The notes under the pieces were generated by a model. That model made no database searches. It saw nothing but the letters and a program-made list of their open reading frames with translations, and was not told the origin of the DNA. From positions 1 through 64,000 of the forward strand of contig JAHUUL010000004.1 of assembly GCA_019218415.1 (NCBI GenBank): 64,000 nt of DNA, written 5' to 3'. Origin of the DNA: Dermabacteraceae bacterium TAE3-ERU27. GTDB lineage: Bacteria; Actinomycetota; Actinomycetes; Actinomycetales; Dermabacteraceae. Position 1 is the first letter of the stretch; each line of letters opens with the position of its first letter. Position numbers and translations under genes: made by a program. Below, one piece after another: positions 1-64,000 of this stretch.

Positions 1-1
1 G

Positions 2-205
2 GGGGCGGGGGGGCACGGCGCCGGAGCGCTGGTAGTGGGGCTGCGGCGATTCCGGGCCCGGCTGCGCGGCAGGCCCGATCCCGGCCCGACCGACATGTCG
101 AAACTGATCCCGCTCACCAATGCTATAGTGCTGGCGCTGCTGGCCATGACGGTGGTGCTGGTGTATGCCGACATCGTGAAACCGGTCAGCCTTTTTAACC
201 CGTAA
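2..205 (+). CDS. RIP site-2 metalloprotease (RseP/Rip1 family), C-terminal end only
   Basis: Partial gene whose 5' part lies before the window. The visible 67 residues begin inside the Gly-Gly-His motif (from the LDGGH metal-ligand motif of this family), continue as GAGALVVGLRR and a basic stretch with RLRGRPDPGP, and end with one transmembrane helix and a YADIVKPVSLFNP tail. This pattern matches the C-terminus of mycobacterial Rip1 and other actinobacterial intramembrane site-2 proteases, which cleave anti-sigma factors within the membrane. In actinobacteria the gene usually sits directly before ispG; here an inverted carbamoyltransferase gene lies between them. The catalytic HExxH is not in view, so activity cannot be judged. 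Confidence 0.82.
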   Translation, partial: GAGGHGAGALVVGLRRFRARLRGRPDPGPTDMSKLIPLTNAIVLALLAMTVVLVYADIVKPVSLFNP

Positions 206-211
206 TGGTTG

Positions 212-239
212 GCGGCCCGCCCCGGTTGGGGCGGGCCGC
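212..239. terminator. Bidirectional hairpin terminator between converging genes
   Basis: A perfect 12-bp inverted repeat (GCGGCCCGCCCC / GGGGCGGGCCGC) with a GGTT loop lies between the protease end and the converging carbamoyltransferase gene. There is no strong T-tract, so it may rely on hairpin strength alone. Confidence 0.7.
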
Positions 240-257
240 TCGCTATTTCCAGTATTT

Positions 258-1295
258 TCAGTCGCTGTAGACGCTCTCGGGGGTGGCCTCCGCGCTGAGG
301 GACGCCACCATGATCGCTTTGATCGAATGCATCCGGTTCTCGGCCTCATCGAACACGATGGAGCGTGCGGACTCGAAAACCTCGTGGCTAATCTCGATAC
401 CGTCGCTGAAACGCGGGTGCTGCGCCGCCACCTGACGTCCCACCTCGGTGCCGAGGTCGTGGTACGCGGGCAGGCAGTGCATAACCTTCACTTGCGGGTT
501 ACCGGTCGCGGCAACCAGCTCAGCGTCGATCCGGTAGGGGGTGAGCAGGTCGATGCGGCGCTGCCACTCCTCGGGCGGCTCGCCCATCGACACCCAAACG
601 TCGGTGTAGAGAAAATCCGCTCCCTTGACGCAGGCCGCCACGTCGTCGCTAACGGTGACACGCGCGCCGCTTTCCGCTGCCTCGCGCCGGGCCAGCTCTA
701 CATACTGCTGTTCGGGCTGCAGCTCGCGCGGGGCGGCGATGCGAATGTCCATGCCCAGCTTCGCGCCGATCAGCAGCAGCGAATTAGCCATGTTGTTGCG
801 CCCGTCGCCCAGGTAAACCAGGCAGCACTCTGTCAGCGGGCCGTCGTAATGCTCCTGGATCGTCATGATGTCGGCGATCATCTGGGTGGGATGGTATTCG
901 TCGGTTAGCCCGTTGAAAACCGGCACCCCGGCGTATTCTGCCAGCGCCTCCACGCGTTCCTGCCCGAAGCCGCGATATTCGATCGCGTCATACATGCGCC
1001 CCAGCACGCGGGCGGTATCGGGGATGGATTCTTTCGCGCCGATCTGGCTGCCGGTCGGCCCCAGGTAGGTGGTGTGCGCGCCCTGATCCGCCGCGGCCAC
1101 CTCGAACGCGCAGCGGGTGCGAGTGGAGGTTTTCTCAAAAATCAGGGCGATGTTCTTGCCGCGCAGAAGCTGGCGCTCACGCCCGGCGCGCTTCGCGGCC
1201 TTCACCGCATGGGACAGCTCTAGCAGGTAGTTCACCTCGTCGCGGGTGTGGTGCGTGAGGGTTAATAAGTGTCGGTTATATAGGGGGGAGGTCAC
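258..1295 (-). CDS. argF: Ornithine carbamoyltransferase (ArcB-like clade)
   Basis: 345 residues, full length. It condenses carbamoyl phosphate with ornithine to citrulline, or runs the reverse phosphorolysis in the arginine deiminase pathway. The carbamoyl-phosphate loop STRTR is at residues 57-61. Downstream are SQIGAKES, the [12 protein letters not shown] segment, DVWVSMGEP and the HCLPA ornithine-binding motif. The long loop with IEYRGFGQ and the ENRMHSIKA tail place it with ArcB-type enzymes rather than short anabolic ArgF. AAAGGAG lies 3 nt before the ATG. It stands alone and inverted between the site-2 protease and ispG, with no arg or arc genes beside it, so whether it is anabolic or catabolic cannot be decided here. 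Confidence 0.93.
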
Positions 1296-1358
1296 ATCGT
1301 CTCCTTTCCGTGACCGATCCTACCGGCGTATCTGCGGGCAAGCCGACACAGAAACCGA

Positions 1359-1370
1359 CATAATGGCTGG
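1359..1370 (+). promoter_or_regulatory. Putative -10 element for leaderless ispG
   Basis: CATAAT at 1359-1364 is followed by six bases and then the GTG of ispG. No Shine-Dalgarno sequence precedes that GTG, so a leaderless transcript is likely. The -35 region is weak. This is inferred from spacing only. Confidence 0.4.
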
Positions 1371-2534
1371 GTGAGTATTCCCGTGAATCTTGGTATGCCG
1401 GCCGTCAAGGAGGCACCCCCGGTGGTTTCTGCGCGCAGAAAGTCGCGCAAAATCAAGGTGGGTAGCACCTACGTGGGGGGAGACGCGCCCGTAAGTGTGC
1501 AGTCGATGACCACCACGCCGACGAACAATATCAACGCGACCCTGCAGCAGATCGCAGAGCTGACCACGGCGGGCTGCGACATCGTGCGCGTCGCCTGCCC
1601 GCGTCAGGAGGACGCCGACGCGCTGGTCGCCATCGCCGCGAAATCGCAGATTCCGGTTATCGCCGACATCCACTTCCAGCCGAAGTACGTCTTTGCCGCG
1701 ATCGAGGCGGGCTGCGCCGCTGTGCGTGTAAACCCCGGCAACATTCGCCGCTTCGACGATCAGGTGAAGGAAATTGCCGCCGCCGCCAAAGACCACGGCA
1801 CCAGCATCCGTATCGGCGTAAACGCGGGCAGCCTCGACAAGCGCCTGCTCGAAAAGTACGGCAAGGTCTGCCCCGAAGCGCTGGTAGATTCCGCCGTCTG
1901 GGAGGCCTCCCTGTTCGAGGAGCACGGCTTCCACGACTTCAAGATCTCCGTCAAACACAACGACCCGGTCATCATGATCAAGGCCTACGAAATGCTGGCG
2001 GAGCGCGGCGACTGGCCGCTGCACCTCGGCGTTACCGAGGCGGGGCCGGCGTTCCAGGGCACCATTAAGTCCGCAGTGGCCTTCGGCCACCTGCTGGCGC
2101 AGGGCATCGGCGATACGATCCGCGTTTCTCTTTCGGCCCCGCCGGTGGAGGAGGTGAAGGTCGGCAACCAGATTCTGCAGTCGCTTAACCTGAAGCCGCG
2201 CAAACTGGACATCGTTTCCTGCCCCTCCTGCGGCCGCGCCCAGGTGGACGTTTACACCCTGGCGGAAAAGGTCACGGAGGGACTGAAGGGGCTCAGCGTG
2301 CCGCTGCGCGTCGCGGTGATGGGCTGCGTCGTGAACGGCCCCGGCGAGGCCCGCGAGGCCGATCTCGGTGTGGCCTCCGGTAACGGCAAGGGCCAGATCT
2401 TCGTTAAGGGCGAGGTCATCAAGACCGTCCTGGAGGACGAGATCGTCGAGACCCTGCTCGAAGAGGCACACCGTATCGCTGCGCAGATGGACGAGACCGA
2501 GGGCGGCGAACCGCAGATCATGGTGGCGGGCTAA
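1371..2534 (+). CDS. ispG: 4-hydroxy-3-methylbut-2-enyl diphosphate synthase (IspG/GcpE)
   Basis: 387 residues. Penultimate step of the MEP isoprenoid pathway: reductive conversion of methylerythritol cyclodiphosphate to HMBPP using a [4Fe-4S] cluster. The N-terminal TIM barrel carries VQSMTTT and RVNPGN. The cluster ligands are visible as Cys284 and Cys287 (CPSCGR), Cys319 ([10 protein letters not shown]) and Glu326. The length fits the single-barrel bacterial form. The GTG start leaves the family core about 25 residues in and has a -10 box just upstream. Only three bases separate it from the following GNAT gene, so they are probably co-transcribed. Lineage-typical neighbours (site-2 protease before, GNAT and proS after) support the call. 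Confidence 0.97.
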
Positions 2535-2537
2535 ACA

Positions 2538-3374
2538 ATGTTCGGGGGGCGTTACGCGCGGCCCCTGCGCTCGGCGCAGCTAGCCCAGGCGCAGCGGCTC
2601 GCGGCGCGTAACCTGCCCGCCAACATGCTGCTTGCCAACCGCCTCCGGGAACTGGAGGGCACGCGCGGGCGCACCGCCCGCGAGTTTTACGCCGCCCAAA
2701 TCGACGGCGAACTGGCAGGCCTGGTCTGGCTCGACGCCAACATCTGCGCGGTGGCCAGCCAGCCGGAAGCGATCCGGATGCTGGCCCTGCCCGCGCAGCG
2801 CCACGTGCCACGGGCGAGCGCCATATTCGGAGACCGCGCCACCACAGAAGCCCTCTTCGCCCACATGGGGCGCGTTCCCGTGCGCGAATACCGCTGGTCG
2901 CAGCCGCTGCTGGAGGCGCTGGCAAACCCACTCGTACCGGACCATCCCGGCCTGCACCCCGCCAACCAGGACGATGCCGACGAGGTATTTCGCGTCTCGG
3001 TAGAAATGTTCATCGAAGAGGTCGGCGTAGACCCCTGCAGGCACGACGGCGGGCGCTCCTACCGCGCCCGCGTCGGCTCCCTGATCGAGCTGGGACGCAC
3101 CTACATAGTGCGCGAGGCGGGCAGGATCGTTTTCAAGGCCGACATCGGGGCGGTGGTGGACGGCCGCGCCGAAATGCACGGGGTCTGGGTGGATCCGCTG
3201 CTGCGCGGCAGAGGCTTAGGCAGCGCCGCGATAGTCGCCACCACCAGGGTGGTCATGGAAACGCATGCGCCGCGTGTATCCCTCTACGTAAACGATTACA
3301 ACCTGGCGGCGCGCCGCGTTTACGAAAAGGCCGGTTACCGACAGATAGGCGAGATGAGCACGCTTCTGCTCTAG
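2538..3374 (+). CDS. GNAT-family N-acetyltransferase with DUF4081-like N-terminal domain
   Basis: 278 residues. The N-terminal half (about 1-135) resembles the actinobacterial DUF4081 domain often fused to GNAT. The C-terminal half (about 140-278) has the GNAT fold, with the acetyl-CoA pyrophosphate-binding motif RGRGLG in the segment VDPLLRGRGLGSAAI and the end segment YNLAARRVYEKAGY typical of GNAT motif B. The substrate is unknown; the family acetylates small amines, peptides or protein N-termini. It starts three bases after the ispG stop and is followed by proS, the standard actinobacterial order. No signal peptide or membrane segment, so probably cytosolic. Confidence 0.88.
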   Translation: MFGGRYARPLRSAQLAQAQRLAARNLPANMLLANRLRELEGTRGRTAREFYAAQIDGELAGLVWLDANICAVASQPEAIRMLALPAQRHVPRASAIFGDRATTEALFAHMGRVPVREYRWSQPLLEALANPLVPDHPGLHPANQDDADEVFRVSVEMFIEEVGVDPCRHDGGRSYRARVGSLIELGRTYIVREAGRIVFKADIGAVVDGRAEMHGVWVDPLLRGRGLGSAAIVATTRVVMETHAPRVSLYVNDYNLAARRVYEKAGYRQIGEMSTLLL

Positions 3375-3448
3375 ATAACGCCGGGCAGCGTGCCGAGGGC
3401 TAAACTGCTAGGTGTTGTTTCCTATGCCATGAACGGAAAGGCCCAGTA

Positions 3449-5206
3449 ATGCTCCGCCTATCGAGCTATTTCGTGCGTACCCTGCGCGAAGACCCCGCCG
3501 ACGCCGAGGTAGACAGCCACAAACTACTGGTGCGCGCCGGATACATTCGCCGCGCCGCCCCCGGCATTTACACCTGGCTGCCCCTCGGCCTGCGCGTGCT
3601 GCGCAAGGTTGAGCAGGTGGTACGCGAGGAAATGGACACGATCGCGGACGAACTGCTTTTCCCGGCCCTGCTGCCGCGCGAACCCTACGAACTGACCAAT
3701 CGCTGGACCGAATACGGCGATAACCTGTTCCGCCTCAAGGACCGTAAGGACGCCGACATGCTGCTCGGCCCGACCCACGAGGAAATGTTCACCCTCACGG
3801 TGAAGGACCTGTTCTCCTCCTACAAGGACCTGCCCCAGTCGATCTACCAGATCCAGACCAAGTACCGCGACGAGGCGCGCCCCCGCGCGGGCCTGCTGCG
3901 CGGCCGCGAATTCGTGATGAAGGATTCCTACTCCTTCGACGTAAACGACGAGGGCCTGGACGCCAGCTACGAAGCGCACCGCCGCGTCTACCAGCGCATC
4001 TTCGACCGCCTCGGTCTCGAATACGTCATCTGCCGCGCCACCTCCGGCGCCATGGGCGGTTCCCGCTCGGAGGAATTCCTCCACCCGACCCCCATCGGGG
4101 AGGACACCTTCGTGCGTTCCCCCGGCGGCTACGCCGCGAACGCGGAGGCTGTCACGACCGTCGCCCCGGCAGCGCTCAGCGAGGAAGAGATCGCCAAGCT
4201 GCCCGCCTCCCACGTGGAGGACACCCCCGGCGCTTCCAGCATCGCCGCGCTGACCGACTTCTCTAACGAAAACTTTCCGCGCGAAAGCGGCGCCTGGACC
4301 CGTTACGAGATGCTCAAACACCTCGTCTACCTGGTCACTAACCCGGACGGCAGCCAGGAACCCCTGGTAATCGCGATCCCCGGCGACCGCGAGGTGGACG
4401 AAAAGCGCCTCGAAGCCGCGCTCGCGCCCGCCGAAGCCGTGCCCTTCAGCGACGCCGACTTCGAGAAGTACCCCGCGCTGAAGAAGGGCTACATCGGTCC
4501 CGACGGCCTGGGCGAGGAAGCCGCCACCGGCATCCGTTACCTGGTTGATCCCCGCGTGGTCCCCGGCACCGTCTGGGTGGCTGGCGCGGGCGAAAAGGAC
4601 CGCCACGTCTACGGCCTGGTTTACGGGCGCGACTTCGTGGCCGACGGCACTATCGAAGCGGCAGAGGTCAAGGCCGGCGACCCGTCTCCGGACGGCTCCG
4701 GTCCGCTGGAACTGGCGCGCGGCATCGAGATCGGCCACATCTTCCAGCTGGGCCGCAAATACGCGGAGGCCCTGGGCCTGAAGGTGCTGGACGAAAACGG
4801 TAAACAGGCCACCGTCACCATGGGCTCCTACGGCATCGGGGTTTCCCGGGCGCTCGCCGCCGTCGCCGAGGGCAACCACGATGAGAAGGGCCTGTGCTGG
4901 CCCGCGCAGCTGGCTCCGGCCGACGTGCACCTGGTGGCTACCGGAAAGGACGCCGCGGTGTTCGAGGCCGCCGAGAAGCTGGGGCAGGAGCTCGAAGCCA
5001 AGGGCTTGACCGTGATCTTCGACGATCGCCCCAAGGTTTCCCCCGGCGTGAAGTTCAAGGACGCCGAGCTGATCGGCGTACCCACCATCGTGGTGGTGGG
5101 GCGTGGGCTGGCCGACGGCGTGGTCGAGGTGAAGAACCGCGCCACGGGCGAATCTGAGAACGTGCCGCTCGTGGAGGCCGCGGCCCTGGTCGCTACCCGC
5201 AAGTGA
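3449..5206 (+). CDS. proS: Prolyl-tRNA synthetase (bacterial type)
   Basis: 585 residues, matching the bacterial ProS form with an inserted editing (INS) domain. It charges tRNA-Pro. The class II catalytic core shows motif 2 as [22 protein letters not shown] near residues 133-155 and motif 3 as GSYGIGVSR near 455. The INS editing domain lies between, roughly 225-400, and the anticodon-binding domain is C-terminal (ADVHLVA onward). The ATG is preceded by ACGGAAAGG. The 74-bp gap from the GNAT gene suggests it may have its own promoter. It is followed by a strong terminator. Confidence 0.97.
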
Positions 5207-5236
5207 GATAGCGTCGGCTTATCGCCGTTAATTAAA

Positions 5237-5282
5237 GGCCCCGTCCGTTCCCTAAGTTGCTGGGGGCGGGCGGGGCCTTTTT
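5237..5282 (+). terminator. Rho-independent terminator after proS
   Basis: Inverted repeat GGCCCCGTCCG / CGGGCGGGGCC with a 19-nt loop, followed by TTTTT. It lies 30 nt after the proS stop and also faces the converging lipoprotein gene. Confidence 0.85.
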
Positions 5283-5340
5283 CTGTGTCTGTTCCTGCGG
5301 GCCGTCTACCCTGGTACGCCCCCTGTGCAGGGCGCTTCCT

Positions 5341-6282
5341 TTAGTCCTCCCGCAGGCCGGGCAGCGGATCCGGGGCCACCCCCAGGCTTGCCAGATAGTC
5401 GGCCTCGGAATAGGCCCCGCGCACCGCCTCTGCGCGCTTGGCCGCCGGGAAAGCCCCCGCGCAAACAACCCAGTTGTCGAGCACGGCGGTTGCCACCTGG
5501 CGGGGAACCTCCGTCTGTTCGGTGGGGGACTGCGGCGAATCGGGCAGCCGGTAGGCGGCGCGGGGAGTCGCGGCGGTAAGCCCGTCCCGGCGGGCCTGCG
5601 CGGTGAGGGCGTCTGCCTGCGAAAGATACTTTTCCGCGCGGGCGGCGTAGCGCGCCTTTAACGTGGCGTCGGGGATCCCGGCAGCTACGGCCTGGAGCGC
5701 GTAAGCACCTTCGTAGAGCACCTCGGTAAGGCCTTTCAGCGCGGTCTCGTATTCCCTCTTGGGGGCCACCGTGACCGGGTCGTGGCCGGGGTCTTTCCAG
5801 GGGGCGCTGATTTTTCCGGGCGGGGGCACCTCCCTGCCGGTCAGGGAGTGCAGCAGCATGGTGGCCGACGCTCCGATGGCCGCGCTCAGCCTGGCCAGCG
5901 AATCGGAGGCGACGAGGCATGCCTGCGCGCAGGTATCGCGCAGCGCGCCGCAGGCCTCCGCCAGCGCAGGCGGGGCGGATGCGGGGGAGGGGCGGCGGCC
6001 AGCGTCTTTTTCCGCCCCGGTAGCCAGCGCCGACAGGTACTGTTCGGCCAGCCGTTTGGCCTCCGCGTTACCGTCGCGCTGCGCGGCGGCGGCCAGGGCT
6101 GAGGAGCGGGCGAGTAGATCTTTGCGCACCAGTTCGTCCAGGCCGGGCGGCGGCGGGGTGTATTCCTCCGGTTGTCCGACGCGCACGACTCCGCACCCGC
6201 TCAGGGCGAGTGCGCCCGCGATAAGCAGGGCACGCCGGGTGGGTGCGTTTCGTAACGGGTTGGTTGCTGGTGAGGGTGGCAC
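5341..6282 (-). CDS. Lipoprotein with DUF4439 ferritin-like domain
   Basis: 313 residues. The N-terminus has a basic patch, a hydrophobic stretch (ALLIAGALA) and a lipobox LSGC around residues 27-30, predicting a membrane-anchored lipoprotein exported to the cell surface. The body is Ala/Arg-rich and helical. Its C-terminal part (about 180-300) resembles the DUF4439 ferritin-like helical domain found in actinobacteria between proS and rimP. Its function is not established; I cannot point to a complete set of metal-binding residues. It is transcribed against both flanking genes, with the proS terminator at its 3' end and the rimP promoter region at its 5' end. Confidence 0.75.
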   Translation of the reverse strand: MPPSPATNPLRNAPTRRALLIAGALALSGCGVVRVGQPEEYTPPPPGLDELVRKDLLARSSALAAAAQRDGNAEAKRLAEQYLSALATGAEKDAGRRPSPASAPPALAEACGALRDTCAQACLVASDSLARLSAAIGASATMLLHSLTGREVPPPGKISAPWKDPGHDPVTVAPKREYETALKGLTEVLYEGAYALQAVAAGIPDATLKARYAARAEKYLSQADALTAQARRDGLTAATPRAAYRLPDSPQSPTEQTEVPRQVATAVLDNWVVCAGAFPAAKRAEAVRGAYSEADYLASLGVAPDPLPGLRED

Positions 6283-6306
6283 GCGGACATTGTGCCACGA
6301 ACCCGA

Positions 6307-6312
6307 TAGAGT
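6307..6312 (+). promoter_or_regulatory. Putative -10 element (TAGAGT) upstream of rimP
   Basis: TAGAGT lies 39 bases before the rimP ATG in the divergent gap shared with the DUF4439 lipoprotein gene. It resembles the actinobacterial TANNNT consensus. No clear -35 box is visible at 16-19 bp. Confidence 0.4.
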
Positions 6313-6351
6313 AGGGGCCAGCTACAACGTCGGACAAAGGAATAGCGCAGC

Positions 6352-6879
6352 ATGAACCCCAACAATGCCACCGAATGCGAGGAGCAGATTGGCGCGCTGA
6401 TTGCTGACGCCGTCTCGCGTGCGGGCCTCGAAGTTGATCGGGTCAGCCTGACCGGACGCCCGCGCAACACGCGTCTGCAGATCGTGCTTGACCTGCCCGA
6501 GGATCAGGTCGGCAGCGCCGATCTTGACTCGTTGGCCGACGCTTCGCGGGAGATTTCCGACCTGTTAGACGCCCACGATCCCCTCGGTGACGAAAAGTAT
6601 CTACTCGAGGTGACAACCCCCGGAGCGGAACGTTCCCTTTCCAGGCTGCGGGACGTTCGTCGTTCCCGATCCCGCCTCGCATCGTTCACCCTGGTATCGG
6701 GGGAATCTTTTACCGCGCGCATTATCGATGTGGACGCGGAGGGCTTGCTTTCCCTGGAGGTCAAGCCCGCCAAGCCGCACGGGAAGTGGCAGCCGCGCAG
6801 CGTGGCCTTCGCTGACGTGGCATCGGGCCGGGTGGTTCTCGAGTTCAACCGCCCTACAACTGAAGAAGGAGACGAGTAA
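6352..6879 (+). CDS. rimP: Ribosome maturation factor RimP
   Basis: 175 residues. A cytosolic factor needed for 30S subunit maturation. The N-terminal alpha/beta domain shows DLDSLADASREISDLLD and the segment YLLEVTTPGAERSL, a RimP hallmark of the form EVSSPGxxRPL. The C-terminal SH3-like domain follows from about residue 105. It begins a translation operon: its stop codon directly abuts the nusA ATG. The C-terminus is somewhat longer than in proteobacteria, as is usual in actinobacteria. Confidence 0.95.
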   Translation: MNPNNATECEEQIGALIADAVSRAGLEVDRVSLTGRPRNTRLQIVLDLPEDQVGSADLDSLADASREISDLLDAHDPLGDEKYLLEVTTPGAERSLSRLRDVRRSRSRLASFTLVSGESFTARIIDVDAEGLLSLEVKPAKPHGKWQPRSVAFADVASGRVVLEFNRPTTEEGDE

Positions 6880-7866
6880 ATGGATATTGACCTGGTTGCC
6901 CTGCGCGCCCTCGAGAGGGAGCGTGATCTCAGCTTTGATGCGCTGCTCGACGCGATTAAGCAGGCGCTGCTCGTCGCCTACCAGCACACCGCTAACCCCG
7001 CCCGCTACGCCTACGTAGACATTGACGCGAAGAACGGCCGCGTTGCCGTGATGGCGCAGGAAAAGGACGAAGAGGGCGAAGTCACCCACGAATGGGATGA
7101 CACCCCGGAGGGCTTCGGCCGCGTCGCCGCCGCCACCGCCCGCCAGGTAATCTTCCAGCGCCTGCGCGAGCTGGAAGACGCCGCCGTGCTGGGCGAATTC
7201 TCCGGCCGCGCCGATGACGTCGTCTCCGGCGTTATCCAGCAGGGGCGCGATTCCCGCATGGTCTACGTCGATCTGGGCACCGTGGAAGGCGTCATCCCGC
7301 CGCACGAACAGGTGCCGGGGGAGGACTACCGTCACGGTCAGCGCGTGCGCGCCTACGTCGTGGAGGCCCGGCGCGGTCTGAAGGGCCCCGCCATCACGCT
7401 TTCGCGTACGCACCCGAACTTCGTGCGCCGCCTCTTCGCGCTCGAGGTGCCCGAGGTGGCCGACGGCACGGTGGAGATCGTGGCGCTGGCCCGCGAATCC
7501 GGCCATCGCACCAAGATGGCCGTGCGTTCCGCCGTCCCCGGCCTGAACGCCAAGGGCGCCTGCATCGGCTCGATGGGTGCCCGCGTGCGCGCGGTCATGA
7601 ACGAGCTGGGCGGCGAAAAGATCGATATCGTGGACTTCCACGAGGATCCGGCGCGTTTCGTCGGTAACGCGCTTTCCCCGGCCCGCGTAAACCGCGTCAC
7701 CGTGGTTGATGAGGTGGCGCGCACAGTCCGCGCCGAGGTGCCGGAGGACCAGTTCTCCCTCGCCATCGGCAAGGAGGGGCAGAACGCCCGCCTGGCGGCG
7801 AAGCTGACCGGCTGGCGGATCGATATTCGTCCGATCTCCGCGGACGGCTCCCAGCCGTCTGAGTGA
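6880..7866 (+). CDS. nusA: Transcription termination/antitermination factor NusA
   Basis: 328 residues. It binds RNA polymerase and nascent RNA and modulates pausing, termination and rRNA antitermination. Domains in order: N-terminal polymerase-binding domain (1-105, [20 protein letters not shown]), S1 domain (about 110-180, GVIQQGRD), and two KH domains (from about 185, with [18 protein letters not shown] and [18 protein letters not shown]). It lacks the acidic C-terminal repeats of enterobacterial NusA, which is normal for this phylum. It starts immediately after rimP with no spacer, implying translational coupling. Confidence 0.97.
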
Positions 7867-7877
7867 TCTCCGCCATA

Positions 7878-7906
7878 GCGGGCGGTGAGTTCTCTCACCC
7901 GCCCGC
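7878..7906 (+). terminator. Hairpin after nusA (attenuator or weak terminator)
   Basis: GCGGGCGGTGAG pairs with CTCACCCGCCCGC (one bulged C) around a short loop, 12 nt after the nusA stop. There is no T-tract, so partial read-through into ylxR-infB is likely. A TAGACT -10-like box at 7944-7949 could start a new transcript. Confidence 0.5.
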
Positions 7907-7967
7907 AATAGGCGGGGTCACAGCGCGAAGCCCGCGCTGGGGATAGACTTAAAAGCGCTGTTTATGT

Positions 7968-8300
7968 GTGGCGCGCACCCACGCGTCGGAGGGAAGGGGA
8001 TCAGCTTTGCACCTGGCTCCCCGCTCACCGGAACGCACATGCATCGGCTGCCGCAAGGTTGCCGGTCGCAAACAGCTCCTACGGATCGTGGTGAGGGAAT
8101 CCGACGGGCAGCACCCGCTAGCCCGCTGGGATCCTAGCGCTTCGGCCCCCGGAAGGGGTGCCTGGGTACATGACGATCCGACCTGTGTGGAACTCGCCCA
8201 GTCCCGTGGAAATCTGGCGCGCGCCTTCCGGTGCGCAGTGGACCCCGCGGGTCTGGCTGAGCGGCCAGACATCAGTGAAGGAACATCCGAAAGCTGGTAA
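7968..8300 (+). CDS. ylxR: YlxR-family RNA-binding protein (DUF448)
   Basis: Up to 110 residues. The family signature PERTCIGCRK is followed by LLRIVV, then GRGAWVHDDPTCVELA and a segment rich in Ala/Arg, as in YlxR proteins encoded between nusA and infB. YlxR is a small nucleoid/RNA-associated protein; in Bacillus it affects rnpB transcription, and in other species it is linked to RNase P. The start is uncertain. The GTG at 7968 gives the longest form, whereas a TTG at 8007 has a better ribosome-binding sequence (GGAAGGGG, 6-7 nt spacing) and places the PERTCIGC motif near the N-terminus as usual. I give the longer form. Confidence 0.85.
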   Translation: MARTHASEGRGSALHLAPRSPERTCIGCRKVAGRKQLLRIVVRESDGQHPLARWDPSASAPGRGAWVHDDPTCVELAQSRGNLARAFRCAVDPAGLAERPDISEGTSESW

Positions 8301-8393
8301 CACCAATGGACATCCGATGAGTTCTCAGGCATGAGTACCCAGAGGCACTAATGGTCCGCGCCCTTCTGTCGGCCGGACCGAGACAGGAGAAAT

Positions 8394-11276
8394 GTGGCTA
8401 AGGTCCGCGTTCACGAGCTCGCGAAAGAGCTCGGTCAGACAAGCAAGGTGATCCTGCAGAAACTGCAGGACATGGGGGAGTTCGTGCGCTCCGCCTCGTC
8501 CACCGTAGAAGCACCCGTGGCGCGCCGCCTGCGCGATGCGTTCCCGCAGCAGGAAACCAAGGAAGAGGCCAAGCCCGCAGCGCCCAAGAAGGCAGCCGCG
8601 AAGCCCGCCCCCAAGGAGACCCAGGCCGCTGCCGAGGCGAAGCCCGCTGAGAAGCCTGCGGCTAAGGCCGCTCCGGCAGCACCGAAGCCGGCTGCCAAGC
8701 CCGCCGCGAAGCCCGCGGCCAAGAAGCCCGCTCCGGCCGAGGAAAAGCCGGCCGCTCCGGCCAAGCCGGCTCCGGCCGCTAAGAAGCCCGCTGCCGCCGA
8801 GGCAGCACCCAAGCCCGGCGCTAAGCCGGCACCGAAGCCCGCGCAGCGCGCCGGTGAAGGTCGTCCGCGTCCGGGCAACAACCCGTTCGCTTCCAGCCAG
8901 GGTATGCCCCGTCCGGGCGGTGCCCGCCCACAGAAGCGCGAGGGCGGCCAGGGCGGTCCGCGTCCGGGCAACAACCCGTTCGCTTCCAGCCAGGGTATGC
9001 CCCGTCCGGGCGGTCCGCGTCCGCAGAAGCGCGACGGCGAAGCACGTCCGGCACAGGGCGGCGGCAAGGACGGTTCGCGTCCCGCACCGCGTCCGGGCAT
9101 GCCCCGACCGAACCCCGCCATGATGCAGCAGCACGCGCACGGCGGTCTCGCTGATTCCCAGCAGGCCGGCGGTCGCGGCGGTCGCGGCGGCGCAGGTGGC
9201 CGTGGCGGTGCTCGCGGCGGTCGTGGCGGCGCTCCCGCCAACGGTCCCCGCCCCGGTGGCGGTGGAGCCCCGGCGGGCGGCGGTTTCGCCGGTCGTCCCG
9301 GTGGCGGCGGTCGCGGCGGTCGCGGCGGCACCCAGGGTGCCTTCGGTCGTGGCGGCAAGCCCGCCCGCTCACGTAAGTCGAAGCGCGCGAAGCGTCAGGA
9401 ATTCGAACAGATGCAGTCGCCGGCTCCCGGCGGCGTGCAGATTCCTCGCGGCGACGGCAGCACCGTCATGCGTCTGCGTCGCGGCGCGACCCTGACCGAC
9501 TTCGCCGATCGCATCGACGTAAACCCCGCGTCGCTGATCACCGTGCTGTTTGCGTTCGGTGAGATGGCTACCGCCACGCAGTCGCTGGACGAAGATACGT
9601 TCATGCTTCTCGGCGACGAACTGGGCTACAAGATCCAGTTCGTTTCGCCCGAGGACGAAGAGCGCGAACTGCTCGAGCAGTTCGACATCAACCTGGAAGA
9701 CGAGCTGCTGGAGGAGGACGACGCGGATCGTCTGCCGCGTCCCCCGGTCGTAACCGTTATGGGTCACGTCGACCACGGTAAGACCCGCCTGCTCGACGCC
9801 ATCCGCCACGCCAACGTGATCGACGGCGAAGCGGGCGGCATTACCCAGCACATCGGTGCCTACCAGGTTTCCGTTGACCACGAGGGTGCAGAACGCGCCA
9901 TCACCTTCATCGACACCCCCGGTCACGAGGCGTTCACCGCCATGCGTGCCCGCGGTGCCAAGGCGACCGACATCGCGATCCTGGTTGTCGCGGCGGACGA
10001 CGGCGTAATGCCGCAGACCGTCGAGGCGATCAACCACGCGCAGGCTGCCGACGTGCCGATCGTGGTTGCGGTGAACAAGATCGATAAGCCGGAAGCCAAC
10101 CCGGCAAAGATCCGCCAGCAGCTCACCGAGTACAACCTGGTTGCGGAAGAGTACGGCGGCAACGTCATGTTCGTCGACGTCTCCGCCCGCGAGGGTCTGC
10201 ACATCGACGATCTGCTCGAGGCCGTTCTGCTGACCGCAGACGCTGAGCTGGATCTGCGCGCCAATCCGAACAAGGAAGCCCGTGGCGTGGCCATCGAAGC
10301 GAACCTGGACCGCGGTCGCGGCCCGGTCGTTACGGTCCTGGTCGAGCAGGGAACCCTGCACGTCGGAGACGCGATCGTCTGTGGCTCCGGCCACGGCCGT
10401 GTGCGTGCCATGCTGGACGAGAACGGCGAGAACATGAACGAGGCAGGCCCGGCGCGTCCGGTGCAGGTCCTCGGCCTCACCTCCGTTCCCGGCGCGGGCG
10501 ACAGCTTCCTGGTGGCTCACGACGAGCGCACCGCCCGTCAGATCGCGGAGAAGCGTGCCGCCGCGCAGCGTGCCGCCGCGCTCTCCAAGACCCGTAAGCG
10601 CATCAGCCTGGAAGACATCAACCAGGCGATGGCTCAGGGCAAGGTTGAGACCCTCAACCTGATCCTGAAGGGCGATGCCTCCGGCTCCGTTGAGGCGCTG
10701 GAAGAGGCCCTGCTGCAGATCGACGTGGGCGAGGAAGTGCAGCTGCGCATCATCGACCGCGGCGTCGGCGCTATCACGATGAACAACATCAACCTGGCCG
10801 TCGCTTCGGACGCGGTGATCGTTGGCTTCAACGTGCGCGCCGAGGGCCAGAACGCCGACTACGCGGATCGCGAAGGCGTGGAGATCAAGTACTACTCGGT
10901 CATCTACCAGGCGATCGACGAGATCGAGCAGGCCCTCACCGGCATGCTCAAGCCGATCTACGAAGAGACCGAGCTGGGCAGCGCGGAAATCCGCGAGATC
11001 TTCCGCTCCTCGAAGTTCGGCAACATCGCCGGTTCGATCGTGCGCTCCGGCGAGATCCGCCGCGGATCCAAGTCCCGCATCACCCGCGACGGCGTCGTCA
11101 TCGCGGAGAACGTGGAGATCGCGGGCCTGCGTCGCTTCAAGGACGACGTCACCGAAGTACGCGACGGTTACGAGTGCGGTATCAACCTGGGCTCGTTCAA
11201 CGACCTGCGCGTCGGCGACATGATCACCACCTACGAGATGCGCGAAAAGCCGCGCACCGACGTAAAGAAGAAGTAG
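8394..11276 (+). CDS. infB: Translation initiation factor IF-2
   Basis: 960 residues. A GTPase that places initiator tRNA on the 30S subunit and promotes subunit joining. The N-terminal IF2_N domain (1-50, [21 protein letters not shown]) is followed by a Lys/Pro/Ala-rich then Gly/Arg-rich linker (about 55-330), a second IF2_N-like segment (about 360-430), the G domain with GHVDHGKT near residue 457, DTPGHEAF and NKID, then beta-barrel domains and C2. The GTG start is preceded by AGACAGGAG. The linker contains a 31-residue tandem duplication (annotated separately). Long low-complexity linkers are common in actinobacterial IF-2. Confidence 0.97.
8865..9040 (+). repeat. 93-bp tandem duplication inside infB linker
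   Basis: Two copies with a 93-bp period begin at 8865 and 8958. The first 57 bases are identical, encoding the [19 protein letters not shown] unit; the remainder (…PQKR) has diverged slightly. The 93-bp period is a multiple of three, so the reading frame is kept. It adds 31 residues to the flexible IF-2 linker. Confidence 0.85.
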
Positions 11277-11312
11277 CCGTCCCGGTCCTCTGACAGGACC
11301 ACGGCAGAAGAC

Positions 11313-11351
11313 GCGGCCTTCCTCCCTCAACACCCGAGGGAGGAAGGCCGC
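11313..11351 (+). terminator. Long hairpin terminator after infB
   Basis: A 16-bp perfect stem (GCGGCCTTCCTCCCTC / GAGGGAGGAAGGCCGC) with a 7-nt loop lies 36 nt after infB. A smaller hairpin GGTCCT…AGGACC precedes it at 11284-11300. There is no T-run after it, so some read-through into the methylase gene is possible. Confidence 0.7.
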
Positions 11352-11387
11352 GGCCTATACCAAGACAGGCGGGGGAGAGAAAACAAC

Positions 11388-12452
11388 ATGGGGCAGCGCT
11401 GGCTACTACTGCGGGCACCCTCCAGCAACCGGGTCTACACGGCGGAAGCCGCGGCCATCGGTGCCAGGGAGGCGGCCCTGCTGGGGGAGGCGTTCACCTC
11501 CCGGATGCTCGATGCCGCACCCGCTACCGTTGCGGGGGTCGAATACCTGGCGCTGACCGTGCCCGGTGAAAGCGAAGCTGACGACAAGCTGCGCACCGCC
11601 CTGGCCTACCACTCTTCCGCCTACGCGCTTTTTGTGGAGGAAACCGACGGCAGGCTGCTACCGCTGGCGTTAGAACGCCGCGTAAACCATCCGAGCGATC
11701 TGATTTCCCAGCTCAAATACGTCGGCAAAACCAATGAGCAGTTCACGCAGATGATGGTCAACGCCGCCGCCTGCGCGAGCGATAACCCGTCGGCCCTGCT
11801 TGACGGCAGCCTGCGCCTGCTGGACCCCGTCTGCGGCCGCGGCACCACCCTGAACGTGGCGCTCTCCCTGGGGCTCAGCCCGGTAGGCGTAGACATCGAC
11901 GCCAAAGACGCGGAAGCCTACCGCGCGTTTCTCACCACCTGGCTGCGCAATCACCGCTATAAGCACACCGCGCAGGCGGGGCGCCTCAGCAGCAACGGCA
12001 AGGTGCACGGGCAAACCTTCCAGGCCGAATTCGCTCAGGACAAGGCCGCGCAAAAGGCCGGTCTTTCCCAGCACCTCACGCTGCACACCTGCGATACGAC
12101 CCTGGTCGGCACCCTGCTCCCAGCCGGGAAAACCGACGTGGTGGTGGCCGACCTTCCCTACGGCGTGCAGCACGGGGCGCGCACCGACAAGCTCAGCCGC
12201 AGCCCGCTAGAACTGCTGAGTCGCGCCCTGCCGGGCTGGCGGCGCGCGCTCCGCAAGGGCGGCGCGATGGCACTGGCGGTAAACCTAAAAACCACGCCGC
12301 ACGACGAACTGTACGCAGTTTGCGCGGAGGCCGGTCTAAAACCGCGCTGGCCGGACCGGGTGGGGGAAATGCGCCACCGGGTAGATAATGCAATTGAAAG
12401 GGACATCTCCCTGCTCGTCAGGGACGACTACCCCGCACAGACCACAAACTGA
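11388..12452 (+). CDS. TRM11-family / UPF0020-like SAM-dependent RNA methyltransferase (putative)
   Basis: 354 residues. The C-terminal two-thirds is a Rossmann methyltransferase: motif I appears as LDPVCGRGTTLNVAL near residues 146-160, the acidic SAM-ribose residue as GVDID, and catalytic motif IV as ADLPYGVQHG near 251-260, a D/N-x-P-Y form typical of amino-group (m2G-type) RNA methylases. The segment KYVGKTNEQFTQMMVNAA just before motif I is typical of TRM11-like proteins. Residues 1-100 may form a substrate-recognition domain; I cannot confirm a THUMP fold. It lies between infB and rbfA, where many actinobacteria encode the small DUF503/YlxP protein, so a tRNA or rRNA target is plausible. 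GGGGGAGAG lies upstream of the ATG. Confidence 0.75.
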   Translation: MGQRWLLLRAPSSNRVYTAEAAAIGAREAALLGEAFTSRMLDAAPATVAGVEYLALTVPGESEADDKLRTALAYHSSAYALFVEETDGRLLPLALERRVNHPSDLISQLKYVGKTNEQFTQMMVNAAACASDNPSALLDGSLRLLDPVCGRGTTLNVALSLGLSPVGVDIDAKDAEAYRAFLTTWLRNHRYKHTAQAGRLSSNGKVHGQTFQAEFAQDKAAQKAGLSQHLTLHTCDTTLVGTLLPAGKTDVVVADLPYGVQHGARTDKLSRSPLELLSRALPGWRRALRKGGAMALAVNLKTTPHDELYAVCAEAGLKPRWPDRVGEMRHRVDNAIERDISLLVRDDYPAQTTN

Positions 12453-12463
12453 AAGGACACCCG

Positions 12464-12904
12464 ATGGTAGATAAGGCACGCGCCGCCCGCCTGGCGGATC
12501 GCATCAAGCAGATAGTTGCCCGCGCCCTGGAAAAGCGGGTGAAGGACCCGCGCCTCGGGTTCGTCACGATTACCGACGCCCGCGTCACCGGAGACCTGCA
12601 GCACGCCACCCTCTTCTACACCGTTTTCGGTAGCGAGGAAGAGCGCGCGGGGACCGCCGCCGCCCTCGAATCCGCCAAGGGAATGCTGCGTTCCGAAGTC
12701 GGCAAGCAGATCGGTATTCGCCTCACCCCGAGCCTTGAGTTCGTGGCCGACGCGATCCCGGAAAACGCCGCTCACATCGACGACCTGCTGGTGCAGGCCC
12801 GGATGCGTGACGCCGAGCTGGAACGCTCCCGCGAGGGCGGGAGCTATGCCGGTGACGCCGATCCTTACCGGGTCGCCGAAGAGGACGACGAAGACGAGGC
12901 GTAG
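12464..12904 (+). CDS. rbfA: Ribosome-binding factor A
   Basis: 146 residues. A 30S maturation and cold-adaptation factor with a type II KH fold. The family core is clear: ADRIKQIVARALEKRVKDPRLGFVTIT, then DLQHATLFYTVFG and a RLTPSLEFVADAIPENAAHIDDLL segment. A short acidic tail (EEDDEDEA) closes the protein. A GAAAGGAC ribosome-binding site precedes the ATG. The stop codon shares one base with the GTG of truB, so the two genes are translationally coupled. Confidence 0.95.
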   Translation: MVDKARAARLADRIKQIVARALEKRVKDPRLGFVTITDARVTGDLQHATLFYTVFGSEEERAGTAAALESAKGMLRSEVGKQIGIRLTPSLEFVADAIPENAAHIDDLLVQARMRDAELERSREGGSYAGDADPYRVAEEDDEDEA

Positions 12905-13815
12905 TGGCTGTTACGCGCGCGCACGGCATCTGCCTGCTCGATAAGCCCCAGGAATGGACCAGCCACGACGTGGTTGGTAGGATGCGCCGAGTGGCAGGCA
13001 CCCGCAAGGTCGGCCACGCAGGCACCCTGGACCCGATGGCAACCGGGCTGCTGGTTGCCGGTATCGGCCAGGGGACCCGCCTGCTCACCTACCTGGTGGG
13101 CGCCGACAAAACCTACACCGCCACCATCCGCGTCGGCCAAGCCACAACCACTGATGATGCCGAGGGTGAAGCGCTGGGAGAAGCGGTGGACGCCACCGGC
13201 TTCTCAGACGAGCGCGTCGCCAGCGCGGTGTCGGCCCTGACCGGGGAGATCATGCAGGTGCCCAGCGCCGTCTCCGCCATCAAGGTGGACGGTCAGCGCG
13301 CCTACGCCAGGGTACGGGCGGGGGAGGACGTGCAGCTCGCCGCTCGCCCCATTACGGTGCATGGGTTTGCGGTGTCGGCCAGACGCGAAGAGGGGCCGTT
13401 CCTCGACCTAGACGTCGAGGTTTCGTGCAGCTCCGGCACCTATATCCGGGCGCTAGCGCGCGACCTCGGGCAGGCGTTGGACGGTAGCGGGGCGCACCTC
13501 ACCGCGCTGCGGCGTACGCAGGTAGGTCCGTTTACGGTAGCGCAGGCCAGCCCGGTACCGCCGCGCGGCGAGGACGATGTAACCCTGCCCGTCATGGGGC
13601 TGGGGGAGACGGCGGCTGCGGTACTCACCTCCGTAACCGTCAGCGAGGCCGACGCGAGGGCCCTCACGTTCGGTCAGCGTCCCGCCTACAGCGGGCCTGC
13701 CGGGGCGCAGACGGTGGCCGTACTGGACACCGAGGGCAGGCTCGTGAGCATCGCCCGAGTGCGCGAGGACAAGCTGGCACCGAAGCTGGTTATCCCGGAA
13801 GAAGCGCGTAGCTAA
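12904..13815 (+). CDS. truB: tRNA pseudouridine-55 synthase
   Basis: 303 residues. Converts uridine 55 in the T-loop of tRNAs to pseudouridine. The N-terminal catalytic region shows GICLLDKPQEWTSHDVV, then GHAGTLDPMATGLL with the catalytic Asp near residue 42, and later the VSCSSGTYIRALARDLG motif. The C-terminal PUA-like extension is of the actinobacterial type. The GTG start overlaps the rbfA stop by one base. A bidirectional terminator follows. Confidence 0.96.
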   Translation: MAVTRAHGICLLDKPQEWTSHDVVGRMRRVAGTRKVGHAGTLDPMATGLLVAGIGQGTRLLTYLVGADKTYTATIRVGQATTTDDAEGEALGEAVDATGFSDERVASAVSALTGEIMQVPSAVSAIKVDGQRAYARVRAGEDVQLAARPITVHGFAVSARREEGPFLDLDVEVSCSSGTYIRALARDLGQALDGSGAHLTALRRTQVGPFTVAQASPVPPRGEDDVTLPVMGLGETAAAVLTSVTVSEADARALTFGQRPAYSGPAGAQTVAVLDTEGRLVSIARVREDKLAPKLVIPEEARS

Positions 13816-13852
13816 CCCCGGCAAGCAGCAGCCCGCAAAACGGCTTTTAACT

Positions 13853-13894
13853 GCGAAAGGGCGGCCCCCCAATTCTGGGGAGCCGCCCTTTCGC
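13853..13894. terminator. Symmetric bidirectional terminator (truB / L,D-transpeptidase)
   Basis: GCGAAAGGGCGGC at 13853-13865 is mirrored by GCCGCCCTTTCGC at 13882-13894, with an inner CCCC/GGGG pair. A-rich and T-rich flanks inside the stem let it end transcription from both converging genes. Confidence 0.85.
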
Positions 13895-13921
13895 TTTGCC
13901 CGCTAGCGGGCGTGTAACCGC

Positions 13922-15568
13922 TTAGAAGTGGGTGCGTACTACCGTGCCGTAGGTCGTGTGGTCGTAGACCCACTTGGCGTCCGAAACCGACATGTTGATG
14001 CAGCCGTGGGAACCGGAGTAGCCGAACGACTTGCGCCAGTATGCGCCGTGGATCGCGTAACCGCCCTTGAAGTACATGACCCAGGGAACGTCCTTGGTGT
14101 AGTAGTACAGCGGGTGATCCTTCGGGTAGCGCGCCTCGTTAGTCATGTCCTGCTTCTCGAGGCGGTGGTAGATCTTGAAGGTGCCCAGGGTGGTTTCCCA
14201 GTCCTTCTTGCCGTCCACGATCTTGCGGGGACCAAACACCACGTTGGTGCCGTTGTAGACGGTCAGGGTCTTCTTCGTTAGATCGATGTCTACCCAGTTA
14301 GCGCCCGGCTTTACTTCCTTGGGAACCTGCACGCCGGAAGCCTGCTCGGTCTTTTCTTCCTCCGCCGCGGGCTGCTTTTCTTCCTTCTTCTTGGCTTCTT
14401 CGTCCGCCTTCTTCTTGGCCTCTTCCTCGGCCTTCTTCTTGGCTTCCTCTTCCGCCTTCTTCTTTTCGTCTTCCTTGGGTGCCTTCTCCTGCACCACCTT
14501 CGCCTTAACGGGCTTGGTGACGAGTCCGGCAGCTAGCGGGGTCTTGTTTTCGAGCGCGGTGACGATCTGGTTTACCAGCTCCTGTTCGCCGCTTACCTCG
14601 ACACCGTCCTTCTTCTGGGTGATTACCTTGACCACCTTGCCGGAGTCATCAACCAGTTCCTTGCCATCTACCGGCTTGACTGCGGCCTTACGGGCGAAGG
14701 AGGCGACATCGCTCGCGATGGCGGAGCGATCAACGGTGGCCACGAAACCGGTGCCTTCGGCATTCGTATCGACCTTGATCCAGCTTTCCATCTGCTTCGG
14801 TCCGACATGCCAGGAACGGTCGCCAGCGCTCAGACGCAGATTGGTGGCGAAAGTCTGGTTAAGCTCTGCGGCGGCGGTTTTGGCCGCCTCGTCGCTCAGG
14901 CGCGGGTTAACCTCGCGCACATCAGCCTTCAGGCTGAAATCCTTGAGCGATGCGGCGTTATCGCGTACCTGCGCGGTCAGGCCGTCAACGTCGAGTCCCT
15001 GGCCTGCCTGACCGGGGACGACTTCCCAGGCACCGCTTTCCTCATTGAACTTGAGGGCCGCGTCCTGGGCCTTCTTCTTGTCGGCCGGGATCAGTCCCTG
15101 CGCCCAGGCGGCAAGGGTCTTTTCGTCTACCTTGACGACAGGCTTGCCTTCGCGGCCCTTCCCCAGGTAGCTGGAAAACACTTCCGTAATTGAGGGGTCC
15201 TTGGCGATTAGTCCCTGCACGGTCGCAGCGTTATCGACGGAGATTCCGAGGTCTTTGAAGCTCGCGGTGTGTTCCTTGCCGTCCACGTTAACCGTGACCT
15301 TGGTGGATTCAGCCTGCTTGGCAACGAGCTGCTCGATCTCGGCAGCGCTCTGGCCGCCCACATCGGTACCCATGAAAAGGGTTCCGGGAAGGGCCCGGCC
15401 ATCGAACTGGCGGGCGTGTGCGATACCCCCGCCAACCAGTGCCACAGCACCCGCCAGAAGGAGTGCCAGGAGAATCAGGAGGGCGCGCTTTCCACGGCGG
15501 CCTTCACCCTCGGGCAGGGGCTGCTCGAGGTGACCGTTGTCGAACTGCTGCGTCATTTGTACTCGCAA
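13922..15568 (-). CDS. L,D-transpeptidase (YkuD) with PG-binding region and coiled Lys/Glu linker
   Basis: 548 residues. A membrane-anchored cell-wall enzyme predicted to form 3-3 peptidoglycan cross-links or to attach proteins. Layout: cytosolic N-terminus, one transmembrane helix (about 29-51, LLILLALLLAGAVALVGGG), putative peptidoglycan-binding domains (about 55-340), a Lys/Glu/Ala repeat linker (about 359-408, units of AEEEAKKK), and the YkuD domain (about 420-548). The catalytic motif is visible as IHGAYW followed by SHGCINMS, with His521, Gly522 and the nucleophile Cys523. It starts at the upstream GTG or at the internal ATG (MTQQFDNG) four residues later. It is transcribed against truB and divergently from ribF. 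Confidence 0.9.
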   Translation of the reverse strand: MRVQMTQQFDNGHLEQPLPEGEGRRGKRALLILLALLLAGAVALVGGGIAHARQFDGRALPGTLFMGTDVGGQSAAEIEQLVAKQAESTKVTVNVDGKEHTASFKDLGISVDNAATVQGLIAKDPSITEVFSSYLGKGREGKPVVKVDEKTLAAWAQGLIPADKKKAQDAALKFNEESGAWEVVPGQAGQGLDVDGLTAQVRDNAASLKDFSLKADVREVNPRLSDEAAKTAAAELNQTFATNLRLSAGDRSWHVGPKQMESWIKVDTNAEGTGFVATVDRSAIASDVASFARKAAVKPVDGKELVDDSGKVVKVITQKKDGVEVSGEQELVNQIVTALENKTPLAAGLVTKPVKAKVVQEKAPKEDEKKKAEEEAKKKAEEEAKKKADEEAKKKEEKQPAAEEEKTEQASGVQVPKEVKPGANWVDIDLTKKTLTVYNGTNVVFGPRKIVDGKKDWETTLGTFKIYHRLEKQDMTNEARYPKDHPLYYYTKDVPWVMYFKGGYAIHGAYWRKSFGYSGSHGCINMSVSDAKWVYDHTTYGTVVRTHF

Positions 15569-15736
15569 TCTTGAAGGTTTCTTTACACTTCATGATGACT
15601 CTATAGGGAAACTTTTACCAGCCTACTCGAGCGCTAATGACCTCACACCCCGCTTTGCTGCAGTTCTGATCACGTTTACAGGAAAACGGCGCGCTACAGT
15701 GGTGCAGGCCCCGCAACCGAACGACTGGAAAACAAC

Positions 15737-16765
15737 GTGAGCACTTTTTCCCTGTGGCTTGACGCCGCGGACGTAACCCCGCAGATCCCCGGCAGCGTTG
15801 TCACGATAGGCAACTTCGACGGCGTGCACAGGGGGCACCAGCACCTGCTGGAGCAGGTGCTGCGCAGGGTGGAAGAGACCGACGGTGACGGTGAAGAGCT
15901 TTGGCCCGTGGCCGTCACCTTCCGGCCGCATCCGCGGCACGCGATGGGGCCGACGGGCGCGCCGCCGCTGATCTATTCCTACGAGCAGCGCAACGAACTG
16001 CTGCGCTTTTACGGCATGCGGGCAGTGCTGGAGCTGCCCTTCACCCGCGAATTCGCGGCGCTCACGCCGGAAGATTTCGTGCGCCGCTACCTGGTAGAGG
16101 CCCTGCGCGCGAAGGTGGTTGTGCTCGGGGAGGATGCTCGCTTCGGTAGGCGTAACGCGGGCAGCGTGGAAACGATGCGTGAACTGGGCGAAAAATACGG
16201 CTTCACCACTGTCGTGGTGGAGGACCTGCTCGACGCGTGCGGCCAGCGCTACTCCTCGACCCGCGTGCGCGAAGCCGTGCTGGAGGGGGACATCGCCCTG
16301 ACGAACGAGCTCCTCGGGCGGCCCCACAGCGTAAGCGACACGGTGCACCACGGCTACAAGCGCGGCCGCGAGCTGGGATTCCCGACCGCCAATCTCGGCT
16401 CCCTGCCGGACGGGCTGATCCCCGCCGACGGCGTGTACGCAGGATTGGTCACCGTCACGGAGCCTGCTCCGGGCTGCGCGGAACGGGGAGACGACATCGC
16501 GGGTGCTCCCGCCACCATTTCCATCGGCACGAACCCGACCTTCGAGACGGAGGGGCGTCCCGCGCGCACGGTGGAGGCGTACGTCCACGGCAGGCACGAT
16601 CTGGACCTGTACGACAGCGTGATTCGCATTGATTTCCTGGCCTATCAGCGACCGACGCTGCGTTTTCCGTCAGTGGAATCCCTGGTGGCGCAGATGGCGG
16701 AAGATAAGGCTGTGACCTCACGCACGATAGAGGAGCTGGCCCCGGGCCTCGGCGGGCGTGCTTGA
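15737..16765 (+). CDS. ribF: Bifunctional riboflavin kinase / FAD synthetase
   Basis: 342 residues. Phosphorylates riboflavin to FMN and adenylylates FMN to FAD. The N-terminal nucleotidyltransferase domain has GNFDGVHRGHQHLL (residues about 23-36) and GEDARFGRRNAG near 133; the sequence YSSTRVREAV ends that domain. The C-terminal kinase domain contains HGYKRGRELGFPTANL and AYVHGRHDLDLYDS. The GTG start is preceded by a 168-bp divergent gap shared with the L,D-transpeptidase gene, in which TACAGT (about 15693) could be its -10 box. It lies between truB and rpsO as in many actinobacteria. Confidence 0.96.
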   Translation: MSTFSLWLDAADVTPQIPGSVVTIGNFDGVHRGHQHLLEQVLRRVEETDGDGEELWPVAVTFRPHPRHAMGPTGAPPLIYSYEQRNELLRFYGMRAVLELPFTREFAALTPEDFVRRYLVEALRAKVVVLGEDARFGRRNAGSVETMRELGEKYGFTTVVVEDLLDACGQRYSSTRVREAVLEGDIALTNELLGRPHSVSDTVHHGYKRGRELGFPTANLGSLPDGLIPADGVYAGLVTVTEPAPGCAERGDDIAGAPATISIGTNPTFETEGRPARTVEAYVHGRHDLDLYDSVIRIDFLAYQRPTLRFPSVESLVAQMAEDKAVTSRTIEELAPGLGGRA

Positions 16766-16890
16766 TAGGGTTAGAGAGCCGTTAGATCGGCCGCGGATGG
16801 TTCGCGCCCAGTAAATGGGGGCGGACAAACAGAGAGAGCACGGGTGAACAGGCCCCGTAGCGCCGCGCAACAAGATGAATGGAGAACCGA

Positions 16891-17160
16891 GTGGCCCTCG
16901 ACTCTGCAGCTAAGCAGGCGATCATGAAGGAATACGCGACTACTGAGGGTGACACCGGTTCGCCCGAGGTTCAGGTGGCTCTTCTTTCCCACCGCATCAA
17001 GTACCTCACCGAGCACCTCAAGACTCACAAGCACGATCACCACTCGCGTCGTGGTCTGATGCTTCTGGTCGGTCAGCGCAAGCGCCTGCTGGGCTACCTG
17101 CAGGAAGTAGACATCGAGCGTTACCGCTCGCTGATTAAGCGTCTCGGCCTGCGCCGATAA
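16891..17160 (+). CDS. rpsO: Small ribosomal subunit protein uS15
   Basis: 89 residues, the standard S15 length. It binds 16S rRNA helices 20-22 early in 30S assembly. The sequence [20 protein letters not shown] and the [14 protein letters not shown] segment are diagnostic. I chose the GTG at 16891 because it gives the canonical N-terminus and has GGAG six bases upstream; an in-frame ATG at 16879 would add four residues and would include that ribosome-binding site. It is followed by a strong terminator and then pnp, the conserved rpsO-pnp pair. Confidence 0.97.
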
Positions 17161-17167
17161 CCTAGAG

Positions 17168-17203
17168 ACCGCCGCCCTCCCGCACGGGAGAGCGGCGGTT
17201 TTT
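17168..17203 (+). terminator. Rho-independent terminator after rpsO
   Basis: ACCGCCGCCCTCCCG pairs with CGGGAG and GCGGCGGT (small bulge), followed by TTTTT, starting 8 nt after the rpsO stop. Confidence 0.88.
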
Positions 17204-17224
17204 CCACCGCAAGAAAAAGCAAGA

Positions 17225-17336
17225 CAGAAGGACACCGGCTGGATCGGTCTTCGGCAGTGACCGCCGCGATATACGCATACGCGACGATGACTGACGATGA
17301 CCGGTACGGGGTGTCACAAAGCATTACCGCAAGGAG
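17225..17336 (+). ncRNA. Probable Actino-pnp leader RNA (cis-regulatory)
   Basis: The 140-nt gap between the rpsO terminator and pnp has no coding signal but can fold: GACACC at 17231-17236 pairs with GGTGTC at 17310-17315, enclosing CGGTCTTCGGCAGTGACCG and further GCG/CGC pairs. A conserved structured element named Actino-pnp is known upstream of pnp in Actinomycetales, and position and pairing fit it. I cannot score it against the covariance model. The pnp ribosome-binding site AAGGAGG (17331-17337) lies at its 3' edge, so folding could influence translation or RNase processing. Confidence 0.55.
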
Positions 17337-17344
17337 GAACCTCA

Positions 17345-19597
17345 ATGGAAGGTTCAGAAATCACCACCACTACCGCAGTTATTGATAACGGCATTTACGG
17401 CAAGCGCAGCGTGCGCTTCGAGACCGGCCGTCTGGCACAGCAGGCAGCTGGCGCCGTGGCCGTCTACCTGGACGAGGACACCATGGTGTTCTCCGCTACC
17501 GCAGTCTCCAGCCAGCCGAAGGAGCACTTCGACTTCTTCCCGCTGACCGTGGACGTGGAAGAGCGCATGTACGCCGCGGGCCGCATCCCCGGCTCGTTCT
17601 TCCGCCGCGAAGGCCGCCCCGGCACCGACGCGATCCTGGCCTGCCGCCTGGTGGACCGCCCGCTGCGCCCGGCCTTCGTGAAGGGCCTGCGTAACGAGGT
17701 GCAGGTTGTGCTGACCGTTATGGCCATCAACCCCGACGACGCCTACGACGTAGTCGGCATCAACGGCGCTTCCGCCTCCACCCAGATCTCCGGCCTACCC
17801 TTCTCCGGCCCCATCGGCGGCGTGCGCGTCGCCCTGATGCCGAACAAGGACGGCGGCCAGTGGGTCGCGTTCCCGACCTTCTCGCAGCTTGACGAGGCCG
17901 TCTTCTCGATGGTCGTCGCGGGCCGCATCGTCGGTGACGAGGACGGCTCCGAGGGCGACGTCGCGATCATGATGGTCGAGGCCGAAGCCACAGACAACTC
18001 CTGGGATCTGATCAAGAACCAGGGTGCCATCGCCCCGACCGAAGAGGTCGTGGCAGAGGGCCTGGAAGCCTCCAAGGTATTCATCCGCTCGCTCTGCCTC
18101 GCGCAGCGTGAACTGGCCGCGAAGGCCGCCAAGCCCGTGCGCGAGTTCCCGCTCTTCCTCGACTACCAGGACGACGTCTACGAAGCGGTTGCCGAGACCG
18201 CTACCGAGCGTCTGGCCGAGGTCATGAGCATCGCTGCCAAGCAGGAGCGCGAAACCCGCACCGACGAGCTGCTGGCAATCGTCAAGGAAGAGCTCGCCGA
18301 GCGCTTCCCGGAGCGCGAGAAGGAAATTTCCGGTGCGTTCCGTTCGCTCACCAAGAGCGTCGTACGCCGCCGCATCCTGACCGACGGTGTGCGCATCGAC
18401 GGCCGCGGCCTGCGCGACATCCGTCAGCTTTCGGCCGAGGTCGAGGTGCTGCCGCGCGTGCACGGTTCCGCCCTGTTCGAGCGCGGTGAGACCCAGATCC
18501 TGGGCGTCACCACCCTGAACATGCTCAAGATGGAGCAGCAGATCGATTCGCTCTCCCCGGTGAAGCACAAGCGCTACGTGCACCACTACAACTTCCCGCC
18601 GTTCTCGACCGGCGAGACCGGTCGCGTCGGCTCCCCGAAGCGCCGCGAGATCGGCCACGGCATGCTTGCCGAGCGCGCCCTCGTCCCGGTGCTGCCGAGC
18701 CGCACCGAGTTCCCCTACGCGATCCGTCAGGTGTCCGAGGCACTCGGCTCCAACGGCTCCACCTCGATGGGTTCGGTCTGCGCCTCCACCCTGTCGCTGC
18801 TGAACGCGGGCGTGCCGCTGCGCGCACCCGTCGCCGGCATCGCCATGGGCCTCATCTCCGACACCGTTGATGGGGAAACCCGCTACGCCGCCCTCACCGA
18901 CATTCTCGGTGCCGAGGACGCCTTCGGCGACATGGACTTCAAGGTTGCCGGTACGAGCGAGTTTGTCACCGCCATCCAGCTGGACACCAAGCTCGACGGC
19001 ATCCCCGCCTCCGTGCTGGCCGGTGCGCTGACCCAGGCCCGCGAGGCCCGTCTGCACATCCTGTCGGTGCTGGCTTCCGCCATCGACACCCCGGACGAGA
19101 TGGCGCCGACCGCTCCGCGCGTCATCACCGTTACCGTGCCGGTTGCGAAGATCGGTGAGGTCATCGGCCCGAAGGGCAAGATGATCAACCAGATCCAGGA
19201 GGACACCGGCGCCGACATTTCGATCGAAGACGACGGCACCGTTTACATCGGTGCAGCCGACGGCCCCTCCGCAGAGGCCGCCCGTTCCGCCATCAACGCG
19301 ATCGCTAACCCGACCCTCCCCGAGGTGGGCGAGCGCTACGTCGGCACCGTCGTGCGCGTGGTTGACTTCGGCGCGTTCGTTTCCCTGACCCCCGGCAAGG
19401 ACGGTCTGCTGCACGTCACCCAGCTGCGTAAGCTCAACGGTGGCAAGCGCGTGGACAACGTCGAGGCCGTGGTTCAGGTAGGCAACAAGATCGAGGTCGA
19501 GATCCGCGAGATCGACGCCCGCGGCAAGATTTCCCTCGCTGTCGTTTCCGACGAAGAGGAGAAGGCCGAAAAGAGCGAAGAGTCCGACTCCGAGTGA
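17345..19597 (+). CDS. pnp: Polynucleotide phosphorylase / guanosine pentaphosphate synthetase
   Basis: 750 residues. A trimeric 3'-5' phosphorolytic exoribonuclease; in actinobacteria it is also linked to (p)ppGpp metabolism. Domains: first RNase PH (about 1-150), helical linker, second RNase PH (about 330-570, with [23 protein letters not shown]), KH (about 597-650, [16 protein letters not shown]) and S1 (about 665-735, [15 protein letters not shown]). The tail is acidic. I placed the start at the ATG at 17345 because it follows AAGGAGGAACCTC and fits the family N-terminus; an upstream in-frame ATG at 17297 lies inside the leader RNA. Confidence 0.97.
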
Positions 19598-19645
19598 GCT
19601 TCTAGGGCTGCTGCTACCGCCATGTAGGAAGCGGCCGGAGTGATC

Positions 19646-19684
19646 AGGGCGGGTGCACAGCGTGACTGTGTACCCGCCCTTTTC
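19646..19684 (+). terminator. Rho-independent terminator after pnp
   Basis: AGGGCGGGTGCACAG pairs with CTGTGTACCCGCCCT (one mismatch) around a short CGTGA loop and is followed by TTTCT, about 50 nt after the pnp stop. Confidence 0.85.
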
Positions 19685-19796
19685 TATCCCCGAAGAATGA
19701 CTGAGCCTTTTGTCCCGGGCTCCTTTGAGGGGCCTGTTTTTTCCCTCTTTAATGGTGCTAATGTCTAGATGGCATTTCTATTTTGAAAGGTTTAAC

Positions 19797-21767
19797 ATGA
19801 GCATTTCACTCTCGCGAGCGAGAGGGCTCGGCTGGTTCCTGGGAGCGCTGTTCGCCGTGCTACTTCTTGCCGGGTGTGGCGGAAAGATAGACACTAACCT
19901 CACCATTAACGACGATGGTAGTGGTATTCGTACAATGACGGTTTCGGTTTCTCCTGAAGATATGCAGAAGGTGCAGGGAGGTCAAGCCAGTATCGAAAAG
20001 TTGATCGCCGATCTGAAACCCGCTCAGCTTGAGTATCAAGGGGTGAAAAAGAACGGCAACGACGTGGTGTTTACCTTCTCCTTACCCTTTAAGAGCCTTG
20101 AAGAGTATTCCACTAAAGCCACTGAGATCGTGAAGGCGCAAGGCGCTACTCGATCCGAATCCTGGATGGCTAAGGCCATATTGGTGAAGGGGGTCGAGCC
20201 TTTCTCTAAGGGGACTGAATACAAGGAAAACTTCAGTTCGCGGGATCTGCTGTACTGGCTCCCGGAAGCACTGCGTAAGCAGGGAAAGATTTCGGAATCC
20301 AACGTTCTTGAAGGGCGTGAAACGAAGCTTTTTATTGGCGGCAAAGAAATGCCTGCAAAAGAACAACCTATTTCTTCGGGGAAGGTTGAGCGATACGGTT
20401 TCGATAAGGTTTCGATAATTACTTCTGGTCTGGGCAATGGAGCGCACCAGTATCAGCGCACTATATACCTAGCGCTGGACAAGGCTGTTTACCTGCGTGA
20501 CCCTGAAGGGTATGACAAGTTCGTTGCGGAGCACGCCCCTAAGGGGAGTGAGGTAAAAAAGACCGACGAACAGAACCTGCTTTGGGAGGTTAAATTCCCC
20601 GTCGGTGACGATGCACAGGTTAATCAGTACACGAATGAGCTGTTGCTAGAGAAGGATGCTTCGTTTACCGTTAGCGCTCCGCTTCCTGATGTGGAGGAGC
20701 CACTGGCTTTCGCGATCACGGTGCAGGACTCCGTGAGTTGCGAGGTGGTGTGCGATGACGGGGTTACGGCGAATTCTTTCGTGGTTCTTCCCGAAGGCTG
20801 GGAAACTAGCTACAGGACTGACACTTTTAAAGGACAGACGATAGTTCCTGTAAGCAGTGAGGAGCATCCCTTCAAGCAACGCGTTGCCCCGTTGAAGCAG
20901 AGTGTCGCGGTTGAGATCAACCCGCAGGGTGGTGGCAAGGCCGCCTATTCGGTGACTTTTTCTGAGAAAGACGACAAACTGGCCGAGAAGCTAATTTCCT
21001 CTTGGCTAAAGTCTTACCCGGGAGTGGTGATTAAACGTGAGGCTGGCAAGAGCGGCGTTGTTTACACCGCTACGGTGAGCGGGAAAGATTCCGCAGGACT
21101 CCTATCGGCTATGCGTAACTACGGTTACGGTGACCAACCCGTCGTACTTAGCAAGCTAAACGGGGGGATTGTTTCGGACAAGTATCTGCTCAAGGTAGCC
21201 ATGGGCTTGCCCATCCCTGCTTACACCATTACGGCCGTGGATGGGGTGCCTATTACCCTCACCGGCATCGACGGGCTTTCGCTTGATGAGCCGAGCAAGG
21301 AATACCTAGATGCGGGGCTTTCCTACAAGGATGGGGTAATCACTTTCTCCGGCCCTCAATCGCTTATTTACTCCGGCTCTGCAGAGGTTAACCGATCCTG
21401 GGTGATTTGGCTTGCGCTCGGGGGGAGCTTGCTACTGGTGCTCGTTGCCGCATTGGTGGCGTTCCTCCTCATCAGGAAGAAAATAAACTCTCTCGGTGCA
21501 GGAACCAGTGCCGTAGGCGCGCAGAGTCCTGACTCCGAAGAGCCGCTGGAGGACAGGCAACAGCCGGTTCCCAGTGACTATCCGACCGAGAGACTGGATA
21601 TCGCTCCTCCGACGAATGACAACCTGACTCAGCCGCTCCCTTCCTATCCTGAGCATTGGGTGGCGGGCCAGGCTAGCCAGGAAGGCTCCTTTCCCTGGAC
21701 GCGGACGGAAGAAGGCACTGAGACTTCCGCTCCAGAATCGGAGAGCGATGCCACCAAAGGTGAGTAA
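19797..21767 (+). CDS. LppM-like lipoprotein with C-terminal transmembrane helix
   Basis: 656 residues. The N-terminal signal peptide ends in the lipobox LLAGC (Cys27). The first ~200 residues resemble the LppM/DUF3153 domain (DTNLTINDDGSGIRTMTVSV onward). The middle is beta-rich extracellular sequence of unknown role. One transmembrane helix lies at about 535-559, followed by the basic stop RKK and a ~95-residue Pro/Glu/Ser-rich cytosolic tail. It thus spans the membrane with both a lipid anchor and a helix. In mycobacteria LppM affects envelope lipids and phagosome interaction, but function here is unknown. Codon use is visibly more AT-rich than both neighbours. I chose the ATG at 19797 (GAAAGG upstream) because it starts the signal peptide. 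Confidence 0.72.
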   Translation: MSISLSRARGLGWFLGALFAVLLLAGCGGKIDTNLTINDDGSGIRTMTVSVSPEDMQKVQGGQASIEKLIADLKPAQLEYQGVKKNGNDVVFTFSLPFKSLEEYSTKATEIVKAQGATRSESWMAKAILVKGVEPFSKGTEYKENFSSRDLLYWLPEALRKQGKISESNVLEGRETKLFIGGKEMPAKEQPISSGKVERYGFDKVSIITSGLGNGAHQYQRTIYLALDKAVYLRDPEGYDKFVAEHAPKGSEVKKTDEQNLLWEVKFPVGDDAQVNQYTNELLLEKDASFTVSAPLPDVEEPLAFAITVQDSVSCEVVCDDGVTANSFVVLPEGWETSYRTDTFKGQTIVPVSSEEHPFKQRVAPLKQSVAVEINPQGGGKAAYSVTFSEKDDKLAEKLISSWLKSYPGVVIKREAGKSGVVYTATVSGKDSAGLLSAMRNYGYGDQPVVLSKLNGGIVSDKYLLKVAMGLPIPAYTITAVDGVPITLTGIDGLSLDEPSKEYLDAGLSYKDGVITFSGPQSLIYSGSAEVNRSWVIWLALGGSLLLVLVAALVAFLLIRKKINSLGAGTSAVGAQSPDSEEPLEDRQQPVPSDYPTERLDIAPPTNDNLTQPLPSYPEHWVAGQASQEGSFPWTRTEEGTETSAPESESDATKGE

Positions 21768-21795
21768 CCCTCACGGTTCGTGAAAAACTAGGGGA

Positions 21796-23142
21796 ATGGC
21801 TATAGATCTACCGCTCTCCAGTGGGTTTGATGAAGTGTTGTTCGGGCGGGACGGTGCGGAAGTACGCCGCAGCGTCCTGCCCGGCGGCATTCGTCTCCTA
21901 ACCGAACGCGATCCAAATGTGCGCTCGGTCAGCCTTGGCCTGTGGCTGCCCGTCGGCTCCCGGGACGAGGAGAGCCGCCACGCCGGATCCACCCACGTGC
22001 TGGAACACCTGCTGTTTAAGGGCACCCGTAAGCGCACCGCGCTGCAGATCGCTACCGCTTTCGATGAAATCGGCGGCGAGTCCAATGCCATCACGGCGAA
22101 GGAACACACCTGCTACTACGGGCGCGTGCGCAGCAGCGACCTGCCGCTGGCGCTGGACGTGCTGTGCGACATGGTGACGTCCCCGGCGTTCGCGGAAGAC
22201 GCCTACGCCATGGAGCGTGAGGTAATCCTGGAAGAGCTCGCGATGGCGGAGGACGATCCCACCGACAGTGGGCACGAGGAGTTCCTGCGCCGCGTAATCG
22301 GGGACAACCCGTTGGGTAGACCCGTAGGTGGGACGCCGGAGATCATCCGGGCGCTCGATCTGGAAGCCGTCAAACAGCATTACGCCCGCCACTACGCTCC
22401 CGACAATCTGGTTGTTACCGCGGTCGGAGACGTGGACCATGACGAGGTGGCGGATAGGCTCGCGCAGAGCCTCACCGAGGGGGGATGGGAGCTGCGCGAG
22501 GGAGCCACCCCCAGGCCGCGCCGCGCCGCCGTCGCGGAACTGTCCGGGCAGCTCGCCCTCCCCGGGGGAACCGGCGCGAAGCTAAAGCACACCCGCCTGG
22601 CGCGAGACACGGAACAGACCCATGTTTTCGTGGGTGGGTTCGGCCTGAGCGCAACCGACCCGCGCCGCAACGTGCTTTCCACGCTGCAATCGATCCTCGG
22701 CGGGGGCATGTCCTCCCGCCTGTTCCAGAAGGTGCGCGAGGAAAAGGGCCTGGCCTACTCGGTCTATTCGTTCGGTTCCGGTTACCGCGAAAGTGGCGTG
22801 TTCGGTCTATATGCGGCCTGCCGCCCTTCGCGTGCCGACGAGGTCGCCTCGCTGATGGTCGCAGAACTGGAAAGCATGGCGCAGCCGGGCGGGGTAAGCG
22901 CAGACGAAGTGCGCCGCTCGCTCGGCCAAATGAGCGGCTCCCTGGTGCTCGGCCTGGAAGACACCGCATCGCGCATGGCGCGGCTGGGCTCCGCTGAACT
23001 GGTGCACGGAAAGTACCGCAGCGTAGACGAAGCGTTACAGATGATCGCGGCGGTAGAGCCGCAGCAGGTCTGCGATCTGGCCGCGCTGCTCGCCGCCAAC
23101 ATAAACACCCGCGTGGACGTCGGTCCCGCAGCAAAGGCCTGA
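21796..23142 (+). CDS. M16-family zinc metallopeptidase (insulinase/processing-peptidase type)
   Basis: 448 residues, two-lobed M16B architecture. The inverted zinc motif HxxEH is His67-Val-Leu-Glu70-His71 (HVLEHLLFKGT), and the downstream Glu ligand lies in the EREVILEELAMAEDD segment near residue 142. The C-terminal lobe carries the substrate-binding GGGMSSRLFQKVREEKGLAY motif. No signal peptide is visible, so it is predicted cytosolic. A peptidase of this type next to pnp is a widespread actinobacterial arrangement. Its substrate is not known. Its stop is 10 bp before dapB, which has AGGAGG, indicating co-transcription. Confidence 0.93.
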   Translation: MAIDLPLSSGFDEVLFGRDGAEVRRSVLPGGIRLLTERDPNVRSVSLGLWLPVGSRDEESRHAGSTHVLEHLLFKGTRKRTALQIATAFDEIGGESNAITAKEHTCYYGRVRSSDLPLALDVLCDMVTSPAFAEDAYAMEREVILEELAMAEDDPTDSGHEEFLRRVIGDNPLGRPVGGTPEIIRALDLEAVKQHYARHYAPDNLVVTAVGDVDHDEVADRLAQSLTEGGWELREGATPRPRRAAVAELSGQLALPGGTGAKLKHTRLARDTEQTHVFVGGFGLSATDPRRNVLSTLQSILGGGMSSRLFQKVREEKGLAYSVYSFGSGYRESGVFGLYAACRPSRADEVASLMVAELESMAQPGGVSADEVRRSLGQMSGSLVLGLEDTASRMARLGSAELVHGKYRSVDEALQMIAAVEPQQVCDLAALLAANINTRVDVGPAAKA

Positions 23143-23889
<747 letters not shown>

Positions 23890-23891
23890 TC

Positions 23892-24620
23892 GTGAAAGAA
23901 ACACACACCCCCACCCCGCAGGTAGCCGCGCCGCAGGAATATGCGCCCTGGATAGGCAAGGGCATGCTGTTCGATATGGACGGCACCCTGGTAGATTCCG
24001 GCCCCGCCGTGGTGCGCTGCTGGAACCTTCTGTTTAAGGAACTCGGGCTGGACAGCCGTTTCGAGCCGCACTGGCACGGCCAGCCCGCGCGTTCCGTGGT
24101 GAAAATGGCGATGCCGGATGCGTCGGAAAGCGAACTTGCGGCGGCTTTGGTACGCAGCCAGGAACTGGAACTGGCCGACGTTTCCGACATCAAAATCCTG
24201 CCCGGTACGCGTGAGATACTGGCCGCTCTGGATCGCGCACAGGAGACCCTGGGCCGTCCGAGCTGGGCGATAGTCACCTCCTGCACGCGGGCGCTGTTTA
24301 ACGCCCGCTGGGCGACCACCGGGCTGCCGGAGCCGGGGGTGCTGGTCACCGTGGATGACGTAACCCACGGTAAACCCCACCCCGATCCTTACCTGCTCGG
24401 GGCCGAAAAGCTCGGCCTGGCACCGGGGGAGTGCCTGGCACTGGAAGACGCTCCGCTGGGGCTCGCCTCGGCGCGCGACGCCGGGACGGTGCCGCTCGCG
24501 GTGCTGAACACCAACCGGCGCGAGAGCGTCGCCCCGCACTCCACATATGTCGTGGAGACACTTGCAAATCTGTCCGTCGCGGTGCGGGATAACAACCTGG
24601 CCGTAACTTTTACCCGTTAG
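23892..24620 (+). CDS. HAD-superfamily sugar-phosphatase-like hydrolase
   Basis: 242 residues. HAD motif I is FDMDGTLVDS (about residues 28-37), motif II lies in the WAIVTSCTRALF segment, the lysine motif is THGKPHPDPY, and motif IV is CLALEDAPLGLASA. The cap is small and helical, as in GPP/beta-phosphoglucomutase-type phosphatases. The exact substrate is unknown; small sugar or polyol phosphates are likely. The GTG start is two bases after the dapB stop; the first 20 residues before the catalytic core are poorly conserved in type. Its TAG stop forms part of a possible -10 box for thyX. Confidence 0.85.
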   Translation: MKETHTPTPQVAAPQEYAPWIGKGMLFDMDGTLVDSGPAVVRCWNLLFKELGLDSRFEPHWHGQPARSVVKMAMPDASESELAAALVRSQELELADVSDIKILPGTREILAALDRAQETLGRPSWAIVTSCTRALFNARWATTGLPEPGVLVTVDDVTHGKPHPDPYLLGAEKLGLAPGECLALEDAPLGLASARDAGTVPLAVLNTNRRESVAPHSTYVVETLANLSVAVRDNNLAVTFTR

Positions 24621-24629
24621 GCTTGACCC
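24618..24629 (+). promoter_or_regulatory. Putative -10 element overlapping the HAD stop codon, upstream of thyX
   Basis: TAGGCT at 24618-24623 starts with the TAG stop of the preceding gene and is followed by six bases and the thyX ATG. No ribosome-binding sequence is present, so a leaderless thyX mRNA is possible. Confidence 0.35.
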
Positions 24630-25355
24630 ATGTCTGAACCGCAGGAAATCGTCTTCCGTAGCGACGTCACCGTGGAAATGGTGCGTTCCCAGGCACGCGA
24701 CGCCGATGTCGTTTTTGCCGCCCGCGTCTCCACCCAGGGAGAACAGTCCCTAAGCTCCGTAGATGCCGACGCGGAACGCTCTGCCGGTCTCATCAACTAC
24801 CTGATGCGCGACCGCCACGGCAGCCCGTTCGAACACAACTCGTTCACCTTCTACGTGGAGGCGCCGATCTTCGTTTTCCGCGAATTTATGCGCCACCGGA
24901 TCGCCTCCTACAACGAAGAATCGGGTCGCTACCGGAAGCTGCGCCCCATCTTCTACGTGCCCGGCCCGGAACGTAACCTGGTGCAGGAGGGCAAGCCCGG
25001 AGCATACGATTTCGTGCCCGGCAGCGAGGAACAGTACCGACTCGTTACGGAGCAGACGAAGGCATCCTGCACCGCCGCCTACGCGGCTTACCAGAAGATG
25101 CTCGACGCCGGAATTGCCCGCGAGGTGGCGCGCGGCGTGCTGCCGGTGTCGTTGTTCTCTTCCATGTACGTCACGGTCAATGCCCGCTCGATGATGAACT
25201 TCCTGTCCCTGCGCACCAAGCGCCCGGATTCGACCTTCCCCTCGTTCCCGCAGCGTGAGATCGAGATGGTGGCCGAGAAGATCGAGGAGTTCTTCGCCCG
25301 CGAAATGCCGCTCACCCACGCGGCGTTTGAAAAGAACGGCCGGGTAGCGCCGTAA
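24630..25355 (+). CDS. thyX: Flavin-dependent thymidylate synthase
   Basis: 241 residues. Makes dTMP from dUMP using FAD and methylenetetrahydrofolate, a route unrelated to ThyA. The signature RHRx7S is present as Arg88-His89-Arg90 … Ser98 within RHRIASYNEESGRY. RSMMNFLSLR near the C-terminus forms part of the nucleotide site. The gene sits between the HAD hydrolase and dapA, a common actinobacterial order (dapB-thyX-dapA). Start codon ATG has no Shine-Dalgarno sequence. Confidence 0.97.
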   Translation: MSEPQEIVFRSDVTVEMVRSQARDADVVFAARVSTQGEQSLSSVDADAERSAGLINYLMRDRHGSPFEHNSFTFYVEAPIFVFREFMRHRIASYNEESGRYRKLRPIFYVPGPERNLVQEGKPGAYDFVPGSEEQYRLVTEQTKASCTAAYAAYQKMLDAGIAREVARGVLPVSLFSSMYVTVNARSMMNFLSLRTKRPDSTFPSFPQREIEMVAEKIEEFFAREMPLTHAAFEKNGRVAP

Positions 25356-25376
25356 GGCGTGCCGGGAAGGAAAGAA

Positions 25377-26288
25377 ATGAGCACTATGACACGCCCCTTC
25401 GGAGCCGTCACCACAGCGATGGTCACCCCGTTTAGCGAAGACGGTGAACGGGTCGATCTCGACGCCGCGCAGCGGCTCGCCAAGTACCTCGTCGAGCGCG
25501 GCAACGATGGCCTGGTAATCAACGGCACCACGGGAGAATCTCCCACCACCAGCGACGATGAAAAGATCGCCCTGCTGCAGGCCGTGCGCGACGCGGTCGG
25601 CGCCGACGTACCGCTGCTGGCGGGAGTTGGCAGCAACAACACCGCGCACACGCTTTCCCTCACCGAGCGGGCCATCGCGGCGGGAGCGGACGGCCTGCTC
25701 GTCGTCACCCCCTACTATTCGAAGCCGAGCCAGGCGGGACTGATCGCGCACACCCTGCGCGTCGCGGACCTCGCGCAGCAGGCCGACAAACAGGTGATGC
25801 TGTACGACATCCCCGGCCGCAGCGGGGTAGCGCTGGCGCCGGAAACCATCCGGGAACTGGCTCAGCACCCGGCCATCACCTGTGTGAAGGACGCCAAGGG
25901 CAACTTCCAGGAGTCCGGCGTGCTGCTGCACGAAGGCGAAATCACCTACTACAGCGGTGACGACGCGGCGAACCTGCCCTGGCTCGCGATGGGCGCGGCA
26001 GGCATGGTCTCCGTCGTAGCGCACGTGGCATCGCCCGCCTACGCCCGCATGGTGGCGGCGTTCGATGCCGGCGACAACGCCGAAGCCGGGCGCATCCACC
26101 GCGCGCTCGCCCCCGTGGTCGAAGCCGTGATGGGCAAAATGCCCGGCGCGGTGGCCGCGAAGCTGGCCCTGCGCCATGCCGGGGTGCTCGCCAACGCCGC
26201 GATGCGTCTCCCGCTCGTGCAGGCTTCTTCCGACCAGGAACGCGCCCTCATCGGGGTGCTCACGCAGCACCAGGAAATTCTTTCTTAA
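25377..26288 (+). CDS. dapA: 4-hydroxy-tetrahydrodipicolinate synthase
   Basis: 303 residues. Condenses pyruvate with aspartate semialdehyde, the first committed step to DAP and lysine. The TIM barrel shows NGTTGESPTTS, VVTPYYSKPSQ (with the catalytic Tyr), YDIPGRSGVAL and VKDAKGN with the Schiff-base Lys. I chose the ATG at 25377, which has GGAAGGAAAG upstream, over an in-frame GTG at 25359 that would add six residues. It is followed by RNase J, an order common in actinobacteria. Confidence 0.96.
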   Translation: MSTMTRPFGAVTTAMVTPFSEDGERVDLDAAQRLAKYLVERGNDGLVINGTTGESPTTSDDEKIALLQAVRDAVGADVPLLAGVGSNNTAHTLSLTERAIAAGADGLLVVTPYYSKPSQAGLIAHTLRVADLAQQADKQVMLYDIPGRSGVALAPETIRELAQHPAITCVKDAKGNFQESGVLLHEGEITYYSGDDAANLPWLAMGAAGMVSVVAHVASPAYARMVAAFDAGDNAEAGRIHRALAPVVEAVMGKMPGAVAAKLALRHAGVLANAAMRLPLVQASSDQERALIGVLTQHQEILS

Positions 26289-26352
26289 TAACCAGGCTTA
26301 GCGCAGTAGTCAGACTCAGCGCCCGAGCCGCAACGACACGTTTAAGGAACCC

Positions 26353-28044
26353 ATGTCTCTCTTTTCAACCCAGCTCACCCAGCCGCCGCAGCTGGCAGAC
26401 GGCAGCATGCGCATCATTCCGCTGGGAGGTTTGGGCGAGGTCGGCCGCAACATGGCCGTTTTCGAGTACCGGGGACGCCTGCTGATCGTTGACTGCGGCG
26501 TGCTCTTCCCCGAGGAACACCAGCCCGGCGTAGATCTGATCCTGCCCGACTTCGGCCCGATCCGGGACCGACTGGACGACGTGGTCGCGGTTGTGCTGAC
26601 CCACGGCCACGAGGACCACATCGGGGCCGTGCCCTACCTGCTGCGCCTCAAACCAGACATCCCGCTCGTCGGCAGACAGCTCACGCTCGCCCTCGTCGAA
26701 GCGAAACTGAAGGAACACCGCATCACCCCGTTCACCCTCGCGGTGAAGGAGGGACAGACCGAGGAACTCGGCCCGTTCTCCTGCGAGTTCGTCGCCGTCA
26801 ACCATTCGATCCCGGACGCGCTCGCCGTGGCCGTGACCACCGACGCAGGCACCGTGCTGCACACCGGCGATTTCAAGATGGACCAGCTGCCGCTCGACGG
26901 GCGAATCACCGATCTGCGGGCGTTTGCACGGCTGGGGGAGAAGGGCGTCGATCTTTTCATGGTCGATTCCACCAACGCGGAGGTTCCCGGCTTCACGGTC
27001 GCGGAACGCGAGATCGGCCCCGTGCTGGACGGTATTTTCGCGCGCGCCAAACAAAAGATCGTGGTGGCATCGTTCTCCAGCCACGTGCACCGCGTACAGC
27101 AGGTGTTCGACGCGGCGGCGGCCCACGGCCGCAAGGTGGCCTTCGTCGGCCGTTCGATGGTGCGTAACATGACCATCGCGCACGAAATGGGCTACCTGAA
27201 CATCCCCGATAACGTGCTGGTTGACGTGCGCGACCTCGAGAACCTGCCCGATGACAAGGTGGTGCTGATGTGCACCGGCAGCCAGGGGGAGCCGATGGCC
27301 GCCCTGGGCCGGATCGCGAACCGCGACCACCGCAACATCTCGGTGGAGGAGGGCGACATCGTCATCCTGGCCTCATCCCTCATTCCGGGCAACGAGAACG
27401 CCGTTTTCCGCGTGGTGAACGGCCTGATGGCGCTCGGCGCGGAGGTCGTGCACCAGGCGAACGCCCGCGTGCACGTTTCCGGGCACGCCTCCGAGGGCGA
27501 GCTCACCTACTGCTACAACATTCTGCGGCCGCGCCACGTGATGCCGGTACACGGCGAGGTACGCCACCTCATCGCCAACGGCAAGATCGCTCAGCGCACC
27601 GGCATCCCCGCCGAAAACGTGCATCTGGCGCGCGATGGCTCCGTGCTGGACATGACCGACGGTGAAGTGAAGATCGTCGGCGAGGTCGAATGTGGCTATG
27701 TCTATGTGGACGGCAAGAGCGTCGGCGATATCGACGAACGCGATCTCAAGGACCGTCGCATCCTGGCCGACGAGGGTTTCATCTCCCTGTTCGCCGTAGT
27801 TAATTCCGAAACGGGCCAGATCATCGCCGGGCCGGAAATTCACGCCCGCGGCATGGCCGAGGATGACACGGTATTTGAGGAGATCAAGCCCGATATCGTG
27901 AAGGCGCTGCGCAAGGCTGTCACGGAATCCGGCGATCGCTCTACCCGGCAGTTGCAGCAGGTCATGCGCCGCGTGGTGGGCCGCTGGGTGTCCCAGCGCC
28001 TGCGCCGCCGTCCCATGATCATCCCCGTCGTGGTAGAGGCGTAA
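26353..28044 (+). CDS. rnj: Ribonuclease J
   Basis: 563 residues. A metallo-beta-lactamase/beta-CASP ribonuclease with 5'-3' exo- and endonuclease activity, involved in rRNA processing and mRNA decay. The zinc motif HxHxDH is THGHEDHIGAVPYL near residue 80. A further HTGDFKMDQ lies near 174. The beta-CASP region has ASFSSHVHRVQQ and CTGSQGEPMAAL, and the RHVMPVHGEVRHL segment closes the active site. The C-terminal domain is about 460-563. It works in the same RNA-decay network as the pnp product encoded 7 kb upstream. Confidence 0.96.
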   Translation: MSLFSTQLTQPPQLADGSMRIIPLGGLGEVGRNMAVFEYRGRLLIVDCGVLFPEEHQPGVDLILPDFGPIRDRLDDVVAVVLTHGHEDHIGAVPYLLRLKPDIPLVGRQLTLALVEAKLKEHRITPFTLAVKEGQTEELGPFSCEFVAVNHSIPDALAVAVTTDAGTVLHTGDFKMDQLPLDGRITDLRAFARLGEKGVDLFMVDSTNAEVPGFTVAEREIGPVLDGIFARAKQKIVVASFSSHVHRVQQVFDAAAAHGRKVAFVGRSMVRNMTIAHEMGYLNIPDNVLVDVRDLENLPDDKVVLMCTGSQGEPMAALGRIANRDHRNISVEEGDIVILASSLIPGNENAVFRVVNGLMALGAEVVHQANARVHVSGHASEGELTYCYNILRPRHVMPVHGEVRHLIANGKIAQRTGIPAENVHLARDGSVLDMTDGEVKIVGEVECGYVYVDGKSVGDIDERDLKDRRILADEGFISLFAVVNSETGQIIAGPEIHARGMAEDDTVFEEIKPDIVKALRKAVTESGDRSTRQLQQVMRRVVGRWVSQRLRRRPMIIPVVVEA

Positions 28045-28065
28045 GCCTCGCCGCACCTGAGTGAC

Positions 28066-28104
28066 GCCCCTCCCGCCCGGCGCGCGAAGCCGGTGCGGGC
28101 GGGG
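28066..28104 (+). terminator. GC-rich hairpin between rnj and ftsK
   Basis: CCCCTCCCGCCCGGC pairs with GCCGGTGCGGGCGGGG (small bulges) and is followed by AAAA rather than T's. A probable terminator or attenuator. Confidence 0.5.
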
Positions 28105-28113
28105 AAAACCCGG

Positions 28114-28126
28114 TAGATTGGTGCCT
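28114..28126 (+). promoter_or_regulatory. Putative -10 element for leaderless ftsK
   Basis: TAGATT at 28114-28119 is followed by GGTGCCT and the ATG of ftsK. No ribosome-binding site is present. The same arrangement (TAGAGT-GGGTGCC-ATG) precedes pgsA. Confidence 0.45.
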
Positions 28127-30946
28127 ATGGCGTCACGTACTTCTTCCCCGGCACGTGCCCCGAAAGGCTCGAATCGTTCTCCGGCCAAGAAAACCCAGGC
28201 CGAAGAACGCGATCCGTCGGTGCTTCCTCTTCCTTTCCGCGCGGTCCGCGCGGCCTACCTGAGCGCGGCCCGCGCCTGTGGCGGCTTCGTGCGCTCGGTC
28301 GGCCCGATCTCGCGCGAAGTGGACTACGAGGCGCGGCGCGATGGTTACGCGCTATTCCTGCTTCTCCTCGGCGTGCTCATCACGATCCCCGAATGGTGGC
28401 AGGTGAGGGGCGGCTTCTTTAACGCCGTGCACACGGTGGTGGCGGGCAGCTTTGGCATCATTTCGGTGGTGCTGCCGCTGCTGCTGATCGTCTGGTCTCT
28501 GCGCATGTTCCGACAGCCCGACATGGTGCGCGCGAACGTGCGCATTAGCCTCGGCATCGCGATGTTGATGAGCGCCGCCGCCGCGATCACTTCCGTGCAC
28601 GCGGGAGTCCCCGCGCCCTCCGCCGGGGTCGATGCCCTGGCCGGTGCCGGCGGTGTGATCGGCTACCTGGCGTCGGCGCCCCTGAGCGTGTTCCTGCCGG
28701 GCTTCCTGATCACCTTCCTGTACGTGCTGGTGGCGATTCTTTCGCTGTTCGTGCTTACCGCGACCCCGGTGGAGGCGCTGCCCGCGAAGCTGCGCGATGG
28801 TTATGACCTGCTGGTGGGGCAGAGCGATCTAGAACATGAGGAGCGTGACGCTTTCGGCCTGTCCTCGCGCCGTGAACTGCGCGAAAAGGCGCGCGGACGT
28901 TCCCAGCGCGTCAGCGTGGATACGGAAACGGGCGAGATCCTGGACGATGCTCCCGTCGAGAAGCCGCGCCGCCCCAGGGGCAGGCGCACCGTGTCCGCCG
29001 TGAACGAGGAAACCGCCGCCTACGCGGGAGACGAGGCGTTTACGAAAGCCGCCGCGAAGTCGCGCCCCGAAAGCGCCGGTATGCCCCTCATTGCCAACGA
29101 GGTAGCGGACGCGGTGGAAGAGGTAAACACCACGCCGCGCCTGTTCCCGCGCGCGGGAACGCGTTCCGCCGCCCCGGCGCACGCCGCGAGCGAGGAAAAG
29201 ACCGCTGTGCTGCCCCAGATGGTGCAGGAAACCCGCGAACTGGCCGCGCTCGAAAACGACGCTGTGGAGGAATTACCGCCGCCGAAGGGCGATCTGCCCC
29301 GGGCCGGGGAACAGCTGGAGCTGGCAGGGGACATCGTTTACACGCTGCCCGACGCCGATTTCCTGCTGGAGGGACCGCCGCACAAGACCCGCTCCGCCGC
29401 GAACGATCGCGTCGTGGACGCGCTCACCGAGGTGTTTGAGCAGTTCGGTATCAACGCGCAGGTAACCTGCTTTAGCCGAGGCCCGACGGTGACGCGCTAC
29501 GAGGTAGAGCTCGGCGCGGGAACCAAGGTCGAGAAGATCACCGCGCTCAGCAAGAACATTGCCTACGCGGTGGCCAGCGCCGACGTGCGTATTCTTTCCC
29601 CGATCCCCGGCAAGAAGGCGATCGGTATCGAAATTCCGAACGCGGACCGCGAAAACGTCGCGCTGGGCGATGTGCTGCGCTCCCCGCTGGCCACGCAGAA
29701 CCCGCACCCGATGCTGATGGGCATCGGCAAGGACGTAGAGGGCGGATACGTCACCGCGAACCTCGCCAAGATGCCCCACCTGCTGGTGGCGGGCGCTACC
29801 GGCGCGGGTAAATCGAGCTTCGTTAACTCGATGATCACCTCGATCCTGATGCGTGCTACCCCGGAAGAGGTGCGCATGGTGCTGGTCGATCCGAAGCGCG
29901 TGGAACTGACCATCTACGAGGGCATCCCGCACCTGATCACCCCGATCATCACCAACCCGAAGAAGGCCGCCGAGGCACTCGAATGGGTGGTGAAGGAAAT
30001 GGACGCACGCTACGACGATCTGGCCGCGTTCGGCTTCAAGCACATTGACGATTTCAACCAGGCGGTGCGCTCCGGCAGCGTAGAGGTGCCGCCAGGCAGC
30101 GAACGCAAGCTGGCCCCCTACCCGTACCTGCTGGTGGTGGTAGACGAGCTGGCCGACCTGATGATGGTTGCCCCGCGAGACGTCGAGGCCTCCATCCAGC
30201 GCATCACGCAGCTTGCCCGCGCGGCAGGTATTCACCTGGTGCTCGCCACCCAGCGTCCCAGCGTTGACGTGGTTACGGGCATCATCAAGGCAAACGTGCC
30301 GAGCCGCCTGGCGTTTGCCACCTCGTCGCTACAGGATTCGCGAGTCATCCTCGATACCCCCGGCGCGGAAAAACTGATCGGCCAGGGCGATGCGCTCTTC
30401 CACCCGATGGGGGAGGCGAAGGCGATGCGCGTGCAGGGCGCCTGGGTCAACGAGTCCGAGATCCACCGCGTGGTGGAGCACGTGAAGACTCAGATGAAGC
30501 CCTCCTACAGGGAGGACGTGCAGACGGTAGCCGCCAAGAAGCAGATCGACGATGACATCGGCGATGACATGGACGTGCTGCTGCAGGCCGCCGAACTGGT
30601 CATCACCTCCCAGTTCGGCTCCACTTCGATGCTGCAGCGCAAGCTGCGCGTAGGCTTCGCGAAGGCGGGCAGGCTGATGGACCTGCTGGAATCGCGCGAA
30701 ATCGTCGGCCCCTCGGAGGGCTCGAAAGCACGCGACGTACTGGTGCACCCGGACGATCTTCCAGCGGCGCTGGCGCTGATTCGGGGAGACGAACCGCCCG
30801 CGCCGCAGCAGCAGGCAGCGCCGGCAGAGCAGGACCGCTACGGCGAGGACCCGCTGTCGCTGGACGGGGTCGAGGTTGCTCCAGACTACGGAGATTCGGA
30901 AGAGCCCGGCGAGTTTGACGCCTGGCAACTGACGGACCGCCGCTAG
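28127..30946 (+). CDS. ftsK: DNA translocase FtsK/SpoIIIE
   Basis: 939 residues from the ATG at 28127. Septal ATP-driven DNA pump that clears and resolves chromosome ends at division. The N-terminal part has about four transmembrane helices (residues ~80-215). A charged, low-complexity linker (~230-420) is followed by the motor: alpha domain (FEQFGINAQVTCFSRGPTVTRYE), Walker A GATGAGKSSFVN near residue 557, Walker B LVVVDELADLMM, and QRPSVDVVTGIIKANVPSRLAF. The C-terminal winged-helix gamma domain (SMLQRKLRVGFAKAGRLMDLLE) reads KOPS-type DNA sequences. An in-frame GTG at 28061 would extend it through the upstream hairpin and is less likely. Confidence 0.96.
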   Translation: MASRTSSPARAPKGSNRSPAKKTQAEERDPSVLPLPFRAVRAAYLSAARACGGFVRSVGPISREVDYEARRDGYALFLLLLGVLITIPEWWQVRGGFFNAVHTVVAGSFGIISVVLPLLLIVWSLRMFRQPDMVRANVRISLGIAMLMSAAAAITSVHAGVPAPSAGVDALAGAGGVIGYLASAPLSVFLPGFLITFLYVLVAILSLFVLTATPVEALPAKLRDGYDLLVGQSDLEHEERDAFGLSSRRELREKARGRSQRVSVDTETGEILDDAPVEKPRRPRGRRTVSAVNEETAAYAGDEAFTKAAAKSRPESAGMPLIANEVADAVEEVNTTPRLFPRAGTRSAAPAHAASEEKTAVLPQMVQETRELAALENDAVEELPPPKGDLPRAGEQLELAGDIVYTLPDADFLLEGPPHKTRSAANDRVVDALTEVFEQFGINAQVTCFSRGPTVTRYEVELGAGTKVEKITALSKNIAYAVASADVRILSPIPGKKAIGIEIPNADRENVALGDVLRSPLATQNPHPMLMGIGKDVEGGYVTANLAKMPHLLVAGATGAGKSSFVNSMITSILMRATPEEVRMVLVDPKRVELTIYEGIPHLITPIITNPKKAAEALEWVVKEMDARYDDLAAFGFKHIDDFNQAVRSGSVEVPPGSERKLAPYPYLLVVVDELADLMMVAPRDVEASIQRITQLARAAGIHLVLATQRPSVDVVTGIIKANVPSRLAFATSSLQDSRVILDTPGAEKLIGQGDALFHPMGEAKAMRVQGAWVNESEIHRVVEHVKTQMKPSYREDVQTVAAKKQIDDDIGDDMDVLLQAAELVITSQFGSTSMLQRKLRVGFAKAGRLMDLLESREIVGPSEGSKARDVLVHPDDLPAALALIRGDEPPAPQQQAAPAEQDRYGEDPLSLDGVEVAPDYGDSEEPGEFDAWQLTDRR

Positions 30947-30956
30947 AGTGGGTGCC
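30944..30956 (+). promoter_or_regulatory. Putative -10 element made from the ftsK stop codon, upstream of pgsA
   Basis: TAGAGT at 30944-30949 begins with the ftsK TAG stop, followed by seven bases and the pgsA ATG. It mirrors the arrangement before ftsK. Confidence 0.4.
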
Positions 30957-31538
30957 ATGACTAAAAACGCCCGCAGCGAACTGTGGAACCTGCCGAACGC
31001 ACTGACGATGCTGCGTATCGCGATCGTGCCGGTGTTTGTGGTGGTGGCGCTCGCCTACCCGGTAGACATCGGCGGGCGCATAGCCGCGACGCTGCTCTTC
31101 GTGGCGGCGATGGCGACGGACTATTTCGACGGCAGGATCGCCCGCGCACGCGGGCTGATTACCGATTTCGGTAAGGTCATGGATCCGCTGGCCGACAAAG
31201 CCATCACGGGCGCAGCGCTGATCATTTTGAGCGTCTGGGCCTACATTCCCTGGTGGATCACCGTGCTGATTCTGGTACGCGAGATCGGCATTACCATCAT
31301 GCGGTTCACGATTCTGCGCTACGGCGCCCTGCCCGCTAATTTCTCCGGCAAGGCGAAAACGATGGTGCAGTCGGTTGCCCTTACCTACTGCCTGTTGCCG
31401 TTCGAGGTAGTTTGGCCTGCCGCCAGCTATCTGGGCGTGGCGCTGATGTTGGTTGCGCTGGTGCTCACCCTCTGGTCGGGCTGGCTAAATGTGCGCGACG
31501 GCATGGCCCTGCGCCGGGAGGCTCTCGCAAAATCGTAA
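30957..31538 (+). CDS. pgsA: CDP-diacylglycerol-glycerol-3-phosphate 3-phosphatidyltransferase
   Basis: 193 residues from the ATG at 30957. An integral-membrane CDP-alcohol phosphotransferase that makes phosphatidylglycerol phosphate. The family motif is complete: [12 protein letters not shown] followed by [13 protein letters not shown] near residues 56-82, giving the D-x2-D-G-x2-A-R-x8-G-x3-D-x3-D pattern. About five transmembrane helices are visible. A GTG nine bases upstream is also in frame. In many actinobacteria cinA follows; here the next gene is clgR. Confidence 0.94.
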
Positions 31539-31752
31539 CCTTGTGAACCGGGTCATAAATAAGCATTTCTTGGCCCGGCATAGGAATATTCACTGTGCTC
31601 GCGGGGTTGTCATAGTTGTGAAACAGACAGCTAACATGCGGCCCCACGCTCGCAGTGCCCGTAGTATTCAGGTTGGACCGCGCCCGCTGGGCCGGTATGG
31701 AACGGGTGGGATAGTTAAGCCCGCCCCCGCTTTACAGCAAGGAGGACAGCAG

Positions 31753-32049
31753 GTGATCGTTTTTCGCCACGAACTCGGCGACGTTCTCCGCGACGTCCGC
31801 CGCCGCCAGGGTCGCACCCTGCGCCAGGTCTCGCAGGAGGCCCGCGTGTCGCTCGGCTATCTGAGCGAGGTCGAGCGCGGCCAGAAAGAGGCCTCTTCCG
31901 AACTCCTTTCGTCGATCTGCCAGGCGCTGGGCATCCCGCTCTCGTTCCTGCTGCGGGAAGTTTCCGAACGCATCGCCCTCGCCGAGGGGGTTGCCGTGCC
32001 GGACACCGTGCCCGACGATCTCGCGCGCAGCTGCGCCGCTACCCGCTGA
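31753..32049 (+). CDS. clgR: XRE-family transcriptional activator ClgR
   Basis: 98 residues. The helix-turn-helix core [23 protein letters not shown] and the flanking [18 protein letters not shown] match ClgR, which activates clp protease and other stress genes (including recX/recA in corynebacteria). The GTG at 31753 was chosen because AAGGAGGAC lies 6-7 nt upstream and the protein then starts as in its relatives; the open frame continues upstream without a start signal. It sits between pgsA and DUF3046-recA, its usual place apart from the missing cinA. Confidence 0.92.
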
Positions 32050-32064
32050 ACAGACTGTTTAGAA

Positions 32065-32292
32065 GTGCGCCTTAGCGAATATCGCGCCCTGGCCGACGAG
32101 GTCTTCGGCTCCCATCTGGCGCGCGCCTACGAACGGGACACCGTGCTCACCGAGCTGGGTGGATTGACCGCGCTCGAGGCGTTCGAATCCGACGTTCCCG
32201 TACGCGAGGTGTGGGTTGCCCTCTGCGACGCCCACGACGTTCCCGAGCGGTTGCGCTGGGAGAGCCAGAAGGACGCTAAAAAGCGCCGCTAG
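32065..32292 (+). CDS. DUF3046 protein
   Basis: 75 residues, short and charged. The sequence RLSEYRALADEVFGSHLARAY and the VREVWVALCDAHDVPERLRW segment match DUF3046, an actinobacterial family almost always found just upstream of recA. Its function is unknown. The GTG start lies 15 bp after clgR, so the two are probably co-transcribed, while recA has its own promoter 20 bp beyond. Confidence 0.85.
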   Translation: MRLSEYRALADEVFGSHLARAYERDTVLTELGGLTALEAFESDVPVREVWVALCDAHDVPERLRWESQKDAKKRR

Positions 32293-32312
32293 CGGCGTGT
32301 CGCCACCACAGA

Positions 32313-32343
32313 TTGACACTCGAACACATGTTCGGTTTATAGT
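32313..32343 (+). promoter_or_regulatory. recA promoter with embedded LexA (SOS) box
   Basis: -35 TTGACA at 32313-32318 and -10 TATAGT at 32338-32343 are separated by 19 bp. The SOS box CGAACACATGTTCG (32321-32334), matching actinobacterial TCGAACnnnnGTTCGA except at its outer bases (the preceding base is T's partner C, and the last is G), fills the spacer. LexA bound here would block polymerase directly. The recA 5' leader would be about 135 nt. Confidence 0.85.
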
Positions 32344-32484
32344 TGTTCCTGGGCGGTGCGCTGCGCGCTGTGCGTGGCCGTTTCGCCCAACGTTATCCAC
32401 ACGAACGGCTGGCTCCGGCTTAGAGTGTCGGTCCCAGCCCCTAATCTTTTGGGTAACGCTTAAAAACATCCCGGAAGGAACAAC

Positions 32485-33555
32485 ATGGCTGCTGCCCCGA
32501 AGAACCGCGAGGCTTCGCTTGAGACCGCGCTCGCTCAGATCGACCGCGCCTTTGGCAAGGGCTCGATTATGCGCCTGGGGGACGATACCCGGCCCCCGGT
32601 GGAGGTAATCCCGACCGGCTCGGTGGCGCTGGATGTTGCCCTGGGGATCGGCGGCCTGCCCCGCGGCCGCATCGTAGAAATTTACGGCCCGGAATCCAGC
32701 GGTAAGACCACCGTGGCCCTGCACGCGGTAGCTAACGCGCAGCGCAACGGCGGCATCGCCGCGTTCATTGACGCGGAACACGCGCTGGACCCGGAATACG
32801 CTAAAAAGCTGGGCGTGGACACCGACGCGCTGCTGGTTTCCCAGCCCGATACCGGCGAGCAGGCGCTCGAAATCGCGGACATGCTGATCCGCTCCGGTGC
32901 GCTCGACATCGTGGTTATCGACTCCGTGGCGGCCCTGGTGCCCAAGGCGGAAATCAACGGCGAAATGGGCGATTCCCACGTCGGCCTGCAGGCCCGGCTC
33001 ATGTCGCAGGCGCTGCGTAAGCTGACCGGCGCGCTGTCGTCCTCCGGCACCACCGCTATCTTCATCAACCAGCTGCGCGAAAAGATCGGTGTCTTATTCG
33101 GCAGCCCGGAAACCACCACCGGCGGTAAGGCACTTAAGTTCTACGCCTCCGTGCGCATGGATATTCGCCGCATCGAAACCCTCAAGGAGGGCTCGAACCC
33201 GGTGGGTAACCGCACCCGCGTCAAGGTGGTTAAGAACAAGATGGCCCCGCCCTTCAAGCAGGCTGAGTTCGACATCCTCTACGGTGTCGGCATCTCCCGC
33301 GAAGGCGGCCTGATTGACCTGGGCGTGGAAAACGGGATCGTGCGTAAGTCCGGTTCCTGGTTCACCTACGAGGGGGATCAGCTTGGCCAGGGCAAGGAAA
33401 ACGCACGCACCTTCCTCAAGGACAACCCCGACCTGGCGGCGGAGATCGAACAGAAGATCCTGCAGAAGCTGGGTATCGGCGAATACGCGAACGTGCCGGA
33501 AGAGGTAGAAGAAGACCTAGACTTCGCGGACGATGCAGAGCTCGCGCAAGACTGA
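32485..33555 (+). CDS. recA: Recombinase RecA
   Basis: 356 residues. DNA strand exchange protein and co-protease that triggers LexA self-cleavage. Walker A is GPESSGKTT at residues 68-76, the MAW-type and L2 regions show [32 protein letters not shown], and the acidic tail ends in [11 protein letters not shown]. No intein interrupts it, unlike some mycobacterial recA genes. CGGAAGGAAC precedes the ATG. Its end overlaps the recX start by 23 bases. Confidence 0.98.
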
Positions 33556-34105
33556 GGTTTTGGACCGGCTGCGGGCCGGTAGCGAACGGATCCTGGCCGC
33601 GTCCCCCGTGATTAGTGCGGAGGATGCGGCCCTGGACCGTCAGGCGGTAAAGGAATGCCGTTACCTGATGCGCCTGCTGGCGCTGCGTAAGCGTTCTCGC
33701 TCCGAGCTGTGGGACGCGCTAGCCGCGCGCGAAGTTCCCGGCCCGGTGTGCGCGGAGGCGCTCGCCCGCATAGAGCGGGCGGGGCTGATAGACGATGCTG
33801 CATTCGCTACGGAATGGGTGCAGCAGCGGCGCAGGGATAAGCGCTTAGCGGACCGGGAACTCGCTCGCGAACTGCGCGGCAGGGGAGTGGCGGAAGCCGA
33901 CATAACCCGTGCACTACGCGAGGCGGACGAACCGGAAACGGAATACGAACGCGCGCGGGAACTGGTGCGTAAGCGAATGCCAGGGGGAGCCGCGCCGCGC
34001 GGAAACGAACGCAAAAACCTGCTACGGCGGCTCGAAGCTCAGCTCATGAGGCGAGGATTCTCACGCGAAATAACTACCTCCGCGATCTTGTCAGAACTCA
34101 AGTGA
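33533..34105 (+). CDS. recX: Regulatory protein RecX
   Basis: 190 residues. Binds RecA filaments and limits RecA activity. The three tandem helical repeats are visible: [46 protein letters not shown], and a C-terminal [16 protein letters not shown]. The ATG at 33533 lies within the last codons of recA (23-bp overlap), so translation is probably coupled to recA. A later start would leave the N-terminal ~45 residues untranslated without losing the repeats. Confidence 0.92.
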
Positions 34106-34137
34106 GAGCATATAAAACCCCTTAGAATTAGGGGGCT

Positions 34138-35694
34138 ATGACAACTACCTCTCCGCAGGGCACCCCGCGCACCTACCAGGTGCGCACGTTTGGCTGCCAG
34201 ATGAACGTCCACGATTCCGAACGGCTCACCGGTCTGCTCGAAGACGCCGGCTATGTCGCCGCCGATCCGAACCTTGATCCGCGCGAGGGCGGGGTGGACG
34301 TGGTCGTGTTCAACACCTGCGCCGTGCGCGAGAACGCGGCGAACCGACTCTACGGCAACCTGGGGCGGCTGCTGCCCGCGAAGCAGGTGACGCCCGGTTT
34401 TCAGATCGCCGTGGGCGGCTGCCTGGCGCAGAAGGACCGCTCCACGATCGTGGACAAGGCCCCCTACGTGGACGTCGTGTTCGGCACGCACAACATGTAT
34501 TCCCTGCCGGTGCTACTGGAGCGGGCACGCCACAACCGCGAGGCGCAGGTAGAGATCCTGGAATCTTTGGAGGTATTCCCTTCCACGCTGCCGACCCGCC
34601 GCGAGTCCTGCTACGCCGCCTGGGTTTCCATCTCTGTCGGCTGCAACAACACCTGCACCTTCTGCATCGTGCCGTCCCTGCGCGGCAAGGAAAAGGATCG
34701 CCGCCCCGGTGACGTGCTGGCGGAAGTCAAGTCCGTAGTGGATGACGGCGCGATCGAGGTAACCCTGCTCGGGCAAAACGTTAATTCCTACGGCGTGGAA
34801 TTCGGCGATCGCGGCGCGTTCGCGAAGCTGCTGCGCTCCTGCGGCGAGATCGAGGGACTGGAGCGCGTGAGCTTCACCTCCCCGCACCCCGCGATGTTCA
34901 CGGACGACGTGATCGAGGCGATGGCGGAAACCCCCAACGTAATGCCGTCGCTGCACATGCCGCTCCAGTCCGGTTCGGACAGGATCCTGAAGGCGATGCG
35001 CCGCTCCTACCGTTCCACCCGCTTCCTGGGAATTTTGGACAAGGTGCGCTCCCGCATCCCGCACGCCGCCATCACCACCGACCTCATCGTCGGCTTCCCC
35101 GGCGAAACCGAGGAAGACTTCCAGCGCACCCTGGAAGTGGTGGAAGAATCCCGCTTCTCGAGCGCCTTCACCTTCCAGTATTCGATCCGCCCCGGCACCC
35201 CCGCCGCGACTATGGACGGCCAGCTGCCGAAGGAGGTCGTGCAGGAACGTTTCGAGCGCCTGATCGCCCTGCAGGATCGCATTGCGCACGAAGAAAACCA
35301 GGCTATCGAGGGCCGCGAGGTCAATGTGCTCATCGCGCAGGGCGAGGGGGAACGCGACCGGGAAACCAACCGCGTGTCCGGGCGTGCGGAAGACAACCGC
35401 CTGGTGCACGTCGCCTTGCCGGAGGGTCTCGCCGCAAGCGAGCGGCCGCGCCCCGGCGACGTCGTCACGGCCACCGTCACCCACGGTGCCCCGCACTACC
35501 TGATCGCCGATAGTGCCCTCACCCCCGAGGGGCGTGACTCCTTCCGGATTCGCCGTACCCGTTCGGGAGACGCCTGGGAGAAGGGCATGACCGGCGCAGA
35601 TTCGTGTGGCAGCGGCGATAGCGGCTGCGGCACGGGGACTAAGAAGCCCGGCGGCCCCGTTACGCTCGGCATTCCTACCCTGCGCCGCCGCTGA
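34138..35694 (+). CDS. miaB: tRNA-2-methylthio-N6-dimethylallyladenosine synthase MiaB
   Basis: 518 residues. A radical-SAM methylthiotransferase that modifies A37 of tRNAs already carrying i6A. The N-terminal UPF0004 domain has the cluster motif TFGCQMN and NTCAVRENA; the radical SAM motif CxxxCxxC is Cys169, Cys173, Cys176 (CNNTCTFC). A TRAM RNA-binding domain follows near 380-450. The extra C-terminal tail contains four cysteines/glycines (CGSGDSGCG) of no known role. TAGAAT lies 9 bases before the ATG and may be a -10 box. The next gene, miaA, makes the i6A substrate. Confidence 0.96.
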
Positions 35695-35696
35695 GA

Positions 35697-36593
35697 ATGC
35701 TGCCGCTGATCGCGGTAGTGGGTGCCACCGCTACCGGCAAGAGTGAGCTTGCTATCGAGGCCGCGCTGCGCTTTGACGGCGAGGTCATTAACGGCGATGC
35801 CATGCAGTTCTACCGCGGCATGGACGTCGGCACCGCGAAGGTGCCCCGCGAAGAAATGCGGGGCGTGCCCCACCATCTGTTCGATCTCCTTTCCGTGCGG
35901 GAGGAGGCGAGCGTGGCTGACTACCAGCGGTTAGCCCGCGAAAAGGTGGCCGAGGTGCGCGCGCGTGGCAAACTCCCGATCGTGGTGGGAGGGTCCGGGC
36001 TGTATGTGCGGGCGCTGCTCGACCGCATCGAATTCCCCGGCACCGACAGGGCGGTGCGGGAACGCTTCGAGCAGTACCTGGAAAATCACGGCGAAACCGC
36101 GCTGCGGGAACTGCTGCGTGAGCGGGACCCGCAGGCTGCCGAGGCCATCCGGGACCCGCGCCGCATGGTGCGTGCGCTCGAAGTGCATGAGGTGACGGGG
36201 AAGCCGTACACCTTTTTCCTGCCGCGCTATGAATACCACGATCCGGCCACGCTGCAGATAGGCATTCGTCGGCCCCGTCCCGAGCTGCACGAAAGGGTGG
36301 CGCTGCGCGTGGAGCGCATGTACCGGGACGGTTTGCTGGAAGAAACGCGCCGCCTGCTCGACGAGGGGCTCGCGGAGGGCCGCACCGCATCGCGCGCCAT
36401 CGGCTACGCCCAGGCGATGGAGGTGCTGTCGGGCAGCATGTCCGAGGCCGACGCGATAGCCCGCACCACCGTGCTCACCCGCAAGCTGGTGCGCAAACAG
36501 GACACCTGGTTCGGCCGTGACGATCGGATAACCTGGTACGAAGCCGAAAACAAGACCGCCGTGCTGGAGAGGATCGCCCGGGATGTCGCATAA
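35697..36593 (+). CDS. miaA: tRNA dimethylallyltransferase MiaA
   Basis: 298 residues. Adds the dimethylallyl group to A37, the step before MiaB. The P-loop GATATGKSEL is at residues 9-18, followed by NGDAMQFYRGMDVGTAK and the VVGGSGLYVRALLD motif. It begins two bases after the miaB stop. Its 3' end overlaps dapF by 11 bases in another frame, indicating one transcript miaB-miaA-dapF. Confidence 0.96.
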   Translation: MLPLIAVVGATATGKSELAIEAALRFDGEVINGDAMQFYRGMDVGTAKVPREEMRGVPHHLFDLLSVREEASVADYQRLAREKVAEVRARGKLPIVVGGSGLYVRALLDRIEFPGTDRAVRERFEQYLENHGETALRELLRERDPQAAEAIRDPRRMVRALEVHEVTGKPYTFFLPRYEYHDPATLQIGIRRPRPELHERVALRVERMYRDGLLEETRRLLDEGLAEGRTASRAIGYAQAMEVLSGSMSEADAIARTTVLTRKLVRKQDTWFGRDDRITWYEAENKTAVLERIARDVA

Positions 36594-37443
36594 AAACTAC
36601 GCAGATTGGCCGATGGCGCTCGGGCACGGCACCGAAAACGATTTCGTGCTGGTGGACGATCCGCAGGGCAAGCTGGAAATCACGGCGGAAGACGTGCGTT
36701 TCCTGTGCGATCGCCGCGCCGGGCTGGGCGGGGACGGCCTAATTAGGCTGGTGCCGACCGCGCGCATGCCGCGCGAGCTGCAGGAGCTCAACACCCTGCC
36801 GGACGGCTCCCTGCCCGTCTGGTTCATGGACTACCGCAACGCGGACGGTTCGCTGGCGGAAATGTGCGGTAACGGCGTGCGCGTTTTCGCGCGGGAACTA
36901 CAGCGCCGCGGCCACGAGGAACGCAGCAACTTCACGATCGGCACCCGCGCCGGCGTCAAGAGCGTGAGTGTGCTGGCGGACGGCCAGATCAGCGTCAATA
37001 TGCACCGCTACAAACTACTTGACGAGGCTAGCGTGCGGGTGGCGGGCGAAGAACTGCCCGCCCGCAACGTGGATATGGGCAACCCGCATACCGTCACCCT
37101 GCTAGATCCGCAGGTAGATCTGGATGCCTTGGACCTGAGCGATCAGCCGCAGGTCACTCCCGTGCCGGAGCACGGCACAAACGCGGAATTCGTACAGGTG
37201 GTAGCGCCCGGTTACGCCCGGATGCGGGTCATCGAACGCGGTGCGGGGGAGACTCGTTCGTGCGGCACGGGGGCCTGCGCCGCGATCGTGGCGCTGGTGC
37301 ATAGCCTGCGTGCAAAGGGCGAAAATCCGCCGGAAAAGTGGCGGCTAGACGTGCCCGGCGGCAGCGTCACCGTATCCCTGCTCTGGGACGAAGTGGTGCT
37401 TACCGGCCCCGCGGTGATCGTGGCCGAGGTAAACGCGCTTTAG
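36583..37443 (+). CDS. dapF: Diaminopimelate epimerase
   Basis: 286 residues. Converts LL-DAP to meso-DAP by a two-cysteine mechanism. Both catalytic cysteines are visible: MCGNGVRVFA near residue 91 and ETRSCGTGACAA near 226. The N-terminus HGTENDFVLVDD is typical. The ATG lies inside the end of miaA. Its stop overlaps the stop region of the opposite-strand methyltransferase gene by 4 bases (37440-37443). Confidence 0.95.
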   Translation: MSHKNYADWPMALGHGTENDFVLVDDPQGKLEITAEDVRFLCDRRAGLGGDGLIRLVPTARMPRELQELNTLPDGSLPVWFMDYRNADGSLAEMCGNGVRVFARELQRRGHEERSNFTIGTRAGVKSVSVLADGQISVNMHRYKLLDEASVRVAGEELPARNVDMGNPHTVTLLDPQVDLDALDLSDQPQVTPVPEHGTNAEFVQVVAPGYARMRVIERGAGETRSCGTGACAAIVALVHSLRAKGENPPEKWRLDVPGGSVTVSLLWDEVVLTGPAVIVAEVNAL

Positions 37444-38060
37444 CGGTTGTAGACGCGCAGGATACGAAAACCCTTCGCGGAATCTATCCGGTTACAGGCC
37501 AGCCGTGTCAAAGTCCCGTCGTGTTCGCTGATCCAGCTTTGCAGGGAATCGGCACCCAGGTTTTTACCGACCACCAGGTAGGCCTCTCCGCGCGTGTCCA
37601 GGCGGGGCAGCCATTCCCGCAGCAGTTCGTGCAGGGCCTCCTTGCCGATCCTGATCGGCGGATTAGAGAAGATCGCATCCACCGTCAGCTCCGCCGGGAC
37701 CTCCTCGGGCGCGCACACGCGCACCCGCTCCGCGACTCCCGCCAGCTGCGCGTTCAAGGCGGTGAGCTGCCGTGCCCGCTCGTTTACGTCCACGGCCCAC
37801 ACGGTGATGTCGCGCCGCGAAAGCGCCAGGCTGAGCGCGATCGGCCCCCAGCCGCAGCCGACGTCGGCCACCACCGCGCCGTCCGGCAGATCCATCATGA
37901 GATCCGTGCGATCCAACAGGATCGCCGTGGCCTTATCGAGGCCGTGCTGCGAAAAAACCCCGTGGGCGCTACGCAAAACCAGCGGTTCTCCCGCCAGTTC
38001 CACGTGCAGCTCTGAGGTTTCGCCCTCGGACAGGGGGGTGGAGGTGAAGTAGTGGCTCAC
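37440..38060 (-). CDS. Class I SAM-dependent methyltransferase (RsmC/RlmG-like, small)
   Basis: 206 residues. SAM motif I is VADVGCGWGPIALSLAL, the ribose-binding acid is in AVDVNERA, and the catalytic NPPIRIGK motif matches the guanine-N2 rRNA methylases RsmC and RlmG (NPPxR form). The N-terminal half-domain of enterobacterial RsmC is missing, as is usual for actinobacterial members. rRNA is the likely substrate but the position is unknown. It converges on dapF with a 4-base overlap and diverges from hflX. Confidence 0.88.
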   Translation of the reverse strand: MSHYFTSTPLSEGETSELHVELAGEPLVLRSAHGVFSQHGLDKATAILLDRTDLMMDLPDGAVVADVGCGWGPIALSLALSRRDITVWAVDVNERARQLTALNAQLAGVAERVRVCAPEEVPAELTVDAIFSNPPIRIGKEALHELLREWLPRLDTRGEAYLVVGKNLGADSLQSWISEHDGTLTRLACNRIDSAKGFRILRVYNR

Positions 38061-38206
38061 CCCGTAATTTTCCCACCCCGGCGGCGTTTCACCAACCTAG
38101 CGGTAGCGGGGGAGACTCGCCGTACACATTACGGCGCTTCTATCCCATTTTCACGGCCGGGGCTGAGAGACTAGGAGGCATAGTTAAAGCGAGCGAAAGA
38201 GGGCCT

Positions 38207-39712
38207 GTGCGGATCACGTTTCAGGAAGAAAACATCGGCGGGGAAGAGCAGGGCGGGGAAGAAAACGTCAGCGAAGCCACCCGGATCACCCGGCGTATCT
38301 TCGCGCGTAAAGACGCTTCCCTGAGCGATGTTGACTACCATTCGGACGCGGACGGCGAACAGCTCGACCTGGCCGATAGGCAGGCGCTGCGCCGCGTACA
38401 CGGCCTTTCCACCGAGCTCGAGGACGTCACCGAGGTCGAATACCGACAGCTCCGCCTGGAAAAGGTGGTGCTCGCGGGCCTCTTTACCACCGGCAAGGTG
38501 GAGGATGCGGAAAACAGCCTGCGCGAGCTCGCAGCGCTCGCCGAAACCGCCGGTTCGCAGGTGCTAGACGGCCTGATGCAGCGCCGCGCGCACCCCGATC
38601 CCGCCACCTTCCTCGGTTCCGGTAAAGCGAAGGAACTCGCGCAGATCGTCGCCGAGACGGGGGCCGACACCGTGATTTGCGACGGCGATCTAGCCCCCTC
38701 CCAGCGCCGCGCGCTGGAGGACGTCGTGAAGGTCAAGGTGATTGACCGCACCGCGCTGATCCTCGACATCTTCGCCCAGCACGCAAAGTCTCGCGAGGGC
38801 AAAGCCCAGGTAGAACTGGCGCAGCTCGAATACCTCCTGCCCCGCCTGCGCGGCTGGGGCGAATCCATGTCGCGCCAGGCCGGTGGCCGGGTCGCGGGCG
38901 GCGCCGGTATCGGCTCCCGCGGCCCCGGCGAAACCAAGATCGAACTCGACCGCCGCCGCATCCGCACCCGCATGGCGAAACTGCGCCGCGAAATCCGGGA
39001 GATGGCTCCGGCGCGCGAAGCGCAGCGGGCTGACCGCCGCCGCCACGCCATCCCGTCGGTAGCCATCGCCGGGTACACGAACGCCGGCAAGTCGTCCCTG
39101 CTGAACCGGCTCACCGGGGCGGGAGTGCTGGTCGATAACGCGCTGTTTGCGACCCTGGACCCGACCACGCGCCGGGCGCAGACCCCGGACGGGCGCGAGT
39201 TCACCTTCTCGGACACCGTAGGTTTCGTGCGCTACCTGCCCACAGAACTGGTGGAGGCGTTTCGTTCGACCCTGGAGGAAGTGGCGGGCGCCGACCTGCT
39301 GCTGCACGTAGTCGACGCCTCCCACCCGGATCCGGAGGGGCAGATCGCCGCCGTGCGGGCAGTTCTGAACGACATCGAGGACTTCGCGGTACGCGAGATC
39401 GTGGTGCTCAACAAGGCGGACCTGGCCGCGCCGGAGGACCTGGCGCGCGTACGCAGCCAGGTGGAAAACTCCATCGCCGTTTCCGCTCACACCGGGCAGG
39501 GCCTAGACGAACTGCGCGAAATGATCGCGGACCAGCTACCCAGCCCCGAACGCACCGTGGACGTCGTGGTGCCCTATTCCCGTGGCGATCTGGTGGCGCG
39601 CGTGCACGAGCACGGATTGATCATGACAGAAGAACACCTGGCCGAGGGCACGCGCCTACACGCCAGGGTGAGCGCGGGCCTGGCTGACGAGCTGGTCGCC
39701 ATTTCCCGGTGA
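38207..39712 (+). CDS. hflX: Ribosome-associated GTPase HflX
   Basis: 501 residues. Binds and splits stalled or hibernating 70S ribosomes. The N-terminal HflX domain has SGKAKELAQIVAETGADTVI-type sequence; the linker shows GPGETKIELDRRRIRTR; the G domain has P-loop GYTNAGKSSLL near residue 287, DTVGFVRYLPTELVEAF and NKADL. The GTG start is preceded by AAAGAGGG. The N-terminus has an extra ~60-residue charged extension with a run of Glu/Gly. It overlaps the following helicase by 4 bases. A long divergent gap (146 bp) separates it from the methyltransferase. Confidence 0.95.
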   Translation: MRITFQEENIGGEEQGGEENVSEATRITRRIFARKDASLSDVDYHSDADGEQLDLADRQALRRVHGLSTELEDVTEVEYRQLRLEKVVLAGLFTTGKVEDAENSLRELAALAETAGSQVLDGLMQRRAHPDPATFLGSGKAKELAQIVAETGADTVICDGDLAPSQRRALEDVVKVKVIDRTALILDIFAQHAKSREGKAQVELAQLEYLLPRLRGWGESMSRQAGGRVAGGAGIGSRGPGETKIELDRRRIRTRMAKLRREIREMAPAREAQRADRRRHAIPSVAIAGYTNAGKSSLLNRLTGAGVLVDNALFATLDPTTRRAQTPDGREFTFSDTVGFVRYLPTELVEAFRSTLEEVAGADLLLHVVDASHPDPEGQIAAVRAVLNDIEDFAVREIVVLNKADLAAPEDLARVRSQVENSIAVSAHTGQGLDELREMIADQLPSPERTVDVVVPYSRGDLVARVHEHGLIMTEEHLAEGTRLHARVSAGLADELVAISR

Positions 39713-41715
39713 CGCTGGAGCTGCTGGATGCCGCTGTAAGCACCCTCGGCGGTAGTCCCCGCGAGGGACAGCGGCGCATGGCCGAAGCGGTATCCGCCGC
39801 GCTCTCGCAGCGTCACCACCTGCTGGTGCAGGCGGGAACCGGCACGGGTAAATCGCTCGGCTACCTGGTACCCGCGCTGGAACACGCCGTGAAAAGCGGC
39901 AGGCCGGTGATCGTCTCTACCGCCACCATCGCCCTGCAATCGCAGCTGGTCAGCAAAGACCTGCCCGCCCTGATCGCGGCGGCGGGCGATAAGCTGCCGC
40001 GTAAACCCTCCTTCGCGCTGCTCAAGGGCCGCAGTAACTTCCTCTGCCTGCAAAAACTCGCGGGCGGTTACCCCGACGAGGCCCCGCCCGGCACGCTGTT
40101 TAGCCAGGAGGTAGTAGACCCCGGCAGCGGACAGAGCGAACGCCTCGGCGATCAGGTACGCAGGCTGCGCGAGTGGGCCGAAGAAACGGAAACCGGCGAC
40201 CGCGACCACCTGGACATGCCCGTCACGGACAGGGCCTGGCGGCAGGTGTCGGTCACCGGCAGCCAGTGCATCGGCACGAGCTGCCCGCTGGTGAACGAAT
40301 GCTTTTCCGAACGCAACCGGGCCATCGCGCAAGAGGTAGACCTGGTGGTCACCAACCACGCGCTGCTTGCCATCAACGCCTTCGACGAACTATCCATCGT
40401 GCCCGAACACGATGCGGTGATCGTGGACGAAGCCCACGAACTGGCCTCCCGCATTACCTCCGCCGTGACGCTTAACCTGCACCCGGCGGCGCTGCGCAGC
40501 GCCCAAAAGGTGATGCGCTCCCTCGGGGTGGCCAGCAGCGAGCTGGAAACCGCGGCAGACTCCTACGCGCTGGCGCTCGCCGACCTGCCGGAGGGCCGAC
40601 TAAGCGGCGGCGTGCCGCCGCGTTTGCAGGATGCCCTAACGCTGCTCGAAGCGCAGGCGCGCCGCGCGGCGAGGGACGTGCAGGAGGCGTCCGACGATCC
40701 CCTTCTCGCGGGTGCCCGCAAGACTGCCCGGGCGACGCTGCAAGAGGTAACCACCCTCTGCCGCCGCGTGCTGGAAGAGCGTGAAAGCGACGTGCTGTGG
40801 GTGTCGCAATCCGAGAGCGGCAGCCGTGCCCTGTACGTGGCGCCGCTCAGCGTCGCTTACGCCGTGCGAGACAAGATCCTGGCCTCTAAGACGCTGGTGA
40901 TGACGTCGGCCACCCTGGCCCTTGGCGGTAACTTCGATCAGCCCGCCAGGCAGGTGGGCCTGTTTTCCGAGGAACGCCGGGAACTTACGCAGCTTGCTCG
41001 CAGCGGAGAAAGCGCCGACAAGGACTGCGCGCTATGGGCGGGGATAGACGTCGGCAGCCCGTTCGCCTACAACAAGCAGGGAATTTTGTACCTGGCGCGG
41101 CACTTGCCGCCGCCGGGACGAGACGGGCTGCACCCGGATACGCTGCGCCACCTATGTGAGCTAATTAGCGCCTCGCGCGGGGGAGCGCTCTGCCTGTTTT
41201 CTTCCCGCCGTGCGGCGGAAGAAGCTGCCGATTACGCACGCGGGGTGCTGGACACCCCGGTGTTCGTGCAGGGGGAAGACGGCCTGAACGCCCTGGTGTC
41301 GGCTTTCAGGGACGATCCGCACGCGAGCCTGTTCGGGACGCTTTCGCTGTGGCAGGGAGTGGACGTGCAGGGAGATTCCTGCCGCCTGGTGGTGATGGAT
41401 CGTATCCCGTTCCCGAGGCCCGACGATCCGCTTACCTCGGCCCGGCAGGAGCGCATCACCAGTCAGCGCGGTAACGCCTTCATGGCGATTTCCGCGAGCC
41501 ACGCCGCGCTGCTGATGGCGCAGGGCGCGGGCCGCCTGATTCGTTCCAGCAGCGACAGGGGAATGGTGGCGGTGCTCGATTCGCGCATTGCCACGAAGCG
41601 TTACGGCAGCTACCTGATATCGGCCATGCCGCCGTTGTGGCGTACCTACGACGCGCAGGCCGCGCTGGCGGCCCTGCACAGGCTATCTGCGGGAATGTTT
41701 GCGGAAAAAGACTAG
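39709..41715 (+). CDS. DinG/YoaA-type ATP-dependent DNA helicase with FeS cluster
   Basis: 668 residues. XPD-like 5'-3' helicase used in repair of damaged or R-loop-containing DNA. Walker A is GTGTGKSLGYLVPAL near residue 44 and the Walker B/DEAH box is IVDEAHELA. Between them the cysteines of an FeS domain are visible (FLCLQK, SQCIGTSCP, NECFSE). Motif VI is QGAGRLIRSSSDRGMVAVLDSR. The GTG start overlaps the hflX stop. Its 3' end faces lexA across only 12 bp. The context with lexA and recA fits a repair role, but no SOS box is visible before it, and it is likely driven with hflX. Confidence 0.9.
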   Translation: MTLELLDAAVSTLGGSPREGQRRMAEAVSAALSQRHHLLVQAGTGTGKSLGYLVPALEHAVKSGRPVIVSTATIALQSQLVSKDLPALIAAAGDKLPRKPSFALLKGRSNFLCLQKLAGGYPDEAPPGTLFSQEVVDPGSGQSERLGDQVRRLREWAEETETGDRDHLDMPVTDRAWRQVSVTGSQCIGTSCPLVNECFSERNRAIAQEVDLVVTNHALLAINAFDELSIVPEHDAVIVDEAHELASRITSAVTLNLHPAALRSAQKVMRSLGVASSELETAADSYALALADLPEGRLSGGVPPRLQDALTLLEAQARRAARDVQEASDDPLLAGARKTARATLQEVTTLCRRVLEERESDVLWVSQSESGSRALYVAPLSVAYAVRDKILASKTLVMTSATLALGGNFDQPARQVGLFSEERRELTQLARSGESADKDCALWAGIDVGSPFAYNKQGILYLARHLPPPGRDGLHPDTLRHLCELISASRGGALCLFSSRRAAEEAADYARGVLDTPVFVQGEDGLNALVSAFRDDPHASLFGTLSLWQGVDVQGDSCRLVVMDRIPFPRPDDPLTSARQERITSQRGNAFMAISASHAALLMAQGAGRLIRSSSDRGMVAVLDSRIATKRYGSYLISAMPPLWRTYDAQAALAALHRLSAGMFAEKD

Positions 41716-41727
41716 CGGGCGAATGGC

Positions 41728-42426
41728 TTAGTTAACCGAGCGCAGCACCGCTACCACCTTGCCGAGCACCTCGCAGCTGTCCCCGAGGATGGGGGCGAAG
41801 GCCGGGTTATGTGGCATCAGCCAGACGTGACCGTCCTGGCGCTTGAAAGTCTTTACGGTGGCTTCACCGTCGATCATGGCGGCCACGATATCTCCGCCCT
41901 GGGCCTCGCGCTGGGAGCGTACTACCACCCAGTCACCGTCGCAGATGGCGGCATCCACCATGGAATCTCCCACCACTTTCAACAGGAACATCTCACCCTT
42001 GCCGACTATCTGTTCGGGCAGGGTGAAGGTGTCCTCCACCTGTTCCTGAGCGGTGATCGGCACACCGGCGGCAATCCGGCCCAGCACGGGTGCGCGCACA
42101 CTGGGGGAGGACTCGTATTCGGGTACCTCGCGCGCCTGCGGTTCGTCGGCTTCGTCGAGCGGAACTACCTCCATTGCGCGCGGGGAGCGCTCGTTGCGAC
42201 GGATGAATCCCTTTTTCTCCAGCACCTGTAGCTGGTGGGAGACAGAAGAGGGGGAGGTGAGGCCGACCTGCTGCCCGATCTCGCGAATGGTGGGCGGGAA
42301 GCCGTCCTTGCGAATGTTTTCCGTGATCACGGCGAGGATCTTGCGCTGGCGCGGGGTGAGCTGGGAAGTGTCTAGGCCGGAAGAAGTGTCCAGGCCGGAA
42401 TCTGCCAGTAGCCGATCGTTAGCCAT
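41728..42426 (-). CDS. lexA: SOS repressor LexA
   Basis: 232 residues. Represses SOS genes until RecA filaments trigger self-cleavage. The winged helix-turn-helix domain is about 20-85 ([25 protein letters not shown]). The autocleavage site is Ala120-Gly121 (RIAAGVP) and the catalytic dyad is Ser155 (GDSMVD) and Lys192 (ATVKTF). The N-terminus carries a duplicated SGLDTS hexapeptide. AAGGAG precedes the ATG on the minus strand. The divergent gap holds the SOS box array, so lexA is likely autoregulated. Confidence 0.97.
42365..42400 (-). repeat. 18-bp tandem duplication in lexA 5' coding region
   Basis: Two adjacent 18-bp copies (42365-42382 and 42383-42400) differ at one base and encode the repeated SGLDTS segment ahead of the DNA-binding domain. 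Confidence 0.85.
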
Positions 42427-42532
42427 TTACTGCTCCTTGCCCGGACGCCCGCTTTCGTTTGGCGACCTTACGTTGTCGTACCCCTGTAGTGGAGTTGTCT
42501 CTGTACCAGGTTAGGCGTTTTTGCCGCGCCGG

Positions 42533-42615
42533 GCAAACAAGTGTTCGAGGGTTGCTTGCTTTTCTCGAACACCCGTTCTAAACTCGAACACGTATTCGAT
42601 CGAACAGGAGTTCGC
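42533..42615. promoter_or_regulatory. LexA (SOS) box array between lexA and the LysM gene
   Basis: Three good boxes and one degenerate box of the type TCGAACnnnnGTTCGA: GCAAACaagtGTTCGA (42533-42548, degenerate), TCGAACacccGTTCTA (42565-42580), TCGAACacgtATTCGA (42584-42599) and TCGAACaggaGTTCGC (42600-42615). A promoter TTGCTT (42556-42561), 17 bp, TAAACT (42579-42584) toward the LysM gene is embedded in them: the second box fills the spacer, the third covers the -10/start region, and the fourth overlaps the ribosome-binding sequence ACAGGAG. The first lies on the lexA side. Confidence 0.88.
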
Positions 42616-42621
42616 AAAGCT

Positions 42622-42969
42622 ATGACTACTCAGACTTTCACCGCCAATGCTTACGTGGCTCGCCCCGCTCTGCGCATCACCCGCCGGGGGCGCATGGTGC
42701 TGTCTTCGCTAGTGGCTATCGCTTCGCTGCTACTTGCACTGTTCGTGGTTTTGGCCTGGGGGGTAGGTGCTGCGGAGGCCTCGGTCGAACGTGAAGCCAA
42801 GGTGGTTGTGCAGGAGGGGCAGACCCTCTGGGGGATTGCCACCTCCCATTACCCCGATCTGGCCCCGGAACAGGCGATCTGGAAGGTGCGCAGCGTAAAC
42901 GATCTGCGCAGCGATCAGTTGGTTGCCGGCACCACTCTGGTACTGCCTAACGACGTCGAGGGGCGTTAA
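42622..42969 (+). CDS. SOS-controlled LysM membrane protein (Rv2719c/ChiZ-like position)
   Basis: 115 residues. A basic N-terminus, one transmembrane helix (about 33-55, LSSLVAIASLLLALFVVLAWG) and a C-terminal LysM peptidoglycan-binding domain (about 63-112: VVVQEGQTLWGIATSHYPD). In mycobacteria a LysM protein (Rv2719c) is encoded at this place, between lexA and nrdR, is SOS-induced and delays division; DivS plays that role in corynebacteria. The sequence of this one supports anchoring and wall binding only; an inhibitory role is inference from position and the LexA boxes. I chose the ATG at 42622; the open frame extends upstream through the operators, where it is not expected to be translated. 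Confidence 0.85.
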   Translation: MTTQTFTANAYVARPALRITRRGRMVLSSLVAIASLLLALFVVLAWGVGAAEASVEREAKVVVQEGQTLWGIATSHYPDLAPEQAIWKVRSVNDLRSDQLVAGTTLVLPNDVEGR

Positions 42970-43028
42970 TTAGGCGTTAATTATTCGGGGATTTTCCCTG
43001 TCCATTAGGGCCCTTTTCCCGACCCATA

Positions 43029-43040
43029 TACGATAGGGGT
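43029..43040 (+). promoter_or_regulatory. Putative -10 element for leaderless nrdR
   Basis: TACGAT at 43029-43034 (within TATACGAT) is followed by six bases and the nrdR ATG. No spaced ribosome-binding site is present. Confidence 0.4.
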
Positions 43041-43499
43041 ATGCATTGCCCTTTCTGCCGACACGAAGATAGCCGCGTGGTCGATTCGCGCACCTCTGAT
43101 GATGGTGTTTCGATTCGCCGCCGCCGCCAGTGCCCCAACTGCTCGCGGCGTTTCACCACGGTTGAGTCCGCGTCTCTGTCGGTGGTTAAGCGTTCCGGTG
43201 CCAGCGAACCTTTCTCTCGCTCAAAGGTAGTGAGCGGTGTGCGCAAGGCCTGCCAGGGCCGCCCTGTTACGGACGATCAGCTGGCGATGTTGGCCCAGCG
43301 CGTTGAGGATGCGGTGCGCCAGAAGGGGCAGGCGGAGATCGACTCTCACGACGTCGGCCTGGCTACCCTGCAGCCCCTGAAAGAACTTGATCTGGTGGCC
43401 TACCTGCGCTTCGCGAGCGTGTACCGTTCGTTCGAGTCGCTGGACGATTTCGAGAAGGCGATCGCGGAGCTGCGCGCCGAGGGGGAAGCGGAAGCGTAG
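43041..43499 (+). CDS. nrdR: Ribonucleotide reductase regulator NrdR
   Basis: 152 residues. Represses ribonucleotide reductase operons in response to dATP/ATP. The zinc ribbon has Cys3, Cys6, Cys31, Cys34, and the ATP-cone domain follows from about residue 46 ([24 protein letters not shown]). The length is standard. No nrd structural gene is nearby, so it acts in trans. It follows the LysM gene by 71 bp, as in mycobacteria. Confidence 0.97.
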
Positions 43500-43540
43500 G
43501 GGTACCGCTGCGCGGCTACCGCGTAGTATGATTCTCTTTG

Positions 43541-43583
43541 TAAAGCCCGGGACGCGGAGGGGAAGCCGTCGCCTCGGGCTTTA
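43541..43583. terminator. Bidirectional terminator between nrdR and membrane protein
   Basis: TAAAGCCCG at 43541-43549 is mirrored by CGGGCTTTA at 43575-43583, with a 25-nt loop holding partial self-complementarity. It lies between converging genes and the A/T ends give a U-tract in both directions. Confidence 0.65.
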
Positions 43584-43602
43584 CCTTATGCCTTTTATGG
43601 GT

Positions 43603-44328
43603 TTACCAACGCAGCGTGCGCAGCGCCGAACATCCCAAAAGTATTCCGAACAGCGCTGTGCAGAGGCAGTCGTAAAGCAGTGGAGACTCAGAAATAACGC
43701 TTAAGGCGTGCGGGGCGAGGTAGGTCTTTTCCGCAAGCGGGCGGTGAAAGGCGGCCGATGTTCCCACCAGCAGGACCAGAGACGGGGCCAGCAGGGCAGT
43801 GCAGAAGCCTTCTATGCACTTTTGCACCAGGCTTGCGCAGACTCCATCCAGTAGGCGGGATTGGACCGCATACGTGATTAGCGCTACCAGGCCCACACCG
43901 ATCGCCAGGTTAAGGGCGTAGAGGTGCTGTTTCGGACCGCTCGGACTGTGTAAAAAATCGATCCGAAAGATGAAAAACAGCAGCGCTAGTAGGGCGGCAA
44001 ACGCCAGATACGTGGCTGCGAAGACTGCCAGACGCCCGGTAATGCTCGGCTGCGCCGCGAGGGACTCGGCAGAGGCATCGCGCGGGGAGGATTTGCGCAG
44101 GGATAGGAATCCCGTCACATAAGGGGAAACGACCGCGGAAACCAGCGGTAAAAATACCAGCAGAGTCCACGCCCCCAACTTGGGTAGCGAAGAAATCTGG
44201 ATTTCGCCGTTAATGTAGGACGCCCCCTGTAGGTAGAGCAGGGCCGCGCCGCAGAGCGCCGCCACAACAAAGCGCCGTATCCGCAGCGATTCGAGCAGGG
44301 ACTCGGCCCTCGCGTCTGCCACCTTCAT
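43603..44328 (-). CDS. Unrecognised multi-pass membrane protein
   Basis: 241 residues. I do not recognise a family. About six hydrophobic segments are visible: near residues 20-38, 50-72, 98-122, 140-160, 180-200 and 220-238. Between helices two and three lies a polar Ser/Ala loop (about 77-93), and between three and four a short extracellular or cytosolic loop with HSPSGPKQHLYA. There is no signal peptide, transporter motif or catalytic motif. Cysteines are scattered within helices. It has no operon partner: nrdR converges on it behind a terminator and helD lies upstream on the same strand across a 164-bp gap. Codon use is slightly more AT-rich than in the neighbours. Confidence 0.7.
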   Translation of the reverse strand: MKVADARAESLLESLRIRRFVVAALCGAALLYLQGASYINGEIQISSLPKLGAWTLLVFLPLVSAVVSPYVTGFLSLRKSSPRDASAESLAAQPSITGRLAVFAATYLAFAALLALLFFIFRIDFLHSPSGPKQHLYALNLAIGVGLVALITYAVQSRLLDGVCASLVQKCIEGFCTALLAPSLVLLVGTSAAFHRPLAEKTYLAPHALSVISESPLLYDCLCTALFGILLGCSALRTLRW

Positions 44329-44417
44329 GTCGGCCGTGTCCTTCCCCTAAAGCGATTTTCTAACCAGGATTCTAGAAAATGGCAGTCCCGGGTTAGGGCG
44401 GCCTATTTTTAACGGGC

Positions 44418-44484
44418 TAACGTTTGGATGCATTTAACGCTGTGAAAACGCCTTTTGACTTAACGTTTCTGCACCCAAACGTAA
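44418..44484. repeat. Long-spaced inverted repeat upstream of the membrane protein gene
   Basis: TAACGTTTGGATGCA (44418-44432) and TGCACCCAAACGTAA (44470-44484) are near-perfect inverted copies with a 37-nt spacer. A third copy of TAACGTTT is at 44461. The gap is AT-rich. It follows the helD stop on the minus strand, so it may be a terminator or an operator for the downstream membrane protein gene. Confidence 0.55.
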
Positions 44485-44492
44485 CGATGCCG

Positions 44493-46724
44493 CTAAAGCC
44501 CCTCGGGCAGTTCCCCGGAATAGACCACGCCCAGTATCGCGGTGGGGCGGGTCATTGCCACGAACACGTCGCTCGCGCCCTGTGAATGCGCGGCCGCGAT
44601 AGCGCCCGGCTCCACCAGCGTCACCGCGTCGAACTCGAGGCCCTTAGCGGCCTCCGCGTCCATCACCGCGACCTCGCTGTCGATGCCGCCGCTGCCCAGG
44701 CCCGCATTTACCCCCGCACGGGCGAACTCGGCACCGATAGCCGCCACATCATCGCTCGGGCAGATCACCGCGATCCGGCCGCCCGTGGTCTGCTTCTGCC
44801 GCAGCGCGCACGCCACGGCCTCCGCCGCCACCTCGTCCGCAGCGCAGGAAACGTATTCGATCTCGTGCTCGCCCTCGCGCACCGAAGTCACCGGTGTCGT
44901 CACCACGCCGGCGGCAGCCGCAACCCGCTGCGCCGCATCCATCACCAGGCGCGGCGTACGGTAATTAACCGTCAGCTCCTCCACCACGGCGCGCTCCTCC
45001 ACGTGCGGGGCGAAAGTGTCCCGCCACGAACGCGTCCCGGCGGGTGAGGACGTCTGCGCCACGTCGCCCACCACGGTGAAAGATTTCGTCGGGCAGCGGC
45101 GCATCAGCAGCCGCCACATCATCTGGGAAAGCTCCTGCGCCTCGTCAACCACCACGTGCCCGAAAGCCCAGGTGCGATCGCCAGCGGCGCGCTCCGCCAG
45201 GGAAACGTAACGTGATCCCTGGCGCATCTGCGCGGCTAAGGTGTCGGCATCCACAGTCGCGGCCGCGCCGTCCCAGGAATCGATCACCTGCTGCGCGTAC
45301 TCGCGGCCCGCGTCCAGGTCCTCACGTTCGGCGCGGCTGCGCGCCGACGCCCCCGCCGGGTCCTCGCCCAGCAGTTCGGCAAGCTCGTCTAGCAGCGGCA
45401 CGTCCTCCACCGTGAACGGGGAGTCCTTTTCCCGCACGATCGCGGCGATGTCCTTTTCGGAAAGGCCCCGATCGGCCGCGCGCAGGCGCTCCGGGTGCGC
45501 CAGCAGAATCTTTAAGAACATCTGCGGCGTGTAGGGCAGCCAGAGCTTGTTCAGCGTCACCCGCACCTCGCGGCTAAGCGGCAGATCGCCCAGGATGGTG
45601 GCGCGGTCTTCCTCCAGCACCGCGTGACCGGCGGCGCGCAGGCGCTCCAGGTACTGATCCGCCAGCTTGTCCAGCATGATGCGCACGAAAATATCGCGCG
45701 CCTCGTTGTGCGGCTTGTGGGAGGAACGCGCGTCCCGCTGCGCGGCGGCCACGTCCTTCGGCTCGATGGTCAGCACCACCGAATTAATCGCCACCTGCAC
45801 CGGCTCCTCCAGGCGCAGCTGCCGCTGCGAAACCGCGCGTTTAAGCAGCTTCGCCATGCGCAGATCGCCCTTAACGCGCTGCGCCTCGGGGGAATCGTGC
45901 ACGTCGGTCACCATGCCGGGCAGCAACTGGCCGGGGGTCAGCATGGCCACGCCCGATTCGCCGAGCGAGGGCAGCACGCGTTCGATGTAGCGCAGGAAGC
46001 CATCGGTGGGAGCCACGATCAGCACGCCCGCGTGTTCCAGCTTGCGGCGGTGCGTGTAAAGCAGATAGGCGGCGCGGTGCAGCGCCACGGCGGTCTTGCC
46101 CGTGCCCGGCCCGCCCTGCACCACCAGCACGCCGCGTACGTCGGCGCGGATGATGCGGTCCTGTTCGGCCTGGATGGTGGAGACGATGTCGCCCATGCGT
46201 CCCGTGCGCTGGCTGCTGAGCGCCGCCAGCAGAGCGCCCTCGCCCTGCAGGGAAGCGCCGTCGGCGTCGCTCCCGTCCAGCAGGGAAGCGTCCAGCACGT
46301 CGTCTTCCAGCCCCAGCACTGTACGACCGCGCGTGATCAGGTGGCGGCGCAGCGTCACGCCCAGGCGTTCGGTGGAGGTCGCCTGATAGAAAGCGGCGGC
46401 GGCGGGGGCGCGCCAGTCAACCAGCAGCTGTTCGCGCTCGGGCGTGAACAGGCCGATACGGCCGATGTAGAGGCGGGAATCGTCCTCGCGGTCGAGCCTG
46501 CCGAAGACGACCCTCTCGCGCACGGAAGCGAGCAGGGAAAGGCGGTCCTCGTAGCGCGCCACGAAAGCGTCCCGTTCGGAACGGTTCTGGTGCGTCGTGG
46601 CCGACTGGGAGGCCTGCGCCTCGTCCAGCCGCTGCTGCAGCGTCTCTGTCAGCTCATCGAGCCGGGAATAGAGTCGATCAACGTAGGCCTGTTCAGCCGG
46701 CAGGTCACGGTTCTCTGTCGCCAA
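44493..46724 (-). CDS. helD: RNA polymerase recycling helicase-like protein HelD
   Basis: 743 residues from the TTG at 46724. UvrD/Rep-like ATPase that pulls stalled RNA polymerase off DNA. The N-terminal coiled coil (EQAYVDRLYSRLDELTETLQ) fits the HelD secondary-channel arm. Walker A GGPGTGKTAVALH is near residue 204, Walker B is VVDEAQELSQMM, and later motifs include TVVGDVAQTSSPAGTRSW and a VAMTRPT segment. An in-frame TTG at 46778 would add 18 residues but lacks a ribosome-binding site, whereas AAGGCGGA precedes 46724. Actinobacterial relatives (HelR) can protect from rifampicin. It is divergent from the PAC2 gene. Confidence 0.88.
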   Translation of the reverse strand: MATENRDLPAEQAYVDRLYSRLDELTETLQQRLDEAQASQSATTHQNRSERDAFVARYEDRLSLLASVRERVVFGRLDREDDSRLYIGRIGLFTPEREQLLVDWRAPAAAAFYQATSTERLGVTLRRHLITRGRTVLGLEDDVLDASLLDGSDADGASLQGEGALLAALSSQRTGRMGDIVSTIQAEQDRIIRADVRGVLVVQGGPGTGKTAVALHRAAYLLYTHRRKLEHAGVLIVAPTDGFLRYIERVLPSLGESGVAMLTPGQLLPGMVTDVHDSPEAQRVKGDLRMAKLLKRAVSQRQLRLEEPVQVAINSVVLTIEPKDVAAAQRDARSSHKPHNEARDIFVRIMLDKLADQYLERLRAAGHAVLEEDRATILGDLPLSREVRVTLNKLWLPYTPQMFLKILLAHPERLRAADRGLSEKDIAAIVREKDSPFTVEDVPLLDELAELLGEDPAGASARSRAEREDLDAGREYAQQVIDSWDGAAATVDADTLAAQMRQGSRYVSLAERAAGDRTWAFGHVVVDEAQELSQMMWRLLMRRCPTKSFTVVGDVAQTSSPAGTRSWRDTFAPHVEERAVVEELTVNYRTPRLVMDAAQRVAAAAGVVTTPVTSVREGEHEIEYVSCAADEVAAEAVACALRQKQTTGGRIAVICPSDDVAAIGAEFARAGVNAGLGSGGIDSEVAVMDAEAAKGLEFDAVTLVEPGAIAAAHSQGASDVFVAMTRPTAILGVVYSGELPEGL

Positions 46725-46865
46725 CGGTGTATTCCGCCTTAGTCTGTGAAGTGAAAGCGAGCCTCTCCCTGCGCGCAAAGGCCGTGGCCGCGCGTAAGTT
46801 TAGGCAATGTTCCATTATGGTTGATTAGTCCGATCCAGGAAACCCGGTCGTGAGGAGAACAGCGA

Positions 46866-47852
46866 ATGGAGCCCCGACGTCTCTACCGCTTTGCCGCGCA
46901 GGAAGTGCTGGCGCGCGTGCCGAATGAGCCGCTAACGCTCGTGCACGCCTTTCCGGGGCTGACCGACACGGGTAACACCTGCAAGCTACTGACCAGTTTT
47001 CTTGAGGGAACTTGCCTGCCGCAGACCCTGGCGGAGTTCGATACCGACGAACTGCTCGACTACCGCGGCACCTACCTACAGGCCTATTTCGTGGACGGCG
47101 GCTTCGCCCCGATTCAGATTCCGCGCATCGAACTGAAGCTGATGCGTGACGAGTCCGACAAACCGTTTCTCTTCCTGAGCGGCCCCGATCCCGACATGCG
47201 TTGGCTCGGGCTGCGCGATGCGGTCATCGAACTGATCGACATCTTCGACGTACGCCGGGTGGTTTCCCTGATGTCATTCCCGATGAACGTGCCGCACACC
47301 CGCCCGATTCGGGTCATGGAATACGCCGGGGTGGTCGATACGCCCCCGGATTCGCTCGATCAGCTCAGCCAGATGATGGCCCCGACGCCGTTCAACATTT
47401 TCCTCAGCACGGAACTGGCCCGGCACGGGATAGACACCCTCGGCTATGTGGCGCAGGTGCCGCACTACATGGCCAGGCGCGACTTTGAACCGGCTACCCT
47501 CGCGCTGCTGCGCAGGCTCAGCGAGTCCGCCGGGCTCGATCTGCAGCTCGTGGATCTCGGCGACGACTGCGATGTGGTGCTCGCGCAGGCCGATCAGTCG
47601 GCGCGAGAAAACGAGGAAGTTGCGGCCCATGTGGCGCAACTTGAGCAAATATATGACGAGGCTCTCGAAGATGAGATCGCCGCACCCCTGCGAGTACGGC
47701 AAGACACGCCTACAGGGGACGAAATCGCTACCCGTTTCGAGCGTTTCCTCGCCTCCCAGGAGGGCGAAAAACCCTCCGAAAATGGCGAAAATGGCTCTGA
47801 AATGGGCAAAAAACCTGATGAGGGGGGACAGGACGGCGAAAACGTGCAATGA
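46866..47852 (+). CDS. PAC2-family protein (proteasome-assembly-chaperone-like)
   Basis: 328 residues. The PAC2 fold is suggested by LVHAFPGLTDTGNTCKLL near the start, FLSGPDPDMRW and VSLMSFPMNVPHTRP in the middle. Actinobacterial PAC2 proteins are of uncertain function. The C-terminal 60 residues are a Glu/Lys/Gly/Asn-rich tail with short repeats (GENGSEMGKKP). CGTGAGGAGAAC precedes the ATG. No proteasome genes are in the window. Its stop is followed by the cold-shock gene leader. Confidence 0.82.
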   Translation: MEPRRLYRFAAQEVLARVPNEPLTLVHAFPGLTDTGNTCKLLTSFLEGTCLPQTLAEFDTDELLDYRGTYLQAYFVDGGFAPIQIPRIELKLMRDESDKPFLFLSGPDPDMRWLGLRDAVIELIDIFDVRRVVSLMSFPMNVPHTRPIRVMEYAGVVDTPPDSLDQLSQMMAPTPFNIFLSTELARHGIDTLGYVAQVPHYMARRDFEPATLALLRRLSESAGLDLQLVDLGDDCDVVLAQADQSARENEEVAAHVAQLEQIYDEALEDEIAAPLRVRQDTPTGDEIATRFERFLASQEGEKPSENGENGSEMGKKPDEGGQDGENVQ

Positions 47853-48013
47853 TTGATCTCGTTGCAGTGATGTGTTCTTCGCAAGGAGAGCACGCGGAGT
47901 TTCGACCTGAGGTCGCACCTTCGTGCCCTGTCTAGGAAGAAACAGGCAGGGACGACACATGCGGCAAGAATGTCGCCGAACGGCGGCAGCGCCAGACGCA
48001 AGGAGATACGGTC
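47853..48013 (+). promoter_or_regulatory. Structured leader upstream of the cold-shock gene
   Basis: 161 nt without a gene. It contains several small hairpins: CGACCTgAGGTCG (47903-47915), GCACcttcGTGC (47915-47926) and CCTGT…ACAGG (47927-47946). Long folded 5' leaders that act as thermosensors are known for cold-shock genes. I see no clear -10/-35 pair. AAGGAGA lies before the ATG. Confidence 0.45.
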
Positions 48014-48217
48014 ATGGCACAGGGTTCCGTTAAGTGGTTCAACGCAGAAAAAGGCTTCGGCTTCATCGAAACCGATGGTGGCGGCTCGGACGTTTTCGTC
48101 CACCACTCCAGCATCGATATGACCGGCTACCGCTCGCTCAATGAGGGCCAGCGAGTCGAGTTCGATGTAACCGATGGCCCCAAGGGCCCGCAGGCGGAAA
48201 ACGTCCGCGCACTCTGA
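48014..48217 (+). CDS. cspA: Cold-shock domain protein (CspA family)
   Basis: 67 residues. A single OB-fold RNA chaperone. RNP1 (KGFGFIE) and RNP2 (VFVHHSSI) are intact. The start [15 protein letters not shown] and length match actinobacterial CspA. CAAGGAGATACGGTC precedes the ATG. It is followed by a strong terminator, so it is a one-gene unit or the end of the PAC2 transcript. Confidence 0.95.
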
Positions 48218-48235
48218 TTTACCCCAGAGACTTTA

Positions 48236-48276
48236 GAGCGGGGCTCGTCCGAAAGGACGGGCCCCGCTCGCTTTTT
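48236..48276 (+). terminator. Rho-independent terminator after cspA
   Basis: GAGCGGGGCtCGTCC pairs with GGACGgGCCCCGCTC around GAAA and ends in CTTTTT. Confidence 0.92.
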
Positions 48277-48329
48277 GTCTCTTTCCAAATGCGCCTAGGG
48301 CTCTTGCCCTAGGAGTTGCCACCCCGGGA

Positions 48330-49145
48330 TTACGCGGTGATCACGTTGCCCTGACGCGCTAGCTGCGCCAGATCGCCGCCGCTCAGCAGCCTTACCGTGA
48401 CGGCGTCCCGCCGCAACGCTCGCTCCAGCCCTGCGGGCGGTGCCACATCGGCGGCGAGCAGCACGCAGTTGCCGTAGCGACGCTTCTTAAAGACGCCCGG
48501 CTCCGCGATCACGTGAACCTGCTTAAAGGCCTCGGAAAGGGTTGCGTATTCGTCGGCCAGCAGCGTCGTGCCGGGCTTGGCCGCGCAGTTAACCAGATAG
48601 CTTCCCTGCTGCCCGACGGCGCGCCGGGCCTGCTGCGCTGCGGCCAGCGTGGTGAGGGAGGTCGGGGTTTCGTCCCCCGCAAAGACGTCCCGAATTAGCA
48701 CGTCGCAGCCCGCCTCCGGGAGCGTCGGCAGGGTGGCTATCGCGTCCGCCGCACGCACCCGCACCTCGGGGGAGCGCGGCAGATCGAACCAGGCGCGCGC
48801 ATTTTCTGCCAGGACGCGATCCAGCTCCACTACCAGCTGCCTAGAGCCGGGGTGCCCCGCGGCGATAGCGCGCGCGAGCGTGCAGGCGCCGCCGCCCAGG
48901 TGCGTCACCCGCACTGGTGCGGGGGGAGCGTGGAGTTCATCCACCGTGCAGCGGATCCAGCGCATGTATTCGAAGCTGAGCGTGAGCGGGTCCGGGTGCA
49001 CCTCCGAACTGGGTACGCCATTAACGAACAGGGTGAGCGTGCCGTCGGTTTCCCGCGTAATACGGGCCGTTCCCGTCCCTATCTCAATGTCTTGCTCCAA
49101 CGGGGCGCCGCCCGCGGCTTTCTTTCCCTCTGCTTTTCTTGCCAC
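48330..49145 (-). CDS. Spermidine-synthase-like methyltransferase-fold protein
   Basis: 271 residues. The spermidine synthase (SpeE-like) fold is indicated by the N-terminal beta segment (LTLFVNGVPSSEVHPDPLTLSFEYMRWI), the nucleotide-binding glycine motif THLGGGACTLARAI, the acidic VVELDRVLAENA, and the DVLIRDVFAGDETP segment. In this clade the catalytic GDxx of true spermidine synthases is altered (RDVF), so it may be a methylase or a non-canonical enzyme. It has no transmembrane half, unlike fused actinobacterial forms. It is divergent from dinB. Confidence 0.82.
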   Translation of the reverse strand: MARKAEGKKAAGGAPLEQDIEIGTGTARITRETDGTLTLFVNGVPSSEVHPDPLTLSFEYMRWIRCTVDELHAPPAPVRVTHLGGGACTLARAIAAGHPGSRQLVVELDRVLAENARAWFDLPRSPEVRVRAADAIATLPTLPEAGCDVLIRDVFAGDETPTSLTTLAAAQQARRAVGQQGSYLVNCAAKPGTTLLADEYATLSEAFKQVHVIAEPGVFKKRRYGNCVLLAADVAPPAGLERALRRDAVTVRLLSGGDLAQLARQGNVITA

Positions 49146-49192
49146 CCCTGCAGGGTAGATTGTTTAGGGTGCCGATTCGGGGAGGTGAGGGT

Positions 49193-50344
49193 GTGAATGA
49201 CGACGGGTGCAACATTCTTCATGTAGACATGGACGCCTTCTTCGCGTCGGTAGAAATACGCGATAACCCGGCCCTGCGCGGCCTGCCCGTGGTTGTCGGC
49301 CGCGACGGTCCACGCTCCGTGGTGGCGGCGGCCAGCTATCCGGCACGCGCCTACGGAGTGCATTCCGCGATGGCGATGGCGATAGCCAAGAGCCGCTGCC
49401 CCAAACTGGTGGCAATCCCGCCACGCATGGCGCACTATCGCGCCATCTCGGCACAGGTGATGGCGATACTGGAATCGTTTACGCCGGTTGTCCAGCAGGT
49501 AAGCGTGGACGAAGCGTTCCTGGACGTCTCCGGGGCGCTGCGCCACTTCGGCTCTCCCGGCAAGATCGCGGCCCAAATCCGTGCGCGCGTACGCCAAGAA
49601 GTGGGACTGCCCTGCAGCGTAGGGGTGGCCGCCGCGAAATCGATAGCGAAGATAGCCTCCGGCAAGGCGAAACCGGACGGCTTGCTCGTGGTTCCCGCGG
49701 CGGAAAGCGCCGCGTTTCTCGCGCCGCTGCCGGTCGGCGCGGTTTGGGGCGTCGGCCGGGTGGCCTCCGGCAAACTCAGCAACATGGGCATCCACACCGT
49801 GGGGGATCTGGCTGCGGTGCCGCTACCCACGCTGCGGCGCATAGTCGGCGTGCAGGCGGTTCCCATGCAGCGCGTCGCGCAGGGGCTCGATGATGCGCCG
49901 GTAGGCACTCAGCGGGTGGATAAGAGCATGGGCATGGAACGCACCTACGACGAAGACCTGGTCGGTTACCGCGAGATTCACGCGCAGCTCGTGGACATGG
50001 CCGACACGGTAGCGGCCAGGTTGCGCAGCCACGGCACCGCCGCCCGCACCGTCAGCATCAAGGTCCGTTTGGGCGACGGGCAGACCCTCACGCGCAGCGT
50101 TACCATGACGCAACCGTCCGCCAGCGGGGAAAGAATCCGTGAGCACGTGCTCGCCCTCTGGCAGCGTCTCGGCCTAGCGGGGCAGCGGGTGCGCCTGCTC
50201 GGCGTGCGCGGGGAAAACCTGGGCCCGGCCGCGAGCATGGAGCTAGCCAGCCGCGAGGGATGGGACGAACTAGAAGCCGCCATGGACAGGGCCAGGCAGC
50301 GTTTCGGGGAGGCGACCCTGCGGCGCGGCTCTACCCTCCTTTGA
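49193..50344 (+). CDS. dinB: DNA polymerase IV
   Basis: 383 residues from the GTG at 49193. Y-family translesion polymerase. The catalytic motif HVDMDAFFASVE lies just after the start, and the second catalytic carboxylates are in QVSVDEAFLDVS. The little-finger domain follows from about 240. The C-terminus ends with FGEATLRRGSTLL, and no beta-clamp peptide (QLxLF) is obvious in that tail. GGGGAGGTGAGG precedes the GTG. An upstream GTG at 49169 has TAGATT seven bases before it and could be a leaderless start. No LexA box is visible, so SOS control is not supported. Confidence 0.94.
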   Translation: MNDDGCNILHVDMDAFFASVEIRDNPALRGLPVVVGRDGPRSVVAAASYPARAYGVHSAMAMAIAKSRCPKLVAIPPRMAHYRAISAQVMAILESFTPVVQQVSVDEAFLDVSGALRHFGSPGKIAAQIRARVRQEVGLPCSVGVAAAKSIAKIASGKAKPDGLLVVPAAESAAFLAPLPVGAVWGVGRVASGKLSNMGIHTVGDLAAVPLPTLRRIVGVQAVPMQRVAQGLDDAPVGTQRVDKSMGMERTYDEDLVGYREIHAQLVDMADTVAARLRSHGTAARTVSIKVRLGDGQTLTRSVTMTQPSASGERIREHVLALWQRLGLAGQRVRLLGVRGENLGPAASMELASREGWDELEAAMDRARQRFGEATLRRGSTLL

Positions 50345-50445
50345 GGCGCGTAGTCACGCGCTGGCGTTAAGGCCACATTTTCTAGCGGGGCGGTTAGGCG
50401 TATCCTTGGGGGAAGCTCACCCGGTCAACGCATAAGGAGACTGCG

Positions 50446-50814
50446 ATGCCACTGTCTGAATACGAACAGCGCGTGCTCGCCGAGATGGAGAAGCACCTGT
50501 TCGAGCAGGACCCTGAGCTTGCCTCCGCGCTGCGCGAGGACGCGACCCCGCGCAGGGATAAGAAACGGGTGGTGCTGGGCGTAACGATAGCGATTTGCGG
50601 CTTCGGCCTGCTTATCGCCGGCATGGCCACACAGCAGATCTGGCTTGGCATGCTGGCGTTCCTGGTGATGCTGGCGGGCGCGCTCACCGCGATCCTGGCC
50701 CCCACAGTGATGGGGGCGGCTGGCGGAGCGAAGTTTGCGCAGCGCGATGTGCGACAGCAGGGCGGTAGCTTCATGGATACGATGCAAAAGCGCTGGGAGA
50801 GCCGGGAGCAATAG
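50446..50814 (+). CDS. DUF3040 membrane protein
   Basis: 122 residues. The N-terminus MPLSEYEQRVLAEMEKHLFEQDPELASAL is the DUF3040 signature; two transmembrane helices follow (about 46-64 and 67-88), separated by a short turn, with a charged C-terminus. It is an actinobacterial family with no known function, often near dinB or mraZ, as here. Its expression may be linked to the division cluster but it ends in its own terminator. ATAAGGAGAC precedes the ATG. Confidence 0.88.
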   Translation: MPLSEYEQRVLAEMEKHLFEQDPELASALREDATPRRDKKRVVLGVTIAICGFGLLIAGMATQQIWLGMLAFLVMLAGALTAILAPTVMGAAGGAKFAQRDVRQQGGSFMDTMQKRWESREQ

Positions 50815-50877
50815 CGCCTCGGCTAAGCACCTCCCGGTCCTGGGCGGTGCAGAACAAAACCAAATAGGCGCGCTTGA

Positions 50878-50912
50878 GCGGGTGGTTTCCCTGTCGGGAA
50901 CCGCCCGCTTTT
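50878..50912 (+). terminator. Rho-independent terminator after DUF3040 gene
   Basis: GCGGGTGGTTTCCC pairs with GGGAACCGCCCGC (one bulge) with a 4-nt loop, followed by TTTT. It separates the DUF3040 gene from the mraZ promoter region. Confidence 0.88.
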
Positions 50913-51242
50913 GTCGTTCTAGACCGTGTTCTGAGCCCAGGGATGGAAAAATCCCTCCACCCCGCTCCACTCGTCCCTCCACTTTGCCCCCACTAAGCCC
51001 CATATTCGGATAAAACTGCAGGTCAAAAGGGTGGGGGTCGGTGGAGTGGATTTGCTTGCGGGGGCTTTGGGAAATAATTGCTCCACATCACTCCACGCTA
51101 TCTACCTGCGCTTTTGCTGTGTGTAGAAACTTTTTTGGGATTCATGGGTTACCAAGTGGTGTGGAGTGGGGTAAAGTGGGGGCATCGGGAAGAGAGGCTC
51201 TGACGAGAGTCGCTCCAGGAATCCGCCGGGAGGTGAAGCGCC
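50913..51242 (+). promoter_or_regulatory. mraZ upstream control region with GTGG/CCAC repeat clusters
   Basis: A 330-bp gene-free stretch. It holds four clusters of the MraZ-box core in alternating orientation: CCAC-type at 50955-50994 (four copies, spacing 10, 12, 11), GTGG-type at 51030-51050, CCAC-type at 51081-51096 (spacing 10), and AGTGG at 51155, 51165 and 51175 (exact 10-bp period) just before mraZ. MraZ binds direct repeats with 10-bp period upstream of its own operon; the last cluster fits that. The other three are additional. A -10/-35 pair is not clear. Confidence 0.65.
51155..51184 (+). promoter_or_regulatory. MraZ box (three direct repeats)
   Basis: AGTGG repeated at 51155, 51165 and 51175 with exact 10-bp period, 60 bp before mraZ. 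This matches the known MraZ operator, direct repeats of TGGG/GTGG cores. MraZ autorepression of the division cluster is therefore likely. Confidence 0.75.
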
Positions 51243-51674
51243 ATGTTTCTTGGCACCTTCACGCCCCGCATGGACGACAAAGGCAGGCTTATCTTTCCGG
51301 CCAAGTACCGTGACCAGCTGGCTGCGGGGCTTGTGGTGACCAAGGGGCAGGAGCACTGCATCTGCGTCTATCCGATCCGTGAATTCGAGCGGATCCACGA
51401 AGACCTGCGCAAGGCTCCCGTCACGAGCGGCGACGCTCGGGATTACGTCCGCATTCTGCTTTCTGCGGCGGAGGACCTGACCCCGGACAAGCAGGGGCGC
51501 ATCACCATTCCGGCGGAGCTGCGCAACTACGCGAAGCTGGAAAAGGAATGCACCGTGATCGGTGCCGGTCACCGGCTGGAAATCTGGTCGCCCACCGCAT
51601 GGGAGGCCTACCTGCGGGAAAAGGAAGAGAAATTCGCGGAGACCGCCACGGAAGTGGTTCCGGGACTCTTCTAA
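51243..51674 (+). CDS. mraZ: Transcriptional regulator MraZ
   Basis: 143 residues. A DNA-binding protein made of two SpoVT-AbrB domains that regulates the division and cell-wall cluster. Both copies of the DxKGR motif are visible: [15 protein letters not shown] near residue 10 and [16 protein letters not shown] near 83. GGGAGGTGAAGCGCC precedes the ATG. Its own operators lie upstream. Confidence 0.96.
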
Positions 51675-51700
51675 AACTAAACAGCCAGTTGGCAACAACG

Positions 51701-51786
51701 GATGCGAGATGAGATCTCTACCGCTTTAGCCCCGACGCATCTTCCCCGGTGGCGGGACTGAAGCGGCAGGGATCTGATCTCGCATC
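51701..51786 (+). ncRNA. mraW-type structured RNA between mraZ and rsmH
   Basis: Two 34-nt arms (51701-51734 and 51753-51786) pair almost throughout: GATGCGAGAT with ATCTCGCATC, AGATC with GATCT, CCGCTT with AAGCGG, and CCCG with CGGG, leaving three or four mismatches or wobbles. The loop is ACGCATCTTCCCCGGTGG. A conserved RNA called the mraW motif is known in actinobacteria upstream of mraW (rsmH), and position and long hairpin fit. It is probably cis-acting. It does not end in a T-tract, so it is not a simple terminator. Confidence 0.72.
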
Positions 51787-51834
51787 ACTGGCATATCTAC
51801 CGATTTATCCACTGCGAGCCTTGAGGAGGAGCGG

Positions 51835-52797
51835 ATGCCCACGCATATTCCCGTGCTGCGTGATCGCTGCGTGGAACTCCTCGGCGGCAACCTCCGCGAG
51901 GGCGGCGTCTACGTTGATGCCACCCTGGGACTGGCGGGACACGCCGGCGCCGTGCTGTCGGCCTATCCGCAGGCATTCCTGGTTGGGATAGATCGCGACA
52001 CGCAGGCGCTAAGCGTAGCCAAAGAAAGATTGCTCGCTGCCGGGCACGAGGGGCGCTTCCACCTGGTGCACGCCACCTACGACGAAATCCCGCGCGCGCT
52101 TGCCGAGGCCGGCTTCGCTGCCGCTGACGGCATCCTGATGGACCTCGGGCTTTCCAGCCTGCAGATAGACGATGACGCACGCGGTTTTGCCTACCGGGTG
52201 GATGCCCCGCTGGACATGCGCATGGACCAGGAATCGGACACCCCTACCGCGGCCGATCTGCTGGCGGAACTGGATGAGTCGGAACTGGCGCACATCATCA
52301 GCGAATACGGTGAGGAACGTTTCGCGCGCAAGATCGCTAGGCGCATCGTTACGCAGAGGGAGACGCAGCCGCTAACCCGTTCCGGGCAGCTGGTGGAACT
52401 CCTAGACCGTGCCATCCCCGCAGCGAGCAAGCGCAGCGGCGGGCATCCGGCGAAGCGCACCTTCCAGGCGCTGCGCATCGCGGTTAACCGTGAGTTCGAG
52501 ATTCTCGACCGCGCGCTCAACTGCGCGCTTGACTCGCTTAAGGTCGGCGGCAGGCTGGTCATCGAGTCTTACCACTCGCTTGAGGACCGCCGTGTAAAGC
52601 AGGCATTCGCTTCCCGTACCCGTTCGAGCGCCCCGGCTGGGCTGCCGCTCGAACTAGAGGAACACAAACCAACTTTCCGCACCCTGACCAGGGGAGCGGA
52701 ACAGGCAGACGAAACAGAACAGGAAACTAACCCGCGCTCCGCATCGGTGCGTTTGCGTGCGGTGGAAAGAATCCGCGAAGACCGGAGGAGGAACTAG
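51835..52797 (+). CDS. rsmH: 16S rRNA (cytosine-1402-N4)-methyltransferase RsmH (MraW)
   Basis: 320 residues. Methylates C1402 of 16S rRNA in the decoding site. The N-terminus HIPVLRDRCVELLG is diagnostic, followed by DATLGLAGHAGAVL (SAM site), GILMDLGLSSLQID, and DMRMDQ; the C-terminal motif ESYHSLEDRRVKQAF is complete. GAGGAGGAGC precedes the ATG. The 160-bp gap from mraZ holds the structured RNA. Confidence 0.97.
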   Translation: MPTHIPVLRDRCVELLGGNLREGGVYVDATLGLAGHAGAVLSAYPQAFLVGIDRDTQALSVAKERLLAAGHEGRFHLVHATYDEIPRALAEAGFAAADGILMDLGLSSLQIDDDARGFAYRVDAPLDMRMDQESDTPTAADLLAELDESELAHIISEYGEERFARKIARRIVTQRETQPLTRSGQLVELLDRAIPAASKRSGGHPAKRTFQALRIAVNREFEILDRALNCALDSLKVGGRLVIESYHSLEDRRVKQAFASRTRSSAPAGLPLELEEHKPTFRTLTRGAEQADETEQETNPRSASVRLRAVERIREDRRRN

Positions 52798-52799
52798 GC

Positions 52800-53267
52800 A
52801 TGTCAGTCGCAGCCAAGACAGTACGGCCGCTGCGGGTCGCCGAGCGCCCCAGGTTGAGCGTTGTTTCTTCCCCCTCGCGCAGGCGGGGGAATACGGTTAC
52901 CGCGCTCCTTGCCACCGCGATCCTCGGCGCAGCGCTCGCAATCTGCCTGCTGCTGAACATCTCGCTATCGAACGGTAGCTACGAGCTAAGTGCCCTGCAG
53001 CACCAGTCTGCGGCGCTGGAAAACACCAAGGCCGAACTCGTGCGAGAGTCGGAGCGTCTTTCCACCCCGCAGGAGCTTGCGCGCCGCGCGGAAAGCATCG
53101 GCATGGTTCCCGCTTCGGGAGCCTCTTACATTGATCTGAATAGCAACACGATCATGGAAACTCCGGGACAGGCGGAACAGCGCCGTCCGGCTAGTAACGT
53201 GGTGCCGGTGGCTGCGATCTATCGCACCGGACCGACCTATTACGGCATGGGTAACGAGCGCGGCTAA
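52800..53267 (+). CDS. ftsL: FtsL-like cell division protein
   Basis: 155 residues. A short bitopic protein: basic N-terminus (about 1-37), one transmembrane helix (about 39-60, LLATAILGAALAICLLLNI), then a coiled coil (about 66-95, ELSALQHQSAALENTKAEL) with leucine-zipper-like spacing. Sequence is poorly conserved, so the call rests on topology and its place between rsmH and ftsI. It would bind FtsB/DivIC and FtsQ at the septum. It starts two bases after rsmH stop. Confidence 0.82.
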   Translation: MSVAAKTVRPLRVAERPRLSVVSSPSRRRGNTVTALLATAILGAALAICLLLNISLSNGSYELSALQHQSAALENTKAELVRESERLSTPQELARRAESIGMVPASGASYIDLNSNTIMETPGQAEQRRPASNVVPVAAIYRTGPTYYGMGNERG

Positions 53268-53326
53268 GACTTCGCACTATGGTGAGTGTGCGAGCATTTC
53301 TGCCCTTGTTTAGGAGAAGCGTCTAG

Positions 53327-55081
53327 ATGCAGCTTGGTCCCGCGCGTGTAGGTAAGCCTGAAAACCGTTTCAGGCTGTTTTTCTTTACCATCATGGCGCT
53401 GGTGACGATCCTGGTGCTGCGCCTAATTTGGGTGCAGGGGCTATGGGGCGGCAGCGAACTGGCGAATGATGCGCGTTCCGAACGCCAACGGCACAGGGTA
53501 ATTCAAGCTGCCCGCGGCGACATCCTGGATCGCAGCGGACAGGTACTTGTGAGCTCCAGTCAGCTATGCGACCTTGCGGTTAACCAGCTTCAGATCGACC
53601 AGTACGTCGGTAAGGCGGAGGAAAAAACTAAGAAACCCGCTCCCGGGGACAAGGGCATTCCTGGTGCTGCGCGCAAGCTGGCTCCGCTGCTCGGTAAGTC
53701 CGTTGAAGAAACCATCTCCATGCTGACGGGCAAAAAGGGGTTCAGCTACCTAAAGAAGGGGATGGACGCCAACAAGTGCCGGGCCATCATCGCGATGCGG
53801 CTGCCGGGTATCACAGCCGATTACCGCAGCATTCGTATCTATCCGAACGGTAAGGTTGCTGGCTCTCTGCTGGGAGTAGTGCAGGCAGATGGCAAACCCG
53901 CTGCCGGGGTGGAGCTATCCCTGGATAAGACCCTGAAGGGCGTGGACGGCACAATCAGCTACGAGAGCGGTGCGCAGGGTCAGGCAATCCCGAGCGCGGC
54001 ACGGGCGGTCACCCCGGCACAGGACGGCCGCGACGTGCAGCTGACGATAGATAGGGATCTGCAGTGGTATGCGCAGGGCGTGGTGAGCGAAACCGCGCGT
54101 AAATTTAAAGCGCAGGCTGCCAGCGCCGTTATCTATAACTCCCGTACGGGGGAGATCCTTGCGTTGGCCGATTCCGGTAGCTACGACCCGAACCGTCTGA
54201 GCCGCAAGGACACCCTGGCTATTCCCTCTGTCTCTTACGTTTTCGAGCCGGGCTCTACTGGCAAGCTATTTACGATGTCCGGCTTGCTCGATACCGGCAA
54301 GGGAAAGGTTGACGACACCTATACGGTGCCCTGGGAAAAGAACTTTGGCGGAGAGCGCATCAAGGACTCACACTCCCACCCGGTGGAGCGGCTAACCCTT
54401 GCGGGAGTGTTGAAAGAAAGTTCTAACGTCGGCACCGTTATGGCTTCGGAACGTTCCGATCCCGACGAACGCTACAAATACCTGCAGCTGTTCGGAATCG
54501 GCTCCAAGACGGGGATCGAACTTCCCGGCGAATCTCCCGGCATTTTGCATCCGCCCTCGGAATGGCACGGTCGTACCAAGCTCACGACCACCTTCGGGCA
54601 GGGATACGCGGTTACCCCGGTGCAGATGGTCGCCGCGGTCGGCGCGCTGGCGAACGGCGGCGTGCGAGTCACCCCCACTATCGTCAAGGCTGTTGACGAC
54701 GGTCGCGGTCTGCATCCGACTCCGGAGCAGGAACAACACCGCGTGGTGAGTGAGGAAACCGCGCACCAAATGTTGCAGATGATGGATACGAACGTGCCGG
54801 ATAAGCCGGGACAGAATGCCTATGTGGCTAGCTATGCGGTGGGTGGCAAGACGGGCACCGCCCAGGCTGCGGATCACACCTACACGGCTTCCTTCATCGG
54901 AGTTGCTCCGGTCGATAACCCGGAAATCGTGGTGGGCGTATTCGTGTACGGGCTGAAGGAATTTATCTCCGGCAATACCGCTGCGGCGCCCGCCTTTGCC
55001 GACATCATGCGCTTTACGTTGGATCGCCAGCGCATCGCCCCTACCGGGAAACCCGGTACCGAGCTACCTACCACCTGGTGA
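53327..55081 (+). CDS. ftsI: Septal penicillin-binding protein (FtsI/PBP3)
   Basis: 584 residues. Class B PBP transpeptidase for septal peptidoglycan. One transmembrane helix (about 18-42) is followed by a PBP dimer domain (about 60-230) and the transpeptidase domain (about 260-570). Catalytic motifs: Ser310-Thr-Gly-Lys313 (SxxK), Ser365-Ser-Asn367 (SxN) and Lys508-Thr-Gly-Thr (KTG). No PASTA domains. A 59-bp gap after ftsL contains AGGAGAAG. Confidence 0.96.
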   Translation: MQLGPARVGKPENRFRLFFFTIMALVTILVLRLIWVQGLWGGSELANDARSERQRHRVIQAARGDILDRSGQVLVSSSQLCDLAVNQLQIDQYVGKAEEKTKKPAPGDKGIPGAARKLAPLLGKSVEETISMLTGKKGFSYLKKGMDANKCRAIIAMRLPGITADYRSIRIYPNGKVAGSLLGVVQADGKPAAGVELSLDKTLKGVDGTISYESGAQGQAIPSAARAVTPAQDGRDVQLTIDRDLQWYAQGVVSETARKFKAQAASAVIYNSRTGEILALADSGSYDPNRLSRKDTLAIPSVSYVFEPGSTGKLFTMSGLLDTGKGKVDDTYTVPWEKNFGGERIKDSHSHPVERLTLAGVLKESSNVGTVMASERSDPDERYKYLQLFGIGSKTGIELPGESPGILHPPSEWHGRTKLTTTFGQGYAVTPVQMVAAVGALANGGVRVTPTIVKAVDDGRGLHPTPEQEQHRVVSEETAHQMLQMMDTNVPDKPGQNAYVASYAVGGKTGTAQAADHTYTASFIGVAPVDNPEIVVGVFVYGLKEFISGNTAAAPAFADIMRFTLDRQRIAPTGKPGTELPTTW

Positions 55082-56637
55082 GGAAGATGAGCACCGTAGA
55101 AAACACTTTTACGCAGATGGCACGCCAGATGCGTCCGGAGAATACCGCAGGCGTTGCCTCCACTGAGCTGGCTGCGCTGCTGGGGGCTAAGCACGTAGGG
55201 GAGGAGGTGCAGCTACACGGTTGCACCCTAGATTCCCGGTTAGTGCTTCCCGGTGATCTTTTCTGCGCCCTGCCCGGTGCGCGTGCGCACGGTGCTGACT
55301 TTTCCGCGCAGGTTGCGCAGGCTGGTGCAAGTGCCGCACTGACAGATCAGGCCGGTCTGGAAAGCGTCCGCGCTGCCGGGCTGAGCGCGCTGGTCTGCGC
55401 AGATCCGCGCGCCGTCATGGCGCTGGCGGCAGCGAAAATATACGGATATGCCGGAAGCAAGCTGCGCTGCGTGGGAGTGACCGGGACGAACGGTAAGACC
55501 TCGGTTACGACGATGCTGGTGGGGGCGCTTAGGGAACTCGGCAAGTCCTGCGCCGTCGTCGGCACGAACGGAACTTTTTACGATCGGGACGGCGAAACCG
55601 TGCGTATCCCGACCGTGCGTACGACCCCGGAAAGCCCGGACGTGCAGGCCATGCTCGCCCGCTTCGCGGCCTCCGGGATAGACACCGCAGCGTTTGAAGT
55701 GTCTTCGCACGCGCTCGTGCTGCATCGGGTTGACGAGCTGCGTTTCGATGCCGTCTGTTTCATGAACCTGAGCCAGGATCACCTGGACTTCCACAGCGAC
55801 ATGGAAGATTACTTCCAGGCTAAGGCGTCCCTTTTTACCCCGGAACGTGCAGCTGCTGGAGTCATCTGCGTGGACGATGAATGGGGCACGCGCCTAGCCG
55901 AGCAGAGCCAGATAGAGGCCATCACTTTTGCTACCCGCGAGGGAATAGCTGCCGATTACACGGTGAGCGACATCGAGGTGCTTCCCACCGGGCACCGGGT
56001 GCGGCTGAACTCGCACAAAACCGGGGAAACGGTTTCTTTGGTTTGTCCCATCCCTGGGCGGCACTATATAGCGAACGCGGTCGCCGTAACCCTGTTGGCG
56101 CACCTCGGCGGAGAACCGCTTGCGAAAGCGGCGGAAGCCGTCGGCCGCGCCGCTACGGTGCCGGGGCGGATGGAAGTAGTTGCCAGCGCCCCTGTGCGCG
56201 GGGTGGTTGATTACGCGCATACGGAGGCTGCCCTGCGCAGCGCGTTGGAGGCGCTGCGTCACCATAGCGACGGCGGCAAAATAATTACCGTGATGGGAGC
56301 GGGCGGAGACCGCGACCGCACAAAGCGCCCCCTCATGGGGGCCGCGGCAGCGGAACTTTCCGACCTCGTGGTGGTGACCGACGATAACCCGCGCAGCGAA
56401 GACCCCGCGCAGATCCGCTCCGCCGTGATGACTGGCATCCCCGCACAGGAGCGCACCCGCGTAAGTGAGGTGCCTTCCCGTGCCGAGGCGATCCGCCACG
56501 CTGTTTCGCTGGCACAGCCGGGGGATACCGTGCTGGTGGCGGGAAAGGGCAGCGAAACCGGGCAGGACGTAGCGGGAACCGTGCACCCGTTCGATGATCG
56601 AGTGGAACTCAGGAAGGCGCTGGGGCAGAAATGGTAA
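55078..56637 (+). CDS. murE: UDP-N-acetylmuramyl-tripeptide synthetase MurE
   Basis: 519 residues. Adds the third stem-peptide residue (meso-DAP or a diamino acid). The ATP motif [15 protein letters not shown] is near residue 136 and the third-residue specificity motif is DDNPRSEDP near 438, a DNPR form usually linked to meso-DAP. The Lys-carbamylation segment SQDHLDFHSDMEDYFQAKASLF is present. The GTG at 55078 overlaps the ftsI stop; an ATG three codons later is an alternative start. Confidence 0.95.
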   Translation: MRKMSTVENTFTQMARQMRPENTAGVASTELAALLGAKHVGEEVQLHGCTLDSRLVLPGDLFCALPGARAHGADFSAQVAQAGASAALTDQAGLESVRAAGLSALVCADPRAVMALAAAKIYGYAGSKLRCVGVTGTNGKTSVTTMLVGALRELGKSCAVVGTNGTFYDRDGETVRIPTVRTTPESPDVQAMLARFAASGIDTAAFEVSSHALVLHRVDELRFDAVCFMNLSQDHLDFHSDMEDYFQAKASLFTPERAAAGVICVDDEWGTRLAEQSQIEAITFATREGIAADYTVSDIEVLPTGHRVRLNSHKTGETVSLVCPIPGRHYIANAVAVTLLAHLGGEPLAKAAEAVGRAATVPGRMEVVASAPVRGVVDYAHTEAALRSALEALRHHSDGGKIITVMGAGGDRDRTKRPLMGAAAAELSDLVVVTDDNPRSEDPAQIRSAVMTGIPAQERTRVSEVPSRAEAIRHAVSLAQPGDTVLVAGKGSETGQDVAGTVHPFDDRVELRKALGQKW

Positions 56638-58070
56638 ACGCAAGCATTGCCGAGATCGCGCAGATCGTAGGCGGCAGGATCCACGGGGTGAACAATCCCG
56701 GTGCCAGCGTCTCCGGGGCGGTCAGCATCGATACCCGTACCCTGCGCGAGGGCGATATTTTCGCGGCCTTCGTGGGGGAGCGCGTGGACGGTCACGACTA
56801 CGTGCCGGTAGCGCTGGAAAAGGGGGCGAGCCTGGTGCTTAGCACCCGCGAGGTGGCTGCCCCCAGCATCGTCGTGCCCGACATGCTGGAGGCCCTCACG
56901 GTCTTGGCTCGTGAGCTACTGCGTCGTGAACGATCACGACGTCACGACCTGACTGTGCTCGCGGTAACCGGCTCCGCGGGGAAAACGAGCACCAAAGACC
57001 TGCTGGGCGAGCTTTGCGCCACCAGCGGAGAAACCATCGCGCCCGCGGGCAGCTTCAACAACGAACTGGGGCTGCCGCTAACCGTGCTCGGTATCAACGA
57101 AACTACCCGTTTCTTGGTTTTGGAGATGGGCGCGCGCGGCATCGGACACATCGCGCATCTAACCGATATCGCCCCGCCGGATATCAGCCTGGCACTCAAC
57201 ATCGGCTCCGCTCATGCGGGTGAGTTCGGCGGAATCGAATTTACCCAGCGCGCCAAGTCGGAAATAATTAGCGCGCTTAGCCCTGCGGGCAGGGCGATCC
57301 TGAACGCGACAGACCCGCGTGTGCGCGCCATGGCAGACGTTTCTGCCGCCCCGGTTATTTTCTGGGGAGATACGGATTCGCCGGTAAGGGCGGAAAACGT
57401 GACGCTGAACGAGGCGGGCGCGCCAGGCTTCGAACTGATCGTAGAGCCGGGAATGACGACGCTGCAGGGGGAGGAAATTTCTCCTTACCGCGGCCACGTC
57501 CAGCTTTCCCTACTGGGGAAGCACCAGGTGGCCAATGCCCTAGCGGCGGTTGCGGCGGCGCTCGTTGCCGGTGTTTCGGCACAAAATGCCGTCGAGGTGT
57601 TAGCCAAAGCACAGCCGCGTTCGCGCTATCGGATGGAAGTGAGCGAACGCAGCGATGGCGTGACGATCATCAATGATGCCTACAACGCCAATCCCGATTC
57701 CATGCGGGCGGCCCTGGAAACCCTGTCTCACCTGGGGAAAGAACGCCGCACGGTAGCAGTTTTGGGCACGATGCTGGAACTCGGTGAGGAAAGCGCCGAG
57801 GAACATCGCAAAATTGGTCGCGAAGCTGCCGATTTGGGAGTTTCTCTGCTGCTCAGCGTGGGTTCGCGGGAGATTTACGAGGGGGCGCTAGAGGTCACGG
57901 GTTACGCAGAACGCACCCTCTATGCACCCGATAACGATGCGGCACGCGATATCTTAGAGACAACGGTGAAACCCGGGGACGTGGTTTTGTTCAAGTCCTC
58001 GCACGGTGCAAGGCTCTTCACCCTCGGTGAAAGCCTCGCAACACTTATGGACGGAGAAACAGAGGAATGA
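56631..58070 (+). CDS. murF: UDP-N-acetylmuramoyl-tripeptide-D-alanyl-D-alanine ligase MurF
   Basis: 479 residues. Adds D-Ala-D-Ala to complete the UDP-MurNAc-pentapeptide. ATP motif [15 protein letters not shown] near residue 108 (Ser-Ala replaces Thr-Asn of the usual TGTNGKT pattern, as in other actinobacterial MurF), then [13 protein letters not shown] and the [14 protein letters not shown] motif near 344. The ATG lies within the end of murE (7-bp overlap). Confidence 0.96.
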
Positions 58071-59152
58071 TCCCCATTCTTGTGGCGGGTGGCTGCGCGC
58101 TGTTTATCGCGCTGTGGGGCACCCCGCTGTTCATTCGCTTCCTGGTAGCGAAGAAGTATGGCCAGTTCATTAGGGACGACGGCCCGACTTCCCACTCGAC
58201 CAAGCGCGGCACCCCCACGATGGGCGGTGCGGTGATCATCTTCGCCGTGCTCGCCGGTTACGTGATAGCGCACGCGGTTACCCGTTCCTGGCCGACGCCG
58301 TCGGGCCTGCTGGTGCTGTTCCTGATGACGGGCCTGGGCGCGGTAGGTTTTGCCGACGACTTCACTAAAATCAGTCGCCAGCGCAGCCTCGGCCTGACTC
58401 CGAAAGCGAAGCTGACGGGACAGTTCCTGATCGCGACTGTGTTCGCCGTGCTGGCACTGCAGTTCCCAGATTCCGCTGGCCTCACGCCGGCATCGCTGAA
58501 CATCTCCTTCATCCGCGACCTGCCCATTAACCTGGCTTTCGCGGGCACCGGGATAGGCATCGTGCTGTTCGCTATCTGGTCTAACTTCCTGGTGGCTGCC
58601 TGGTCTAACGGCGTAAATCTGACCGACGGCCTGGACGGCCTGGCCACCGGTGCCACCATCATTTTCGCTGGCGCTTACGTACTTATTTCCTTCTGGCAGT
58701 GGCGCCAGAGCTGCGTCACCAGCCTTTCCAGCCTCTGCTACACCGCGCGCGATCCGCTGGATACGGCGGTAGTGGCTGCCGCCATCGTGGGGGCATGCAT
58801 CGGCTTCCTCTGGTGGAACACTTCCCCCGCGAAGATCTTCATGGGCGATACCGGTTCCCTCGCGCTCGGTGGCGCGCTGGCGGGCCTGACCATCGTCTCG
58901 CGGACAGAGACCCTCGGCGCGATCATCGGCGGTCTTTTCGTCATCATCTCCCTCTCCGTGATTATCCAGGTCGGTTCCTTCAAGATGACCGGCAAGCGCG
59001 TTTTCCGCATGGCCCCGCTACAGCACCACTTCGAGCTGAAGGGGTGGGGAGAGGTAACCATCGTGGTGCGCTTTTGGATAGTGGCAGCGCTCTGCGCGGC
59101 CACCGGCATGGGCATTTTCTACCTCGACGCAATTCCTAGGCTGGCTTCGTGA
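58067..59152 (+). CDS. mraY: Phospho-N-acetylmuramoyl-pentapeptide-transferase MraY
   Basis: 361 residues, about ten transmembrane helices. Transfers phospho-MurNAc-pentapeptide to undecaprenyl phosphate (lipid I). Motifs: [10 protein letters not shown] near 46, the aspartate pair [41 protein letters not shown] and the C-terminal [17 protein letters not shown]. Four-base overlap with murF. Confidence 0.97.
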
Positions 59153-60645
59153 ACACCCCGCTCGTAGAACGCGCCTGGCCCGGGCTTGATGTTTCCGGTG
59201 CCACCATCCTCGTTACCGGTTTTGGCGTTTCCGGCTACGCGGTAGCAGACCAAACCATGCAGCGCGGTGCCCGCGTTGTCGTGGTAGATGCGAACGCGAG
59301 CAAAGAGAACCTGGAAAAGAAGCGGATCCTGGAAAACCTGGGGGTAGATGTTCGCCTGGGAAAGGAACATACCCAGGCACTTCCGGCAGACGTTGCGCCC
59401 GACGTAGTGGTTACCAGCCCCGGCTGGCGCCCGGATCAGCCGCTGCTACTACAGGCGACGGAGCAGAATATTCCGATCTGGTCGGAGATCGAGCTGGCAC
59501 GCAGGATGCAGCCGGTTGACGGCCCCGCCTGGCTCGCGGTGACCGGAACCAACGGCAAGACCACGGTAGTAACCATGCTGGAGGCGATCCTGAATGCTGC
59601 GGGGCTGCGTGCCTGCGCCGCTGGGAACGTCGGCCAGCCGCTGATCGAAGCGGTGCTGCATCCGGAACCGTTCGACGTGATCGCGCTGGAACTTTCCTCT
59701 TTCCAGCTTCACTGGACCGAGCACCTGATGTGCGCCGCGAGTTGCGTGCTTAACGTCAGCGAGGATCACATCGACTGGCACGGCAGCATGGACGAATACG
59801 CCGCCGCAAAAGGCAAGATTCACGATGACTGCGAGCGGGCTGTCATATACAACCAGGCAGACGAGCGCACGCTACGCGCGGTTGAAGAAGCGGACGTCGT
59901 AGAGGGATGCCGGGCAATCGGTATCACCCTCGGCAGCCCCGGACTCTCCGAACTGGGTGTGGTAGACGGTCTCCTCGTTGATCGCGCCTTCGTTGAGAAC
60001 CGGGCGACTCACGCCGCCGAACTGTGCACCCTGGAAGATATAGCGCACCTGGGTGCGCACGGCGCCCCGCCGCACGTTGTGCTAGACGCGCTGGCTGCCG
60101 CCGCGCTCGCCCGCAGCTACGGCGTGCCCGCGCAGGCGGTGCGTGACGGTCTGCGCAGCTACGGCCTCGGCGGACACCGCAGCGAGCTGGTCGCCCGCAG
60201 CGAGGAAATCTTTTATATCGATGACTCCAAGGCCACTAACCCGCATGCCGCCGCAGCCTCTCTGCGCAGCAATCGGCCGGAAAACGGCAGCGTGGTTTGG
60301 ATCGCGGGAGGCCTCGCCAAGGGCGCGCATTTTGGCGATCTCGTCGCGAACGCGGGACAGGGCCTGCGCGGGGTAGTGCTGATCGGGCAGGACCAGAGAG
60401 AGCTGGCTGCGGCACTGGCAGAGCACGCCCCCGACACCCCGGTGGAAAAGGTGCGGCCCCTGGCAGAAGGGGAAGACTCCTCGCGCATCATGCACGATGC
60501 CGTGGCATACGCGCGCTCCCTGGCGCAGCCTGGAGACGCCGTGCTGCTAGCACCGGCTTGCGCCTCCATGGATCAGTTCCGCAGCTACGCGCAGCGGGGA
60601 GAGCTGTTCGCACAGGCAGTCCGGGATTGCCGCAATGACGCGTAA
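59149..60645 (+). CDS. murD: UDP-N-acetylmuramoylalanine-D-glutamate ligase MurD
   Basis: 498 residues. Adds D-Glu to UDP-MurNAc-L-Ala. The N-terminal domain starts with [15 protein letters not shown], the ATP motif is [14 protein letters not shown] near residue 126, [12 protein letters not shown] follows, and [18 protein letters not shown] near 360 and [20 protein letters not shown] near the end are diagnostic. Four-base overlap with mraY and 11-base overlap with ftsW. Confidence 0.97.
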
Positions 60646-62002
60646 GCCGCAGCGGGTAGTTAAGCGGGAAGGCGGACGCGCCGAGAACGGGTTTCTAAAC
60701 CGTGTTGGCAGCGCCGTGGGCCCTTGGTTGAAGTCGCCGGTACTGGATTTTTACGGCATCCTCACGGTCGGCGTGCTGTTGATCGTATTTGGCATAGTGA
60801 TGGTGCTTTCCAGCTCGTTCGTGCTAGATGTGGCCGGAGGCGGAAGCGGGTATGGGCGCGCCATAAAGCACTTCCTGCTGGTGCTTATCGGTCTCGTCCT
60901 GATGACGATTGCGGCCGTCCTTCCGCCCGGGTTTTACCGCAAAATAGCCCCCCTGGCGCTGCTGGCCGGGCTCGGTTTGCAGACCCTCGTGATTTTTATC
61001 GGTAAAGAAATCAACGGTAACCGCAACTGGCTGCAGTTCGGTGGGCAATCGTTCCAGCCCTCGGAGATGCTGAAGCTTGCCCTCATAGTTTGGATGGCAC
61101 TGGCACTTTCCAACCGTCAACCCAGCCTGCACCGGATAAAGGCCATCATGCCCGCGGTGCTTCCGGCCATTATCGGTCTGGGGGCCGTTCTCATTGGTAA
61201 GGACCTTGGCACCGGCCTTGTGCTGGTGGCGCTGATCGGTACCTGCCTGTGGGTGGCAGGCGTTCCCCGGCGAATACTGGCTGGTCCCGCATTCTTTGGT
61301 GTGCTGGCGGTGCTGGGGCTTACTTTTGGCACCTCTAATCGACGCGAACGCATCTCGCACTGGCTTTCCGGCTATCAATGCTCGGCGGAGGGCTGCTATC
61401 AGCCCCGGCACGGTTTGATGGGGCTTGCCGAAGGAGGCTGGTTCGGAGTCGGGCTGGGAGAGTCTCGCCAAAAGTGGGGCCTGCTGCCCCATCCGGACAA
61501 CGATTACATTTTTGCGATCATCGGTGAAGAAATAGGGTTGCTCGGAACCCTGCTCGTGGTGTTCCTGTATGTGGCGTTGCTTTTCCTGCTCACCAACATG
61601 GTTAGGCGCTACAAGGGGGACGTCTTCACCCAGGTAGCCACGGCTGGCGTGGCGGCGTGGTTCCTTAGCCAGGCACTCATCAACATGTGCGTAGTGGCTG
61701 GAGTGCTGCCCGTAATCGGCGTGCCGCTGCCCTTTATCTCCGCCGGTGGTACCGCCCTTACGGTGTCCATGGGAGCGCTCGGGATGCTGCTCTCCTTTGC
61801 CCGCAACGAACCGGGAGCGAAGCAGGCGATTCAGGCGAGTTGGAAGAGCGCGCGCGGCAGCGTGGGGGTTTTTGCCTCCGGAACGGGCGGCAAAAAGTCC
61901 ACTCCCGGTAACGCTAAACCCGCGCGAGGAAGCAAAACCCGCGCGCCGAAGGCGAAGAAAAACTTGGGTAATGGCGCGAAAGGTAGGAAGCCGAGAGCAT
62001 GA
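60635..62002 (+). CDS. ftsW: Septal peptidoglycan polymerase FtsW
   Basis: 455 residues. SEDS-family glycosyltransferase that works with FtsI. About ten transmembrane helices; the SEDS motifs NRNWLQFGGQSFQPSEMLKL, GLMGLAEGGWFGVGLGESRQKWG, PHPDNDYIFAIIGEEIGLLGT and GVPLPFISAGGTA are complete. The C-terminal 55 residues are a basic, low-complexity cytosolic tail (KPARGSKTRAPKAKK). It starts in the end of murD. Confidence 0.96.
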   Translation: MTRKPQRVVKREGGRAENGFLNRVGSAVGPWLKSPVLDFYGILTVGVLLIVFGIVMVLSSSFVLDVAGGGSGYGRAIKHFLLVLIGLVLMTIAAVLPPGFYRKIAPLALLAGLGLQTLVIFIGKEINGNRNWLQFGGQSFQPSEMLKLALIVWMALALSNRQPSLHRIKAIMPAVLPAIIGLGAVLIGKDLGTGLVLVALIGTCLWVAGVPRRILAGPAFFGVLAVLGLTFGTSNRRERISHWLSGYQCSAEGCYQPRHGLMGLAEGGWFGVGLGESRQKWGLLPHPDNDYIFAIIGEEIGLLGTLLVVFLYVALLFLLTNMVRRYKGDVFTQVATAGVAAWFLSQALINMCVVAGVLPVIGVPLPFISAGGTALTVSMGALGMLLSFARNEPGAKQAIQASWKSARGSVGVFASGTGGKKSTPGNAKPARGSKTRAPKAKKNLGNGAKGRKPRA

Positions 62003-63084
62003 GCAAAACCATCCTGCTGGCGGGCGGCGGCACGGCTGGCCACGTCTCGCCGCTGTTAGCCACCGCGGAGGCGATCCGCAGGCAAAGCCCCGATACCGAA
62101 ATCTTGGTGCTAGGCACCAGCAGCGGTCTGGAAGCCGATCTGGTTCCGGCCGCCGGATACCCGCTGCTGACCATCGAGAAAGTTCCTTTCCCGCGCAAAC
62201 CCAACCTGGATGCGCTGCGTTTCCCGTTCCGTTTTGTTAGCACCGTGCGGGAAGTTGCGCGACTGGTTAAAGAGCGAGATGTCGCGGCGGTTGCCGGATT
62301 CGGCGGTTATGTTTGCCCGCCCGCCTACCTCGCTGCACGCGCGGCAGGGCTAGGGCTGGTGATCCACGAAGCAAACCGGAAGCCGGGGATGGCGAACCGC
62401 CTGGGGGCACGCTTCGCAGCAGCCACGGCGACGGCATTCCCAGGCACCCAGCTACCCGGTGCGCAAACCCTGGGCATGCCGATGCGCACCGCTATCTCGC
62501 GGCTCGACAGGCAGGCGGCCCGCGCGGCGGCTAGGGAGCGCTTTGGGCTGGCGCAGGATGCTCCCGTGCTGCTCGTGACGGGAGGCTCCCTGGGAGCGAA
62601 ACGGCTCAACGACGCGGTAGCCGACGCAGCGGACGAGATCGTTGCCAGTGGCTGCCAGATTCTGCACGTCACGGGCAAGGGCAAGGCCGCGGCGGCATCC
62701 CGGCCCGGATACCACGTGGTCGAATACGTCTCCGCTATGGAGGATGCCTATGCCGCCGCCGATTTCGCGATCACCCGTTCCGGGGCGGGAACCGTTTGTG
62801 AGGTTAGCGCGATAGGGCTGCCGTGCATGTTTGTACCCCTGCCGATCGGTAACGGTGAACAGGCGTTAAACGGCAAAGACCTGGTCTCCGCCGGGGCTGC
62901 CCTGATGGTTAACGATGCAGATTTCACGCCCGAGGTTTTGCGCGAAACCGTGCTACCGCTGCTGCGCGATCAGCAGCGCCTCGCAGACATGTCGCGCCTT
63001 GCTAGCGAACACGGTGTGCGCGATGCAGACGAGCAACTGGCAACCCTGATCCTTACCGCCGCAGAAAGCAGGAATAAAGCATGA
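61999..63084 (+). CDS. murG: UDP-GlcNAc:undecaprenyl-PP-MurNAc-pentapeptide GlcNAc transferase MurG
   Basis: 361 residues. Makes lipid II at the inner face of the membrane. The first glycine loop LLAGGGTAGHVSPLLA opens the protein, then GFGGYVCPPAYLAAR, IHEANRKPGMANRLGA, and the UDP-GlcNAc motif of the C-terminal domain, VTGGSLGAKRLND, SGAGTVCEVSAIGLPCMFVPLP and GNGEQALNG. ATG overlaps ftsW by 4 bases. Confidence 0.97.
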   Translation: MSKTILLAGGGTAGHVSPLLATAEAIRRQSPDTEILVLGTSSGLEADLVPAAGYPLLTIEKVPFPRKPNLDALRFPFRFVSTVREVARLVKERDVAAVAGFGGYVCPPAYLAARAAGLGLVIHEANRKPGMANRLGARFAAATATAFPGTQLPGAQTLGMPMRTAISRLDRQAARAAARERFGLAQDAPVLLVTGGSLGAKRLNDAVADAADEIVASGCQILHVTGKGKAAAASRPGYHVVEYVSAMEDAYAAADFAITRSGAGTVCEVSAIGLPCMFVPLPIGNGEQALNGKDLVSAGAALMVNDADFTPEVLRETVLPLLRDQQRLADMSRLASEHGVRDADEQLATLILTAAESRNKA

Positions 63085-64000
63085 ACTTCCCCGCTCAGGT
63101 ACGCACCATTCTGCGCCCCGGCGCGGTGGTCAACAGCAACGTCTGGCCCGAGGACGCGCGGCGCGTGCACGTGCTGTGCATTGGCGGCGCGGGAATGTCG
63201 GCGGTCGCCCGGCTCGCGCTTGAAGCGGGATGCACGGTTAGCGGCAGCGACGCGCAGGAAGGCCAGTTCCTGCCTCCCCTGAGCGAGGCAGGTGCGCGTA
63301 TTTACGTTGGTTTCGCGCGCGAACAGCTCCCCGCTGACGCGGACGTGGTAGTGGTTTCGACCGCGGTACGCCCCGACAACCCGGAAGTAATCGCGGCGCG
63401 CGAAGCAGGCATTCCGGTCGTGCACCGCGCTACCGCGCTCGCGGGACTGATCGGCGAGCGGGAAACCATTGCCGTCGCGGGAACGCATGGTAAGACCACC
63501 ACCACCGCGATGTCGGTGATGGCGCTGCGCGGCTGCGGAGAAGATCCCGCCTTCGCCGTCGGCGCAGCGGTTGCTGACCTGGGCCGAAACGCGGCGCTGG
63601 GGGAGAGCGCCGCCGTGATCGAAGCGGACGAATCCGATGGTTCTTTCCTGGCCTACCGCCCCCGCGTGGTTTTGGTGACTAACCAGGAAGCCGACCACCT
63701 CGACTTCTACGAAACCGCAGAAAACGTCACCGCCGCCTTCCAGGCGCTGGTCGCGGGTATGGGTGACGACGGGGTGCTGGTGGCATGTGCCGACGACCCC
63801 GGCGCGCGAGCGCTTGCTGCGGCCGCCCCCTGTCGCAGCGTTCTCTACGGAAACGCGGAGGACGCCGACTGGCGGATCAGCGATGTCACCACGGCGGCTA
63901 CCGGTGCGCGGGCCAGGGTTAGCCACGCCCGTCACGGTGAACTCGTGCTGGAACTGGCCGTGACCGGGGCGCACAACGTGCTAAACGCCGTGGGGGCGCT
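63081..64000 (+). CDS. murC: UDP-N-acetylmuramate-L-alanine ligase MurC (5' part, runs off the window)
   Basis: The first 306 codons are visible. Adds L-Ala to UDP-MurNAc. HVLCIGGAGMSAVARLAL near residue 30 is the UDP-binding loop, GTHGKTTTTAMSVMAL near 134 the ATP P-loop, and EADESDGSFLAYRP the metal/substrate segment; NQEADHLDFYET follows. The final visible residues (GAHNVLNAVGA) lie at the start of the third domain. ATG overlaps murG by 4 bases. Next genes (ftsQ, ftsZ) are expected outside. Confidence 0.96.
   Translation, partial: MNFPAQVRTILRPGAVVNSNVWPEDARRVHVLCIGGAGMSAVARLALEAGCTVSGSDAQEGQFLPPLSEAGARIYVGFAREQLPADADVVVVSTAVRPDNPEVIAAREAGIPVVHRATALAGLIGERETIAVAGTHGKTTTTAMSVMALRGCGEDPAFAVGAAVADLGRNAALGESAAVIEADESDGSFLAYRPRVVLVTNQEADHLDFYETAENVTAAFQALVAGMGDDGVLVACADDPGARALAAAAPCRSVLYGNAEDADWRISDVTTAATGARARVSHARHGELVLELAVTGAHNVLNAVGA

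Follow-up and report, generated by a model that had tools for sequence, protein, structure and literature searches.

The mraZ gene of Dermabacteraceae bacterium TAE3-ERU27 lies behind an intergenic region in which MraZ-box-like repeats form four clusters, here called A, B, C, and D. Array D consists of direct boxes at the promoter, as expected of a MraZ operator, and the locus raises the question of whether the other three clusters are MraZ sites as well and what they would do there. MraZ is among the most conserved bacterial regulators. The window analyzed here is the first 64,000 bp of contig JAHUUL010000004.1 (assembly GCA_019218415.1), and the features of the locus are collected in Table 1. 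The SCO2097-family gene is closed by an intrinsic terminator, so the DNA behind the terminator was treated as a separate regulatory region, and the clusters occupy the roughly 330 bp from there to mraZ. The gene behind array D encodes a genuine MraZ in which neither DNA-binding half is missing: PF02381 matched two stretches, TIGR00242 scored above its cut-off, and each of the two AbrB-like halves carries a DxxxR motif (DDKGR and DKQGR). Among named relatives, Dermabacteraceae bacterium TAE3-ERU5 is the nearest, and its MraZ is 99% identical.

Table 1. Features around the mraZ upstream region (positions in the window)
Feature	Position	Strand	Details
dinB	49139-50344	+	first in local gene order
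SCO2097-family gene	50446-50814	+	points toward mraZ, followed by terminator
Intrinsic terminator	50876-50910	+	15-pair stem, 5-nt loop, T-rich tail
Cluster A, distal inverted MraZ-box array	50957-50993	-	CCAC at 50957, 50967, 50979, 50990; spacings 10/12/11
TGACCTGC element	51018-51025	-	5 bp from cluster B; kept in sister species
Cluster B, direct MraZ-box pair	51031-51050	+	GTGG at 51031, 51041; off-phase core 51046
Cluster C, promoter-adjacent inverted MraZ-box pair	51083-51096	-	CCAC at 51083, 51093
TGACCTGC, local form TACCTGC	51103-51109	+	candidate activator site; 69 bp upstream of -10
Putative -35 element of mraZ promoter, TTACCA	51149-51154	+	17-bp spacer to -10
Array D, direct MraZ-box array	51155-51184	+	boxes at 51155, 51165, 51175; extra core 51160-51164
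Putative -10 element of mraZ promoter, TAAAGT	51172-51177	+	within array D
mraZ	51243-51674	+	143 aa; PF02381 E 6e-42, TIGR00242 137 bits vs cut-off 98
rsmH (mraW)	51835-52797	+	second gene of dcw cluster

To judge the clusters against chance, 5000 dinucleotide shuffles were used as the baseline. There were 13 GTGG/CCAC cores in positions 50930-51242 (313 bp), compared with a shuffle mean of 3.6 and a maximum of 11. Pairs of cores spaced by ten bp numbered 5 (shuffle mean 0.03, maximum 2), and 3 such pairs remained when array D was left out (mean 0.01, maximum 1). The 10-bp period was exact in B, C, and D and partial in A. Furthermore, DGTGG-N5-DGTGG occurred 38 times in the 2-Mb genome, 4 of them here within 222 bp; the exact form AGTGG-N5-AGTGG was found across the genome in array D only, and no group comparable to the four clusters was found elsewhere in it. 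In addition, all boxes of A-C (8/8) read GTGGRG, a form present in 10% of the other GTGG copies of the window (p = 1e-8).

The original prediction had placed the AGTGG boxes of array D, with their exact 10-bp period, and the plus-strand GTGG pair of cluster B exactly where we found them. For clusters A and C, it gave the orientation correctly, and the cores in fact start 2 bp earlier than it had them. The extra GTGG cores at 51046 in B and 51161 in D, which lie half a turn off phase, were absent from it, and it mentioned neither the TGACCTGC element beside the inverted arrays nor the position of array D over the core promoter. The A/B part of the region is approximately a mirror image of the D/C part, with B, TGACCTGC, and A following one another on the minus strand as C, TACCTGC, and D do on the plus strand. 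This arrangement looks as if it came from an inverted duplication, and the minus-strand copy shows no -10.

Conservation in close relatives had been named beforehand as a check on the extra clusters. Comparison with the sister species (G001) showed 30/32 bases kept in the box cores of clusters A-C, against 105/172 (61%) for the remaining bases in 50930-51148 (Fisher p = 1e-4). All core bases of A (16/16) and B (8/8) were kept, as were all bases of the TGACCTGC sites (15/15), so that the check came out positively except for the second box core of C, which was lost.

The wider survey covered 143 usable actinobacterial mraZ upstream regions. The family contributed 45 of these, the remaining families of its order 66, and a class-wide sample 32, which came mostly from other orders (L175 and L189 among them belong to the same order). 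One genome of the order, G256, had two MraZ-like matches, the better one with an E-value of only 4.5e-27. Upstream of the promoter array, the ten-bp pairs were 211 inverted versus 4 direct. The ratio was 93:3 within the family, 99:1 for the order outside the family, and 19:0 in the class-wide regions, and the shuffle means did not exceed 1.4 in any of these sets. An inverted pair preceded the direct array by 60-110 bp in 38/45 family members and 36/66 regions of the order outside the family, and it began 73-75 bp ahead of the first direct box in 35/45 and 16/66, respectively. Measured from the -10, the inverted pair was at 89-91 bp in 35/54 cases. For cluster C, the distance is 73 bp to the first direct box and 89 bp to the -10.

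Distal inverted arrays like cluster A were found in most family members, and direct pairs like cluster B in only 3/45 (this species, its sister, and L009). Judged by this distribution, cluster B is a genus-specific addition, at the level of the genus plus sporadic cases. Thus, the alternation of orientation (-,+,-,+) that was originally predicted is correct for the window and does not hold as a general rule. The wider rule that emerges from the compared regions is a single direct array on the promoter, preceded by at least one inverted array. Furthermore, the extended consensus DGTGGRGNRA is common to inverted and direct boxes. On their own strand, they are flanked, like the direct boxes, by R at +4, by G at +5 in 95%, and then by an A-rich stretch, and unpaired GTGG copies had no such flank preferences (p = 4e-65 vs inverted boxes).

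MraZ was not detectable in 13 genomes, which probably represent two independent losses only: 10 come from one genus with genomes of 7-10 Mb (L228-L237), probably Streptomyces, and 3 have genomes near 1 Mb. No ten-bp pairs were found within 600 bp upstream of rsmH in these 13 genomes. In the two large MraZ-less genomes whose upstream regions were inspected, the promoter (TTGACC...TAAAGT) was still visible with a single relic box. As a side observation, MraZ was missing in all 10 genomes sampled from this large-genome actinobacterial genus.

Clusters A-C were thus kept in relatives with mraZ, B in the genus only, and lost in genomes without it. The extra arrays are very probably MraZ sites because they are conserved, show the inverted bias, share the consensus of the direct boxes, and have no counterpart in the genomes without MraZ. 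The assignment of the additional clusters to MraZ in the original prediction is therefore supported, with conservation in the sister species and, for inverted arrays, across the family and order. Judged from the same comparisons, the predicted occupancy of the inverted arrays by MraZ is strongly supported.

The promoter itself was assigned by comparison. Class-wide, the direct array lies over the core promoter, with the -10 (GTANNGT) between two boxes, and TTGAC was found 22 bp before this -10 in 40/101 relatives examined. We infer that mraZ and the dcw genes are transcribed from a core promoter formed by TTACCA and TAAAGT; array D would cover the spacer and the -10 of this putative promoter. 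A generic promoter scan did not call the mraZ promoter and found no sigma-70-type promoter.

The inverted pair is closely followed by the element TGACCTGC, which in most cases lies 20-21 bp from the start of the pair. Among 101 regions, 23 had the inverted pair together with TGACCTGC, 15 had TGACCTGC only, and 31 had the inverted pair only. Its distance to the mraZ -10 was 71 or 72 bp in 37/49 matches, most often 71 bp, and 81-83 bp in 10/49, which is the fixed distance, with alternatives about one turn away, that we looked for as the mark of an activator site. The element was also found upstream of 20/34 rRNA operons in Dermabacteraceae, and it is present in the rRNA leader of the analyzed genome itself, at the end of contig 32. 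At the rRNA operons, its distance to the rrn -10 (TAATGT) was mostly 75 or 86-89 bp, with further cases at 101 and 113 bp. Because of its fixed distance from the -10 and its occurrence at rRNA promoters, the simplest reading of TGACCTGC is a probable activator site, for a factor that would serve both the rRNA and mraZ promoters. A reading of TGACCTGC as a -35 element was rejected, since TANNNT followed 16-19 bp after it in 0/44 cases. Genome-wide, TGACCTGCRNNDWYG matches were enriched over the reversed pattern; many of them lay within coding DNA, and for this reason the enrichment was set aside and the rRNA-promoter test was used instead. Further TGACCTGC loci were seen in L152 (about 1489-1503), L196, L197, and L241-L270.

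We propose that the region is probably a multi-array autorepressor operator, in which the inverted arrays farther upstream would work together with the one on the promoter and would also influence the candidate activator site; considerable room is left for other readings. This proposal builds on the existence, conservation, shared consensus, orientation bias, and spacing of the arrays and on their absence where MraZ is absent. MraZ on array D would exclude RNA polymerase from the core promoter, which is classical autorepression and fits the anatomy of the region. The upstream arrays A and C, in opposite orientation, would be further MraZ sites. With MraZ on both C and D, the candidate activator site TGACCTGC would be bracketed, and so MraZ could block the polymerase and at the same time prevent or counteract activation. 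We infer this antagonism of the predicted activator, which could come about through local occlusion; alternatively, one or two MraZ rings could hold the 74-bp stretch in a small loop. Antagonism alone cannot account for the inverted array, because the array and TGACCTGC are separable, as in the regions with an inverted pair only. As a more tentative and rather doubtful extension to the Actinomycetes as a whole, MraZ might form an orientation-coded complex of two or more arrays, with rings on the direct array at the promoter and on an inverted array upstream. These rings would clamp the intervening DNA and shut off an activator site common with rRNA promoters, and a growth-linked activator of ribosome synthesis would then no longer drive the division cluster.

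Several other explanations of the inverted arrays were considered. Their main job could be DNA bridging, in which one or more MraZ rings on the inverted and direct arrays close a 74-bp loop around the DNA upstream of the promoter, independently of the TGACCTGC factor. The opposite orientation and the tightly fixed spacing of 73-75 bp in the family and in other families would suit such a role, as would the 31/101 regions with inverted pairs and without TGACCTGC. In solved structures, MraZ chains form oligomers of several copies, and the protein has been described as an octameric ring (PMC7761207); MraZ chains are present in PDB entries 9qlr, 9qlg, 9r4j, 9sx6, and 9sz7. Looping or bridging is compatible with the fixed spacing. 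However, when the main mode is set aside, the alternative spacings of the inverted array (103, 111-115, and 124 bp from the -10) are not clean helical multiples. A 74-bp loop would also be costly, and bridging as the main function is in our opinion unlikely. As for strict helical phasing between inverted and direct arrays, one spacing class dominates the signal. The original prediction had also suggested control of a second promoter, which might be divergent (on the minus strand) or distal. A direct MraZ array overlaps the promoter at other mraZ promoters, and A and B with the minus-strand TGACCTGC mirror D and C in the window. However, at the place corresponding to the TAAAGT of array D, the minus strand reads GGAWWT and not TANNNT in the regions inspected by eye, and a divergent promoter under A or C was rejected for this lack of a -10 in the matching place. 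The 0/44 count of TANNNT after TGACCTGC, the promoter scan mentioned above, and the upstream gene, which is oriented toward mraZ and closed by a terminator, likewise speak against a second promoter, which we regard as improbable.

The inverted clusters could also be due to another protein, or to a DNA or RNA structure, such as inverted repeats pairing C with D. The arms at 51081-51092 and 51155-51166 are indeed 92% complementary over 12 nt, but this complementarity is explained by the same motif standing in opposite orientation in C and D. Moreover, a transcript starting just downstream of the -10 would leave C and most of D untranscribed, and the terminator would shield them from upstream transcription; thus, an RNA hairpin between C and D was rejected. 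The arrays also vanish together with MraZ, and a structure or another protein as the cause is improbable. Finally, GTGG is a common word in this GC-rich genome, with 697 copies elsewhere in the window, and chance or compositional clustering in a G-rich intergenic region could be imagined. However, this is already refuted by the shuffles, the orientation bias, the fixed spacing, the conservation, and the loss together with MraZ, and its probability is negligible.

In Burkholderia cenocepacia, Mollicutes, and Escherichia coli, the MraZ operator is made up of GTG-core repeats that recur every 10 bp where the MraZ-headed dcw operon has its promoter or start site (PMC7761207, PMC8475190), and autorepression by blocking of the polymerase has been established there (PMC7761207, PMC8475190). 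Array D, with its direct GTG-core boxes of 10-bp period at the mraZ promoter, resembles these operators. However, they are described as one direct array, and here inverted arrays stand upstream at a fixed distance, beside a second element, TGACCTGC. In the open-access papers searched, we found only single direct arrays and no account of MraZ arrays that are inverted or occur several times in one operator. Compared with these published arrays, what may be new according to our sequence comparison is the presence of several arrays, with the upstream ones inverted, recurring across a whole order of Actinobacteria. Because they are almost always inverted and at a fixed distance, the upstream arrays are natural DNA substrates for testing ring bridging.

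A second regulator of an actinobacterial mraZ promoter has a parallel in Dietzia, where MtrA acts on the mraZ promoter in gel shift (PMC9602371). However, MtrA is reported there as a repressor, and TGACCTGC is common to rRNA promoters and is a candidate activator site. Our results point to a second factor acting on both the division cluster and the rRNA operons, and thus to a possible direct link of division-gene expression to growth rate.

LacI, GalR, and AraC combine a main operator on the promoter with auxiliary upstream operators at set distances. The same plan of a main promoter operator and upstream operators at set distances is seen in the region studied here. However, the operators of LacI, GalR, and AraC are not arrays of short head-to-tail boxes. 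The arrays upstream of mraZ are built of non-palindromic boxes, and therefore their orientation would carry information.
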